Shown piece by piece: positions 1 through 53,020 of a stretch of 53,020 nt of DNA. Every line of letters starts with the position of its first letter. Within the stretch, counting starts at the first letter, position 1. A program made the position numbers and the translations under genes. The DNA lies in contig NZ_LWBS01000418.1 of assembly GCF_001652265.1 (NCBI RefSeq), forward strand, positions 1 to 53,020, in the 5' to 3' direction. The DNA comes from Rhizobium leguminosarum. Lineage in GTDB: Bacteria; Pseudomonadota; Alphaproteobacteria; Rhizobiales; Rhizobiaceae. The notes beneath the pieces were generated by a model, which worked only from the letters and a program-made list of their open reading frames with translations, searched no databases and had not been told where the DNA came from.

Positions 1-1
1 C

Positions 2-88
2 AAGGGCGAAAAGATCGAGAAGAAGGTCTACATTCCCTTCCAGCTCGTGACGCCTGACAACGTCAAGGACTTCGTCACCAAGAACTGA
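2..88 (+). CDS. Sugar ABC transporter substrate-binding protein, C-terminal end (partial)
   Basis: The window opens inside a reading frame that ends at the TGA at 86-88. The 28 visible residues (KGEKIEKKVYIPFQLVTPDN and the tail after it) closely resemble the last residues of the MocB-like binding protein at 12109-13038, which ends KGEPVKKKIYIPFELVTKEN and on. It is therefore very probably the end of a second periplasmic binding protein of the ribose/inositol class. A hairpin terminator follows 15 bases later, so this gene closes its transcription unit. The substrate cannot be told from the tail alone. Confidence 0.75.
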   Translation, partial: KGEKIEKKVYIPFQLVTPDNVKDFVTKN

Positions 89-103
89 GGCAAATGCCAG
101 ACA

Positions 104-132
104 GGATGCGGGCTTTGCCCGCATCCTCTTTT
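104..132 (+). terminator. Rho-independent terminator after the binding-protein gene
   Basis: A 10-bp perfect stem (GGATGCGGGC / GCCCGCATCC) with a TTT loop is followed by CTCTTTT. It lies 15 bases past the stop codon of the partial binding-protein gene. Confidence 0.85.
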
Positions 133-651
133 CGGGCGCTCGAAGTTCCTCAAATCCTTAAAGATGAAGGACCCTTGAGCTCAGGCTGCTGCGCTTGATC
201 CCCGTGCGCCTTTCTCAGGCGATCTCTTCAAAACGACGGCCGATCAACAGCGCCCGGCAGGTTTCTCACAGGCTCTGGCCGAATCTGCGGGCCATGAGCT
301 TATCACGCCGAGGCAACTCTCGAATTGTTTGTCCATCGTTCTCCGCTTGGGAATGATCAGTGCACCACTTCCTACGAGCTTCCCGACCGGGGCGAACGCT
401 CCTGCCAGATCGGAAGCTGCTTGTCGGCCGTCGTGAGTGCGCGCCGCAGTTGGGAGCTTGGGTTACCTCTCGGGCTGCCACGCAAGGGTTGTCCGTCCTT
501 CATCGCCTCAGACCTGTACTCCGCCGCACAAATTGATAGAAAGGAGCGCCCGCGGAATTCGAAGAAACTGTCCGTTGCCGGACGCGGTCGGCAGCGGTGG
601 AACGAGAAAACGGATGCACGTTTCCGGCCGCCAAAAGGAGCCTTAATCGAC
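133..651. other. Gap with no recognised gene
   Basis: About 520 bases. Several overlapping open frames occur on both strands, but none has a good ribosome site or a recognisable protein family. The stretch probably holds the leader of the HTH gene at 652 and possibly decayed DNA. Confidence 0.5.
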
Positions 652-870
652 ATGAACATGGTCTCGAAGATTGCGAAATCCCCAGTTGCCCCGTCCGTTG
701 GTGCTCTGCTTGCAGAAGCTCGCCTGGCTCGCGGCTATTCGCTGGACGACGTCGCAGAAACCACTGGTCTGACTGTGGCAGAGGTGACAGCTCTGGAGAA
801 CGACGTGGATTTCGACGAGTCGAGGATTCGAAGGACCGCATCCGCTCTAGGGATTTTAGAAAAGATATGA
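652..870 (+). CDS. Small XRE-type helix-turn-helix protein
   Basis: A 72-residue protein starting MNMVSKIAKS. Residues about 15-70 read as a Cro/CI-type helix-turn-helix: VGALLAEARLARGYSLDDVA, then ETTGLTVAEVTALEN, a pattern usual for XRE repressors. The start is set by AAAGGAG at 634-640, 11 bases ahead of the ATG at 652; the same frame is open further upstream but has no ribosome site. It has no effector domain, so it may act as a simple DNA-binding repressor or be the surviving part of a larger regulator. The neighbours give no target. The fold assignment is likely; the function is unknown. Confidence 0.6.
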   Translation: MNMVSKIAKSPVAPSVGALLAEARLARGYSLDDVAETTGLTVAEVTALENDVDFDESRIRRTASALGILEKI

Positions 871-1275
871 GATGTGCCGCGCAGACATCGTTGAACAGCT
901 TTTTCCACGGCTCTACCTCCTCAAGGCAGGTGGGTGCAGCAACTCACGGCTCGCGCTTCAATGGGGATGCTGTTCAACTCGGGCACAATTTTCAAGGGTA
1001 GGGCAGGGAACCTCGGCTGTGATGTTCGACAACAAGTTGACTCTTCAAGGGGAATGGCGCGGCTGGCGCAGTTCTTCCGCTCGCAAATTCGGCATCATCG
1101 CGTGCAGCTCGATTCCAAGGTTCAGCAGTCTCTTGGGAAACTTCGTGGGAATCCGCTGTATGATCTCGTTGGGTGTTTTGCATCGGTTTGACGCCCATCG
1201 AAAACTCAACACGCGGTTCACCCGGGTGGCTTGCCCAATAGACGCTAGACGATCAACCGGAAGGACAAATAAAAC
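871..1275. other. Gap with no recognised gene
   Basis: About 400 bases between the HTH gene and the cysteine-synthase-like gene. No convincing coding frame was found. I looked for a NifA site (TGT-N10-ACA) and a -24/-12 element and found neither. Confidence 0.45.
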
Positions 1276-2226
1276 ATGCAACTGAGCCCCCCGCCCCCCG
1301 TCGAGTCAGCGCTCAACGCTATTGGCAATACACCGGTCATACGCCTGCGTCGCGTCGTACCGGACGGGAGCGCTCAAGTCTTTGTGAAGCTCGAGTATTT
1401 CAACCCGACAGGCTCGTATAAAGACCGCATGGCAAAATCCATCATAGAAGAGGCTGAGCGCCGCGGAGATTTGAAGCCAGGAATGACAGTAGTCGAGGCG
1501 AGTGGGGGAAGCACGGGGTCCTCGCTCGCCTTCGTTTGCGCAGTGAAAGGCTATCATTTCATTGTGGCTTCTTCCAACGCCTTTGCCATGGAGAAGTTGC
1601 GTACCATGCGCAGCTTTGGCGCAACCGTTGATCTGATCCACAGCCCGTCCGGCGAAATCTCGGCCGATCTGATTCCTTCTATGATCCGTCACGCCCAGGA
1701 GGTCTCCAACCGGTCGGACTGCTATTATTCGGACCAGTTTAACAACCGTGACGCCTTGATTGGCTATGAGGAAATCGGCCATGAGTTGGTCAAACAATTT
1801 CCAGACGGTATCGACGCCTTCTGTGGCGCAGTTGGTGTGGCCGGAATGACAATGGGCGTGGCAAGGATTCTGAAGTCGCGCTCAGCGACGGTTCGGATCG
1901 TGGTTCTGGAGCCGGCCTCTTCACCCGTCATATCGAAAGGTTGGGCCGGAACCCACCACGTCGAGGGGATAGGGGTAGGCTTCGTTCCGCCTTTGCTCAA
2001 TCAAGATCTCTATGACGAAGCGCGCAGCATTCCGGAAGAGGAAGCACGCGCTATGTGTCACCAATTAGCACGGGAGGAAGGATTGCTGGTCGGTACGTCC
2101 ACGGGCCTCAACGTCACTGCGGCGATTCGTTTGGCCAAGGAGTTGGGGCAGGGTAAGACGGTCGTCACGGTCGCGAGCGACACCGGTCTAAAGTACATGA
2201 ACGGGAAGCTTTTTGCCGATGCCTGA
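1276..2226 (+). CDS. PLP-dependent cysteine synthase family protein
   Basis: A 316-residue enzyme of PLP fold type II, the family of O-acetylserine sulfhydrylase and cystathionine beta-synthase. Seen directly: the N-terminal NAIGNTPVIRLRR, the PLP lysine motif NPTGSYKDRMA (Lys at about residue 50), the substrate loop EASGGSTGSSLAF where typical CysK has TSGNTG, and the phosphate-binding loop GAVGVAGMTMGVAR where CysK has GTGGTxTG. Length is normal for CysK. The start is supported by GGAAGGA 13 bases upstream. The altered substrate loop suggests an acceptor other than sulfide, or a specialised paralogue; that is inference. The gene stands alone with the same orientation as the HTH gene. Confidence 0.85.
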   Translation: MQLSPPPPVESALNAIGNTPVIRLRRVVPDGSAQVFVKLEYFNPTGSYKDRMAKSIIEEAERRGDLKPGMTVVEASGGSTGSSLAFVCAVKGYHFIVASSNAFAMEKLRTMRSFGATVDLIHSPSGEISADLIPSMIRHAQEVSNRSDCYYSDQFNNRDALIGYEEIGHELVKQFPDGIDAFCGAVGVAGMTMGVARILKSRSATVRIVVLEPASSPVISKGWAGTHHVEGIGVGFVPPLLNQDLYDEARSIPEEEARAMCHQLAREEGLLVGTSTGLNVTAAIRLAKELGQGKTVVTVASDTGLKYMNGKLFADA

Positions 2227-2662
2227 CAACGGTCGAGCGACGGCCGGGACGACGCTGGACCTTCGGTTGAATTGGAACCTGCGCGACAAAACGCCCCGGC
2301 CCCTAGGCAACCGCGCCCCTCGTTGTATCGGTGGCGCAGTTTTTTGGAGCATCCTGTCAACGGGGCAGGGAAGGTTCATGATCGTGCCCACGAGTAAATT
2401 TCACATTCCGTCCAGACTCTGCCACGACGATCGCCAATCTAAACGGCGTCAAAGTCCAAGCCTGGCTTACCCACCTTCTTACCTGCGTTGCCGATGTGTC
2501 CGTCAGAAAGCTGATCAACTGCTTCGGTCGAACTGGTAATCGACTGAATTGAACTCTTAGGCGGCATAGTCTGCGCCCCTGACGACGGCTTACGGCCTAA
2601 CATTGTCGCATGAGTGATTTTTACTCCGACCCCGACGCAGGAGCCACCCTGTTGCCGCGACA
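2227..2662. other. Gap with no recognised gene
   Basis: About 435 bases after the cysteine-synthase-like gene. Open frames are short and resemble no family I know. It runs into the decayed Lrp-type gene on the minus strand. Confidence 0.4.
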
Positions 2663-3075
2663 CTAAGGGATGCCGGCGCTGTCGAGAGGTAACGGACCGT
2701 TGGATTTATAGGGGCGCATCGCGAAAGATGTCCGGATGACGCCAATTGCGGGAAGAGCAAGTAACGCGCAGAACCGTTGCTTCATACGTAGCCATGTCGG
2801 GAATCACTACCTCGAGCAAGAAATCATGGTCTCCCGAGACGAGGTGATATGCTACTACTTCGGGCATGGAGGACGGCCCCTAAGAAGGAGTCAGCGTTGT
2901 CGTGCGAGTGTCGTGGGCGTGACGGGATATCCTCTCTCCAATTGGGGTAGGCCGGCACGGATGACCGCGGATGATCAAGACCGCCAGCCTTTTCCTCAAG
3001 CGCTCTAATATGTTACGGGACCGCCGAAGGCGTAATCCGAAGTACTTTGGCCGCCCGCTCATCGATCCAACATCG
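2663..3075 (-). pseudogene. Lrp/AsnC-family regulator, frameshifted remnant
   Basis: Pieces of an Lrp/AsnC regulator can be read on the minus strand in more than one frame. The N-terminal part gives DERAAKVLRITPSAVP, then ALEEKAG and IIRG. The C-terminal RAM domain gives MPEVVAYHLVSGDHDF followed by EVVIPDMATYEATVLR. A frame change near 2770 leads to LALPAIGVIRTSFAMRPYK and then SNGPLPLDSAGIP and a stop. Intact relatives are about 150 residues in one frame. Several shifts are needed here and the N-terminus is missing, so the gene is dead. Coordinates are approximate. It lies next to an ACT-domain protein gene on the opposite strand. Confidence 0.7.
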
Positions 3076-3178
3076 TCAATCTGCCTTATGCCAGTTAAGG
3101 AAATCTCATTTGCTCGCGCCCCGTCTTAGACAATGAACACCTAAGGCATCATGATGATAGGCAAAGGAGACCGCTAAA

Positions 3179-3604
3179 ATGACTACTGTGTTGCGAGACA
3201 AGTTCGAAATGCTGTCGAATATGACGCCCTCGCTCGAAGACGGCGAGTATGTGTTCTGCTCGTTACCCAATGAAGGGAGCAAAGTCCACAATCTGAATCC
3301 GATTGGGATATTTCACGAAAGAGAAGGTTTGACAGTCATCCTTGAGAAAGGAGAGGCGCAAGAAGCGGGGTTCGAAACTTCACTTGCTATGCGCCAGATC
3401 ACCCTCAATGTGAATTCTGCGCTCGATGGCGTCGGCCTTACGGCGGGCGTTGCAGCCTCTCTCGCAGAAGCTGGCATACCGTGCAACATGGTGGCAGCAT
3501 ATCACCACGACCACATCTTTGTTCCGGCGGGCCTAGCTGATCGAGCATTGCATCTGCTGGAAACGCTGCAACGCGAGTCCGCGCGGGCGATGCGCAAATG
3601 TTGA
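3179..3604 (+). CDS. ACT-domain protein
   Basis: A 141-residue soluble protein. Residues about 15-60 (EDGEYVFCSLPN, GIFHEREGLTVILEKGEAQE) and about 75-135 (ITLNVNSALDGVGLTAGVAA, then LAEAGIPCNMVAAYHHDHIF) look like the tandem ACT-like halves of small bacterial ACT-domain proteins that are thought to sense amino acids. Length fits that family. The start is supported by AAAGGAG about 10 bases before the ATG. The adjacent decayed Lrp-type regulator may once have worked with it, since small ACT proteins are often found beside amino-acid regulators. The ligand is unknown. Confidence 0.75.
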   Translation: MTTVLRDKFEMLSNMTPSLEDGEYVFCSLPNEGSKVHNLNPIGIFHEREGLTVILEKGEAQEAGFETSLAMRQITLNVNSALDGVGLTAGVAASLAEAGIPCNMVAAYHHDHIFVPAGLADRALHLLETLQRESARAMRKC

Positions 3605-3980
3605 CGAACAGTATTCCCGCACATAGCCGGCGAAGCTTTACTAACTTCGCGGGCAAGCGGCAGCACGAGCAGACCTGGGCGTTCCTCGCCGAGGCTCCAT
3701 CGCGATCAAACGAGAAGCTGCGAAGATCGTCGATACGGGCGATCACTGTTTTGGCGAAAACCGTTCGCAATCGCCTGACGTGGGCAACACATCGAGTTTT
3801 TAAAGGGAGCATGACAATGGAGTCGGCCGAGTTAGGGCACTCCACGATCGTTGGAATACGGTTAATGTAGAGATGTGCGATCAAATTTGCGGATGCCAAC
3901 TGATCGAGGTCACGCGGATCAATGATATCTACTCAGGTTCTCTACAAAGCGGGAGTTTGGGCATCCCAACACCAACTCGC
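3605..3980. other. Gap with no recognised gene
   Basis: About 375 bases between two genes that converge. No recognisable coding sequence and no clear terminator was seen. Confidence 0.4.
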
Positions 3981-4571
3981 TTAATCGCCCTTCCGCACGT
4001 CAATCTTCCCATCCACCATGATCTTCAGCGCTCGGATCATGCCGGCGAGGTTGAGCAGAACACCCTCGACTTCGTCGTTATTCGCAGCAGCCTCTGTCAT
4101 CAACGCCGCGATCTCAAGGTCCCCCATCGCAACATGATTTCCGCGGCTGGGGCGAGTGCCGGTTTCCAGGCGCATCTCCCGCACCATTCTTACCGCGCGT
4201 TCGACTAGGCGGCGGTATTCGTCAGTGCTCAGTTTGTCGACCTCGTTGGCCGCCCGGGTGAGTTCAGAGATAAAGTCGGCAGTGTAGGACATTTGCAGAT
4301 GGTTTGCCGATGGGTAGGACCTGTCAATGTTCGCCAGAAGGCCGGAGTGTTTGCCGGGTTCCTCGCGGCCTGCATCGGTCTTACCGAGGTTACCGAATTG
4401 CTTTAAATATTGCGCGGTATTAAGTGACCATTGTGGCCGAATGCCGCGATAATGCGACACTGGCACCGACAATCCGCGGGCGGTCGCACCGAAAGTCAGC
4501 GCTCGGCGGTGCGCCTCTTGATAAACGGACAAACGATCAAGACGCTGCCGGGGTGGCCCGGACTCCCGCAT
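3981..4571 (-). CDS. Hypothetical protein
   Basis: A 196-residue protein of no family I recognise. The start at 4571 (MRESGPPRQRLDRL) is chosen because GGAGGA lies 8 bases upstream; a longer frame begins at 4607 without a ribosome site. The N-terminal half is basic and rich in Arg. The C-terminal 100 residues are mainly helical and charged (FISELTRAANEVDKLSTDEY, LVERAVRMVREMRLETG), ending in DGKIDVRKGD. No signal peptide or membrane segment is apparent. An internal ATG at 4292 would give only the helical part. It stands alone and faces away from the SyrB-like genes. Confidence 0.6.
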   Translation of the reverse strand: MRESGPPRQRLDRLSVYQEAHRRALTFGATARGLSVPVSHYRGIRPQWSLNTAQYLKQFGNLGKTDAGREEPGKHSGLLANIDRSYPSANHLQMSYTADFISELTRAANEVDKLSTDEYRRLVERAVRMVREMRLETGTRPSRGNHVAMGDLEIAALMTEAAANNDEVEGVLLNLAGMIRALKIMVDGKIDVRKGD

Positions 4572-5096
4572 CGATTTCCTCCGCTCAGAACGCGTTGTAG
4601 TCAACAAGAATCAGTCACAATGAAGCGGTGTCAACGGAACTATATCCCGACGGCTGCGATTCTATCGTTTTGTCACAGTTGCGTCCATAAGTGGTTCTCT
4701 GCGACTGGAGCCGCGTTTGAGCCGAATACTTAAAAAGGATATAGACCGAATGGACTGCAGTCGTTATCTGAAAGGCTTGTTGCGATACTGAAGACGTCGC
4801 TGAAAAATTGCCACAGACACCCGAGGCTTCCTAAAGTGAAAAAAGTGCAGCGCAGCTTTGCCGTCGAGTACAAATCAGGTCGGCGAAAACTCAATTCTAA
4901 ACCGAATTCGATTTGGGGAGACACCGATCTCAAGTCCGTTGCTCAAGATCTGCAGGACGAGGCAATGCCATTTATGTCATTAACTCCTCAGGCAAGAAGC
5001 AGCGAGATGCTTGTATCCGGAGAAGAACAGGCCGGGTCGTTATTGACACTGCCGATCGAGCAGGAGACAAATGTATCGGCTTTACAGGAGACCATA
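4572..5096. other. Leader region of the SyrB-like gene
   Basis: About 525 bases. The frame of the downstream SyrB-like gene is open back to 4836, but this upstream part does not resemble the family and the best ribosome site lies just before 5097. No nod box and no NifA or FixK site was found. Confidence 0.4.
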
Positions 5097-5498
5097 ATGG
5101 CCGACGAAAACGATACGATGACCAATGCTGAAACGCCGGCCGCCGTGGCGCCCGATGCACCGAAGAAGGTGCGCAAACCTCGCGCCAAGAAAGTGGTGCC
5201 TGAAACGGCCGCAGCCGTCGTTTCCGTGCAACCGGCAGCGGCTGCGAGTGCCGCAGCGGTCAAGCAGAAGAGAGGACGCAGGCCAAAGTCTGACGAAAGT
5301 ACGGTGAGTGCCAAGCGTGCGCCCGTCAAACGCGCTCCGAAGGCTATCCAAATAGCGGCTGCACCGCCGGTGGCGGCAGTTGATGAGATCGCGGATCTTC
5401 TGCAGCTCGAAGAGGAAAACCAGAGGCTGCGCAAGCTGCTGGCGGAGAAGCTCCGTGCTGAAAATGCCGATCTGCGAAAGCGACTCAACCTCGGTTGA
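5097..5498 (+). CDS. syrB: SyrB-like symbiotic regulator
   Basis: A 133-residue protein with the make-up of rhizobial SyrB proteins, which in Sinorhizobium meliloti lower expression of the regulator gene syrM. After MADENDT comes an Ala/Pro/Lys-rich, low-complexity stretch with basic patches (KKVRKPRAKKVV, KQKRGRRPKS) that could contact DNA. It ends in a leucine-rich coiled coil (DLLQLEEENQRLRKLLAEKL, then RAENADLRKRLNLG) that matches my recollection of the SyrB C-terminus. The start at 5097 is chosen because AGGAG lies 7 bases upstream and MADEN is the usual SyrB beginning; the frame is open further upstream. A second SyrB-like gene follows. Its target here is unknown, since no syrM or nodD lies in the window. 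Confidence 0.75.
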   Translation: MADENDTMTNAETPAAVAPDAPKKVRKPRAKKVVPETAAAVVSVQPAAAASAAAVKQKRGRRPKSDESTVSAKRAPVKRAPKAIQIAAAPPVAAVDEIADLLQLEEENQRLRKLLAEKLRAENADLRKRLNLG

Positions 5499-5630
5499 TT
5501 GGCAGCAGACGGCCAAGTGCTGGCCGCATTCTCATGCTTATTGAAGTGTACATTTTGGCGGCGGTTCGTTCTGCCGCCAACGCTTTTGCTCGCGGTATGC
5601 ATACCGGAGTAGAATTCGAGGTCGAATAAA

Positions 5631-6191
5631 ATGGCGTCTCCTTGGAAACTTCTTGCCCGGCTGGTGTCCCCGCGACGGCAGCAGAGGCAAGAACACGGCT
5701 CGACCGATGACGTGAAGCCGGACGTATTGGCCATCGCCAAGCCGACTGAAACAGCAGACAACAACGAGTTGGACGGCGCAGACCGTCCGGCGGACGAAAA
5801 GCCAGTTCTTCACGGTCATTCCGCGGCGGTTCCGGCGGACCCGGATCATTCCGAGGAAACGGCAAGCGTTGTTGATGACACGACAGATGTCGAAAGCGCT
5901 AGTCCCGTGGAGGCGGCTAATCCGGTCTTATCCGATGACGCCGGTACAGCCTCGTACGACACACCAAAGCCCTCGCAGACTGGCGAAGGTGCAACGCGAA
6001 AGCGCAGCAGACGGGACAAGAGAGCAGAAACGATTGCAGTCGCTCTCCCACCTTCTCCACGTGTTCCCGCCGGTTCTGCCGATGCAATCAGCCTTGATGA
6101 AGAGATCAGGCTGCTCCGAGACCAACTGGCGCGCAAGCTCCAAAAGCAAAATGCACAACTGAAGAGGATGCTGGAACGGTTCGAACGTTGA
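5631..6191 (+). CDS. Second SyrB-like protein
   Basis: A 186-residue protein 132 bases after the first SyrB-like gene and probably co-transcribed. The N-terminus is short and basic (MASPWKLLARLVSPRRQQRQ). The middle is acidic and low-complexity, rich in Asp, Ala and Pro, with one basic patch (RKRSRRDKRAE). The C-terminus is a coiled coil (LDEEIRLLRDQLARKLQKQN, then AQLKRMLERFER) laid out like the SyrB tail. The two proteins share this architecture but little sequence outside the tail, so they are old paralogues. Paired coiled coils suggest they may form heterodimers; that is inference. The ribosome site is weak (GAGG about 13 bases upstream). Confidence 0.6.
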   Translation: MASPWKLLARLVSPRRQQRQEHGSTDDVKPDVLAIAKPTETADNNELDGADRPADEKPVLHGHSAAVPADPDHSEETASVVDDTTDVESASPVEAANPVLSDDAGTASYDTPKPSQTGEGATRKRSRRDKRAETIAVALPPSPRVPAGSADAISLDEEIRLLRDQLARKLQKQNAQLKRMLERFER

Positions 6192-6937
6192 AGCTGTCAC
6201 AATTTGCGGCCCGTTAATCGGGCCACCGTGGCCCGGGTGATTTGTCGGATCAAACGGCAATCATCGAGAAACTTCGCGTGAGCTACCATTTCATTTTAGC
6301 GCCTGCACATGTTGGAGGGCACCGCCCGGCGATGTGCACCTTGGCTGCATTTCTGTTTGCGTCCGCAACCTCCGCCGAAGACCTTAGTGCCTCCCCAGAG
6401 GCTCAGGGCATTCGCCATCTAAGGCGCGAACCCTCGGTTAAACAATGTCGAACAATAGGTGTTGTAAGTAGAGCGCAAACTCCGCTGCCCGCTCATCCGC
6501 TCTGGGATTTTGAGCGAGGTTAAACTTTCCACTGAGATCACCAGGGCGGTGGCCGGCAAGACCATCTGGCAGATCAGGATCGGCACCGACTCTCTGGCAA
6601 CCACCGGCGTGCTTCCCCAGCGTTTCTTTTAAAGTTCGCCCGCAAGTACCCGGATTTCCACAAGCGGCTCGGCTGGTCGATGCCCGATTAAATCGCGCCA
6701 GGCGTCCGAGGATCTCACTACGCTCGAGCGCCAAAACCGAAGCGCCCGCGGCCATGACAGCCAGAAACAAAAGCCATCGGGTGGCACAGACCTTCGCCCG
6801 ATCGTGCGGTATCGGAGAGCGGATCTGTCAAAACGCGAAGAATTGGCTCTAACTAAAGGTCCAATATTGATCTAGGAAATCAGCCATAAGTATTGCGGGA
6901 GGAACCCGCTGTGAAAACGGCACGAAGGAAACGACAA
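6192..6937. other. Gap with no recognised gene
   Basis: About 745 bases. A frame around 6530-6690 reads AGKTIWQIRIGTDSLATTGV and KFARKYPDFHKRLGWSMPD with breaks, which looks like decayed coding DNA, but I cannot name the family. A TGGCAC at about 6783 has no matching -12 element. Confidence 0.4.
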
Positions 6938-7825
6938 ATGTTTGTCAAGATTGCCATCAACCCTATCACTTGGACGAACGATGACGTTCCCGATCTCGGC
7001 GGCGACACCCCGTTGGAGCAGTGCCTTTCCGAAATGAGGCAGGCGGGTTATGCAGGGACCGAGTTGGGCGGCAAATACCCCCGCGAGAGCGGAGTTTTGA
7101 AAGGTGTACTCGCCGCTCATCAGCTTCAACTCGTCGGCGGTTGGTGGGACGGCCGCCTGTACGAGCGCGATGTCGAGGCGGAGTTCGACGCCATCCTGGG
7201 GCATCTGACGCTGCTCAGGGATCTTGGGGCGAAGTACGCTGTCTACGCTGACACGTCTATGGGTCGGCACGACGGCATCTGGCAGCCAATTTCGAAACGC
7301 CCGCGACTTAGGGATGAAGAATGGAAGGGCTATGGCCGGAAGCTCACGGAACTCGCAGAACGGATGGCGGAATTCGGCGTTGGCCTAGCTTATCACCATC
7401 ATATGGGGACCATTGTCGAGACCGACGGCGAGGTTGACCGGCTTATGTCCGTCACGGGAGATTCCGTTGGCCTTCTATTCGACAGCGGACACAGTGCCTT
7501 CAGTGGCGGCGATCCTGTCGGTCTTTGCGGTCGCCATGCGGAGCGTATCGTCCATGTGCATTGCAAGGACGTTCGTGTTGATGTTCTTCGAAAAGCGCGG
7601 GAGAAGGACCTCAGTTTCATGGACGCCGTTTTGGAGGGGATCTTTACCGTTCCTGGCGATGGCAGCGTTGATTTTCCCGCTATCTTAAAAGCGCTGGCTA
7701 AAACGAACTATAGCGGCTGGCTCGTTGTTGAAGCAGAGCAGGATCCGAAAAAGGCCAATCCGTTAACTTACGCTACAATGGGCCACGAAAACTTGGCCAG
7801 AATGATTGCAACGGCCGGCTTGTGA
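6938..7825 (+). CDS. mocC: MocC / IolE-type inosose dehydratase
   Basis: A 295-residue TIM-barrel protein of the sugar-isomerase/AP-endonuclease-2 fold, related to IolE (2-keto-myo-inositol dehydratase) and to the rhizopine catabolism protein MocC. Seen: NPITWTNDDVPDLGG at the start, GYAGTELGGKYP, the metal-site region GVGLAYHHHMGTIVET, LLFDSGHSAFSGG, HVHCKDVR, and the C-terminal GWLVVEAEQDP. Length is normal. AAGGAA 9 bases upstream fixes the start at 6938. It would dehydrate scyllo-inosose-type intermediates formed once rhizopine has been demethylated and deaminated. A strong hairpin follows, so it may be transcribed separately from the dehydrogenase gene at 8162. Confidence 0.85.
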   Translation: MFVKIAINPITWTNDDVPDLGGDTPLEQCLSEMRQAGYAGTELGGKYPRESGVLKGVLAAHQLQLVGGWWDGRLYERDVEAEFDAILGHLTLLRDLGAKYAVYADTSMGRHDGIWQPISKRPRLRDEEWKGYGRKLTELAERMAEFGVGLAYHHHMGTIVETDGEVDRLMSVTGDSVGLLFDSGHSAFSGGDPVGLCGRHAERIVHVHCKDVRVDVLRKAREKDLSFMDAVLEGIFTVPGDGSVDFPAILKALAKTNYSGWLVVEAEQDPKKANPLTYATMGHENLARMIATAGL

Positions 7826-7876
7826 CCAGCATCGGCACAAGGATGTCGACCTAACGCGCACCGGGCAACATTTAAC

Positions 7877-7908
7877 CCGCGGGCGACTGAATCCTCCGGG
7901 GCCCGCGG
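7877..7908. repeat. Inverted repeat after mocC
   Basis: CCGCGGGC at 7877-7884 pairs with GCCCGCGG at 7901-7908 around a 16-base loop. It stands directly before a second, longer hairpin. Confidence 0.6.
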
Positions 7909-7910
7909 CT

Positions 7911-7942
7911 CGGGGCGATACGTTGCAAGGCGTGTCGCCCCG
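7911..7942 (+). terminator. Hairpin after mocC, likely terminator
   Basis: CGGGGCGATACG pairs over 12 positions (one G-T) with CGTGTCGCCCCG around an 8-base loop, followed by TAAAATTCCTCTCTT. The stem is strong but the U-run is weak, so it may slow or process rather than fully end transcription. Confidence 0.55.
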
Positions 7943-8161
7943 TAAAATTCCTCTCTTCGAGATCGGAAGATTCAGACGTGGAAGGGCCGACGCCCTACGG
8001 CAATGACTGGTGGTTGGCTCGGATGAGAACGGGGCGTCGCAGTAAACGTCCTACCGAGGCTCTTGACGTTGATCCGCCAGCAGCCCGGGATGTCTATGAA
8101 ACGAGCAACGCGCATAGTCGCCCTTGGCGGAACCACGTTGCTCGAATAGGATGAGGAAGCT

Positions 8162-9166
8162 ATGCAGCCAGTACGCTGGGGAATAATTGGTACGGCCGCA
8201 ATCGCCCTTGAGAAAGTTATTCCGGCGATGTCACGTGCCGAGGGGCTCGAAGTGGTGGCGATCGCATCGCGCGATGCGGACAAGGCGCAGGCTGCGGCGA
8301 GCCGTCTGGGCTTAAAACGTAGCTACGGGTCATACGATGCAATCCTGGCAGACCCCGACATTGAAGCCGTTTATATCCCACTGCCAAACCACCTCCACGT
8401 TGAATGGGCGATCCGTGCCGCCGAGGCGGGCAAGGATGTTCTGTGCGAGAAGCCCTTGGCTTTGGATGTCGGGGGACTGAACCGCCTTATCGACTGCCGG
8501 GATCGGACGGGCCGGCTGATCCAGGAGGCGGTTATGATCCAGGCGCACCGGCAGTGGGACGAAACGCTCGGCATTGTCGCTTCCGGCGAAATCGGTGAAG
8601 TACGCGCTGTGACGGGAGTGTTCACTGAAATCAATCTCGATCCCAAGAGCATCGTCAATAATGCCGCAATCGGCGGAGGAGCGCTGTATGATCTCGGTGT
8701 TTATCCGATCGCTGCCGCCCGGCTGGTCTTCGGCGCCGAACCCGAAAGGGTATTTGCTGTTAGCGCCTTCGACCCTGATTTCGGTGTTGATCGGCTGACG
8801 AGCGCTATCCTCAGTTTTCCGGGGGCGCGCAATGCAACGCTTATGGTCTCGACACAACTGGCATTGCGTCATCACGTCGAAATCTTTGGCACCCGTAAGT
8901 CACTCAGCCTCAGCAATCCCTTCAATCCAACGCCAGATGATCATTGCAGGATCCAGTTGGACGATGGAAGCAAACTCGCAGGGGCCGCAGCCGAGACTAG
9001 GCTGGTCGCGCCGGCCGACCAGTATCGCCTCCAAGCGGAGCGGTTCAGCGCGGCGGTACGCTCCGGGCGCTCTTTGCCAATCGAACTCGAATGGTCGCTT
9101 GGAACCATGAAGGTGATTGATGCGATTCAGCGTTCTGTCAAAAGCGGTATTGCCGAACCCGTGTAG
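8162..9166 (+). CDS. Gfo/Idh/MocA-family NAD-dependent dehydrogenase
   Basis: A 334-residue oxidoreductase of the glucose-fructose oxidoreductase / inositol dehydrogenase family. The N-terminal Rossmann domain starts RWGIIGTAAIALEKVIPAM, with a variant GTA in place of the usual GxGxxG glycines. The family motif CEKPLAL (catalytic Lys, about residue 97) and the C-terminal domain with GGGALYDLGVYPI follow. The second half resembles the trans-dihydrodiol / D-xylose dehydrogenase branch. Length is typical. AGGATGAGGAAGC upstream supports the start. Placed after mocC, it probably oxidises an inositol, inosamine or related sugar. It is a second member beside the mocA-like gene at 10895, and which one is the true MocA cannot be settled here. 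Confidence 0.85.
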   Translation: MQPVRWGIIGTAAIALEKVIPAMSRAEGLEVVAIASRDADKAQAAASRLGLKRSYGSYDAILADPDIEAVYIPLPNHLHVEWAIRAAEAGKDVLCEKPLALDVGGLNRLIDCRDRTGRLIQEAVMIQAHRQWDETLGIVASGEIGEVRAVTGVFTEINLDPKSIVNNAAIGGGALYDLGVYPIAAARLVFGAEPERVFAVSAFDPDFGVDRLTSAILSFPGARNATLMVSTQLALRHHVEIFGTRKSLSLSNPFNPTPDDHCRIQLDDGSKLAGAAAETRLVAPADQYRLQAERFSAAVRSGRSLPIELEWSLGTMKVIDAIQRSVKSGIAEPV

Positions 9167-9823
9167 CGGTTGGGCATTGCAGTTCCGCTTGCAATCGCCG
9201 GGGTCCTGCTGCCGCAGCGTCCCAAGCGTTCACGATCGGTCTAAAACGCCGTCTCCCGAGGCAAGTCTACGAGGGCGACTTGCTGCTGGTTGATTTGTCA
9301 GTGACGACGGATGCGAGCTGACCCCGTGCGCCGTTTAGCCAGTCGATCACCGCTTTCGTTTCAGGCACCCATCCGAGATTCTTATCCACGACATCCAGCA
9401 TTTGATCACTTGTCGCGCAGTGTCTTCGACACAACATTCGGCCATGACGGGGTCAGTCAGGCCAGAATGGTCCGGGCGACCGCCCGCTGCGGCGCCGACA
9501 TAGGCGCCGCACGCGACGGCCGCCGCATCCGGATCGATTGCGTCAATGGTCGCGAAAATCACTCGGCTCTGCGAGGGGCCGAACGCCATGCGGTTCGACG
9601 TCGAAAGCGTCAGACGCGAAGTCGCGAGATCCAGTTGTTGAGGCGGCTGACGATTTCCCACGCGATATTTAATCGCTCGCGCCGAAGACGATTTTGTAGA
9701 ACTCTGTGGTGGCGTCGAGGATGTTCAGTGGCGAGTTCTGCCCTGACGTCCGTTCGGAATCGAACATCGCCTAGCGAAGTTGGCGGCTTCGCACAACAAG
9801 CGTGACACGCTGTCATAGGTATA
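9167..9823. other. Gap with apparently decayed coding DNA
   Basis: About 655 bases. On the minus strand, phrases such as SPLNILDATTEFYKIVFGAS and LDVVDKNLGWVPETKAVIDW appear in different frames with stops between them, which suggests an inactivated gene of about 150-200 codons. I do not recognise the family. Confidence 0.4.
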
Positions 9824-10717
9824 CTACTGGGAGCCCGGACGATCGGCTGCCATAACCTCTCGCAATGAGCCTCGCCGAACTGGAAGACTGTCGGCCCAAC
9901 TGCGAAATGATGGGTCCTTCAAAAGCTCAAATTCTTCAATTCTGATTTGCGCGGTATCGGGTTCAATTGCCTCGATCTCTCCAACCGCGTTTGCGTGCAG
10001 ACAAAGGAAGTTAAGCCCAGGTCCGATTTGTTCGTAGAGATTTCGGTAGCGATCGGGCGCAGGTTCCCTTCTGTGCCACGGGGTCTCGAGAGCTCTGGAT
10101 GCGAGAATTCCGCCAGCGTCGTTTAGCCGCTCGGCTCCATTCGTATAAGAATCCTGATCGACCTCGCCCAGATTGTGCTTTGGTCCATATGCTGCGATCG
10201 TTGCAGGAAACAGCGCGGGCAGGTCAAACTCCAGGCACAGCGCGACATATCGGTCCACAAACTCTGGTGAAAAGACGCCCCCCATATGGCCATCGATATG
10301 CGAAGGAGTCAGGCCGGCCGCGAGAAACGTCTCGACTTGAGCGCGCATCTCCGCTTCGACCGCATCCGGATGAGCGTAGCGCCGCAACTCGGCAACACTC
10401 TGCCACATGAAGCCGTATCGATCCGTCAGACCCGATGCAGCCGTAGCCTTCGTTAGAGGCCGCCACCGGTAGTGGCGCTTTTCCGATGTGAGCGTGAGAT
10501 GGATCCCAAGATTTAAACCTGGTTCGAGCACGCCAGCCTCGGCGATTTCCAGAAACCATGGACACGGCACCATGACGGAACCTGAGTCCACCGCTCCAAG
10601 TCGACGCAGTTCTAGATAGGCTTGATTGGCCCCGTGACACATGCCGACGTCGTCGATATTGACGACAACGGAGGGGGATATGGTCTCTCGTTCGTCGCTT
10701 CTCCCGACACTGGTCAT
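9824..10717 (-). CDS. ChbG/HpnK (YdjC-like) carbohydrate deacetylase
   Basis: A 297-residue protein of the YdjC/ChbG/HpnK family, metal-dependent deacetylases acting on N-acetylated sugars. Seen: the early metal motif [16 protein letters not shown] (usual form NADDFG), [20 protein letters not shown] with the metal histidine, and THIDGH-like [11 protein letters not shown] near the middle. Length and motif order are normal, so it should be active. It sits inside the moc island, head to tail with the mocA-like gene and 177 bases after it. An attractive reading is that it deacetylates an N-acetylated amino-inositol or amino-sugar so the catabolic enzymes can use it. That role is inference; the family assignment is solid. 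Confidence 0.85.
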
Positions 10718-10894
10718 TCTTTTGGTCTCTCCCGTAGATAAGCCGGCTACAGCAGCCAGCGTTGCGAATTTTTCTCGCCCATGGCCGCATGAGATGCCAA
10801 CTGCCTTTCGACAATCGCCTGTACTTTGCGGCTCCCTCGTGCAAACAGCATTGACCGATAGCTGATCGCCTATCTCTGCCTATGGCTGATTAGT

Positions 10895-11815
10895 TCACAC
10901 CGAGAGTACTTCGGTGGCTGCTTCTGCGATGGCGAGCGCGGTGACGGCGTCTTGTGCGGTTGCACCTTGGGAGACTCCACCGCGTGCCGCTTGGACGAAA
11001 TCTTCAAGCTGGCTCCGTAACGCATTTAGGAATACCGCCTCTCCATTTGGGGGCCAGAAAAAGCGAACTTCTTCGAAGCCTGAGGTGCCGAAGACCTGGG
11101 CCCAGCACGCGTCCCCAGGTGGAAATCTCCGCCCCAGAGAAACCAGACCGACGCCACCGCCTGAAAGATCGCAAAGCAGCTGAACAGCGTCCGGATCACC
11201 TTCCACCTTTCCTGCGAAAGTCGTTTTCGAGGCGGCGACCCGGAAATTGCTCGGTTCCTGACCCGTAAGCCAGCGCATCTGGTCAAATTCATGAACGCCC
11301 ATATCGATAAGGGCCCCGCCTCCAGTAGCTCGAAATGAGGCCGCCGGTGGAGTTTCGTCCCATTGGAAGCAAGATATGAGGTAAGGCTCACCAAGCAGGC
11401 CGCTCCGAATATTCTGTCGCAGTTTCTCCAGTTCAGGAACGAACCGCCGCCAGTATCCAATCTGCAAGTGCACTTTGAATTGTTCGGCCGCCTCGGCTGC
11501 CTTGCGAGCTTCGTCGGCAGTGACGCCGCAGGGCTTCTCGCAGAGGATTGGCAAGCCGCGTGCAGCTATGTTCGTAATGTTTTCCACATGCGTCTTGCTG
11601 GGAGTCGCGATGAGAACTCCATCGATCTCGCCTGCGTCAATCATTTCATCCGCGGTTTTGTAGGTTTTGATACCACTGCGTTCCAACGCAAGCCTCGTAG
11701 CGGCTACCGGTTCGACCACAGCCGTGACTTCCACGAGCAAACTCTCAGAAGCCGCTCGCAAGTGTACCTGACCCATGCGGCCAGCACCGATCAAACCAAG
11801 ACGGAATTCGCTCAT
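10895..11815 (-). CDS. mocA: MocA-like inositol/rhizopine dehydrogenase
   Basis: A 306-residue Gfo/Idh/MocA-family dehydrogenase. Seen: the Rossmann loop LGLIGAGRMGQVHL, TPSKTHVENI, the catalytic-lysine motif CEKPCGV (Lys about residue 92), and ATGGGALIDMGVHEFDQMRW carrying the Asp and His that usually complete the active site. The family includes myo-inositol 2-dehydrogenase and the rhizopine protein MocA. Its place next to mocB, with mocR beyond, favours MocA, but the dehydrogenase at 8162 is a rival. It would oxidise the inositol ring with NAD+ to an inosose in the cytoplasm. It lies 293 bases after mocB in the same orientation and is probably co-transcribed. Confidence 0.8.
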   Translation of the reverse strand: MSEFRLGLIGAGRMGQVHLRAASESLLVEVTAVVEPVAATRLALERSGIKTYKTADEMIDAGEIDGVLIATPSKTHVENITNIAARGLPILCEKPCGVTADEARKAAEAAEQFKVHLQIGYWRRFVPELEKLRQNIRSGLLGEPYLISCFQWDETPPAASFRATGGGALIDMGVHEFDQMRWLTGQEPSNFRVAASKTTFAGKVEGDPDAVQLLCDLSGGGVGLVSLGRRFPPGDACWAQVFGTSGFEEVRFFWPPNGEAVFLNALRSQLEDFVQAARGGVSQGATAQDAVTALAIAEAATEVLSV

Positions 11816-12108
11816 AACTTAATCCTGCGGTTAAGAGTTTAAATATCGGTCCGTCGCGGTGGACCTGTCTTTGGCCCTGGCAGACGCAACATCGCGGGAT
11901 TAAGGATCCAGAAAGTTGCGGGGGCTGGTTGTCGAGTCACTGCAGTTCTGGGACCAAAATCACCAGGCGATGGTCACCACCGTCGCCATGGCAAACCTCG
12001 AAATCCTGATCAGTGGCTCACGATCTGCCGCCGGCCAGACGGCTAACGACGGTAGCATCTGAGCCATTGGGGCGCCGGTATTTCCGGTTAGGTCCACACG
12101 GATCAAGG

Positions 12109-13038
12109 TCAATTCTTTCCCTGAAACTTTGCTAGATTCTCCTTCGTGACCAGCTCGAAGGGGATGTAGATCTTCTTTTTGACGGGCTCCCCCTTGGCGA
12201 GCTTGAGCGCGGCGTCGATAGAACCCTTGCCCTGACCGATAGCGTCCTGGAACACGCTGACGTCCAGTTCTTCGGCCGCCATTGCGGCCAGCGCATCATC
12301 GGTGGCGTCGATGCCGCCTACCACGACTGAATCCATCGGACGGCCTGCGGCTTTCAAGGCTTGTATGGCGCCGATCGCCATCTCGTCGTTGTTCGCAATT
12401 ACGGCATCGAATTCGAAGCCTGCAGACAGCCAGTTGGTCATAAGGTCGGCGCCCTGGGTGCGCTGCCAGTTTGCCGTCTGCTCTTCGACGATCTCGATGC
12501 CCCTGCACTTGTCGGTAGCGAGAACGTCATGAATATCTTTCGTGCGCATGCGAGCCGCCTGGTTCGACAACTCCCCGATTATCACGACGGCCTTTCCCTT
12601 TCCGTTGAGGAGCCTGCAAACTTCCTGGGTCTGTAAAGTGCCGGAATCCACCTCGTTCGAGGCCACAAAAGCTTGTGTTTGCGGAAGAGTGTCGACGTTC
12701 ACCGGTTCGCGGTTGACGTAGACCAGGGGCACGCCGGCATCGGCCGCGATCTTCGATATCACGGTTGTCGCATCAGTATCGACCGGCTGCACGATGATCG
12801 CATCCACCCCAGCGGCAATAAAATTCTGGACCTGGCTCTGCTGCTTAGCCACGTCATTCTGCGCGTCTTCGATCTGCAGGTCCACGCTCTCAAGCGTATT
12901 GGCGTAGTCCTCCATGCCGTTGCGCAGCAACGTCCCGAATTTGTCGTCGAATACCGCCATCGAGGCGCCGATGGTCCCCGCATGTGCAGAGGTCGACATG
13001 AGGACGGCCATCGCGCCGCCTATGATAATTTTTTTCAC
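12109..13038 (-). CDS. mocB: MocB-like periplasmic rhizopine/inositol-binding protein
   Basis: A 309-residue solute-binding protein of the ribose/inositol class (periplasmic binding protein type 1 fold). Residues 1-20 are a signal peptide (MKKIIIGGAMAVLMSTSAHA) with an AHA cleavage site. The rest shows the two-lobed family pattern: AKQQSQVQNFIAAGVDAIIV, QPVDTDATTVI, VVIIGELSNQAA, IVEEQTANWQRTQGADLMTN, VIANNDEMAIGAIQALK and VVGGIDATDDALA. Rhizopine-binding MocB belongs to this class. No permease or ATPase gene is adjacent, so it must use a transporter encoded elsewhere, perhaps the one at 20283-22253 or one left of the window. It starts 111 bases from divergent mocR. Confidence 0.85.
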   Translation of the reverse strand: MKKIIIGGAMAVLMSTSAHAGTIGASMAVFDDKFGTLLRNGMEDYANTLESVDLQIEDAQNDVAKQQSQVQNFIAAGVDAIIVQPVDTDATTVISKIAADAGVPLVYVNREPVNVDTLPQTQAFVASNEVDSGTLQTQEVCRLLNGKGKAVVIIGELSNQAARMRTKDIHDVLATDKCRGIEIVEEQTANWQRTQGADLMTNWLSAGFEFDAVIANNDEMAIGAIQALKAAGRPMDSVVVGGIDATDDALAAMAAEELDVSVFQDAIGQGKGSIDAALKLAKGEPVKKKIYIPFELVTKENLAKFQGKN

Positions 13039-13149
13039 TCTTTTCTCCCCGCTCTTGACACTGGAAATCCATCACTTGAACAGGCCGAAGATTGACGCGA
13101 TACTGGCTCAACTGAAAGAGCAGCTTTAGACGATTTTGAGGGGACCAAT

Positions 13150-14649
13150 TTGGCTAAATGTCGCACCCGCTTTCCCTCCGATATGCTTGTTCTCGATAGA
13201 GAAGCCAGCGTTCCGATGCACCGGCAGCTTTACGAGAAGTTGCGCTCAGAAATACTGGCCGGTCGTTTGAAGGCCGACACACGCCTTCCCCCAACTCGTT
13301 TGATGGCTGAGGATCTCGGCGTCAGCCGCAACACTGTGATCAGTACCTACGATGCCCTACTCGCTGAGGGCTATCTTGAATCTCGCTCCGGATCGGGCAC
13401 CTGGGTAGCGACGTTGCCTGCAGATGCTGTGACTGCGCGCAATGCACTTGACAAGACCGGCGCGCCGTCTCTCTCGTCGCGAGGGTTGAGGATGGCGAAG
13501 CAGCCTCGAGACCGAACGATCCCCGGTCACATCGCATTCCATCCCGGATATCCAGAAATCAAAAGCTTTCCCTTCTCGACGTGGGCGCGGCTGCTCAAAC
13601 GGCACACCCGCTACTCCCAGGAGGACCTCTATGGCTATCACTGGGTCACGGGCCATCCTCGGCTGAAGGCAGCGATTGCGGAGTACTTGCAGGCTTCGCG
13701 CGGCGTCGATTGCGGACCAGAACAGGTGATCGTCGTCAATGGCACCCAGGCTGCCCTGGACATTCTCGCGCGTGTGCTCGTCGATGAGGGAGACGTCTGC
13801 TGGATGGAAGAGCCCGGCTACATTGGCGCTCAGAATGCGCTACTGAGCGCCGGAGCAAGGCTCGTGCCCTTGCCGGTCGGACGGGATGGCTGGTCGCTCG
13901 ACGATGAGGCTCGCCCAGCGCCGCGCCTGATCTTCGTCACGCCGTCTTGCCAGTGGCCGCTAGGTTGCGTGATGCGCATGGAAGATCGGCTTCGGCTTCT
14001 CCAGATCGCCGAGAGGCATGATGCCTGGATCGTTGAGGACGACTACGACAGCGAATATCGCTTTCGAGGGCGCCCGATACCGGCAATGCAAGGCTTAGAC
14101 AAATCCGGCCGAGTGATCTACATGGGCACGTTTGCCAAGACGCTCTTCCCGTCTCTGAGGATTGGTTTCGTCGTTGTGCCCCCACATCTCGCCGACGGCT
14201 TTAAGCGGGTCGCCAGTAACACCGGACACTATCCATCTCTCCTGCTGCAGGCGGCGCTCGCCGACTTTATCAGCGAGGGCTACTTCGCCACGCATCTTCG
14301 CCGAATGCGGCGCCTCTATGCTGAGCGCCAGAAGGTGTTTGTATCAATGTGCCACCGCAGTCTCAATCGCTGGCTTTTTATCGAGGAAAGCGACGCCGGT
14401 ATGCAGCTTGTCGGTCGGTTCACGCAGGCAGTCGAAGATGAGACACTTTGGGCCGCAGCACAAAAACAGGGCGTGAACTTCTCTCCGCTTTCGCGGCAGT
14501 TTTTCAGCAGCCCACCTGAACAGGGCGCCATACTGGGTTACGCGGGCATCGACCTGAAGGCCATGCGGGAGGGAATTGCCTGCCTGCGAGCGGCATTCAT
14601 TGATGCTGAAAATAGCGGCGCTTTTGAAAAACAACCGACGTCTGGTTAA
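13150..14649 (+). CDS. mocR: MocR-type GntR regulator with aminotransferase-like domain
   Basis: A 499-residue regulator, the architecture for which MocR is the type member. Residues about 20-85 form a GntR winged helix (PMHRQLYEKLRSEILAGRLK, RLPPTRLMAEDLGVSRNTVI). Residues about 130-490 resemble a fold-type-I PLP aminotransferase: VVNGTQAALDILARVL, EEPGYIGAQNA, IVEDDYDSEYRF and the PLP lysine in MGTFAKTLFPSLRIG. It likely senses an amino compound, plausibly rhizopine, through PLP. The start is taken as TTG at 13150 with GAGGGG upstream; an ATG at 13183 is a possible alternative. It is divergent from mocB, and the 111-base gap should hold the operators. mocDEF lie downstream. Confidence 0.9.
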   Translation: MAKCRTRFPSDMLVLDREASVPMHRQLYEKLRSEILAGRLKADTRLPPTRLMAEDLGVSRNTVISTYDALLAEGYLESRSGSGTWVATLPADAVTARNALDKTGAPSLSSRGLRMAKQPRDRTIPGHIAFHPGYPEIKSFPFSTWARLLKRHTRYSQEDLYGYHWVTGHPRLKAAIAEYLQASRGVDCGPEQVIVVNGTQAALDILARVLVDEGDVCWMEEPGYIGAQNALLSAGARLVPLPVGRDGWSLDDEARPAPRLIFVTPSCQWPLGCVMRMEDRLRLLQIAERHDAWIVEDDYDSEYRFRGRPIPAMQGLDKSGRVIYMGTFAKTLFPSLRIGFVVVPPHLADGFKRVASNTGHYPSLLLQAALADFISEGYFATHLRRMRRLYAERQKVFVSMCHRSLNRWLFIEESDAGMQLVGRFTQAVEDETLWAAAQKQGVNFSPLSRQFFSSPPEQGAILGYAGIDLKAMREGIACLRAAFIDAENSGAFEKQPTSG

Positions 14650-14810
14650 CCATCTGAGACGTGCTGAGTTCCGGATATGCGTTGTTCAGGACGAATTGCT
14701 GCGTACTTTTTGCAGAAGAAGTGGTTCTCGAGAAAAGGACCAAGGCGGCTCTAACGAAGGGTCCACTAAACGTCTAGGCTCGTGCCTCAGCATTGCGACG
14801 GAGGCAATCC

Positions 14811-15896
14811 ATGGTTTTAGCGCAAAGAGATTACAGCCTGGTTGGTCGTGGATCCCGAGCTGCGGTTGAGAGCGGACTTGCGGCAGCGGAATGGTATCAC
14901 ACCGACATTCCGCGCAAGGAGATGAAGGCGTTGATGCAGCGTTCGGACGCGCCGGCAATCCGTGACACAATCATCTGGCTCGGTAGTATGGCGGTTTTTG
15001 CCTGGCTCGGCATCTACTTCTGGGACTCGTGGATCGCGCTGCCTTTCTTCCTGGCCTACGGTGTGCTTTACGGCTCGGCCTCCGACAGCCGCTGGCACGA
15101 ATGTGGCCACGGCACCGCCTTCAAGACGCGGTGGATGAACGCTATTGTCTACCAGATCGCCTGCTTCATGATCATGCGCAATCCGGTAACCTGGCGCTGG
15201 AGCCATGCGCGCCATCACACCGATACGGTCATCGTCGGCCGCGATCCAGAGATCGCCGTCATGCGGCCGCCGGATCTGTTGCGGCTAATCCTCGACTTTT
15301 TCGGCATTCTCGATGTCTGGCACGCAGTTGTGGACATGCTGCGCAATTCCGCTGGCAATGTCTCGGAAGAGGAGAAGACGTTTATCCCGGAGACGGAACA
15401 GCGCAAGGTCGTCCGCGTGGCGCGGATCTGGCTCGCGAGCTATGCAGGGACGATCGCGCTGTCGATGTGGCTCGGCTCGGTCCTGCCACTCCTGCTGATC
15501 GGTCTACCTCGACTTTATGGTGCGTGGCACGCTGCAATGACGGGCCTGCTCCAGCACGGCGGCCTTGCAGACAACGTAACGGACCACCGCCTGAACAGCC
15601 GCACAGTCTACATGAATCCGATCAGCCGCTTCATCTATTGGAACATGAACTATCATGTTGAGCATCACATGTTCCCAATGGTGCCTTACCACGCACTACC
15701 GAAGCTGCACGCGCTCATCAAGCACGACCTGCCGGCACCCAATACCTCCATTATTGATGGCTACCGCGAGATGATCCCGGCCTTTATTCGACAGCTGCGC
15801 TACGAGGACTACTACGTCAAGCGCGAGTTGCCGCCGACGGCGAAACCTTATCATGAGGAACTTCACGGCGCTCAACGCGTGTCCGCCGCCGAGTGA
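14811..15896 (+). CDS. mocD: MocD diiron oxygenase (desaturase/hydroxylase family)
   Basis: A 361-residue integral membrane diiron enzyme of the fatty-acid desaturase / alkane hydroxylase superfamily. The three histidine boxes are visible: HECGH at 96-100, HARHH at 132-136 and HVEHH at about 281-285. Hydrophobic segments lie around residues 53-90, 112-125 and 205-235. In published work on R. leguminosarum, MocDEF form a ferredoxin oxygenase complex that acts on 3-O-methyl-scyllo-inosamine. This protein would be the oxygenase that removes the O-methyl group, probably as formaldehyde. The start at 14811 follows GGAGG by 8 bases. mocE and mocF follow at 45 and 38 bases, so the three form one operon. 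Confidence 0.88.
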   Translation: MVLAQRDYSLVGRGSRAAVESGLAAAEWYHTDIPRKEMKALMQRSDAPAIRDTIIWLGSMAVFAWLGIYFWDSWIALPFFLAYGVLYGSASDSRWHECGHGTAFKTRWMNAIVYQIACFMIMRNPVTWRWSHARHHTDTVIVGRDPEIAVMRPPDLLRLILDFFGILDVWHAVVDMLRNSAGNVSEEEKTFIPETEQRKVVRVARIWLASYAGTIALSMWLGSVLPLLLIGLPRLYGAWHAAMTGLLQHGGLADNVTDHRLNSRTVYMNPISRFIYWNMNYHVEHHMFPMVPYHALPKLHALIKHDLPAPNTSIIDGYREMIPAFIRQLRYEDYYVKRELPPTAKPYHEELHGAQRVSAAE

Positions 15897-15941
15897 CAGA
15901 ACACGATCGAGATCGAAGCGACACATTCGGATGGAGCAAAC

Positions 15942-16259
15942 ATGAGCCGAGGTTGGATTGAGGTGTGCGGGGTCGATGATATCGATGAGGAAGACCTCAT
16001 CCGCTTCGATCATGACGGGCGTACGTTCGCGGTCTACCGCAGTTCCGATGGTGGTTATTATGCAACGGACGGCTTGTGCACGCATGAGCAAATACATCTG
16101 GCTGATGGGCTTGTCATGGATGAAATTATCGAATGTCCAAAGCACAATGGCCGCTTCAACTACAAGACTGGCGAGGCAATGGGAGCGCCGGTCTGCGTCA
16201 ATCTGAAAACCTATCCGGCGAAGGTGGAGGCCGGGACCGTCTTCATCGCGATTTCGTAA
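15942..16259 (+). CDS. mocE: MocE Rieske-type [2Fe-2S] ferredoxin
   Basis: A 105-residue soluble Rieske ferredoxin. The cluster ligands are C46-x-H48 (CTHEQ) and C65-x2-H68 (CPKH), and the length suits the small ferredoxins of oxygenase systems. It should carry electrons from the reductase MocF to the diiron oxygenase MocD. It is encoded between them with spacers of 45 and 38 bases, which fits a single three-component system. It also resembles the nitrite reductase small-subunit-like Rieske proteins, but the neighbours make the oxygenase role far more likely. Confidence 0.92.
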   Translation: MSRGWIEVCGVDDIDEEDLIRFDHDGRTFAVYRSSDGGYYATDGLCTHEQIHLADGLVMDEIIECPKHNGRFNYKTGEAMGAPVCVNLKTYPAKVEAGTVFIAIS

Positions 16260-16297
16260 TTCGATGACGGCGACGCTTCACGTGCCGGGGAGGAAAG

Positions 16298-17530
16298 ATG
16301 AGTAAGATCATTATAGTCGGTGGCGGAGAATGCGGAGCAAGGGCCGCGTTTGCTTTAAGGGAGCAAGGTTTTAACGGAGACATCACCCTGATCGGCGCCG
16401 AACCACATCTTCCCTATGAGCGGCCACCACTTTCAAAAACGGGTCTCGCCAGTGCCGCACCGCCTCAATATGTGGCCGGTCCGGCGCGTTACGAAGAGGC
16501 CAGGATCACCATTCTAACAGGCGTTCCTGTCGACACGGTCGATCGGCGAAGCAAACTCGTGAGGCTCTCCGACGGCCGAACATTTCCTTATGATCAGCTT
16601 CTCCTTGCGACGGGTGCCCGGCCGCGCCCCTTTGCAGGAGTATCCGGTGATCCAGGTTTGGGGCGCATCTGCATGCTGCGGAACCATGGCGACGCAGTCG
16701 CGATCCACGAGGCATTAGCGCCAGGCAAGAGTCTTGCCGTTGTCGGCGGCGGCTTCATTGGCCTGGAAATTGCTGCGACCGCCCGGAAACTCGGTGCCGA
16801 GGTATTACTGATCGAGAGTTCACCCCGCGTCCTTTCGCGGGGAGTGCCGGCAGAAATCGCGAAGGTCGTCACCGAGCGACACCGGCAGGAGGGTGTGAAC
16901 ATTTTATGCGGTGAGCAAATCACATCCATCGCAACTGAAAATGATAAGGTGCAAATTCTCTTTGCGAACGGAACCACCAGACTGGCCGATATTGTTGTCG
17001 TCGGCATCGGAGTCATCCCCAATGTGGAACTTGCCGAGGCTGCTGGACTTTTGATTGACAACGGCATCGCCGTCGATGCCACGCTCAGGACATCAGACCC
17101 TGACATCTTTGCCGCTGGTGATTGTTGCTCGTTTCCACTTTCGCATTATCGCGAACGCCGGGTGCGGCTTGAAACTTGGCGGAACGCGCAGGATCAGGGA
17201 ATGCTCGCTGCGGCCAATCTGCTGGGCAGGGGCCTCGCAATCGCAAGCGTGCCCTGGTTTTGGTCGGATCAATATGAACTGACGCTTCAGATCGCCGGTC
17301 TTTCCGATGGTGCTGCGACAACCGTTCGACGCGACCTTGATCAGGGGGCGTTCATCCTTTTTCATCTTGATGGCGAAGATCGGTTGATTGCCGCTAGCGG
17401 CATTGGCCCGGGAAACGTCGTCGCGCGCGATATTCGACTTGCCGAGATGCTAATCGCTGCAAAACGGCGGCTGGACCCGGAAGCGCTTGCTTCCCCAAAA
17501 ACCAACCTCAAAAAACTATTGGCCGCGTAA
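16298..17530 (+). CDS. mocF: MocF NAD(P)H:ferredoxin reductase
   Basis: A 410-residue FAD-dependent reductase of the oxygenase-coupled ferredoxin/rubredoxin reductase family. Seen: the FAD loop IIVGGGECGARAAFALREQG, LPYERPPLSK typical of these reductases, the ATGARPRPF motif, the NAD(P) loop LAVVGGGFIGLEIAATARKL, the second FAD motif DIFAAGDCC, and WFWSDQYELTLQIAGL near the C-terminus. It takes electrons from NAD(P)H and passes them to MocE. Length is normal. GGGGAGG 8 bases upstream marks the start. It is the third gene of mocDEF; the PanB-like gene starts 39 bases later, and the unit may continue through it. Confidence 0.92.
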   Translation: MSKIIIVGGGECGARAAFALREQGFNGDITLIGAEPHLPYERPPLSKTGLASAAPPQYVAGPARYEEARITILTGVPVDTVDRRSKLVRLSDGRTFPYDQLLLATGARPRPFAGVSGDPGLGRICMLRNHGDAVAIHEALAPGKSLAVVGGGFIGLEIAATARKLGAEVLLIESSPRVLSRGVPAEIAKVVTERHRQEGVNILCGEQITSIATENDKVQILFANGTTRLADIVVVGIGVIPNVELAEAAGLLIDNGIAVDATLRTSDPDIFAAGDCCSFPLSHYRERRVRLETWRNAQDQGMLAAANLLGRGLAIASVPWFWSDQYELTLQIAGLSDGAATTVRRDLDQGAFILFHLDGEDRLIAASGIGPGNVVARDIRLAEMLIAAKRRLDPEALASPKTNLKKLLAA

Positions 17531-17569
17531 AGCTGCCACCATTCACTCTAAAACGTGCTGGAGATTTCC

Positions 17570-18412
17570 ATGAATCATCGCCGCCCGACCGTCGCCGACC
17601 TGTTGTCAATCAGAGGTCACAGGCAGCTCAGCATGCTGCGGGTAGTCACGCTTGAGGAAGCCGAGGCGGCGGAGAAGGCGGGCATCGATCTCGTCTCGGT
17701 TCCTCCGGAACTGCTTGGCCCCGCCTTTCGCGAAGTGGCCCCAACCGTGTTCGCATTTCCCGGTTTGGATGATCTGATTACTGCTGAGGACTATCTTCGA
17801 GCCGCCTTCGAGGCAATTCGTGCCGGCGGCGACGCTGTCTACTGCGCCGCCGGAATGTCGACCGTGCGACGCCTACGGGAGGAAGGAATCCCAGTCTGTG
17901 GCCATGTCGGGCTTATTCCGTCTAAAGCGACATGGACGGGCGGCTTTCGCGCAGTCGGTAAAACGGCCGCCAGTGCATTTGAGGTCTGGCGTCAGGTGAA
18001 AGCTCTTGAGGAGGCCGGCGCCTTCGCAGCTGAAATCGAGGTAGTGCCTGGCGAGGTCGCTGCGGCGATTTCCAAACGCACATCACTCCTGATGCTTTCC
18101 ATGGGTGCGGGCACAGGATGTGATGCCCAATACCTTTTTGCCGAGGATGTGCTTGGGCAGAACCGGGGTCATTATCCTCGCCACGCTAAAGTCTACCGCG
18201 ATTTTGCTTCTGAATTCGATCGGCTGCATCGGGAGCGTGTGGAAGCGTTCCGCGAATATGCTGAAGACGTGCGATCTGGTGCATACCCAGAAAAGGGGCA
18301 CTTGGTCAGCATAGCGCCAGAGGAGCTCGAAGGCTTTCTGAGAAAAGTCGAAAGTGAACAGCCGTTTTCCGCCACCGCAAGAGAATGTCGTGATGGCACC
18401 GCAGCGAATTAG
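17570..18412 (+). CDS. PanB-like (ketopantoate hydroxymethyltransferase family) protein
   Basis: A 280-residue TIM-barrel protein resembling 3-methyl-2-oxobutanoate hydroxymethyltransferase (PanB) and its PEP-mutase/isocitrate-lyase-fold relatives. Seen: RRPTVADLLSIRG, the GIDLVSV strand, GGDAVYCAA, PVCGHVGLIPSKATWTGGFR (PanB has GHVGLTPQ.....GGF), and AAEIEVVPGEVAAAIS with the conserved Glu (PanB has LE.VP...A..I). The C-terminus departs from PanB. True PanB transfers a one-carbon unit from methylene-tetrahydrofolate. Here, between the O-demethylase genes and the folate gene purU, it may pass the released one-carbon unit to or from folate; that is inference. The start at 17570 is favoured by GGAG 9 bases upstream over a GTG at 17555. 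Confidence 0.72.
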   Translation: MNHRRPTVADLLSIRGHRQLSMLRVVTLEEAEAAEKAGIDLVSVPPELLGPAFREVAPTVFAFPGLDDLITAEDYLRAAFEAIRAGGDAVYCAAGMSTVRRLREEGIPVCGHVGLIPSKATWTGGFRAVGKTAASAFEVWRQVKALEEAGAFAAEIEVVPGEVAAAISKRTSLLMLSMGAGTGCDAQYLFAEDVLGQNRGHYPRHAKVYRDFASEFDRLHRERVEAFREYAEDVRSGAYPEKGHLVSIAPEELEGFLRKVESEQPFSATARECRDGTAAN

Positions 18413-18421
18413 GGATAAAGC

Positions 18422-19306
18422 ATGACCAATTATGTTTTGACGGTGACGTGCAAATCGACACGCGGCATCGTGGCGGCGATTTCGAGCTATCTGGCCGACA
18501 AGGGCTGCAACATCATCGACAGCTCGCAGTTCGACGATCTCGATACCGGCAAGTTCTTCATGCGCGTCAGCTTCATTTCGGAAGAGGGTCTTTCGGGCGC
18601 CGATATCGACGCCGGTTTTGCAGCCGTCGCCGCTCCTTTCGAAATGGATTATGATTTTCACGACAGCGAGAAGCGCATGAAGGTGCTGCTGATGGTGTCG
18701 CGTTTCGGCCATTGCCTCAACGACCTGCTCTATCGCTGGAAGATCGGCGCACTGCCGATCGATATCGTCGGCGTCGTCTCCAACCATTTCGATTACCAGA
18801 AGGTCGTCGTCAACCACGACATTCCCTTCCACCATATTCCCGTCACCAAGGCCAACAAGGCGCAGGCCGAGGCCCATATCATGGAAGTGGCCGAGCAGAC
18901 CGGCACGGAGCTGATCGTGCTCGCCCGCTACATGCAGATCCTGTCGGACGAGATGTGCCAGAAAATGTCTGGCCGGATTATCAACATCCACCATTCCTTC
19001 CTGCCGAGCTTCAAGGGCGCCAACCCTTACAAGCAGGCCTACGGCCGCGGCGTGAAGCTGATCGGGGCGACGGCGCATTACGTCACCGCCGATCTCGACG
19101 AAGGCCCGATCATCGAGCAGGATACGGCGCGCATTACCCATGCACAGTCACCCGACGACTATGTCTCGATCGGCCGCGACGTCGAAAGCCAGGTGCTGGC
19201 GCGTGCCATTCATGCCCATATCCATCACCGCACCTTCATCAACGGCAACCGCACCGTCGTCTTCCCGGCAAGCCCCGGAAGCTTCGCTTCGGAAAGGATG
19301 GGGTGA
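18422..19306 (+). CDS. purU: Formyltetrahydrofolate deformylase
   Basis: A 294-residue PurU, which hydrolyses 10-formyltetrahydrofolate to formate and free folate. Residues about 1-80 form an ACT domain (NYVLTVTCKSTRGIVAAISS) and about 85-285 the formyl-transferase fold. Catalytic features seen: NIHHSFLPSFKGANPYKQAY, GVKLIGATAHYVTADLDEGP and IIEQDTARI. Length is normal and the frame intact. Codon use is cleaner and more GC-rich than in its neighbours (long runs of codons ending in C or G), like a chromosomal housekeeping gene, so it may be a recent copy moved onto the plasmid. It begins 9 bases after the PanB-like gene and suits disposal of the one-carbon unit released by MocDEF. Confidence 0.93.
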   Translation: MTNYVLTVTCKSTRGIVAAISSYLADKGCNIIDSSQFDDLDTGKFFMRVSFISEEGLSGADIDAGFAAVAAPFEMDYDFHDSEKRMKVLLMVSRFGHCLNDLLYRWKIGALPIDIVGVVSNHFDYQKVVVNHDIPFHHIPVTKANKAQAEAHIMEVAEQTGTELIVLARYMQILSDEMCQKMSGRIINIHHSFLPSFKGANPYKQAYGRGVKLIGATAHYVTADLDEGPIIEQDTARITHAQSPDDYVSIGRDVESQVLARAIHAHIHHRTFINGNRTVVFPASPGSFASERMG

Positions 19307-19312
19307 GGCACG

Positions 19313-20117
19313 GCGTATGTTTTGCTGGGAAAACCAATCGCCGATCGGGTCCTCGATGCAGTGAAGGCAAGGGCAGCTGAGCTTCAGAACACCTCTGGGG
19401 TCGAAGCCGGTCGCAGTGGTCATTCTTGGGGACGATCCGGCTAGCCGTACCTATCTGAACGCCAAAAGCGAGATGGCCAGCCGGTGTGGCTTCCGTTCGA
19501 TGCAGTATAATCTTCCTGCAGAAACCTCACAGGAAGAGCTGCTAGATCGGATAGCGCTGCTGAATGCGGACAAAGTTATCCACGGAATCCTCGTTCAGTT
19601 GCCATTGCCGAAACACTTAGAGCAAGAAGAGATCATCCGGTCTATTCTGCCGGAGAAGGACGTCGATGGCCTGCACGTCGTAAACGCCGGGAAAGTGGCG
19701 AGTGGGAATCTCGTTACTGGACTGGTCTCCTGCACACCGGCCGGTGCTATGATGCTCATTCGGCACGCCGACGGAGACAACCTTTCCGGCTGAATGCTCT
19801 TGTCATCGGTCGGCCGTCCCGAATTGGTTCGCGGTGATTGGCTGAAGCCAGGCGCGACAATCATCGATGTCGGTATAAACCGCCTGCTGGCTCCAGAATA
19901 GGGCGAGGGCAAGACACGGCTTGTCGGAGATGTTGCTTTCAAGGAGGCTGAAAAAGTCGCGGCGGGGATCACGCCCGTTCCAGGAGGTGTCGGGCCTATG
20001 ACGATCGCCATGTTGATGGCTAACACTCTAAAATGTGCCGAAGATTCACTTGCGCGTTTTAGCGAGGCATCGAACATGCCCCAGCTTTCGGAGCGCCAGC
20101 CTGCAGCACTCAGATAG
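19313..20117 (+). pseudogene. folD: Methylenetetrahydrofolate dehydrogenase/cyclohydrolase remnant
   Basis: FolD sequence broken in several ways. The first part ([20 protein letters not shown]) shifts frame near 19400 into [20 protein letters not shown]. Next come [20 protein letters not shown] and [20 protein letters not shown], ending at a stop at 19791-19793. Most of the NADP-binding segment is then missing, about 40 codons by comparison with normal FolD. The C-terminal part resumes as [20 protein letters not shown], is cut by a TAG at about 19900, and ends with [20 protein letters not shown]. With a frame shift, a deletion and stops it cannot make active enzyme. It follows purU directly, so it once belonged to the same folate block. 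Confidence 0.9.
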
Positions 20118-20282
20118 CGATCGCTGAGACTCGGCGTCGCTGACCGAATCTTGTCGCCAATTGGGCGGAGAGACCATTCCCCAGTCGACACTCCTCTCCT
20201 CCCCGCCGAGAACCTCACAATCAACTAACGCGACCTCATGGCCTAAACAGGTTGACGGCGCGCTTTTTCTAAAACGTAGCAC

Positions 20283-21146
20283 TTAGCCCACATGGGCAAC
20301 AAGGTCAGTGAGGTCATCGAGATTGACTTCGTCGCGCCTGAAGGTGCCAACAACCTTTCCCTGCGAGAGGACAACAAGATCGTCAGCGACCGCTAGGGCG
20401 TGCCGGAAGTTATGGGTGATGAAAATGACGGCCTGACCTTGGTCGCGGGCAGTGACGATATGATCGAGAACCTTGCCCGCCTGCCGCACCGCTAAGGCCG
20501 ATGTCGGCTCGTCGAGAATGAGGAGAGAGGATCCAAAATACATGGCCCTGGCGATAGCGAGCGACTGGCGCTCGCCACCGGATATGTTTGCTCCTCTTTC
20601 GTCCAAGCCGCGCTCCCAGCGCACGCCTAACCGATGAAGAGCCGACTGCGCCATCTCATTTGCGCGTTTTAGATCGAGCCATTTGAACGGGCCTAAACCC
20701 CGTTGCGGTTCTCGTCCGAGAACGATGTTACGGGTGACGGAGAGAAGTTCGCAAACCGCCAAATCCTGAAACACCGTGGCGACGCCACGTTCACGCGCGT
20801 CCTTCGGATTGCGGAAAACAATGGCTTCCCCATTGAAGCGCAGCTCGCCGCGATCCGCTGGAAATACTCCGGAAAGGATTTTGATCAACGTGGACTTGCC
20901 CGCTCCATTGTCGCCTAAAAGGGCAAGAATACGACCCGAGTAGGCTTTGAGAGACACATCCACCAAAGCCGTGGTCGCGCCAAAGCCCTTCGATAGTCCG
21001 ATGGCTTCAATGACCGGCACGTCTGCCGGTTTAATTGGCTCAATCTGGCGCGTGAGCCCCCTCATATCATCGCTGCCGCTGCCTGCGGGTAAGGCACGAG
21101 TAGCGACCGCTGCCTGGCTGTCATTAGAGATCACGTCCTTGCTCAT
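20283..21146 (-). CDS. Sugar ABC transporter ATP-binding protein
   Basis: A 287-residue ATPase with one nucleotide-binding domain of the ribose/xylose class. Seen: Walker A GDNGAGKST, Q-loop VFQD, signature ISGGERQ, Walker B LLILDEPT and the switch histidine in FITHN. Many ribose-class ATPases carry two such domains in about 500 residues; this is the single-domain type. The N-terminus has about 45 extra residues of no known role. It starts 6 bases after the permease gene ends, so the two are co-transcribed. It powers uptake of the sugar or polyol bound by the protein encoded at 22325-23338. Confidence 0.92.
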   Translation of the reverse strand: MSKDVISNDSQAAVATRALPAGSGSDDMRGLTRQIEPIKPADVPVIEAIGLSKGFGATTALVDVSLKAYSGRILALLGDNGAGKSTLIKILSGVFPADRGELRFNGEAIVFRNPKDARERGVATVFQDLAVCELLSVTRNIVLGREPQRGLGPFKWLDLKRANEMAQSALHRLGVRWERGLDERGANISGGERQSLAIARAMYFGSSLLILDEPTSALAVRQAGKVLDHIVTARDQGQAVIFITHNFRHALAVADDLVVLSQGKVVGTFRRDEVNLDDLTDLVAHVG

Positions 21147-21152
21147 TTCAAT

Positions 21153-22253
21153 TCATCCGTTCGTGTTCTTGCTGATCGCGGTCTGGGCGTTGATTGCTGC
21201 GTCTGCTGTCGAACTGCCCCGACGATAGCCCGACAAAGGTCGCGACTTTGACATCCGCTTGCTGATCGATGTATTGAGGATGACGGCACCAACCACGATC
21301 ATTCCGGTGAGGGTCTTGAAGAGATGACCCGGAGCTCCCGCAAGAACCAGCCCGACCTGGATCATTCCGAAGGTAACGGCGCCCAGGATCGTTCCAATAA
21401 CGCTACCATAGCCACCGGAGAGGAGTGTCCCCCCGATCACTGTCACTGCGACCGCTTGAAGTTCGAAACCTTCGCCCCGCAGCGCATCTACGGATCCAAA
21501 GCGAGCAACCTGAATTATTCCTGCAATCGCAGCCAGCGCTGAGCAGATCATGAAGACGATGATGGTGACCCTATCGACCGGTACGCCGAGATTCCTGGCC
21601 GCGTTCTCGTTCTGGCCCCGTGCTTGGATCCAGTTACCGAGTTTCGTACGGGAGAGCAGAAGCGTCCCTGAAATCCCTATCAAGAGAAACCATAACATCG
21701 ACATACGAAAATCGCTGATCAACGGTCCGGCCATCGTCGCCCGGAAGCTTGCAGGGATCTCCACCGTCATCGGAAATCCGCCGGTAAGCGCAATCAAAAC
21801 ACCGCGCCAAATGAGCATTGTGCCAAGCGTCACCACGAAAGAGTGGATGCGGAAACGCACAACCATGTATCCGTTGACCGCCCCCAGCGCTGCGCCGGCG
21901 GCGATCGCGACGGCCGATGCCGAAACTGGATCAAATCCATAATCGCGCATCAATACAACACAAACGTAAGATGTGAGGCCGAGTACAGCGCCGACCGAAA
22001 GATCGAAATGACCGCAGATCATCAACAGCGTGGCGCCGATAGACACGATCCCGAGTTCAGCAGCGATTGCCATGATGCTGATATAAGTAATCTTGGTCGG
22101 AAACAGCTGCGGCGCAAGTAGGGAAAACAGGATGAAAAGGATGACAACGGCAGCGACCGATGTTGCTTCAGGCCGAAGCATGAAGCGGCGGAACGCTTCA
22201 GCGCAAGCGATGCTGCGTGTAGGGGCCTGGGCGAGGTGGACTTCGTCGGACAT
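21153..22253 (-). CDS. Sugar ABC transporter permease (RbsC class)
   Basis: A 366-residue inner-membrane permease of the ribose class, with about eight to ten hydrophobic segments. Recognisable stretches include GHFDLSVGAVLGLTSYVCVV, GAVNGYMVVRF, HSFVVTLGTMLIWRGV, GVPVDRVTIIVF and GGTLLSGGYGSVIGTILGAV, all typical of RbsC-like proteins. It probably works as a homodimer with the ATPase encoded downstream. It lies 71 bases after the binding-protein gene, separated by a hairpin that would lower its expression relative to the binding protein. The substrate is unknown. Its place between the moc island and the mos-like operon points to an inositol or rhizopine-like compound. Confidence 0.92.
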   Translation of the reverse strand: MSDEVHLAQAPTRSIACAEAFRRFMLRPEATSVAAVVILFILFSLLAPQLFPTKITYISIMAIAAELGIVSIGATLLMICGHFDLSVGAVLGLTSYVCVVLMRDYGFDPVSASAVAIAAGAALGAVNGYMVVRFRIHSFVVTLGTMLIWRGVLIALTGGFPMTVEIPASFRATMAGPLISDFRMSMLWFLLIGISGTLLLSRTKLGNWIQARGQNENAARNLGVPVDRVTIIVFMICSALAAIAGIIQVARFGSVDALRGEGFELQAVAVTVIGGTLLSGGYGSVIGTILGAVTFGMIQVGLVLAGAPGHLFKTLTGMIVVGAVILNTSISKRMSKSRPLSGYRRGSSTADAAINAQTAISKNTNG

Positions 22254-22284
22254 TTTGGCCTCCCGCCAAATTGATTAGAAGATT

Positions 22285-22310
22285 GCGACCCGGCGAAATG
22301 ACCGGGTCGC
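22285..22310 (-). promoter_or_regulatory. Intergenic hairpin between binding-protein and permease genes
   Basis: GCGACCCGG at 22285-22293 pairs perfectly with CCGGGTCGC at 22302-22310 around an 8-base loop. It follows the stop of the binding-protein gene and has no strong U-run. Such hairpins commonly protect the upstream message and lower expression of the permease; the role here is inferred. Confidence 0.6.
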
Positions 22311-22324
22311 TCCCAGACTATCGC

Positions 22325-23338
22325 TCAACGATAGCCCTTGCCCACCAGCGCCTGAACCTTCTCAACGTTGGTCTTGTCCACGATCGTCGGGCCGGTCAGG
22401 AAGTAGTTTCCTTCGAGCAAGCCATATTTCAGGTAGTGAGTGAGCAGCAGAACAGGCATGTAGCCGCGCCAGAACTGCTGCTGGTCGATGGTGAAAGCCT
22501 GCCGCCCATCACTGATCGCCGTGAGCGATTGTGCATTGATGTCGTAGCCGGTCAGGATCAGATCGTTCCGTCCGCTGTCCGCTTTCGCCGTCAGGAAGCC
22601 GTCCACCACGTCACATGTGCTCGTCGCGGCGACTGTGTCAGGGTTGCGACGCAGATAGTTGGATAGGGTTTCGGCCTGCTGGCCCGGATCCATTGACATT
22701 TCCAGGAAGTCCGCCGTGATCCCACCGGCTTTGAGGGCATCTATTTCGGAGGTTGCACGCAGCTGGCAAGTTGCGTCACCGGATTGCTGATTGGCAACAA
22801 CCACGCGTCCTTTTACGCCCATGTCGCGCAGACGTCGGGCCGACAGCTGTCCGGCGGCGCCTTCGTCAGAACCGGCGCGGAAGAGAAAAATATCGTCCGG
22901 CTTTCGGATGTGCGACCCCGGCGCAGGCGCCGCGGCGCTGCCGAACGCGATCCCGGCTTCTTTGGCTCGTGCAGCCACATCGGCATAGGCGGCGTCGTCG
23001 GCGAAAGCGCAAACCGCGATACCGTCCGCCTGAGCTGCCATGGCTTCCTCGATCTTTTGGATCTGGTTGGGAATTGTCAGCTGGTCGGGATAGATATAGT
23101 TGACCTTGACTCCAAGGTTTTTTCCGGCCTCTTCAGCGCCGCGCGCAAGATAGCCGTGGAAGCCGGTTGGCGCCGCACACCCGACGAAGTAGATGGAAAT
23201 ATTTTCTTCGGCAAATGCAGGTGCTGCATTTGAAATGCAGATGAGCATAAGCGCCCATGCCAATGTGCTGGTGGCGGCAAGGGCTTTACTAGCCGACATC
23301 ATTGCGCAGTTGTTTAGTAGCGGTTTTAACGCTTGCAT
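22325..23338 (-). CDS. Ribose-class periplasmic substrate-binding protein
   Basis: A 337-residue solute-binding protein. The start at 23338 (MQALKPLLNN) follows AAGGGAA by 6 bases; the frame stays open far upstream but that part is non-coding in character. A hydrophobic segment (ALAATSTLAWALMLICISNA) and an APAFA cleavage site form an unusually long signal peptide of about 43 residues. Then come ISIYFVGCAAPTGFHGYLAR, IQKIEEAMAAQADGIAVCAF, GRVVVANQQSGDATCQL and DLILTGYDINAQSL, as in ribose- or autoinducer-2-type binding proteins. It is the first gene of the three-gene transporter operon. The promoter lies within about 500 bases shared with the divergent mos-like operon. Confidence 0.88.
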   Translation of the reverse strand: MQALKPLLNNCAMMSASKALAATSTLAWALMLICISNAAPAFAEENISIYFVGCAAPTGFHGYLARGAEEAGKNLGVKVNYIYPDQLTIPNQIQKIEEAMAAQADGIAVCAFADDAAYADVAARAKEAGIAFGSAAAPAPGSHIRKPDDIFLFRAGSDEGAAGQLSARRLRDMGVKGRVVVANQQSGDATCQLRATSEIDALKAGGITADFLEMSMDPGQQAETLSNYLRRNPDTVAATSTCDVVDGFLTAKADSGRNDLILTGYDINAQSLTAISDGRQAFTIDQQQFWRGYMPVLLLTHYLKYGLLEGNYFLTGPTIVDKTNVEKVQALVGKGYR

Positions 23339-23839
23339 TGTTGTTCCCTTTGTTCTTCCGCGCAAGTGTAATTCAGTCGCGGGTTTGAGAACATTAGACA
23401 GTATTGGGTCGATAAATAGAACCGTTTCTGAACGATTTCTCAGGTCCACATCCGGCCTGAGGCGGCGAGCGTTATCGGAGCTAACGAAAGCCTTTGACGA
23501 TGAGTGGAGCATGCGGGCAGCACGCAGCTTTGCGAGTGAGATCGAGCTGAGCATGAGCTGGCAGTCCGTAATCCGCACATTATTGGCGGCGGATCGGTGC
23601 GGAAACGCCACATCAGGCAGATCAAAAAACGTAGGGAGATAGCATTTCGCGAGCACGGTGAACGCGCGGCAGAGTAATAAACAGCTCGCGCGAAGACCGC
23701 CGTCATACAAATGAGGCCGAACGGGGCGCGAAAGCCCTCTCCCAGAGATAGAAACCGCAGAACCCAAGATGGGTTTCGACTCACCTGTGTCGGACGGGCC
23801 TGCAACTGAAGACAACAATCCAGACATGAGCACGTCCAA
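23339..23839. other. Divergent control region
   Basis: About 500 bases between the transporter operon and the mos-like operon. No protein family is recognisable on either strand. It should contain the transporter promoter; the mos-side NifA and sigma-54 elements begin at its right edge. Confidence 0.5.
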
Positions 23840-23855
23840 TGTCGGACATCCGACA
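23840..23855 (+). promoter_or_regulatory. NifA upstream activator site, upstream copy
   Basis: TGTCGGACATCCGACA is a perfect TGT-N10-ACA NifA site. It stands 45 bases ahead of a -24/-12 element in front of the truncated aminotransferase copy. Confidence 0.8.
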
Positions 23856-23899
23856 CCGCCAAGCGCGAAACTTCCCCTCATTTCCGATGCGAGTCTGGT

Positions 23900-23915
23900 T
23901 GGCACGAGCAGCGCT
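23900..23915 (+). promoter_or_regulatory. Sigma-54 (-24/-12) promoter, upstream copy
   Basis: TGGCACGAGCAGCGCT keeps the GG-N10-GC core of sigma-54 promoters and a perfect TGGCACG at -24; the -12 half is weaker (CAGCGC in place of TTGC). It would transcribe through the truncated copy into mosB. Confidence 0.7.
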
Positions 23916-23956
23916 TAGAGTAGGCCGAGGATGCACCAACCAGACAGAGGATAAAG

Positions 23957-24190
23957 ATGCGCTCAAGCCCAAACTTTCGGGTTCTCTCTGCGGACCCAAG
24001 CGAAACCTGGACGCTGCATCCGTGGCCGATTCTGACGGGAGCGATCTACCGGAAAGTCATCGTGTGTATTTCGCCTGGTGAACTATCCGGCTCGGGTTTG
24101 GAAGTCATCAACGAGTTTGAAAAGAAGTGGAGAATTGGATCGGCAGTGGTCATGTCGTCTCGACAAATAGCGGCACTGCCGCGCCGATGA
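23957..24190 (+). pseudogene. Truncated duplicate of the mosB 5' end
   Basis: The first 56 or so codons (MRSSPNFRVLSADPSETWTL, then HPWPILTGAIYRKVIVCISP and GELSGSGLEVINEFEKK) are a diverged copy of the start of the aminotransferase gene at 24352. After EFEKK a deletion shifts the frame. The DNA still matches the intact gene (tracts encoding NSGT and ALM) up to about 24190. It then joins a second copy of the promoter region. It cannot make an active enzyme, although a peptide of about 77 residues is open. Confidence 0.88.
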
Positions 24191-24207
24191 TAGCTCTACA
24201 CGATCAT

Positions 24208-24230
24208 TGTCCAATGTCGGACATGCGACG
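24208..24230 (+). promoter_or_regulatory. NifA upstream activator site for mosB
   Basis: TGTCCAATGTCGGACA at 24208-24223 is a perfect TGT-N10-ACA. A second, overlapping site at 24215-24230 ends in ACG, so it is one base off. In the upstream copy the opposite member of the pair is the perfect one. The site lies about 50 bases ahead of the -24 element. Confidence 0.8.
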
Positions 24231-24274
24231 CAGCTCAGTTCGAATTTCCTCTTTATTTTCAATGGAAATCTGGT

Positions 24275-24290
24275 TGGCACGAGATGTGCT
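24275..24290 (+). promoter_or_regulatory. Sigma-54 (-24/-12) promoter of the mos-like operon
   Basis: TGGCACGAGATGTGCT has the full TGGCACG -24 box and GG-N10-GC spacing, with GTGCT at -12 against the consensus TTGCT. It stands about 62 bases before the mosB start codon. With the NifA site upstream it predicts expression in nitrogen-fixing bacteroids. Confidence 0.82.
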
Positions 24291-24351
24291 CAGTATGGAA
24301 GCGGGCAACATTGACGCCCGGGATGCACCAACCCACACGGGGGTAAATTAA

Positions 24352-25617
24352 ATGCCATCAAAGCCAAATTTTCAGGTTCCCTCTGCGGAGCCAAACGGAA
24401 CCCGGACGCTGCATCGGTGGCCGATTTTAACGGGAGCGAACTACCGGAAAGTCATCGCGTGTATTTCGTCTGGTGAACTTTCCGGCTCGGGTCTGGAAGT
24501 CATTAATGAGTTTGAAAAGACGGTGGAGAATTGGATCGGCGGCGGTCATGTCGTCTCGACAAATAGCGGCACTACCGCGCTGATGGTGGCCCTCCTGACG
24601 CTCGGCGTTGGGCCGGAAGACGTTGTTCTTGTGCCTTCCTACACCTGGAGCGCCACTGCATTTGCAGCGACTCTTATCGGCGCCATTCCCCGCTTCGTCG
24701 ACATTGATAGCGACACCTACAATCTCTCTACCGAGGCAGTGGCTAAAGCGATTACGCCGGACGTCAAGGCAATCATCGTCGTTCATATGCATGGCCTGAG
24801 CTGCGAAATGGACGAGATTACCGCCATTGCGCGGGAGAAAGGAGTTCCCATCATTGAGGACTGCGCCCAGGCCCACGGCGCACTCTATAAGAAACAGTAT
24901 GTCGGGACTCTCTCTGACATCGGCTGCTTCAGCATGCAGAAAAGCAAGCATTTCTCCGCCGGCGACGGTGGCTTCCTTGTGACGAGAAATGCCGCCCTTG
25001 CCCAAAAGGCACGCGATATCTGCAACTTCGGCCTTCCTACGCCAAAGCATAATTATCACTTTGAGGAGGGGCTGCGGGAAGGATATGCCGTCTTTCGTGA
25101 GTGCGAGCAGATCGGCGGCATGTTTAGGTTAAACCCGCTTTCGGCGGCTCTGGTGATCGATCAGCTAGAGCATCTCGATCAACGGATAGAATGGCTCCAG
25201 GAGGCTATGAAGCCACTCGTTGCGGAGGCGGCACAAGTTCCCTTTCTCAAAATCACCCAGCCCGGCTCCCACCAAACGCATGTTTGGCACAAGATCCGCG
25301 TCGGTATCGACTATGGGGCAGTTGATCACTACGGGAGATCAATGGCGGACATCAGACAAGGGCTGCGCAACACTCTTGCTAGGAGCGGCATTCCGAGCAC
25401 GCTGTGGACAGCACCTATACTCCCGCTTCAGAAGGTGTTCAGGCCGTATGCGGGCACGATCGACTGGACCAAAACTGCGGGGCACCTTGCAATCGAAAAC
25501 TCGTTCATCGTTTTCGACGAGAAGTACCCATTGATTGCCCAGGACCCCTCAACCATGACGGCTCTCGTTTCGAAGCTCAGGCAAGTCTGGAGCGATTACT
25601 TTGCCTCATTAGAATAG
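24352..25617 (+). CDS. mosB: MosB-like scyllo-inosose aminotransferase (DegT/DnrJ/StrS family)
   Basis: A 421-residue PLP aminotransferase of the DegT/DnrJ/EryC1/StrS family. Seen: NSGTTALMVALLTLGVGPED, PSYTWSATAFA, IIEDCAQAHGALYKK (PLP Asp) and CFSMQKSKHFSAGDGGF with the PLP lysine. The last resembles the QQSK..T.GEGG motif of L-glutamine:scyllo-inosose aminotransferases such as StsC. The rhizopine synthesis protein MosB of Sinorhizobium meliloti belongs to this family. It would convert scyllo-inosose to scyllo-inosamine, the core of rhizopine. It opens a five-gene operon (82 bases to mosC) behind a NifA/sigma-54 promoter. The family is certain; the MosB name rests on motif and context. No mosA (DHDPS-like) gene is in the window. 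Confidence 0.85.
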   Translation: MPSKPNFQVPSAEPNGTRTLHRWPILTGANYRKVIACISSGELSGSGLEVINEFEKTVENWIGGGHVVSTNSGTTALMVALLTLGVGPEDVVLVPSYTWSATAFAATLIGAIPRFVDIDSDTYNLSTEAVAKAITPDVKAIIVVHMHGLSCEMDEITAIAREKGVPIIEDCAQAHGALYKKQYVGTLSDIGCFSMQKSKHFSAGDGGFLVTRNAALAQKARDICNFGLPTPKHNYHFEEGLREGYAVFRECEQIGGMFRLNPLSAALVIDQLEHLDQRIEWLQEAMKPLVAEAAQVPFLKITQPGSHQTHVWHKIRVGIDYGAVDHYGRSMADIRQGLRNTLARSGIPSTLWTAPILPLQKVFRPYAGTIDWTKTAGHLAIENSFIVFDEKYPLIAQDPSTMTALVSKLRQVWSDYFASLE

Positions 25618-25699
25618 ACAAGCAACCCACGGGCCTGATGGTTCTCGCAGCTCTACGCAGGTCCTGATCACCATCTCGACAACGGAAGCGGAGCCTCCA

Positions 25700-26863
25700 A
25701 TGAGTAGCGTTCGCATATTTGTTCCCCAAAAGCGAGTCATGGCGGTGGCTTTCCAGTTCTTTATAAACGGAGTGGTATATGGCACCTGGGCGACAAACAT
25801 ACTTCATATCCGACGGTCGTTTGGTCTGAACGAGTTCGGGCTCAGCATCGTGTTCCTAACAATGGGAGCCGCAGCGGTGTTGATCATGTCGCTCACCGGT
25901 TATCTCGTGCAGATTTTCGGGAGCCGGCGGATATCGATCCTGTCCTGCCTATTCTTTCCAGCTGCGCTATGTTTTGTGTTTGTAGCTCCAAACCACATCG
26001 CCCTCCTGGTCGGCGTCGGCCTGTTCGGCGCCGCGAACGGCTCAATGGACGTTTCGATGAACGACCAGGGCACCAATCTTGGTAAGAGAGGAAGCGATCC
26101 CGTCATATCGCTACTGCATGGTTTCTCCAGCATTGGAGCGCTTGCGGGTTCACTTCTGTCCTACTGGTGGATTGGTAGAGGCTATCATCCGGTGGTCCAG
26201 GCCATTGCCTTGCTGGTTGGCACTATAATGCTTTCTTGGCGACTCTTCCCACACCTTGATCTGGACGCTGATCGGAGCAGGATCAGTCTGGAGTTAGGGG
26301 CATTGGGCAACGGCAGGCTCATTTTGCTCGGATTCCTGTCATTCCTCACCATGATGAGCGATGGAGCAATCGCCGATTGGAGCACGATCTATCTAGAGGA
26401 CTACTGGCCGACGTCGCCTCAGACTGCCGTCCTGGGTTACCTCGCCTTTGCGGTCTTTATGATCGTCGGCCGGATCTCAGGAGACCGCATCGGAAGCGTT
26501 ATCGGTGATCGCGCCATGATTGCGATTAGCGGCGGCCTCATGTCGGCGGGCATGACAATAGCATTGTCAATCCCGTTTTTCGCAGCTGCGCTCGCCGGCT
26601 TTTCCTTACTGGGCATAGGCATGGCTAACCTAGTGCCTATCATCTTCAGAAATGCAAGTGAGGTGGTGCCAGACGGTCTCGGGACCGCATTTGTGTCGGT
26701 CTGCGGCTATTCCGGATTTCTCGTCGGTCCACCCATCATTGGTGGCGCGGCCGGCGCAGTGGGGCTCAACAAAGCCTTGCTGATCGTCAGTGCGGTCGGA
26801 GCGACGCTGGCGTATGCATCGGTCCTTTTTCAAGGACGCAAACGCCCGCCCGCTTCCCGCTGA
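25700..26863 (+). CDS. mosC: MosC-like MFS transporter
   Basis: A 387-residue major facilitator superfamily membrane protein with about twelve hydrophobic segments, for instance GLSIVFLTMGAAAVLIMSLT, GVGLFGAANGSMDVSMNDQG, LLGFLSFLTMMSDGAIADWS and GFLVGPPIIGGAAGAVGLNK. MNDQG and WS.IYL are typical of the FucP/YfcJ-like branch. MosC of the rhizopine synthesis locus is a membrane transport protein and also follows mosB. It may export the product from the bacteroid or import its precursor; direction cannot be read from sequence. GGAG lies 6 bases before the ATG. It is second in the operon, 82 bases after mosB and 52 before the next gene. Confidence 0.8.
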   Translation: MSSVRIFVPQKRVMAVAFQFFINGVVYGTWATNILHIRRSFGLNEFGLSIVFLTMGAAAVLIMSLTGYLVQIFGSRRISILSCLFFPAALCFVFVAPNHIALLVGVGLFGAANGSMDVSMNDQGTNLGKRGSDPVISLLHGFSSIGALAGSLLSYWWIGRGYHPVVQAIALLVGTIMLSWRLFPHLDLDADRSRISLELGALGNGRLILLGFLSFLTMMSDGAIADWSTIYLEDYWPTSPQTAVLGYLAFAVFMIVGRISGDRIGSVIGDRAMIAISGGLMSAGMTIALSIPFFAAALAGFSLLGIGMANLVPIIFRNASEVVPDGLGTAFVSVCGYSGFLVGPPIIGGAAGAVGLNKALLIVSAVGATLAYASVLFQGRKRPPASR

Positions 26864-26915
26864 TGGCCTTGGGATGAGTGGCAATAGGCCTTTATTGCAA
26901 AAGGGAGGCTTTAAC

Positions 26916-27644
26916 ATGAAAAGGAGAGACGTGCTAACCCTCATCGGGGCGCTCGTTGCCGCCGGTCCGATCGGATGCAAGCCCGCCTGTGGCGAGGAAA
27001 TGAGTGGATACCCGACCGGGACTGACTCAAATAAAAGATCCCCCCTGAAGTCGATCGAGCACGGGGGTTTTCGCAAGGCTCTCATGGATGATGAGGACGT
27101 GAGGACCCTAAAGGCGGTATTTGATCGTCTGATTCCCGAAGATCAGTTTGGACCATCAGCATCGAAAGTTGGATGCCTTGATTTCCTCGACGCACAACTT
27201 ACCGGCGGGTACGGGGAAGCCTCGACGCTCTATCGAGAAGGACCTGAGCAACCGCACGAAGAGCAAATGCTTCAGAGGGCCCAATTTATCGCCACACCGC
27301 GCGAGCGATACCGTGCCGGCCTCCAAGCGCTGCGAGCTCATACCTTAGAAACGGACGGCGCATCCTTCGCCGACCTGCCGCCGAGCCGCCAGGATGAAAT
27401 TCTAGCAGGTATGGAGCAGGGCACGATCAAATTGGGAATGGCCAATGCAAGGGCTTTTTTCGAACTTATGTTGACCAATGTCCGCGAGGGTTATTTCGCC
27501 GATCCGTACTATGGCGGGAACAAAGATATGGCGGGCTGGAAGATGATCGGCTTCCCCGGCGCTCGCTACGACTACAGAGCTTACACCGACCGGACAGGAC
27601 AGAAGCTCAATCTGGTCCCCGTCAGTCTCGTTCCGAAGAACTGA
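26916..27644 (+). CDS. Gluconate 2-dehydrogenase subunit 3 family protein (gamma subunit)
   Basis: A 242-residue exported protein of the gluconate 2-dehydrogenase subunit 3 family. It begins with a twin-arginine-like signal (MKRRDVLTLIGALVAAG), as usual for the small subunit that carries the flavoprotein across the membrane. Diagnostic stretches: LKAVFDRLIPEDQFGPSASK, GCLDFLDAQLTGGYG, FFELMLTNVREGYFADPYYG and GWKMIGFPGARYDYR. The start at 26916 follows AAGGGAGG by 9 bases. With the GMC flavoprotein and cytochrome c encoded next it forms a membrane-linked dehydrogenase. It is third in the NifA-type operon, joined to mosC without a terminator. The polyol it helps to oxidise is unknown; myo-inositol is a reasonable guess. 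Confidence 0.9.
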   Translation: MKRRDVLTLIGALVAAGPIGCKPACGEEMSGYPTGTDSNKRSPLKSIEHGGFRKALMDDEDVRTLKAVFDRLIPEDQFGPSASKVGCLDFLDAQLTGGYGEASTLYREGPEQPHEEQMLQRAQFIATPRERYRAGLQALRAHTLETDGASFADLPPSRQDEILAGMEQGTIKLGMANARAFFELMLTNVREGYFADPYYGGNKDMAGWKMIGFPGARYDYRAYTDRTGQKLNLVPVSLVPKN

Positions 27645-27688
27645 GGAAGCGTTTCTCTGCTTCCTGCAACTATCGAGGTCCAACAAGT

Positions 27689-29473
27689 ATGACCACCAGA
27701 CACACCAATCCTAAGGTTGACGCTGTCATCGTCGGGTTCGGCTGGGCAGGTTCGCTCATGGCCGCGGAACTTTCCCGCGCAAATATGAACGTCGTCGCGA
27801 TTGACCGCGGTCCTTGGCGAGATACCTTTCCAGATACGCCGCTTACGGCTGATCCCGACGAGTTGCGCTGGAAAACACGCAGGGAGCTGTTCGCACCGCC
27901 GCACGACACCACCATCACCATGCGCAACACGTTGGACCAGACGGCCGTGCCACAGCGTGACTTCGGTATTTCGGAGCTCGGCGGAGGCGTCGGGGGCCAG
28001 GGGTTCCAATGGGCAGGAATGGCCTGGCGCTTCAGTCCCTGGGACTTTCGGGTTCGTAGCGAAACGATCGAACGCTATGGCATGGCCCGCGCTGAAGACG
28101 GGGAGTTGCAGTTGCAGGACTGGGGCATCACCTACGCTGAACTGGAACCCGACTATGATCGTTGGGAGCAAATTGCAGGCGTAGCCGGTCAGGCAGGCAA
28201 CCTCGGGGGCAACCTCACAAGCAGGGGCAATCCCTTCGAAGGGCCGCGGTCGCGGGAATACCCGACACCGAAGCTGAAAACGCTCCGCATGATGGAGATT
28301 TTCAACAAGGCGACATCGGAGATGGGTCTTCACCCTTTTACCATTCCCTGTGCGAATGTCTCGCAGGCTTACGTCAATCCGCTCGGTGTTACGATGGCGC
28401 CATGTTCCTATTGCGGCTTTTGTTCGTCCTACGGGTGCGGCAACTATTCGAAGGCAAGTCCGCAGACGTGCGTCTTTCCAGCTCTGTTGAATAACAACCC
28501 CAACTTCAGGCTCATCACCAACGCATGTGTCACGCGCGTCAACAAAGCTGCTGACGGAAAATCTGTGACCGGCGTGACCTATATCGACCAGAGCGGTCGC
28601 GAGGTTCTGCAGCCGGCCGATATCATTTGTCTAACGGCTTTCCAAATGGAAAACGTTCGACTAATGCTTCTGTCGGGCATAGGCAAGCCGTATGACCCGC
28701 TCACAAGCGAAGGTGTCGTCGGCCGCAATTTCAGCTTCCAGACCGTGTCGGGGGCAGATCTCTGGTTCGAGGAAGACCACATCAATCCGTTCATCGGGGC
28801 CGGTGGCTTAGGCTCTCAAATCGACGACTACAACAGCGACAATTTCGACCACTCGTCACTCGATTTCATCGGTGGGGCGGGCATCCTGACTCTTTCGCGC
28901 GACGGCACACCGATTGCCAACGCCAACAAGCTGCCACCTGGTACGCCACGCTGGGGCTCGGGCTTCAAGAGAGCTTATTCGAAGTACTACCAGAACTATG
29001 GAGTCCTGTTCAATCAAGGGACATCGATGCCAATCAAGCGTGGGTACCTTGATCTCGATCCCACCTACAAGGATCCCTTCGGCCTTCCGCTGTTACGTCT
29101 GACATACGACTATGCCCGAAATGACCGCGCCATGGCGACGTTCACCATGAATCGCGCGATACAAATCGGCAAACGAATGGGCGCATCGCAGTTCAGCGCC
29201 TTCAACTTCGCCGAGAAACCATTCACCACGGCGATCGGCGCTTCAAACCATACGATAGGTGGCGCCGTCATGGGGGCCGACCCGACCAGTTCGGCGGTAA
29301 ATTCGTACCTTCAAAGCTGGGACTGCCACAACGTCTTCGTCGTCGGTGCATCGGCCTTTCCCAACAACGGTGGGTACAATCCGACGGGCACCGTGGGCGC
29401 GCTGGCGTTACGCGCGGCGCGCGCGATCTGCGGAGATTACGCTCGCAAACCCGGCGCATTGCAGAAGGGCTGA
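27689..29473 (+). CDS. GMC-family FAD dehydrogenase (large subunit)
   Basis: A 594-residue flavoprotein of the glucose-methanol-choline family, of the gluconate / sorbose / glucose dehydrogenase alpha-subunit type. Seen: the FAD loop VDAVIVGFGWAGSLMAAELS and IDRGPW, the GGGVGGQGFQWAGMAWRFSP region, a cysteine-rich segment (APCSYCGFCSSYGCGNYSKA) like that which binds an Fe-S cluster in FAD glucose dehydrogenases, and the C-terminal catalytic SNHTIGGAVMG and GYNPTGTVGALALR. It would oxidise a sugar or polyol in the periplasm and pass electrons to the cytochrome c subunit. It begins 44 bases after the gamma subunit gene. In this operon the likely product is an inosose for MosB to aminate; that is inference. 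Confidence 0.92.
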   Translation: MTTRHTNPKVDAVIVGFGWAGSLMAAELSRANMNVVAIDRGPWRDTFPDTPLTADPDELRWKTRRELFAPPHDTTITMRNTLDQTAVPQRDFGISELGGGVGGQGFQWAGMAWRFSPWDFRVRSETIERYGMARAEDGELQLQDWGITYAELEPDYDRWEQIAGVAGQAGNLGGNLTSRGNPFEGPRSREYPTPKLKTLRMMEIFNKATSEMGLHPFTIPCANVSQAYVNPLGVTMAPCSYCGFCSSYGCGNYSKASPQTCVFPALLNNNPNFRLITNACVTRVNKAADGKSVTGVTYIDQSGREVLQPADIICLTAFQMENVRLMLLSGIGKPYDPLTSEGVVGRNFSFQTVSGADLWFEEDHINPFIGAGGLGSQIDDYNSDNFDHSSLDFIGGAGILTLSRDGTPIANANKLPPGTPRWGSGFKRAYSKYYQNYGVLFNQGTSMPIKRGYLDLDPTYKDPFGLPLLRLTYDYARNDRAMATFTMNRAIQIGKRMGASQFSAFNFAEKPFTTAIGASNHTIGGAVMGADPTSSAVNSYLQSWDCHNVFVVGASAFPNNGGYNPTGTVGALALRAARAICGDYARKPGALQKG

Positions 29474-29476
29474 CCA

Positions 29477-29929
29477 ATGGCGGAGTGGAAAAACATTATT
29501 GGTGCGCTCGTCGTTGCGGCCTTCGGTGGCTCAGTCCACCAGGCGGACAATCTCTTCGTTTTAAGTCGATCGCTCGTCGTTGATTCCACCCGCGCCCCGA
29601 TGCCCATTCCTTCCTGCGCAATGGCACAGGCAGCACTTAGCTACGAGGTGAATTGTTCGACTTGCCACGGCGCTCGGGGCGAAGGCATCGAGTCAATGAT
29701 CCCATCGCTTGCCGGGAACGGTGTCCCTAAGGCTAAGCATCTGATTGAAATGATCATTGCCGGCACAACCGGCGGGCAGGGGGGAGTTCACATGCCGCCG
29801 TTTGGGTGGAAAATGAGCAATGAAGAGATCGCGCGACTGGCAAATCACGTTCTCAGCAATTGGGGCGGCGCCACGATTTGCGTCACAGCTGAAGATGTCG
29901 CCAACGTGCGAGAGACACTCGCGGGATGA
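29477..29929 (+). CDS. Cytochrome c subunit of the GMC dehydrogenase
   Basis: A 150-residue exported cytochrome c. A hydrophobic N-terminus (NIIGALVVAAFGGSV) serves as signal or anchor. One heme site is seen, CSTCH at about residues 56-60, with the likely axial Met in GVHMPPFGWKM and the usual LSNWGG near the end. Gluconate-type dehydrogenases often have a three-heme cytochrome; this short one-heme form would pass electrons to the respiratory chain one at a time. It starts 3 bases after the flavoprotein gene, so the pair is tightly coupled. It is the last gene of the mos-like operon. Confidence 0.9.
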   Translation: MAEWKNIIGALVVAAFGGSVHQADNLFVLSRSLVVDSTRAPMPIPSCAMAQAALSYEVNCSTCHGARGEGIESMIPSLAGNGVPKAKHLIEMIIAGTTGGQGGVHMPPFGWKMSNEEIARLANHVLSNWGGATICVTAEDVANVRETLAG

Positions 29930-30932
29930 TAACGGTGGAATAGCAGGCCGTTGGGACGAAAAGACTGACGATCCGCTACGAAATCCGCAGGTCGCCGTAG
30001 AAGCCACTCGTTAGGACGACAGGTAGGACCGATCGACATTCAGGATTGAACGAAGCCGCAATCGCGGCATTTGGCCGGACCGCTCGCCTCGGCGGCATGT
30101 CCAGCGGTGTCAGGACTGCGCGGCGTTCCGCAATCGCCTTCCAGAAGAAAAATGCCGTCTACACGATCTCTTTCGCGCCGTCGCCGAAACGCTGCGCAGG
30201 CTTTTCTGCCGAACGCAGTTACCAGCCGTAGATGTGTCGAGAACCTGACGAAGAAGATGAATGTGTCGACTTCTACACCATTGGCCAACCACTGCTGGAC
30301 TGCTCCCATTTCGGCCAGGCACCCAACATAAGCAGGAAGGGAAAGGTGTTGTCGCTCACGCGTAGCGACCTTTCTGACACGATCGAGCGACGCGCGCGGC
30401 TTTCGTTTCAGTCAGCTCGTCCTTCATCGATCCTATCCAGCGGGCCTGCGCTCCGTCGACAAGTTTGCCGCTCGAAAATCTATCCCAGCCGATGTTTGCA
30501 GAAAATTCGTTGTCCCTCTTTTTGACTTCTCACCTCAAAGGGGCAACGTCCCTTAATTCAGCGTGTCCAACCGTATCTCGGCAAGACCGTACTTTTCTTC
30601 CGTTGGCCAACGTCATCCGGTGGCTCCATAGCCAATCGGAAAACTCCGAAGCTCTCTTCAGTATTCCATATGTTAAATGGATTGCCCCTGTCGTTGGGTG
30701 CTCACACATAAACCTGGCCCATAGCTCGTTCCTTCAATTGCAAGGAAATGATGAACCGCCAAAACCTGGGATTGAACACTCAAACGCAAATGAGCCTCCG
30801 AGTGGGCTTGCCAAGGGCGGCAACAACGGATGACGCGACGTGAACTTGACGGTGGAATAGTCAGCGTGTGTCAACGGATTAAAAGCCTTTGCATTTATAG
30901 CCGGAGCGTCGTCCCGTCTTTCTGTCCTCACT
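29930..30932. other. Gap between mos-like operon and fixN
   Basis: About 1000 bases. Open frames of 60-120 codons occur on both strands, but none shows a known family or a good ribosome site. No regulator gene (fixK, fixL, fixJ) and no clear terminator after the cytochrome gene was seen. Confidence 0.45.
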
Positions 30933-30946
30933 TTGATGTGGATCAA
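30933..30946 (+). promoter_or_regulatory. FixK/FNR box upstream of fixN
   Basis: TTGATGTGGATCAA is a perfect TTGAT-N4-ATCAA anaerobox, 79 bases before the fixN start. It predicts activation by FixK or FnrN under low oxygen. Confidence 0.92.
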
Positions 30947-31025
30947 GGAGCAATTTGCGGCTTCGTGACAGTCCTGGCGAGAAAGACGGCCGCGACGCGG
31001 TCGTCGGCGTACTGGGGACGACATC

Positions 31026-32648
31026 ATGAATTACACAACGGAAACGATGGTGATCGCGGTCGCGGCGTTTCTAGCGCTGCTAGTAGCCGCATTCGCGCAT
31101 GATCATCTCTTTGCGGTTCATATGGGCATACTTTGCCTCTGCCTCGTTATGGGGGCTGTGCTGATGGTCAGGAAGGTTGACTTTTCGCCGGCAGGCCAAC
31201 AGCGCAACGTCGATAAGTCCGGCTATTTCGACGAGGTGATACGGTATGGCTTGATCGCCACGGTATTTTGGGGCGTGGTTGGCTTCCTGGTTGGCGTGAT
31301 CATCGCGCTGCAACTTGCCTTTCCTGACCTCAACATCGCCCCTTATCTCAATTTCGGAAGGCTGCGGCCCGTTCACACGTCGGCAGTCATCTTCGCCTTC
31401 GGCGGCAACGCGCTGATCATGACCTCCTTTTATGTGGTGCAGCGGACCTGTCGCGCGCGTCTTTTCGGCGGCACCCTCGCCTGGTTCGTATTCTGGGGCT
31501 ACCAGCTCTTCATCGTGATGGCTGCGACCGGATACGTTCTTGGAAGCACCCAGGGCCGTGAATATGCCGAACCCGAGTGGTACGTCGACCTCTGGCTGAC
31601 GATCGTTTGGGTCGCCTATCTCGCAGTGTATCTTGGGACGATCCTGAAGCGCAAAGAGCCGCACATCTATGTGGCAAACTGGTTCTACCTTGCCTTCATC
31701 GTCACCATCGCGATGCTGCACGTGGTCAACAACCTGGCGGTTCCCGCCTCATTACTTGGCTCCAAGAGCTATTCTGCCTTCTCGGGCGTCCAGGACGCGC
31801 TGACCCAATGGTGGTACGGCCACAACGCCGTCGGCTTCTTCCTCACCGCCGGCTTCTTGGGAATGATGTACTACTTCGTGCCGAAGCAGGCCAACCGACC
31901 GGTCTATTCATACCGGCTTTCGATCATCCACTTCTGGGCGCTGATCTTCATGTACATCTGGGCCGGCCCGCACCATCTGCACTACACGGCACTGCCCGAC
32001 TGGGCCCAGACGCTCGGCATGGTCTTCTCGATAATGCTCTGGATGCCATCCTGGGGCGGCATGATCAACGGCCTCATGACCCTTTCGGGCGCCTGGGACA
32101 AGATCCGCACCGATCCGATCATCCGTATGATGATCGTCGCCATCGCCTTTTACGGGATGTCGACCTTCGAAGGCCCGATGATGTCGGTGAAAACCGTCAA
32201 TTCGCTCAGCCACTATACCGAATGGACGATCGGCCACGTGCATTCCGGCGCTCTCGGCTGGGTGGGAATGATCACCTTCGGGGCGATCTACTACCTGACG
32301 CCGAAGCTATGGGGACGCGAGCGTCTCTACAGCCTGCGGATGGTCAACTGGCACTTCTGGCTCGCAACTCTCGGGATCGTCGTCTACGCCGCCGTGCTTT
32401 GGGTTGCCGGCATCCAGCAGGGGCTCATGTGGCGCGAGTACAATTCCCAGGGCTTCCTCGTCTATTCCTTCGCGGAGACGGTCGCGGCGATGTTCCCCTA
32501 CTACGTGCTGCGCGCGGTCGGCGGAACGCTTTACCTGGCGGGCGGTCTCGTCATGGCCTGGAACGTGTTCATGACGATCCGCGGTCGCCTGCGCGACGAG
32601 GCTGCAATCCCAACCACTTTCGTGCCCCAACCACAGCCTGCCGAGTGA
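31026..32648 (+). CDS. fixN: Cytochrome cbb3 oxidase subunit I
   Basis: A 540-residue catalytic subunit (CcoN) of the cbb3 terminal oxidase, which reduces oxygen with very high affinity in the bacteroid membrane. About twelve membrane segments are visible. Heme and copper ligands fall in [18 protein letters not shown] (low-spin heme His), [20 protein letters not shown] (Cu His), [18 protein letters not shown] (His pair) and [17 protein letters not shown] (heme His). Length is typical. It is the first gene of fixNOQP behind a perfect FixK box; fixO follows after 8 bases. Confidence 0.97.
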
Positions 32649-32656
32649 GGTGAGAC

Positions 32657-33391
32657 ATGGCATCGATACTTGATAAACATCAGATCCTGGAGAAGAACGC
32701 GACGCTTCTTCTCGTCGGCTCGCTGCTCGTCGTGAGCATCGGCGGCATCGTCGAAATCGCACCGCTGTTCTACCTGCAGAACACGATTGAAAAGGTGGAA
32801 GGCATGCGGCCGTATACGCCGCTCGAGCTGGCCGGCCGAAACATCTACATCCGCGAAGGCTGCTACCTCTGCCACAGCCAGATGATCAGGCCGTTCCGCG
32901 ACGAGGTCGAACGTTACGGCCATTACTCGCTCGCGGCCGAGTCGATGTACGACCATCCTTTCCAGTGGGGATCCAAGCGAACCGGGCCGGATCTGGCCCG
33001 TGTCGGCGCACGCTACTCCAACGAATGGCATGTCCAGCATCTCGCGGATCCTCGGGCAGTGGTGCCGGAGTCCATCATGCCGCGTTACGCCTTCCTCAAA
33101 GAGCAGAGGGTGACGGTCAAGGACGTGGGAATGGACCTGAAGGCCAACGAGGACGTCGGCGTACCCTATAACGACGACATGCTGGCGAATGCGGAGGCCG
33201 ACATGAAGGCCCAAGCCGATCCGAACGCAGATACGACGGCCCTGCTTGCCCGCTATCCGAAGGCGAAGACCGGCGATTTCGACGGCGATCCTGCTGCGCT
33301 AACCGAAATGGATGCCTTGGTGTCCTACCTGCAGATGCTCGGAACGTTGGTCGATTTCTCGACCTACGACGATGCGACCGGCTACCGATGA
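32657..33391 (+). CDS. fixO: Cytochrome cbb3 oxidase monoheme subunit II
   Basis: A 244-residue membrane-anchored cytochrome c (CcoO). One N-terminal membrane helix ([20 protein letters not shown]) is followed by the heme c site C69-Y-L-C72-H73 in [20 protein letters not shown]. The likely axial methionine lies in [10 protein letters not shown]. It passes electrons to the FixN core. Length and motifs are normal. It sits between fixN and fixQ with spacers of 8 bases each. Confidence 0.97.
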
Positions 33392-33399
33392 GGTGATCC

Positions 33400-33552
33400 A
33401 TGGAAACCTACACTGCAATGAGACACTTCGCCGACAGCTGGGGCCTCCTGGCAATGGCGGCATTCTTCGTCGGCGCGGTTGTGTTCACCCTTCGCCCAGG
33501 CAGCAAGCAAACGGCGAAAGAGGCCGCCGATATTCCCTTGAAGGATGATTGA
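33400..33552 (+). CDS. fixQ: Cytochrome cbb3 oxidase small subunit (CcoQ)
   Basis: A 50-residue single-helix membrane protein (METYTAMRHFADSWGLLAMA and on, ending AADIPLKDD). The helix spans residues about 14-31, then a short charged tail rich in Lys. CcoQ helps keep the oxidase complex stable. The start at 33400 follows GAGGTG by 6 bases. fixP starts 1 base after its stop. Confidence 0.95.
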   Translation: METYTAMRHFADSWGLLAMAAFFVGAVVFTLRPGSKQTAKEAADIPLKDD

Positions 33553-33553
33553 G

Positions 33554-34417
33554 ATGTCGGAAAAACATATCGATGAATTTAGCGGCGTCGAAACGACCGG
33601 ACATGAATGGGACGGCATCCGCGAACTCAACAATCCGATGCCCCGCTGGTGGGTGTGGACCTTCTACGCCACCATTGTCTGGGCGTTGGGCTATGCGATC
33701 GCATATCCCGCGATCCCGATGATTACCGACGCCACGAAGGGCATGCTGGGCTTTTCCAGCCGCGCCGAGCTGCAGCAGAACCTGGATCAGGCCAAAGCAT
33801 CGCAGACGACACTTCATGATCTGATCGCCGCCAAGACGGTGCACGAGATCGATTCCGATTCTGCCCTTCGCGAATTCGCGGTCGCCGGCGGCGCATCTGC
33901 ATTCAAGGTGAACTGCGCGCCGTGCCATGGCTCGGGAGCAAGCGGCGGCCCGGGATTTCCGAACCTCAACGACGACGATTGGCTGTGGGGCGGAGACCTG
34001 GATGCCATCCAGGCGACGATCGCGCATGGGATTCGCTTCGACGGGGATACGGACACTCATGCTTCCGAGATGCCGCCCTTTGCCGATGTTCTGGATCCCG
34101 TCCAGACAAGGCAGGTCGCGGCTTACGTCTGGGGACTGACGAATACACCGTCGGACCCCGGTCTCGCAGAGGCCGGAAAGCAGGTCTTCCTCGATAACTG
34201 TGCCGCATGCCACGGCGACGACGCCAAAGGAAAGGCCGACATGGGCGCGCCGGATCTCGCCGATGCGATCTGGCTGAAGGCACGCGGCGAGGATGCGATC
34301 ATGCGCCAGGTAGCCGCTCCCAAACACGGCGTCATGCCTGCTTGGGCAGCGCGTCTCGGCGACACGACGGTCAAGGAACTGACGATCTTCGTCCATTCGC
34401 TAGGCGGCGGGACGTGA
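33554..34417 (+). CDS. fixP: Cytochrome cbb3 oxidase diheme subunit III
   Basis: A 287-residue membrane-bound diheme cytochrome c (CcoP). One membrane helix lies at about residues 31-55 (RWWVWTFYATIVWALGYAIA). Two heme sites follow: C121-A-P-C124-H125 and C216-A-A-C219-H220, each with its own methionine (SEMPPF, GVMPAW). It takes electrons from the bc1 branch and hands them to FixO/FixN. The start at 33554 (MSEKHIDEFS) is preferred to an in-frame ATG three codons earlier, which overlaps fixQ. It closes the fixNOQP operon. Confidence 0.97.
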   Translation: MSEKHIDEFSGVETTGHEWDGIRELNNPMPRWWVWTFYATIVWALGYAIAYPAIPMITDATKGMLGFSSRAELQQNLDQAKASQTTLHDLIAAKTVHEIDSDSALREFAVAGGASAFKVNCAPCHGSGASGGPGFPNLNDDDWLWGGDLDAIQATIAHGIRFDGDTDTHASEMPPFADVLDPVQTRQVAAYVWGLTNTPSDPGLAEAGKQVFLDNCAACHGDDAKGKADMGAPDLADAIWLKARGEDAIMRQVAAPKHGVMPAWAARLGDTTVKELTIFVHSLGGGT

Positions 34418-34601
34418 GGAGAAATGCCATGGCAGCTCACGGCCACAACCCGATCCTCGATCTCTATGACACGCCGCGCGCCACCATACGATCACGTGTG
34501 TCGGCGCGCGCCAAGGCCACGCCGCCACGAGCAGACAAGCCGCTAACTCTACACTTGTTAAGGACGTCCCAGCGTTGGTTGTTGTTCACAGTTCCTCCAG
34601 G

Positions 34602-34640
34602 CCGCGCCCCTCTCTCAAGGGCGTGGCGTTTTCCTTTCTC
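34602..34640 (+). terminator. Terminator after fixNOQP
   Basis: CCGCGCCC pairs with GGGCGTGG (one G-T) around a 9-base loop, followed by CGTTTTCCTTTCTC. It lies 185 bases after the fixP stop and just before the fixG FixK box. Confidence 0.7.
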
Positions 34641-34656
34641 GGGAAGGGCTTTGCTC

Positions 34657-34670
34657 TTGATCTGCATCAA
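34657..34670 (+). promoter_or_regulatory. FixK/FNR box upstream of fixG
   Basis: TTGATCTGCATCAA is a perfect TTGAT-N4-ATCAA site, 51 bases ahead of the fixG start and directly after the fixNOQP terminator. It gives fixGHIS its own low-oxygen promoter. Confidence 0.92.
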
Positions 34671-34721
34671 GGACGGATGCGCCGCAGATGGGACAACGGC
34701 AGGTGAAATCGGATAGGTCCC

Positions 34722-36290
34722 ATGAACCTCTACACTGCACCAGATCCCGATAACATCGTGCGGCTCAATGTCGAGCCGGTCAATGCCGGTCGCAACCGAC
34801 AGCCTCTCTACGCACCTCGAAAGAAGGTTTTTCCCAAGCGTGCAGAGGGACGTTTCCGTCGGTTCAAGTGGATCGTCATGCTGATCACCCTCGGCATTTA
34901 CTACCTTGCGCCGTGGATCCGATGGGATCGCGGTCCCTATGCGCCCGACCAGGCAATCCTCGTCGACCTCTCGTCGCGGCGCTTCTTCTTTTTCTTCATC
35001 GAGATCTGGCCTCAGGAATTCTATTATGTAGCGGGTCTCCTCGTCATGGCGGGGTTCGGCCTGTTTCTCGTCACTTCCGCGGTTGGCCGCGCATGGTGCG
35101 GCTACGCCTGTCCCCAGACCGTCTGGGTTGATCTTTTTCTCCTCGTCGAACGTGCGATCGAAGGCGATCGAAACGCGCGAATGAAGCTTGACGCTGGTCC
35201 CATGAGCTTTGCCAAGCTGAGGAAGCGTGTGGTCAAACACTCGATCTGGCTGCTGATCGGCGTCGTCACGGGCGGAGCGTGGATCTTTTATTTTGCCGAC
35301 GCGACGCGCCTGCTTGGCTCGCTGTTCACCGGCCACGCTCCTGCAGCCGCCTACACCACCGTCGCCATCCTTACTGCAACGACCTATGTGCTTGGCGGTC
35401 TCATGCGAGAGCAGGTGTGCACCTACATGTGCCCATGGCCACGCATCCAGGGTGCGATGCTCGACGAAAATTCTCTCGTCGTCACCTACAATGACTGGCG
35501 GGGCGAGCAGCGGTCGCGTTACCCGAAGAAAGCTCGAGCCAGGGGCCTGCCGGTCGGGGATTGCGTCGATTGCAATGCCTGCGTAGCGGTCTGTCCGATG
35601 GGAATCGATATTCGCGACGGGCAGCAGATGGAGTGCATCACGTGCGCGCTCTGCATCGACGCCTGCGACGGTCTCATGGAAAAGCGCAGGAAGCCTCGCG
35701 GCCTGATCGCCTACGCCACGCTGAGCGAATACTCGGGCAACATGTCGCTTGCCACGGACGAAGGACGAACGGCCGTCCAGCCATCCAGGGTTCGAAACGA
35801 GGATGGGACCTTCGTTCCGGCGATCCGGCACTTCAACTGGCGTATCATCTTTCGTCCGAGAACCGTGTTTTACGCAGTCGCCTGGGCGTCGGTCGGCGTG
35901 GCTATGCTCGTCCATCTCACCTTTCGGGAGCGCCTTGAACTCAACGTCGTTCACGACCGAAACCCCCAATATGTTCTGGAAAGCGACGGCTCTCTGCGGA
36001 ATGGCTACACGCTTCGTGTCCTGAACATGGTGCCGACGCCGAGGGATGTGAACATAAGCCTGGTCGGGCTGGAGGGGGCGACGATGCGCATTCCCGAGTT
36101 CGGCAAGGAAGACGCTCGCAGCTTTATAGTCCATGCCGAACCCGACGCGGCCACAACGCTCAAGGTCTTCGTTACGCGCAAGCCTACGGGAGCGGCGATC
36201 AACGAATTTCTGTTCGTTATCGAAGATACCGATCATGCCGATCGGGCAACCTACCGCGCGGCGTTCAATGCACCGGGAGACATCAAATGA
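34722..36290 (+). CDS. fixG: FixG / CcoG iron-sulfur membrane protein
   Basis: A 522-residue membrane protein of the CcoG/RdxA family, needed for copper handling during cbb3 oxidase assembly. N-terminal membrane helices begin at about residue 48. NapH-like signatures include GRAWCGYACPQTVWVDLF. Two [4Fe-4S] motifs sit at about residue 280 (CVDCNACVAVCPMG) and about 306 (CITCALCIDACD). The C-terminal part has an immunoglobulin-like fold (YTLRVLNMVPTPRDVNISLV). It is the first gene of fixGHIS behind its own FixK box and overlaps fixH by 4 bases (ATGA). Confidence 0.97.
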   Translation: MNLYTAPDPDNIVRLNVEPVNAGRNRQPLYAPRKKVFPKRAEGRFRRFKWIVMLITLGIYYLAPWIRWDRGPYAPDQAILVDLSSRRFFFFFIEIWPQEFYYVAGLLVMAGFGLFLVTSAVGRAWCGYACPQTVWVDLFLLVERAIEGDRNARMKLDAGPMSFAKLRKRVVKHSIWLLIGVVTGGAWIFYFADATRLLGSLFTGHAPAAAYTTVAILTATTYVLGGLMREQVCTYMCPWPRIQGAMLDENSLVVTYNDWRGEQRSRYPKKARARGLPVGDCVDCNACVAVCPMGIDIRDGQQMECITCALCIDACDGLMEKRRKPRGLIAYATLSEYSGNMSLATDEGRTAVQPSRVRNEDGTFVPAIRHFNWRIIFRPRTVFYAVAWASVGVAMLVHLTFRERLELNVVHDRNPQYVLESDGSLRNGYTLRVLNMVPTPRDVNISLVGLEGATMRIPEFGKEDARSFIVHAEPDAATTLKVFVTRKPTGAAINEFLFVIEDTDHADRATYRAAFNAPGDIK

Positions 36291-36772
36291 AGACCTCCGC
36301 TCAAGGTTTTACAGGCCTGCACATGCTGCTTGCGACCTCGGCATTCTTTGGCGTGGTGATCGCGGTGAACGTCACCATGGCCTTCTATGCCTCCTCCAGC
36401 TGGAGCGGTCTGGTCGTGGAAAACACCTATGTCGCCAGTCAGGAGTTCAACCGCAAAGCGGCGGCGATGAAGGCAATGGCCGCTTCCGGCATCGAGGGCA
36501 ACCTCTCCATAAAGGGGCACGAGATCCGCTACGATATTCGCGACAAGAGCGGATCGCCTGCGATCGTCGACGACGTCGTTCTAAATTTCAAACGGCCCGT
36601 CGGAGACCACGAGGACTTCCTCCTTACGCTCAGGAAGACAGCCGCGGGGCGGTTCGAAGCGGAGCATGGCCTAGCCGAAGGTGACTGGATCGTCGAGGCC
36701 ATCTCGCGAAACGGCGGCGTGGTCGTCATGCATGAGGCAAAACGCATCGATACCGCGGAGTTGGGCCAATGA
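36287..36772 (+). CDS. fixH: FixH (CcoH) cbb3 oxidase assembly protein
   Basis: A 161-residue protein with one N-terminal membrane helix (GLHMLLATSAFFGVVIAVNV) and a periplasmic domain. YVASQEFNRKAAAMKAMAAS is typical of FixH. It helps assemble the cbb3 oxidase, probably holding the Cu transporter FixI with the nascent complex. Both ends overlap neighbours by 4 bases (ATGA), so fixG, fixH and fixI are translationally coupled. Confidence 0.95.
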   Translation: MKTSAQGFTGLHMLLATSAFFGVVIAVNVTMAFYASSSWSGLVVENTYVASQEFNRKAAAMKAMAASGIEGNLSIKGHEIRYDIRDKSGSPAIVDDVVLNFKRPVGDHEDFLLTLRKTAAGRFEAEHGLAEGDWIVEAISRNGGVVVMHEAKRIDTAELGQ

Positions 36773-39054
36773 CCTGCTGCACCATGGACGCGGAAAGCGT
36801 GCTTGCCCTCAGCACGACATCATCCAGTGCCGAAGAGGTTCGCCTTGCCAGCCAGCCGCTCGGCGAGGGATTGCGTCAGCTGGACCTGAGTGTTCCCGAC
36901 GTTCACTGCGGCGGCTGCATTTCGACCATCGAAAGGGCGTTGTTGACGCTTCCCTTCGTCAAGACAGCGCGGGTCAATCTCACGGCTCGAAGGGTGACCT
37001 GCGTTTACCAGGAGGAGATCGAGACGCGTGCAACCGATCCGTCCAAGACCCTCGCAGCGATCAACTCGGCCGGATATCGCGCACATCTCTTCACCCCCTC
37101 AGCTCCCGAGAACGACAAGACCAGAAATCAGTTTCTCCTCGCGATCGGCGTTTCCGGTTTTGCGGCCGCCAACATCATGTTGCTCTCGGTATCGGTCTGG
37201 TCGGGCGCAGATGCCGCGACGCGCGACATGTTTCATTGGATCTCAGCGATGATAGCAGCACCCGCGCTGGTTTACGCGGGGCGCTTCTTCTTCAAATCGG
37301 CCTGGAATGCGCTGCGGCACGGGCGCACCAACATGGACGTTCCGATCTTGCTCGCTGTGACGCTCTCCTATGCCGTTTCATTGTGGGAGACCGTCCATCA
37401 CGGCGAGCATGCGTGGTTCGACGCTTCCGTCTCGCTGCTCTTCTTCCTGCTGATCGGCAGAACCCTCGACCATGTCATGCGGGAAAAGGCTCGGGCGGCG
37501 ATCAACGGACTCGCACGACTGGCCCCGCGCGGAGCAATGCTGATCAATCCGGACGGGTCGCGACATTACATTGCGGTAGAAGAGATCGCAGCGGGGGATG
37601 AAATCTCGATAGCCGCGGGCGAACGGGTTCCCGTCGATGGCATAGTCGTCAGTGGAGAAAGCGACGTGGACCTCTCTATCGTCACCGGCGAAAGCAGCCC
37701 CGTCGCCGTTGCCAGCAACAGCGAAGTGAGTTCGGGGGCGATGAATCTGACCGGCTCGCTCGTGTTGCGGGCAACGAGAATTGCCAAGAATTCGCTTCTC
37801 TCCGAGATCATCGGCCTGATGGAAGCCGCTGAGGGCGGAAGAGCTCGCTATCGCAGAATCGCCGATCGCGCTGCCGCACTCTATTCCCCGGTCGTGCATC
37901 TGCTGGCGCTGGTCTCTTTCCTTGCCTGGGGCATCCTGGGCGGAGACTGGAAACAGGCCATGCTGGTCGCCGTAGCGGTGCTGATCATCACCTGCCCATG
38001 TGCATTGGGTCTTGCCGTGCCCGTGGTCCAGGTTGTCGCTGCGGGGGAACTTTTCCGGAAAGGCATCATGGTGAAGGACGGTTCAGCACTCGAAAGACTG
38101 GCCGAGACCGACACCGTAGCCTTCGACAAAACGGGCACCTTGACGACGGGCAGCCCGCGCCTTGTCGGAGTGAACACCATGGAAGAGAGCGCCACTGCAA
38201 TCGCCCGCGGCTTGGCCACGCATTCACGGCATCCTCTTTCTCGGGCTCTGGTGCGGGACACCGAAACCGCCCCCATATCCTTCGACAGCGTCACGGAAAT
38301 CCCCGGCGGGGGACTGGAGGCCAGGAACGGAGCGGATATCTATCGTTTGGGCAACACGGCGTTTGCCTGCGGAACCAGCTTCGTGCCCCGCACCGCCGAT
38401 AGTCCATTCTCGGAAGTGGTCTTGTCGAAGAATGGCGTCGATCTTGCTCACTTCTTCTTCGATGACACGCTTCGTCCGGGTGCTTGCGAGGCCATCGACC
38501 GGCTCGGTGCAGCCGGCCTTGAAACGCTGATCGTGTCCGGCGACAGGCAGACCGTCGTCGACAATACGGCGCATGCTCTGGGTATCGACAGGGCTTTGGG
38601 CTCTCTGACGCCGAAACAGAAGGTCGAGGAATGCCAGAGGCTGAATGACCAAGGTCGTCGCGTGCTCATGGTTGGCGACGGCATCAACGACGCCCCGGCG
38701 CTTGCTGCGGCGCATGTCTCGATGGCGCCGGCCACGGCCTCCGATATCGGCAGACAGGCCGCCGACCTCGTTTTCTTCAATGATCGCCTTGACGCTATTC
38801 CGGAAGCGATCGCTGTTGCGCGAAGATCCGCCAGCCTCATCCGACAGAACTTCGCTCTCGCCATCGGTTACAATGTTCTGGCGGTGCCGATCGCCATCGC
38901 CGGATTGGCGACACCGCTCATAGCCGCGGTGGCAATGTCGACATCTTCGATCATCGTCGTGACGAACGCGTTGCGCCTGAACGCGTTCGGCAAACGTCGG
39001 GATATGCAAATTCGAGGGAGGATCGGCAGGAGTGCGGAGGTCAAAGCCGTATGA
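36769..39054 (+). CDS. fixI: FixI copper-exporting P1B-type ATPase
   Basis: A 761-residue heavy-metal P-type ATPase of the CcoI group, which delivers copper for the cbb3 oxidase. Seen: a metal-binding domain with HCGGC at residues 46-50, the CPC copper motif at about 408 (IITCPCALGLAVPVVQ), the phosphorylated Asp in DKTGTLT at about 452, the HP pair in THSRHPLSRAL, and GDGINDAPALA at about 636. About eight membrane helices are apparent. The extreme N-terminus (MTCCTMDAES) adds two more cysteines, as in other FixI proteins. It overlaps fixH and fixS by 4 bases each. Confidence 0.97.
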   Translation: MTCCTMDAESVLALSTTSSSAEEVRLASQPLGEGLRQLDLSVPDVHCGGCISTIERALLTLPFVKTARVNLTARRVTCVYQEEIETRATDPSKTLAAINSAGYRAHLFTPSAPENDKTRNQFLLAIGVSGFAAANIMLLSVSVWSGADAATRDMFHWISAMIAAPALVYAGRFFFKSAWNALRHGRTNMDVPILLAVTLSYAVSLWETVHHGEHAWFDASVSLLFFLLIGRTLDHVMREKARAAINGLARLAPRGAMLINPDGSRHYIAVEEIAAGDEISIAAGERVPVDGIVVSGESDVDLSIVTGESSPVAVASNSEVSSGAMNLTGSLVLRATRIAKNSLLSEIIGLMEAAEGGRARYRRIADRAAALYSPVVHLLALVSFLAWGILGGDWKQAMLVAVAVLIITCPCALGLAVPVVQVVAAGELFRKGIMVKDGSALERLAETDTVAFDKTGTLTTGSPRLVGVNTMEESATAIARGLATHSRHPLSRALVRDTETAPISFDSVTEIPGGGLEARNGADIYRLGNTAFACGTSFVPRTADSPFSEVVLSKNGVDLAHFFFDDTLRPGACEAIDRLGAAGLETLIVSGDRQTVVDNTAHALGIDRALGSLTPKQKVEECQRLNDQGRRVLMVGDGINDAPALAAAHVSMAPATASDIGRQAADLVFFNDRLDAIPEAIAVARRSASLIRQNFALAIGYNVLAVPIAIAGLATPLIAAVAMSTSSIIVVTNALRLNAFGKRRDMQIRGRIGRSAEVKAV

Positions 39055-39209
39055 ACATGTTGATCTATCTCATACCGATCGCGCTGCTGATGGGAGGAAT
39101 GGGACTCCTGGCATTCCTTTGGTCGCTGAAGAGTGGCCAGTATGACGACCTTCAAGGCGCCGCCTGGCGAATCCTCGCCGAGGACGAAACCGATCAACGA
39201 AAACCCTAA
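39051..39209 (+). CDS. fixS: FixS (CcoS) cbb3 maturation protein
   Basis: A 52-residue protein, too short for many gene finders. It begins MNMLIYLIPIALLMGGMGLL with one membrane helix and continues AFLWSLKSGQYDDLQGAAWR, a CcoS hallmark (W.....QYDDL.G.A.RIL). CcoS is needed to insert heme and copper into the oxidase. The ATG overlaps the fixI stop as ATGA. It closes fixGHIS. Confidence 0.95.
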   Translation: MNMLIYLIPIALLMGGMGLLAFLWSLKSGQYDDLQGAAWRILAEDETDQRKP

Positions 39210-39273
39210 CCGCACACTGGGTCCAAACACGAAAGGAATTTGGACAGTCGCGACAATCTGCACTGTCGTCGTT

Positions 39274-39289
39274 TGTCGGCTCCGCGACA
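39274..39289 (+). promoter_or_regulatory. NifA upstream activator site for rpoN2
   Basis: TGTCGGCTCCGCGACA is a perfect TGT-N10-ACA, flanked by T and A so that TTTGTCGG...CGACAAA is palindromic. It lies 84 bases ahead of a -24-like element and about 240 bases before rpoN2. Confidence 0.82.
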
Positions 39290-39373
39290 AATGCCCTTTC
39301 CCAACCAAGTTCACTGCTCGCCATAAATAACTGAAACTTAGGCATATTCTTTTTCGGAATCCAGTCGATGGTT

Positions 39374-39389
39374 TGGCACGCTTCTTGAA
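39374..39389 (+). promoter_or_regulatory. Sigma-54 (-24/-12)-like promoter of rpoN2
   Basis: TGGCACGCTTCTTGAA matches TGGCACG-N4-TTGCW except that the -12 core is TTGA, not TTGC. Spacing to the NifA site and to the gene is suitable. Confidence 0.65.
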
Positions 39390-39529
39390 AGCTATCACGC
39401 GCCGGGGCGCCCAAGTTGCCCCAAGTGGTTCATGATGCCAAGCACGTGCCAATTTCACGTGAAGGCATCGATCTCCGTGCCCTGAGGTCATGATCAGGCA
39501 TGGTCCCGAGAATTAAGTGGAACTTTATC

Positions 39530-41086
39530 ATGAAACTGTCAGCTAATCTCTTCCTGCGCCAGACCCAGTCTTTGGTGATGACAGCGCGACTGAGGCAATC
39601 CATCCAGTTGCTGCAGATGACGCATTTCGAAGTCAACCAGTTTATCGCTCAAGAAGTGGAACAGAACCCGCTACTCGAATTTCCGTACAACGATGATGAG
39701 GCGGCCGACGTAGCCGAAGATGATCGATATGCTCATCAGCCGGAGGATGTAGGCTCCGACGACGGCTACGACAACCGCACCGAGGCGCTCTCCAGCGACT
39801 GGTATGACAATGGCGGCAGTGCAAGCACGAGCCGGCTGAACGACGAACTCGACGCCAATTACACCAATGTCTTTCCTGATGACGGCGCCCCGCAGCGCCT
39901 CGATGCGCCTGAGCTCGTCAGCCAGTGGAAATCGATGCCGGGCAGCGGCGAGGGCGCCGACTACGATCTCGACGATTTCGTCGCCGGCCAGGTATCGCTG
40001 CGCGATCATCTCGCCCAGCAGATCCCCTTTGTCCTGCCTGACATGGCCGACCGGCTGATCGCGCAGAATTTCGTCGACCAGCTCGACGATTGCGGTTATC
40101 TGCAGGCCGATATCGTCGAGGCGGGCGAGAGGCTGGGCACGAGCCTCGCACAGGCCGAGCGCGTGCTCGCCACCCTCCAGAGCCTCGATCCGCCGGGTGT
40201 TTTCGCCCGCAGCCTTGCCGAATGCCTGGCGATCCAGCTCAGGCAGAAGGACCGATACGACCCCGCCATGCAGGTGCTGGTCGAAAACCTCGAACTGCTC
40301 GCCCGGCGCGATTTCGCCACGTTGAAGCGACTCTGCGGCGTCGATGAGGAAGATCTTCTCGACATGCTCGGCGAGATCCGCCAGCTCAATCCGAAGCCCG
40401 GCAGCGGTTTCGAGGCAGGTGTTTCCGAAGCGATCATGCCGGATGTGGTCGTCAGAGCCTCCTCGGATGGCGGCTGGCTGGTCGAGCTCAATCCGGATAC
40501 GCTGCCGCGCGTGCTGGTCAACCAGTCCTATTTTTCCCGGGTGACCAAGACCAAGGACGCACAGGTTCAGGCCTTCCTCTCTAATTGCCTGCAGACCGCC
40601 AACTGGCTGACGCGCAGCCTCGATCAGCGGGCAAATACCATCATGAAGGTGGCAAGCGAAATCGTCCGCCAGCAGGACGCCTTCCTGCTGCACGGCGTCG
40701 ACTATCTGCGCCCGCTGAACCTGAAGACGGTCGCCGAGGCGATCGAGATGAGTGAATCCACAGTCAGCCGCGTTACGTCGAACAAATATATGCTGACGCC
40801 GCGCGGCCTCTTCGAACTCAAATATTTCTTCACCGTCTCGATCAGCGCCGTCGCTGGCGGCGACAGCCATTCGGCTGAGGCGGTGCGTCACAAGATCCGT
40901 GCGCTGATCCTGCAGGAGCGCGCGGAGGCGGTGCTTTCCGATGACGATATCGTCGACATGCTGAAGAAGGGCGGCGTCGATCTCGCCCGCCGCACGGTTG
41001 CGAAATACCGGGAAGCGATGAACATCGCCTCTTCGGTCCAGCGCCGCCGCGAGAAGCGGGCGCTCGCCAAGGTCGTTGGCTCCTAA
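39530..41086 (+). CDS. rpoN2: RNA polymerase sigma-54 factor, second copy
   Basis: A 519-residue sigma-54. Region I starts MKLSANLFLRQTQSLVMTAR and LRQSIQLLQM, which contacts activators such as NifA. Region II is acidic (DDEAADVAEDD). The core-binding and DNA-binding region III follows (SESTVSRVTSNKYM), and near the C-terminus is the RpoN box ARRTVAKYRE. Length is typical. R. etli is known to carry such a second copy, expressed in symbiosis and dependent on NifA. A NifA site and a -24-like element lie upstream. The usual chromosomal neighbours of rpoN (lptB, hpf, ptsN) are absent, so this is a transplanted copy. Its codon use is more chromosome-like than that of the surrounding genes. Confidence 0.96.
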   Translation: MKLSANLFLRQTQSLVMTARLRQSIQLLQMTHFEVNQFIAQEVEQNPLLEFPYNDDEAADVAEDDRYAHQPEDVGSDDGYDNRTEALSSDWYDNGGSASTSRLNDELDANYTNVFPDDGAPQRLDAPELVSQWKSMPGSGEGADYDLDDFVAGQVSLRDHLAQQIPFVLPDMADRLIAQNFVDQLDDCGYLQADIVEAGERLGTSLAQAERVLATLQSLDPPGVFARSLAECLAIQLRQKDRYDPAMQVLVENLELLARRDFATLKRLCGVDEEDLLDMLGEIRQLNPKPGSGFEAGVSEAIMPDVVVRASSDGGWLVELNPDTLPRVLVNQSYFSRVTKTKDAQVQAFLSNCLQTANWLTRSLDQRANTIMKVASEIVRQQDAFLLHGVDYLRPLNLKTVAEAIEMSESTVSRVTSNKYMLTPRGLFELKYFFTVSISAVAGGDSHSAEAVRHKIRALILQERAEAVLSDDDIVDMLKKGGVDLARRTVAKYREAMNIASSVQRRREKRALAKVVGS

Positions 41087-41432
41087 GGCTATCATGCTTC
41101 GACCTGAACCGAAAAATCCTGCCTTAAGCGGCGCGACCTTATGAAAGCTAGCCCTTGGGTGAGTTTGGATCACGCCCGCGGTGCTTGCGCTGGCCAAGTC
41201 TGCATGTTTGTTGTGGGTGCGGCTCCGCTTCGCGGGTCACGGCATGTTTTGTGTCGAAATGTGCCCGGAACCACATCCGCCGGCACCGCGCTTAGCGTCG
41301 CAACCGCAATGGGGTTAGATCGCACCCTGCGCTCGAGCTGGATCAAGAAGTGCGGCGGCTATGACAGCATCTGCGACAGCAAACTCAATTCCTCAGATAT
41401 CTCAGCGCAGGAACAGGTTTCGCGGTGCCACA
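41087..41432. other. Gap after rpoN2
   Basis: About 345 bases between rpoN2 and the broken aspartokinase gene, which converge. No gene recognised and no prxS-like peroxiredoxin seen. Confidence 0.4.
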
Positions 41433-42105
41433 TTATACTGGGGCGACGTACAATTGTTCGACAAGCGCGAGCCTGCACCTTGCGCCATGCCGCGACATCT
41501 GCGCGATTGTCCGGTAGGCAATCTTCGGGATTAATCGTGCCCCTGGGACAAGATTAGGATCTGCCGTGTAGACGCTCTTAACATCTGAATATATGTCGCA
41601 GGCTTGCTCTCCCAATATAGCTGCGATCACGACTGCTGTCAGATCTGAGCTGTCTCTGCCGAGAAACGTTAGTCTGCCCGACTGATCAATTGTCTGACCA
41701 CCCGCGGCAATGACAATGTCATGCTCCTGGAGTGCAGCCCTGATTGGCTGAGGATCCACGCTTTTTACCGACGCTCGGCCGAAGTCTGAATCAGTGCGTA
41801 TCCCAAGGACATAGCCGTTCAAAGACGTTACGGGAATCCCAAGGCAGCTGAGCAGCATCCAACAGACGGGCACTTAGCATCTCGCCAGTGGCAAGTGCCG
41901 CATCGAGATTCGATGGTGATGCTTCCCTGTTGACGCCAAGCATGGTTGCTTTCAGCTTGTCGGTCATTCCAGATATTGCGCTGACCACGGCGATAATCTT
42001 ACTTCCTCCTGTAGTCCGCAGCTTAGCTAAATGCCGAGCAACTCGAGCGTAATGACAAGGATCTCGAAAACTCGAGCCCCCGAACTTGACAATAGTCGTC
42101 TTCAT
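41433..42105 (-). pseudogene. Aspartokinase, frameshifted and truncated
   Basis: The N-terminal part reads MKTTIVKFGGSSFRDPCHYA, AVVSAISGMTDKLKATMLG and LATGEMLSARLLDAA in one frame. The sequence then continues in another as LGIPVTSLNGYVLGIRTDSD, GQTIDQSGRLTFLGRDSSDL, YSDVKSVYTADPNLVPGARL and IPKIAYRTIAQMSRHGA. Homology stops there, so the rest of the kinase domain and the regulatory ACT domains are lost. Intact enzymes are about 410-450 residues. Its start overlaps the asd stop by 4 bases, which shows that asd and this kinase gene were once a working pair for the first two steps from aspartate to semialdehyde. Confidence 0.88.
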
Positions 42106-43139
42106 GTTTCACCGATCAAGTTATTGGCGATCGCAAGCTGTGCGATGAGGAGTGCGTTGAGTGCGGCCCCAACCTGAAGGTTGTTGGCTACCACCCACAT
42201 CCACAGCCCGCGCGGATTCTCGGGATTAACTCGGACCCGTCCAATGTGAACATCGGCAGGATCTCCCAGAAAGCGCGGCGTTGGATATCCGTCTCGAATT
42301 TCATCAGCATAAAGTCGAACACCTGGTTCATTTGCCAGGAGCTCATGGACCTGTTCAAGTCGAACATGATCGTCGAACTCGACGTATACCGCCTCGGAAT
42401 GACCCGTCTTTACCGGCACTCTAACGCAGGTGGCGGTTAACTGCAGATGAGGCATACCGAAGATCTTCCGTGACTCTTGAACCAGCTTGCTCTCCTCAAG
42501 AGCCACGCCTTCGCGGGAAATCTCTCCGATCTGCGGTATGACATTGAACGCGAGAGGGACAGGAAACCTCTCCGCAGGGGGGCCGGCGCTCCCTTCGAGC
42601 AGGGCTTCGGCACCGTTTAGTAGCTCCTTACACCCGAGCAGGCCCATTCCGGACGCTGCCTGATAGGTAGTCAAAATGATCTGATGAATGTCGAACGTCG
42701 TTATCAGTGGTTTCAGTGCCCGAACCAGCTGTATCGTGGAGCAATTTGGGTTTGCTACTATTCCAGACGGTGGGCGAACGGTAAGTGAACGGGCGTTAAC
42801 TTGTGGTACGATGAGTGGTACGTCAGGGTTCATTCGAAAGGCATTCGAGTTATCAATCACCAAGGCGCCTTGGGACGCGAACCGAGCCCCCCATTTGGCG
42901 CTTACGTCACCGCCTGCGGAGAAGAATGCGATATCGGTTTTTGTATCGGCGATATCGCCGATGTCGCGGAGTGCCTCAACTAAATATGTTTGGTCTCGAA
43001 ACTTGAATTGGCGCGCACCCGAACTGGAGGAGAACAGCCGCAGTCGATTGATCGCAATCTCGCTTTTTTCCAATAACTTGATCAGGGCCGTTCCGACCGC
43101 CTCGGTTGCTCCAACGACAGAAATATCTAATGCTCTCAT
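42102..43139 (-). CDS. asd: Aspartate-semialdehyde dehydrogenase
   Basis: A 345-residue enzyme that reduces aspartyl phosphate to aspartate semialdehyde, the branch point to lysine, threonine and methionine. Seen: SVVGATEAVGTALIKLLEK (NADP loop, with ATEAVG where GATGxVG is usual), FSSSSGARQ, FFSAGGDVSAKWGARFASQG, the catalytic Cys in GIVANPNCSTIQLV, and the active-site region PVKTGHSEAVYVEF. Length and frame are normal. The start at 43139 follows GAGG by 9 bases. It lies in the nif region after fdxB, facing the same way, so it may be co-expressed with nitrogenase. The aspartokinase gene coupled to it is broken. Confidence 0.93.
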   Translation of the reverse strand: MRALDISVVGATEAVGTALIKLLEKSEIAINRLRLFSSSSGARQFKFRDQTYLVEALRDIGDIADTKTDIAFFSAGGDVSAKWGARFASQGALVIDNSNAFRMNPDVPLIVPQVNARSLTVRPPSGIVANPNCSTIQLVRALKPLITTFDIHQIILTTYQAASGMGLLGCKELLNGAEALLEGSAGPPAERFPVPLAFNVIPQIGEISREGVALEESKLVQESRKIFGMPHLQLTATCVRVPVKTGHSEAVYVEFDDHVRLEQVHELLANEPGVRLYADEIRDGYPTPRFLGDPADVHIGRVRVNPENPRGLWMWVVANNLQVGAALNALLIAQLAIANNLIGET

Positions 43140-43593
43140 GAGTAACCTCATTTAGAAGCTCATGGTTGGATCTTGCTTTCAAATTTCGAAGCTCGCTTGG
43201 GCCGCCCAAGGATGTAACCGGAAGGCTGTCGAACTCGTCGGCGGGTTTACATGCTCCGAGGTCGACCACATCGAGTCCGGACGGGTTGGGCATGACCTTG
43301 GTTTCACTCGCGACAGTCGCTTCGGCGACGCAAACAATAATCACAGAGAGGTAAGTCGCAGCTTGATGCACAGTTCAATGTCCCCTCTCTTCGGATCGTT
43401 GGACTTTCGACCCGGTGTTTCCGGTGATGATCGCGTCCGAATGGCAGATTGGATGCCCAGAAAGAGCTTCGCGTCGCATGGCTGGATTTGCTTTCACGCA
43501 AAGCTGCCATGCCGCCTTCTCCACGTCTTCGAACTGATGCGATTGTCTCGCGCTGTGGATCGCGCCGGCGGCTGCTACCGCTCCGAACGGAAT
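43140..43593. other. Gap between fdxB and asd with one coding-like frame
   Basis: About 450 bases. On the minus strand a frame open from the fdxB stop reads HQFEDVEKAAWQLCVKANPA and MRREALSGHPICHSDAIITG before a stop near 43376. Its composition looks coding, but I cannot assign it; it does not resemble NifQ, NifT or NifW. It may be the remains of a small gene of the nif operon. Confidence 0.4.
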
Positions 43594-43917
43594 TCAAGAT
43601 TCGTGCACCGCACGATCATCAACGGCGATATGAGTCTGGCAATTCTTGGGACAGACGCGTGCGCACGCTCCGCAGCCGATACAGCGGCCGGGATAATCAA
43701 TGACCATGATCACGCGACTGAGCTCACCATTAAAGTCGTCCTCGCCATCGCAGACACCGAGCATTTCACCTGCTTCATCGATGCCGTAGGGATGCATGAC
43801 CTCACGTGAGCAGACCTTGAAGCAGCGACCGCAGCCGATGCACATCGCAGGGTTGATCGAATTCAGATATTCCGGAATCCATAGGGACCCGTCGCGAGTC
43901 ACGGATGAGCTTGTCAT
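43594..43917 (-). CDS. fdxB: Nif-specific ferredoxin III (2[4Fe-4S])
   Basis: A 107-residue ferredoxin of the FdxB type found after nifENX in many diazotrophs. Two cluster motifs are seen: C26-x2-C29-x2-C32-x3-C36 (CIGCGRCFKVC) and C79-x2-C82-x2-C85-x3-C89 (CIGCGACARVC), about 43 residues apart, as in this family. It probably donates electrons for FeMo-cofactor synthesis or to nitrogenase. The start at 43917 (MTSSSVTRDG) is set by TTGGAGG 7 bases upstream; a longer reading exists but lacks a ribosome site. It begins 13 bases after the nifX remnant in the nif operon. Confidence 0.93.
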   Translation of the reverse strand: MTSSSVTRDGSLWIPEYLNSINPAMCIGCGRCFKVCSREVMHPYGIDEAGEMLGVCDGEDDFNGELSRVIMVIDYPGRCIGCGACARVCPKNCQTHIAVDDRAVHES

Positions 43918-43930
43918 AGATTCCTCCAAT

Positions 43931-44238
43931 TTAACGAGTTCTGCCGATGACAAATGTGACCGCCGAGGGCGCGCCGATTGCCAGACAAAATGCGAGCTGG
44001 CAGCTGTCTAACGCCGCTATCTTTGCCCCGGTGCAGTCCTCACCTTCGATACGGTGTCGTCCGATCTCGTTGGAGATATCCTCGAACCTAGCGGCTTCCA
44101 CGAAGGTCCACGCGTCGCGTAGATGGCAAATAGTCTGGCCGATTCAAACTGCGCGTTCAGTCCTTTCATCTTTTGCGTGGAGATCAATTCGCAAAGCTCC
44201 CAACTGCCGTTTCGGCCGCTGTTGATGGAATCTGCCAT
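43931..44238 (-). pseudogene. nifX: nifX remnant, frameshifted and shortened
   Basis: NifX binds NifB-cofactor during FeMo-co synthesis and normally has about 130-160 residues. Here the first frame gives STQKMKGLNAQFESARLFAI and Y. At about 44117 a small deletion moves the homology to another frame, which gives DAWTFVEAARFEDISNEIGR, HRIEGEDCTGAKIAALDSCQ and LAFCLAIGAPSA. It ends FVIGRTR and a TAA directly before the fdxB ribosome site. The normal last 40-50 residues are missing and the first 20-30 look degenerate. It lies 27 bases after nifN, the usual place for nifX. Even with the frames joined, the product would be incomplete. Confidence 0.85.
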
Positions 44239-44265
44239 TGAAGAGCGAGAGACGATGAATTGATT

Positions 44266-45618
44266 TCATTTTTGCGATTTCTGCCTGTCGGTTGAGTCAA
44301 GTGGGCGAGGGGGGTTCGGGGGGTGGTTGGCCTGAAGGATGTTCGCGAGGTCGAAGATCACGTCGCGGGTGCCCCGGTACAAAATTGTAAGCTTGTGCTG
44401 GCTGCCGAAGCGGTCGAACATGGGGAAACCCACCCGCATCAGCGGAACGCCGAGACGTCTGGCAGCTTCTCGGCCGTGCGAGTGTGTGACGATAAGATCG
44501 GCCGTTGCGGCGAGACTTTCCAGATCACTGAGATCGCCGACTTTGACGGTCTTCGCCGGTACCATCTCGAGCGCCTTCGAAGTGCCGGTCGTGGTGACCG
44601 CGGCCGCAATTTCCGCACCCATGGCAGTAAAAAAGTCGGAGAGCTGGAAAAGTTGATCGGGCTCGGAAGCGATTGCGATCTTCTTGCCAGCCATATGGGA
44701 ATGTCCGTCGAGCATGGCATCCTGCAACTGCATTCGGTTGCGGCGGACATTGAGCGGTGTCTGTTTGCGTGACATAGCGGCAAGCACGCGAAAAAAGCGA
44801 TCGACGTTTTCTAGGCCCGTCAGCGATCTAAACAGCACGTACGGCACGCCGGTCAGTCTCTGCAGCGCTTCAGCCGGTCGCCGCATATGCTCACCGATTG
44901 CGATACACTGCATCGTCGCACCGAGATCGCGAATCTCCTTCAATTTCGTGCCGCCATACGTTATCGGCATCCATTCTTCGGGGATGGAGCCGTCGAGCGC
45001 TCCGGATACGTCGGGCAGAATAACCGGGTCGAGGCCGAAGCTTACGGCCGTCTCGCGCAGATGTTCTATGTCAGCAACCGTTAAGTTCCCGCCAGGCAAG
45101 ATCGCGATTTTCCTCGGATTGCGATACTGCTTGTCAGGTCGCGCTATTGCCTCGATCACGGCGGTAACAGCTTTAGACCAACCCTCCTCTATGGCGCCGT
45201 CAAAGTCCGGCGTGTTGGCGACTACCACTTCGGTCCCCATAAGTTCCATCGCCCGCCTGCGTTTGATGTGTTCGACGTCACCGGCGGCATCCTCGTCGCG
45301 GGCCTCTACCGATGCGGTCGTGCATATCCCGATCAGTCGTGGCCTTGTGCGGGCTTTGAGGCTGAGAATTGCCTCTTCGAGACGATCCGCGCCGCCGACG
45401 ATTATCGCGGCTTCGTTCATCGCCGTCGTTTGCAGCGGGATCGCTTCATTGAAATGCCTCACGAGCAGTGCGAGCGCGAAGCTCGTACATCCCTGGCTGC
45501 CATGGAGCAGAGGTATTGCGCCGTCGATGCCCAGAAAGGCGAAGGCAGCACCAAGCGGCTGAGACGACTTCAGGGGGTTGACCGCCGCCGACTTAGTTTG
45601 AGATACGACGCGTGCCAT
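44266..45618 (-). CDS. nifN: Nitrogenase FeMo-cofactor scaffold protein NifN
   Basis: A 450-residue NifN, which with NifE forms the scaffold on which FeMo-cofactor is completed. Seen: NPLKSSQPLGAAFAFLGIDG, LLHGSQGCTSFALALLVRHF with its cluster cysteine, TTAMNEAAIIVGGADRLEEA, VVVANTPDFDGAIEEGW and LPDVSGALDG. The start at 45618 (MARVVSQTKS) is chosen by homology; the frame is open upstream into the end of nifE. It lies 52 bases after nifE in the same operon, and the degenerate nifX follows. Confidence 0.96.
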   Translation of the reverse strand: MARVVSQTKSAAVNPLKSSQPLGAAFAFLGIDGAIPLLHGSQGCTSFALALLVRHFNEAIPLQTTAMNEAAIIVGGADRLEEAILSLKARTRPRLIGICTTASVEARDEDAAGDVEHIKRRRAMELMGTEVVVANTPDFDGAIEEGWSKAVTAVIEAIARPDKQYRNPRKIAILPGGNLTVADIEHLRETAVSFGLDPVILPDVSGALDGSIPEEWMPITYGGTKLKEIRDLGATMQCIAIGEHMRRPAEALQRLTGVPYVLFRSLTGLENVDRFFRVLAAMSRKQTPLNVRRNRMQLQDAMLDGHSHMAGKKIAIASEPDQLFQLSDFFTAMGAEIAAAVTTTGTSKALEMVPAKTVKVGDLSDLESLAATADLIVTHSHGREAARRLGVPLMRVGFPMFDRFGSQHKLTILYRGTRDVIFDLANILQANHPPNPPRPLDSTDRQKSQK

Positions 45619-45670
45619 AGTACGACCTCTACATTCTTTGCGAGTGATCTCGCGGTTTTGGTTCGCGCAC

Positions 45671-47092
45671 TTACGCTTCTCTTTTTGCTCGCTTTTCAAC
45701 GACCAAGGCCGGCTCCCATGGCGCCGGCTCGCGCACCTGCGGCCACATCGGGTTGTGGATTGCCAGGTCAATTTGTCGAGCAAGTTGCGCCATTCCCTCA
45801 TAGCCAGCGTAAGCGTGATGACGCTCCTGGTTAATGTCGAGCCAAGGTAGTTTAGCCTTTAACGCTATATACTGGGTGCGTCCGCCCGACAGCATGATGT
45901 CAGCCTTTCTCTCGAGCAGAAGCGAGAAAAGCTCGCGCGGCGACATCGACTCGAACAGGAGGTTCTCCTCCTTCAGGGTCTGTTTCGCTCGCTTCCTATC
46001 TTCGAGCGTCGATTTCTTGACTGATGTGCCGACGATCTCCATGCCGATCTCCATCAAGGCATGGACGACCGACCAGGATTTCACGCCGCCTGTATTTAGA
46101 AGCACGCGCTTGCCCTCAAGGCGAGGTCGGTAGGCTTCCAGCCTCTTCCACACCTTTTCTTCTTCTTCCGCTACGAGGATTTCCGTGCGATGCAAAAGCG
46201 AGGGGTCAGCACCCTTCTTTACAAGCAGATCGGCGATCCGCCGGAGCGCCTCCGAGGTGCCGGAGATGCCATAGAAGGAGCCCTCGAAAAATGGAATGTC
46301 CCAGCGTTCCTGCATCTTACGTGCCAACGTAACGAACGCTGTCGAACACACCGTCATCGCTGCGCGTGAACGGTGGGCGGAGGCGACTTGCAGATATCGC
46401 GCGTCTCCGGGAATACAGGCGCGGACGCGGATGCCGAGCTTATCCAAGAGCGGCTTCACCTGCCAGAACTCACCCGAGAGGTTAAATTCGCCGAGTATGT
46501 TGATGTCGCAAAGGCCCGGTTCATCGGGCTCCACGGTACCTATGACATGCTCGAGCAGCGCCTCGCCCGCTAGCTTGTTGCCGAGGTTTTTAGATCCGAC
46601 AAAGCCTGGCGCATTGACCGGCACCACCGGTAAGGCAAATTCGTCCGTCGCTCGCTTGCAAACAACGTCGATGTCGTCACCGATCATCGCTGTAACGCAG
46701 GTTGAATAGACGAAGATTGCCGCGGGCGCATACCCATCCTTGATTTCCCGGATCGCTTTAAAGAGCTTCCGTTCACTGTGTCCCATTACGATGTCGATTT
46801 CCGTAAGATCAGTCGTGAAGCTCGTGCGCCAAAGTGTTGGACCTGACGAGGCAGCGCCACGGTTGTCCCAGGAATTTCCCTCGCAGGCGAGCGGCCCGTG
46901 AATCAGATGTGCGACATCGGTGATCGGCTGCAGTGCGACCTTGGCGCCGTCGAAAGCGCAACCGCCGACGGCCGTTCCCGGGGCCATTGGCCTCGCGCAA
47001 TTCGTTCGGCGCGCCTTGGGACCGTTGCTGCCGCTCCTTTCACTCGCTAGCTCGTGGAAGGCATCTTTGATTTTGGCGTTGAGCGAGGACAT
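45671..47092 (-). CDS. nifE: Nitrogenase FeMo-cofactor scaffold protein NifE
   Basis: A 473-residue NifE, partner of NifN. Seen: PGTAVGGCAFDGAKVALQPI, DVAHLIHGPLACEGNSWDNR with the cluster cysteine, VYSTCVTAMIGDDIDVVCK, NAPGFVGSKNLGNKLAGEAL, FYGISGTSEALRRIADLLV and HAYAGYEGMAQLARQIDLAI. The start at 47092 (MSSLNAKIKD) is the standard NifE beginning; the same frame is open much further back, but that part is antisense-like DNA over nifK. It follows nifK by 65 bases, a spacer that holds a GC-rich hairpin. Confidence 0.96.
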   Translation of the reverse strand: MSSLNAKIKDAFHELASERSGSNGPKARRTNCARPMAPGTAVGGCAFDGAKVALQPITDVAHLIHGPLACEGNSWDNRGAASSGPTLWRTSFTTDLTEIDIVMGHSERKLFKAIREIKDGYAPAAIFVYSTCVTAMIGDDIDVVCKRATDEFALPVVPVNAPGFVGSKNLGNKLAGEALLEHVIGTVEPDEPGLCDINILGEFNLSGEFWQVKPLLDKLGIRVRACIPGDARYLQVASAHRSRAAMTVCSTAFVTLARKMQERWDIPFFEGSFYGISGTSEALRRIADLLVKKGADPSLLHRTEILVAEEEEKVWKRLEAYRPRLEGKRVLLNTGGVKSWSVVHALMEIGMEIVGTSVKKSTLEDRKRAKQTLKEENLLFESMSPRELFSLLLERKADIMLSGGRTQYIALKAKLPWLDINQERHHAYAGYEGMAQLARQIDLAIHNPMWPQVREPAPWEPALVVEKRAKREA

Positions 47093-47130
47093 TCGTCTGC
47101 CTTCATATCTGGTTGAGAGATAGGCCGCCT

Positions 47131-47150
47131 GGCCGGCCGCTTGGCCGGCC
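47131..47150 (-). promoter_or_regulatory. GGCCGGCC hairpin between nifK and nifE
   Basis: Two copies of the self-complementary octamer GGCCGGCC at 47131-47138 and 47143-47150 can fold into an 8-bp all-GC stem with a 4-base loop, 7 bases past the nifK stop. No U-run follows, so it is more likely an mRNA processing, stability or attenuation element than a terminator. Confidence 0.6.
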
Positions 47151-47157
47151 GCCGCTT

Positions 47158-48699
47158 TTAGCGAGTGAGGTCGTACGAATAGTCTGTCACACCCGCGTGC
47201 ATTGTTTCGCGATCGAGGTTGTCGAAGATCTTGTCGAGGATCGCCGTTAAAAGACGCAGTCCGCCTTGGTAGCCCATGAGGGGGAATCGATGATGATGGT
47301 GCCGGTCGAAAATTGGAAACATCAGCCGAACCAGTGGGGTACCGGTGTCCCGTTCGAGATACTTCCCATAAGAATTTCCGATCAGGAGATCCACCGGCTC
47401 GGTGAACAGTAGCGAGCGCAGTGCCCAGAGATCTTTGCCTGGCCAAACCTGTGCATTCTTCCCGAAGGGCGAGGATGCGAGGAGTTCCTTCATCTCGTCC
47501 TCCCAAGCTGAGGTGCCATTTGTGGCGAGGCAGTGGGTTGGCTCGCCGCCGGTCTCCATGATGAAGCGCGCCATCGCATAAACGAAATCTGGATCGCCGT
47601 AGATCGCGTATTTTTTTCCGTATAGCCAAGCTTGGCTGTCCGCCATCGCATCGATGAGTCGGCCGCGCTCCAGACGGATCGCCTCGGGAATTTCTCTGCT
47701 GGAAATCTCCGATATCACCATCAGCAGTTCGTCGGTAGCTTCGACGCCGAGAGGGTAGTGGAAGGAGGTCGCCGCTTGTCCAACGTCTCTGCAGTAATCT
47801 AACGTCTTGCGAGTGTTGTAATATTGCAGGGACAATGTCCACTCCGCGCTCAACGCCGCCTTCACGTCATTGATGCTGGTCCCGCCGTCATACATCCGAA
47901 ATTTGCCATCGGAAGGCGTATCGAACTGATCTGATGCGTCTTGGATGAACATGTAAGTCACTTGCATCAAGTCGAGCAGGCGTTTTAATTCGCGATTGTT
48001 CCCAACGCAGAAGCCATCAAATCCAGGAATGATGTTGATAGTAGCGGTGGCTTCCTTTCGCGCGGTATCCTTCCAGAAATTCTCCAGCACACCTTTTACC
48101 ATGCTGTCATAGCCATCGACATGGCTGCCGACAAAGGCAGGTGTGTGGGCGAAGGGGACATCGAAATCGCGAGGGACCGAACCTTCACTTTTGGCGTTTT
48201 CGATAAAACCATGCAGGTCATCTCCGATGACCTCTGCCATACATGTGGTCGACACCGCGATCATCTTCGGGCTATAGAGCTTGTACGTATTGGCGAGACC
48301 GTCGACCATATTCTTCAGGCCACCAAATACAGCGGCGTCTTCTGTCATCGATGACGAAACCACCGATGACGGTTCCTTGAAATGGCGTGATAGGTGCGAT
48401 CTGTAGTAGGCAACGCAACCTTGGCTGCCATGGACGAACGATATCGTTCGCTCGAATCCCGCCGCTGCGAAGACCGCGCCGAGTGGCTGGCAGGCTTTGG
48501 CTGGATTGACGACAAGGGCTTGGCGGCCCAAGTTTTTCTCGCGGTATTCCCAGGTCTTCGTGAATTCGCGTTGGTCTGACACGACCTGATCCGGGTGTGG
48601 GCATTCGAAGTTCAACTTTTTCTCGGCCAACATTTGCCTATATTCCGGCTCGCAGAACAAAGGCGCATGGTCGAGAGCTTTCTCGGCTGATTGCGGCAT
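47158..48699 (-). CDS. nifK: Nitrogenase MoFe protein beta chain
   Basis: A 513-residue NifK. The three P-cluster cysteines fall at C70 (NPAKACQPLG), C95 (HGSQGCVAYY) and C153 (STTCMAEVIG), the positions known from the Azotobacter enzyme. Other signatures: VFGGLKNMVDGLANTYKLYS, AHTPAFVGSHVDGYDSMVKG, DASDQFDTPSDGKFRMYDGG and FPIFDRHHHHRFPLMGYQGG. With NifD it forms the MoFe tetramer. AAAGGTGA lies 6 bases before the ATG. It follows nifD by 88 bases. The frame is intact and the length typical. Confidence 0.98.
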   Translation of the reverse strand: MPQSAEKALDHAPLFCEPEYRQMLAEKKLNFECPHPDQVVSDQREFTKTWEYREKNLGRQALVVNPAKACQPLGAVFAAAGFERTISFVHGSQGCVAYYRSHLSRHFKEPSSVVSSSMTEDAAVFGGLKNMVDGLANTYKLYSPKMIAVSTTCMAEVIGDDLHGFIENAKSEGSVPRDFDVPFAHTPAFVGSHVDGYDSMVKGVLENFWKDTARKEATATINIIPGFDGFCVGNNRELKRLLDLMQVTYMFIQDASDQFDTPSDGKFRMYDGGTSINDVKAALSAEWTLSLQYYNTRKTLDYCRDVGQAATSFHYPLGVEATDELLMVISEISSREIPEAIRLERGRLIDAMADSQAWLYGKKYAIYGDPDFVYAMARFIMETGGEPTHCLATNGTSAWEDEMKELLASSPFGKNAQVWPGKDLWALRSLLFTEPVDLLIGNSYGKYLERDTGTPLVRLMFPIFDRHHHHRFPLMGYQGGLRLLTAILDKIFDNLDRETMHAGVTDYSYDLTR

Positions 48700-48787
48700 A
48701 GGGTCACCTTTTTCGATCTGGCTGCGACGTGGAGGTGGTACAGAGACCTTCGGTGCGTAAGGCCTCCCGCGTTTTCTTCGAGAAATT

Positions 48788-50293
48788 CTAGGTTCTCATG
48801 CTACTGCCACCCGCCGAAGCGCGGTCATTCTTCCAGGGTGCGTCGTAAAGACCCCAAACGGGATTGTTGATGGCCATATCCATGTCCCGGGCGAAAATCG
48901 ACAAGCCGTCATAACCGTGATACGGACCAGAATAATCCCAGGAGTGCATCTGACGGAACGGAATGCCCATTTTCTGCACCGGGTATTTTTCCTTGATGCC
49001 GGACCCGACGAGATCGGGCCGAATTCCCTCGATGAATTTCTCTAGCTCGTAGCTAGTCACGTCGTCGTAGATCAGCGTGCCTTCATTCACGTAGTGTCCG
49101 GTGCGCTGATAGTCGTCGCCGTGACCGAATTCGTAGCCGGTTCCTACGATTTCCATTCCGAGGTCCTCATAGGCGGTGATGACGTGACGAGGACGCAATC
49201 CGCCGATGTAGAGCATCACCCGTTTGCCAGAGAGGCGCGGCCAATATTTGTCGACCACAGCCGAAACGAAGGGTTGGTATCTGGCTATGACTTTTTCGGT
49301 TTTATCTTCGATCTCCGGCCCAAAATGCTTGGCTATGTCGCGCAGCGAGGCAGCGATCTGGGATGGGCCAAAGAAATTATACTCCATCCAAGGGATGCCA
49401 TATTTTTCCTCCATGTGCCTGGAGATGTAATTCATCGACCGATAGCAGTGAATGAGGTTGAGTGTCGCTCTCGGCGCGCGCTCCACTTCGGCGAGAGTTG
49501 CATCTCCCGACCAGTTGCCGACCACGCGCAATCCGATCTCCTCGAGCAGGATACGCGAGGCCCATGCATCGCCGCCAATGTTATAGTCACCTATGACGTT
49601 TACGTCGTAGGGACCCGGCTCGAATTTTACGTCTTTCTTGTCGAAGACCCAATCTCGAATTGCGTCGTTGGCGATGTGGTGGCCAAGCGATTGCGACACA
49701 CCACGGAAGCCTTCGCAGCGCACCGGCACGACGGTCGTCGTGTGTTCTTTGGCCTTTTTTCGCGCTACGGCCTCGATATCGTCGCCAATCAGGCCGATCG
49801 GACATTCTGATTGCAGGCTGACGCCATTGCTTAGCGGGAAAAGTTCAGCAATCTCATCGATGACCTTTTCCAGTTTCTTGTCACCACCGAAAACGATGTC
49901 CTTTTCCTGAAAGTCGGATGTAAATTGCATGGTTACGAACGTGTCGATGCCCGTCAGACCGACGTAATAGTTGCGACGTTGCGACCAGGAATATTGACCG
50001 CAGCCCACAGGCCCGTGTGAAATGTGAACCATATCCTTGATTGGTCCCCAGACGACACCTTTTGAACCGGCGTAAGCGCAGCCGCGGATCGTCATCACGC
50101 CTGGAACAGACTTGATATTCGACTTTACCTCGCATTCGCTAATCGTGTTTGCGTCCTCGCCGGCGTCCTTTTCGCTCGTTGCCACGCTAAGGTGTTTACT
50201 GCGGCGCTTTGCTGCTTTGCCCGGATATTGCGACAGCACGTCTGCTATAAGCTTCGCGTGGAAGTCACTGTCATTGTCGTATTTGAGGCTCAT
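48788..50293 (-). CDS. nifD: Nitrogenase MoFe protein alpha chain
   Basis: A 501-residue NifD, the subunit that holds FeMo-cofactor. P-cluster ligands: C72 ([11 protein letters not shown]), C98 ([11 protein letters not shown]) and C164 ([11 protein letters not shown]). FeMo-cofactor ligands: C283 ([11 protein letters not shown]) and H450 ([14 protein letters not shown]). All are present in a full-length protein, so it should be active. AAGGGGTAAGGG lies just before the start. It follows nifH by 103 bases in the same operon. Confidence 0.98.
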
Positions 50294-50396
50294 TGACCCT
50301 TACCCCTTAGAAAATCCGGCTGAAATCTCAACTGCGAAACCTCCCTCACGGGATGGCAGGCGCTTTGCGTGTCGCTGCGCGCTCGTGTCAGTGTGA

Positions 50397-51431
<1,035 letters not shown>

Positions 51432-51477
51432 TCAGCTACCTGGACGGAAAATACGCGATTGGGCGAGGAAGAATACT

Positions 51478-51493
51478 TGTCGCGAAGCCGACA
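51478..51493 (-). promoter_or_regulatory. NifA upstream activator site for nifH
   Basis: TGTCGCGAAGCCGACA (plus-strand reading) is a perfect TGT-N10-ACA within the longer palindrome TTGTCGCG...CCGACAA. Its distance of about 90 bases from the -24 box is typical for NifA. Confidence 0.9.
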
Positions 51494-51597
51494 AAAGTGA
51501 CGACGATGTCGTAAATTGGATGTCGAGAATTTCGGTTAATCGGGCCATCTGGAACTGCGACTTACGACCCATGCAGGAAGAAATTAAGCGGAGATCG

Positions 51598-51795
51598 CTT
51601 GTCCTCAATTTTGGTAGAGGGGGAGGCCGATCGCCGATGTCTGTCGGCGGCAACATGCCGGCATACTTCTTCTTCCAATTGAGGTAGGTCGCCTGACTGA
51701 TGCCCGCTTTGGGGCAGATCGCAGCAACAGACACCTTCAACACCTTGCTTCAGAATGAACGCCTTCTGCGCGTCCGAAAATTGCGATGCCTTCAT
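51598..51795 (-). pseudogene. IS3-family orfA transposase remnant
   Basis: The start reads MKASQFSDAQKAFILKQG, typical of the helix-turn-helix orfA protein of IS3-family (IS407-like) elements. A one-base shift after GVEGV moves the homology to VAAICPKAGISQATYLNWKK and KYAGMLP. After that the match is lost, and no orfB follows. The sequence just beyond its start (51822-51862, GCACCGGAAAACTTTAGCTA and on) looks like an IS end. It is a dead piece of an element that inserted upstream of the nifH control region. Confidence 0.82.
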
Positions 51796-52008
51796 CGTTG
51801 TTCCTTTCCCAGCCAGAAAATGCACCGGAAAACTTTAGCTAAAACTGGTCCAGTTTGAAGGGTTCAGATCATCTGACGAACGGCCTGCTCCGATGGAGCG
51901 GGAAGTTTGTTGGCCGGCAAAGTGCTGTGTTGACTAGCCCAGGTACCTGGTGTAAACGGAGACAGAATATAGCCGTCATGTGGAAAATAAACCGTCACGA
52001 GGATATTT

Positions 52009-52470
52009 ATGCTGCATATAGCGAATAGTCAATTTCCAGACGACAGGACCTCGCGCTCGTTCTCCTTGGGCGAGGTTGCCGAGATTCTCGGCGTGTCGGG
52101 CAGTTATCTGCGGCTGTTGTCAAACGATGGGCTGGGGCCAACACCGGATCTAGGGATCCCAGCAAGACGCTCCTGTACGCTTCGACAGATCAACGAACTC
52201 CGTGCTTATCTCGCTTCGGCCCGTCCGAAAGAGGCTTTGAAGTTTTGCCCGCAGAGGCTCGAGGGTGAATCGAGCCCGATACGGGAAGCGTGGCTCAAAC
52301 ACCGATCGTTGTATGAGTCGTCAGGGGTAGCGGCAGGCCGATCGGCGTACGAGCAAGCGATCGAATCGCTGACTTCCACCAATGCGGAGGTAATGGACAT
52401 TCGTATCCAAGGTTTGGGGCCGTCCCCCGATCTATATGTCACAGGCTTCGTGCTCCAGGACTGCAGGTAA
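52009..52470 (+). CDS. RepA N-terminal-like helix-turn-helix protein (probable fragment)
   Basis: A 153-residue protein. Residues about 15-65 (RSFSLGEVAEILGVSGSYLR, then DLGIPARRSCTLRQINELRA and YLA) match the N-terminal DNA-binding region of RepA from repABC plasmids. Normal RepA then continues with a ParA-type ATPase to about 400 residues. Here, after FCPQRLEGES, the sequence departs from RepA, and no P-loop (KGGxGKT) follows. It is therefore a truncated or recombined RepA gene, or a small regulator built from that domain. GAGG 8 bases upstream supports the ATG at 52009. No repB or repC follows, so it is not this replicon's partition system. Confidence 0.65.
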   Translation: MLHIANSQFPDDRTSRSFSLGEVAEILGVSGSYLRLLSNDGLGPTPDLGIPARRSCTLRQINELRAYLASARPKEALKFCPQRLEGESSPIREAWLKHRSLYESSGVAAGRSAYEQAIESLTSTNAEVMDIRIQGLGPSPDLYVTGFVLQDCR

Positions 52471-52500
52471 GGCGAACTCCCAATCCAGGGGACTTAGCAG

Positions 52501-52695
52501 ATGAGCCCACGCACGCAGCGCATACGCTTCATGTTGTACGAACCGGCCGAGCTCTTGAAGGCGGCCAACGCCATGGCGGAGGCGGCGGCTAGAAGCAGAC
52601 ACTTTATAAGCTCGCCCTCTGGGGCTGCCGCGCTATGGCGAGCTCGCGGCCGCGAAGACCGATATCTGCAGAATAACGTTTGGAGAGAAACCTGA
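52501..52695 (+). CDS. Small hypothetical protein
   Basis: A 64-residue open frame starting MSPRTQRIRFMLYEPAELLK and ending RYLQNNVWRET. GGGG lies about 12 bases before the ATG and the frame follows the RepA-like gene by 30 bases. I recognise no family. It may be a truncated relic or a spurious frame. Confidence 0.3.
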   Translation: MSPRTQRIRFMLYEPAELLKAANAMAEAAARSRHFISSPSGAAALWRARGREDRYLQNNVWRET

Positions 52696-52758
52696 TGCGG
52701 ATGCTGCTTTTAGAGACCCAGGCCTTCCACTCAACTCAACTTTCAAAGGAACATCGTC

Positions 52759-53020
52759 TTGACTGAATCCGATCGCTTTGTGTGGCAGAAACTTAGTCGC
52801 CATTTCAAGACCAATGATCTGACAATTCTCGTGAACTCGCGCCGGCAGTTTACAGCACATCTCCTGCCAGATCTTCAAACCATAATCGAGGACCTAGTCG
52901 CACCTTGGTCCCCTCAGCTCTCGGGCTTACATCAAGAGTACGAGATTTTTCCGATGAAGCTGTCAGACCTGACCACTTCCGAGGGAAAACGCGTCGTGCG
53001 GCTGGCGCCCGTGCAGCACC
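52759..53020 (+). CDS. Unidentified protein, N-terminal part (runs off the window)
   Basis: A frame opens at TTG 52759 (AAAGGA 8 bases upstream) and stays open to the window end, 87 codons. It reads TESDRFVWQKLSRHFKTNDL, TILVNSRRQFTAHLLPDLQT and so on, soluble and without a signal peptide. It has the feel of the start of a larger plasmid-borne gene, perhaps a AAA-type ATPase, but nothing decisive is inside the window. The TTG start is inferred from the ribosome site. Confidence 0.5.
   Translation, partial: MTESDRFVWQKLSRHFKTNDLTILVNSRRQFTAHLLPDLQTIIEDLVAPWSPQLSGLHQEYEIFPMKLSDLTTSEGKRVVRLAPVQH

What the first reader, a model, noticed from the sequence alone, without database searches (positions are those of the whole stretch)
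23840..29929. NifA/sigma-54-driven operon joining rhizopine-type synthesis genes to a respiratory GMC dehydrogenase
Seen: a TGT-N10-ACA site and a GG-N10-GC promoter in front of five closely spaced genes: StrS-type aminotransferase, MFS transporter, gluconate-dehydrogenase-type gamma subunit, GMC flavoprotein and cytochrome c. Known: the rhizopine locus mosABC of Sinorhizobium meliloti has a DHDPS-like mosA, a DegT/StrS-like mosB and a transporter mosC, with symbiotic expression. Inferred: mosA is absent here and a periplasmic polyol dehydrogenase takes a place in the operon. It may supply the inosose that MosB aminates while feeding electrons to the high-affinity cbb3 oxidase, so compound synthesis would be linked to bacteroid respiration. 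I do not know of a description of this arrangement.
Basis: partly seen in the sequence, partly recalled or inferred. Interest (0 to 1): 0.85.

Follow-up and report, generated by a model that had tools for sequence, protein, structure and literature searches.

The report
Rhizopine synthesis operon mosBCDEF, already known
This is the known rhizobial operon that makes a rhizopine, an inositol-derived compound produced in legume nodules; the order of its five genes and the role of its dehydrogenase were published in 2019, but its smallest subunit looks like a cut-down cytochrome, which we found no account of.

Summary
In detail: five same-strand genes (24352-29929) behind NifA-type and sigma-54-type sites, no mosA. 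The arrangement is not new. Geddes et al. 2019 (PMC6668481, passages) named mosDEF downstream of mosC in many rhizopine loci, found mosBCDEF in all 3-O-MSI producers tested, and showed that MosDEF behaves as an ononitol dehydrogenase whose product MosB aminates. The window carries orthologs, linked to moc catabolic genes with an NCBIfam-level MocR and to nif genes and rpoN. Coupling to the cbb3 oxidase is untested; fixN has its own perfect FNR/FixK-type box.

Beyond the finding: (1) promoter and mosB 5' end are tandemly duplicated, the first copy a 77-residue remnant; (2) MosF keeps only the third heme domain of the usual triheme subunit: one CxxCH in 12 of 12 mos rows, three in 19 of 20 non-mos triads surveyed; (3) a 73% MosE relative with a triheme cytochrome lies beside a mocDEF-type demethylation cluster in a genome without a mosB match, suggesting recruitment from methyl-inositol catabolism.

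The parts
23834..24209 (+). Upstream copy of a tandem duplication: NifA-type site, sigma-54-type promoter and frameshifted 5' end of mosB
   Evidence: 308 identities, 65 mismatches, 26 gap letters against 24209-24604; repeat families at spacing 375-396
23840..23855 (+). TGT-N10-ACA NifA-type upstream site, copy 1 (TGTCGGACATCCGACA)
23900..23915 (+). -24/-12 sigma-54-type site, copy 1 (10 of 12)
23957..24190 (+). mosB remnant, 77 residues then stop; also 77 residues in L001, L051 and L053
   Evidence: tblastn pieces
24208..24223 (+). TGT-N10-ACA NifA-type upstream site, copy 2 (TGTCCAATGTCGGACA)
24275..24290 (+). -24/-12 sigma-54-type site, copy 2 (11 of 12)
24352..25617 (+). mosB, DegT/StrS aminotransferase
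   Evidence: PF01041 258.9 bits; 72% to S. meliloti, 75% to G008; second best solved relative is glutamine-2-deoxy-scyllo-inosose aminotransferase 2c7t
25700..26863 (+). mosC, MFS transporter
   Evidence: PF07690 63.9 bits; 51.7-52.6% to S. meliloti type loci, 63% to G008
26916..27644 (+). mosD, gluconate-dehydrogenase subunit 3 family, RR in the N-terminus (Tat-like, by eye)
   Evidence: PF13618 104.6 bits; N-termini
27689..29473 (+). mosE, GMC flavoprotein with CxxCGFCxxxxC and an N-H pair at 518-519
   Evidence: PF05199/PF00732; alignment to fructose dehydrogenase large subunit; motif; tree
29477..29929 (+). mosF, cytochrome c with one CxxCH (CSTCH): N-terminal stretch plus third heme domain of the triheme family

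Best explanation
The unit is a rhizopine synthesis operon of the known mosBCDEF type on a symbiotic replicon of a Rhizobium near R. leguminosarum. In nodules, NifA with RpoN would switch it on (inferred from the sites). MosDEF, a three-subunit FAD dehydrogenase (MosD probably carries MosE out by Tat, MosE holds FAD and probably an iron-sulfur cluster, MosF takes the electrons), oxidises host ononitol to 3-O-methyl-scyllo-inosose; MosB aminates the ketone with glutamate to 3-O-methyl-scyllo-inosamine; MosC moves a substrate or product across the membrane (inferred). The oxidation and the amination were shown by others with S. meliloti L5-30 genes; here they are inferred by orthology. [quoted passage not shown] The linked moc genes would let free-living sister cells use the product.
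For: Order and identity: of 15 loci searched with window proteins, 13 hold a full-length mosB (11 distinct records, two being held twice), and in 13 of 13 mosC, mosD and mosE follow in order. In the Rhizobium-type loci the five proteins are 92.7-100% identical, and 10.1 kb match at 97.8-98.0% in 5 plasmid records. Published function: PMC6668481 passages, PMC10107442 passages. MosE of window, S. meliloti and G008 fall in one clade, 100/97, whose other rows are near-copies of them. UAS and sigma-54-type sites before mosB in the window, in 2 of 2 Rhizobium-type relatives tested, in G008 and, further upstream, in 6 of 6 S. meliloti/kummerowiae loci tested. MocR 757.6 bits against a cut-off of 650; moc-box pair before mocD with 2 mismatches, none that good in 10 resampled sequences. 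NifA and two RpoN genes in the genome.
Against: No expression, metabolite or enzyme data for this strain. S. meliloti L5-30 itself was not among the loci seen, so orthology is to other S. meliloti loci. MosF evolves fast: 39% to G008, and no S. meliloti row was printed (rows under 35% identity were dropped there), though a cytochrome c is annotated at that place. Which promoter copy works is unknown; UAS and -24 element are 60-67 bases apart, against about 103 at nifH.
Confidence: 0.92

Rival explanations
1. MosDEF is an ordinary gluconate or glucose dehydrogenase that merely lies behind mosBC.
For: The family of MosD is Gluconate_2-dh3; some sources name relatives gluconate 2-dehydrogenase alpha chain; the closest solved relatives are fructose and glucose dehydrogenases.
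Against: Published mosE mutant and mosDEF expression data (PMC6668481); mos MosE rows form their own clade; the order B-C-D-E is kept between lineages whose MosE differ by 20-24%; the nearest non-mos relative whose context I saw lies beside mocDEF-type genes.
Confidence: 0.04
2. One reading: MosDEF of this strain oxidises myo-inositol to scyllo-inosose, so that scyllo-inosamine is the product.
For: MosB also aminates scyllo-inosose in vitro (PMC6668481); a strain lacking mosA was reported to make scyllo-inosamine (title of Rao et al. 1995 in the reference list shown; paper not read).
Against: mosDEF in Rm1021 nodules gave 3-O-methyl-scyllo-inosose, and mosE mutants accumulated ononitol. The substrate of this strain's enzyme is untested.
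Confidence: 0.15
3. Rhizopine synthesis and bacteroid respiration are coupled: electrons from MosDEF pass through MosF to the cbb3 oxidase encoded next door.
For: MosF lacks two of the three heme domains of the family, and its best Pfam model is the cbb3 subunit III cytochrome domain; ccoN/fixN follows in the Rhizobium-type loci.
Against: fixN has its own FNR/FixK-type box; fixN was not found beside mos in the stretches held of S. meliloti or G008; a small flux need not matter to respiration; other cytochrome frames in the genome could take the electrons.
Confidence: 0.2
4. The promoter-plus-mosB remnant is a working element (second promoter or regulatory RNA), not decay.
For: UAS and sigma-54-type sites are kept in copy 1 in the window, L001 and L053; 3 of 6 S. 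meliloti/kummerowiae loci also carry two such units.
Against: The coding part ends after the same 77 residues in window, L001, L051 and L053; no remnant was found in G008 or the S. meliloti loci; retention may only reflect recent shared ancestry.
Confidence: 0.25

Closest known systems
mosABC / mosBCDEF rhizopine synthesis loci (S. meliloti L5-30 and others, PMC6668481)
   Same: Same five genes in the same order and NifA/sigma-54-type sites; in the S. meliloti loci seen here also moc genes nearby.
   Different: No mosA in the string; duplicated promoter with mosB remnant; fixN downstream; an ABC transporter divergent from mosB that is also in G008 but was not found in the 9-12 kb held upstream of mosB in S. 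meliloti loci.
GMC heterotrimers of the gluconate/glucose/fructose dehydrogenase type (FDH 7w2j, BcGDH 6a2u)
   Same: Gluconate_2-dh3 subunit, GMC flavin subunit, cytochrome c subunit; an N-H pair of MosE aligns with an N-H pair of FDH, apparently the N1146/H1147 named in entries 8k6k and 8k6j.
   Different: The cytochrome subunit has one heme motif instead of three; the cysteines of MosE are spaced otherwise than those of FDH in the alignment.
BcGDH engineered to the third heme domain only (PMC9727119, passages)
   Same: MosF keeps the N-terminal stretch and the third heme domain.
   Different: Natural, in three mos lineages; electron acceptor unknown.
moc rhizopine catabolism locus (mocCABRDEF)
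   Same: MocR equivalog hit, mocDEF-type genes, binding protein 88% to that of S. meliloti, moc-box pairs.
   Different: PanB-like, PurU and a broken folD relative follow mocF; these did not appear in the moc passages read.

Membership tests
mosBCDEF rhizopine synthesis locus | mosB ortholog | tested here: met
   72% to S. meliloti, 75% to G008 over nearly full length; the next full-length relatives listed are at about 28-33%
mosBCDEF rhizopine synthesis locus | mosC, mosD, mosE in order behind mosB | tested here: met
   13 of 13 loci with full mosB
mosBCDEF rhizopine synthesis locus | cytochrome gene mosF behind mosE | tested here: met
   window; annotated cytochrome c in S. meliloti L003; 12 of 12 mos rows match the third heme domain behind mosE
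mosBCDEF rhizopine synthesis locus | makes 3-O-MSI in nodules | not testable with these tools
   no metabolite data
mosBCDEF rhizopine synthesis locus | expression under NifA and RpoN | tested here: inconclusive
   sites present and recurring, regulators encoded; dependence needs an experiment
GMC heterotrimer of the gluconate dehydrogenase type | small subunit with Tat-type export signal, flavin subunit without one | tested here: inconclusive
   RR near the N-terminus of MosD in 3 of 3 lineages looked at, judged by eye; no signal-peptide program was available
GMC heterotrimer of the gluconate dehydrogenase type | triheme cytochrome c subunit | tested here: not met
   one CxxCH in 12 of 12 mos rows; whole frames checked for window, L003 and L048
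moc rhizopine catabolism locus | MocR of the rhizopine type | tested here: met
   NF052281 757.6 bits, cut-off 650
moc rhizopine catabolism locus | mocDEF | tested here: met
   FA_desaturase and ferredoxin-reductase-type frames; Rieske-type frame between them judged by eye from the translation and annotated so in L001; mocD and mocF relatives 70-83% in S. meliloti

The most novel reading that the evidence does not exclude
MosDEF is a natural third-heme-only GMC dehydrogenase. It descends from a methyl-inositol catabolic dehydrogenase with a triheme cytochrome that worked beside a mocDEF-type O-demethylase; on recruitment to rhizopine synthesis the cytochrome lost its first two heme domains and kept the N-terminal stretch and the heme nearest the iron-sulfur cluster, so that its electrons leave directly to periplasmic cytochrome c and the high-affinity oxidase of the bacteroid instead of the quinone pool.
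Probability: 0.3. Interest if true: 0.55.

Novelty: already known. Interest (0 to 1): 0.3.

Why it matters
As given, the finding rediscovers a published pathway from sequence alone and adds one more strain. What could matter is the reduced cytochrome: Geddes et al. could not move MosDEF into plants and suggested that it may need the bacterial membrane or the symbiotic electron transport chain. If MosF is a one-heme outlet, its electron acceptor becomes a concrete, testable question, and the 73% relative with a triheme subunit is a ready comparison enzyme. The shared neighbourhood also suggests how a synthesis pathway for a nodule-specific nutrient arose from the breakdown of plant methyl-inositols.

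Tried and rejected
Novelty of the gene order: rejected. Gluconate dehydrogenase as the real function: rejected on published mutants and the tree; no substrate was assayed. fixNOQP as part of the same operon: rejected, own FNR/FixK-type box and a gap of 1096 bases. A NifA-type promoter for the divergent ABC transporter: no minus-strand sigma-54-type site of 9 or more of 12 in 23338-23900. A MocR site for it: the pair at 23452(-) has 6 mismatches, where 2.5 such pairs are expected in the window, inconclusive. Its binding protein as a member of the rhizopine binding-protein family: best model NF052284 but 138.4 bits against a cut-off of 420, not met. The genome-contig scan for MosB gave 33 loci, best segments at most 42% identical; none was used. 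Phage collection: no match. Heme naming in fructose dehydrogenase: no paper with all three terms; PMC7506675 passages held nothing useful. Structure prediction and fold search were not run. That no account of a one-heme MosF was found rests only (openly licensed PMC papers; in PMC6668481 the words heme, cytochrome and MosF do not occur in the main text; supplementary files could not be opened, so the loci of its Supplementary Fig. 5 were not seen).
Full report
What is there. The window is the whole contig C418 of its genome. It also holds nifH, nifD, nifK, nifE, nifN and rpoN, fixN from 31026 (96-98% to ccoN of the relatives), and moc genes at about 12-19 kb. The nearest records are plasmids of 270-388 kb from R. 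leguminosarum, R. lentis and R. indicum: 10,101 bases at 97.8-98.0% in 5 of the 10 records with any match.

Promoter. An exact TGT-N10-ACA is found 13 times in the window, so alone it says nothing. Coupled to a sigma-54-type site (at least 9 of 12 consensus positions; consensus recalled, not from a call) it is found 3 times against a mean of 0.45 in 20 resampled sequences; two of the three are the mos sites, 23840/23900 and 24208/24275. The same two units stand before mosB in L001 and L053, the 2 Rhizobium-type relatives given to that call. G008 has UAS at -180 and -173 and a sigma-54-type site at -114. The 6 S. meliloti/kummerowiae loci have 12-of-12 sites about 0.9 to 2.1 kb before mosB, two units in 3 of 6 and one in 3 of 6. 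UAS to -24 spacing is about 60-67 in the Rhizobium types and about 103-104 in S. meliloti, the latter like that before nifH in the window. NifA is encoded on C471 (607.2 bits, cut-off 528.85) and RpoN twice, once in the window. NifA dependence is inference here; for rhizopine genes in general it is stated in PMC6668481 and PMC10107442 (passages).

Tandem duplication. 23834-24209 and 24209-24604 are copies, 308 identities, 65 mismatches, 26 gap letters, covering promoter and first part of mosB. The upstream copy reads 77 residues and then stops; L001, L051 and L053, the three relatives looked at, show a remnant of the same length. No such piece was found in G008 or in the S. meliloti loci.

Already known. 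Geddes et al. 2019 (PMC6668481; [quoted passage not shown] PMC10107442 and PMC12897901 repeat the pathway (passages).

Orthology. In one search I searched 15 loci with window proteins (matches under 35% identity were not printed). In 13 of 13 rows mosC, mosD and mosE follow in order. The remaining 2 (L004, L057) hold only a broken mosB, beside a dapA gene in L004 (L057 has no annotation). Of the records listed I fetched 6 of 8 S. meliloti-type ones with full mosB and 2 of 5 with broken mosB; of the 5 Rhizobium ones, 4. Close mosB relatives are rare: 4 of 148 genomes of the genus (one is the window's own), 1 of 394 in the family sample and 1 of 397 in the order sample, the one being its own (samples drawn from larger groups, only the best 4 candidates per genome scored in the last two).

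The dehydrogenase. MosE aligns over its length with fructose dehydrogenase large subunit (7w2j, 106.5 bits) and FAD glucose dehydrogenase (6a2u, 80.8 bits); an N-H pair of MosE (518, 519) falls on an N-H pair of FDH, apparently the residues changed in entries 8k6k and 8k6j (their numbering was not checked). It has CxxCGFCxxxxC from residue 239, shared with S. meliloti, G008, Pantoea and Thioclava relatives; that these cysteines hold an iron-sulfur cluster is inferred from the BcGDH description. In a tree of 65 rows (9 with known place and 56 of the 120 relatives listed), window, G008 and S. meliloti MosE form a clade at 100/97 whose other rows (P0003, P0005, P0006) are near-copies of them; P0004 and P0007 branch next (100/99, then 90/87), and a 17-row clade with G071 is sister. 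The tool counts 4 changes for the label mos; this is because the near-copies bear no label, and it does not speak for several origins, but the context of P0004 and P0007 is unknown.

MosF. The window protein has one CxxCH, as have S. meliloti (L003) and G008 MosF, whereas the G071, G105, Pantoea and Thioclava triads have three in 436-439 residues. By BLASTP MosF matches the third heme domain of the triheme subunit (window against G071: residues 40-149 on 311-428, 44%, 3e-28) and, for the window and S. meliloti proteins but not G008, its N-terminal stretch (34% and 40%); the first two heme domains are missing. The survey covered 12 mos rows (window and 11 loci; L049 and L051 left out as repeats), each with one CxxCH in the matching stretch, and 20 distinct non-mos triads (17 of the 25 non-mos places, those for which a locus was returned, and 3 plasmid loci), of which 19 have three; in L089 no cytochrome was matched. 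Five larger cuts of the same places were run too and agree. [quoted passage not shown] So MosF is plausibly functional and a natural counterpart of that construct. Where its electrons go is not known. A search of the own genome with the triheme subunit found, besides MosF, one frame matching 43-410 and two matching only the first two domains (one with a stop inside); these could serve as partners, which would weaken the direct-route reading.

Origin. G071, which has no mosB at the threshold used, carries a MosDEF-like triad (73% MosE, 63% MosD, triheme relative of MosF) next to a binding protein 75% identical to the window's moc binding protein, ABC genes, a Gfo/Idh-type enzyme, and genes 78% to mocD and 60% to mocF followed by PanB-like, PurU and FolD relatives. 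This looks like a catabolic cluster for methylated inositols (inference). In line with it, R. mesoamericanum raises mocDEF and mocB homologues in Mimosa root exudate whose most concentrated component is pinitol (PMC5789663, passages; those authors read it as rhizopine catabolism). One reading is that the synthesis operon took its dehydrogenase from such a cluster; the direction of transfer was not tested.

Respiration link. The gap between mosF and fixN is 1096 bases, with a perfect TTGAT-N4-ATCAA at 30933; sites with up to one mismatch number 4 in the window, 1.49 expected, and 9 of 100 shuffles reach 4, so the count is unremarkable and the case rests on the perfect match just before fixN. 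fixN was found beside mos only in the Rhizobium-type plasmids; in S. meliloti L003 purU, panB-like and moc genes follow, and in the 9.7 kb held behind G008 mosF no frame matched the window's fixN. The proposal that synthesis feeds the cbb3 oxidase is neither shown nor excluded; the reduced MosF makes it worth testing.

Verdict. Observation confirmed; interpretation mostly right in outline but already published, with ononitol as the substrate shown. Interest 0.3, most of it for the one-heme MosF and the catabolic sister locus.

Noticed in passing
window 17555-19306 and about 19320-20040: PanB-like (102 bits against a panB cut-off of 208) and PurU genes follow mocDEF, then a folD relative that stops after 125 residues, with more folD-like sequence behind it by eye. 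PanB-like and PurU also stand next to mocF in S. meliloti and in the G071 cluster, suggesting one-carbon disposal for rhizopine O-demethylation.
   Followed up: partly
window 14718 (+), 13151 (-), 6816 (+): Pairs like the published moc-box (11-base direct repeat, 13-base spacer) with 2, 4 and 4 mismatches stand before mocD, the moc binding protein and the iolE-like gene; 0.2 pairs with 4 or fewer mismatches are expected. The iolE-like gene may belong to the MocR regulon.
   Followed up: partly
window 20283-23338, minus strand: Divergent sugar-type ABC transporter beside mosB, 86-90% conserved in G008 (mosB 75%), not found in the stretches held of the S. meliloti mos loci. Candidate carrier of ononitol, the ketone or rhizopine.
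   Followed up: partly
L002, L003, L055 upstream of mosB: These S. meliloti mos loci also have two NifA/sigma-54-type units in tandem while L005, L054 and L056 have one: promoter duplication may have happened more than once.
   Followed up: no
L004, L057: S. meliloti ml56 and SM11 keep only a broken mosB, in ml56 beside a dapA gene; no mosC to mosE was matched in the stretches held.
   Followed up: no
plasmids collection; protein P0010: Four plasmid records match MosE at 90-95% but rank below the 60 rows listed, so probably short pieces; P0010 (453 aa, 98%, 76% of the query) may be a cut copy.
   Followed up: no
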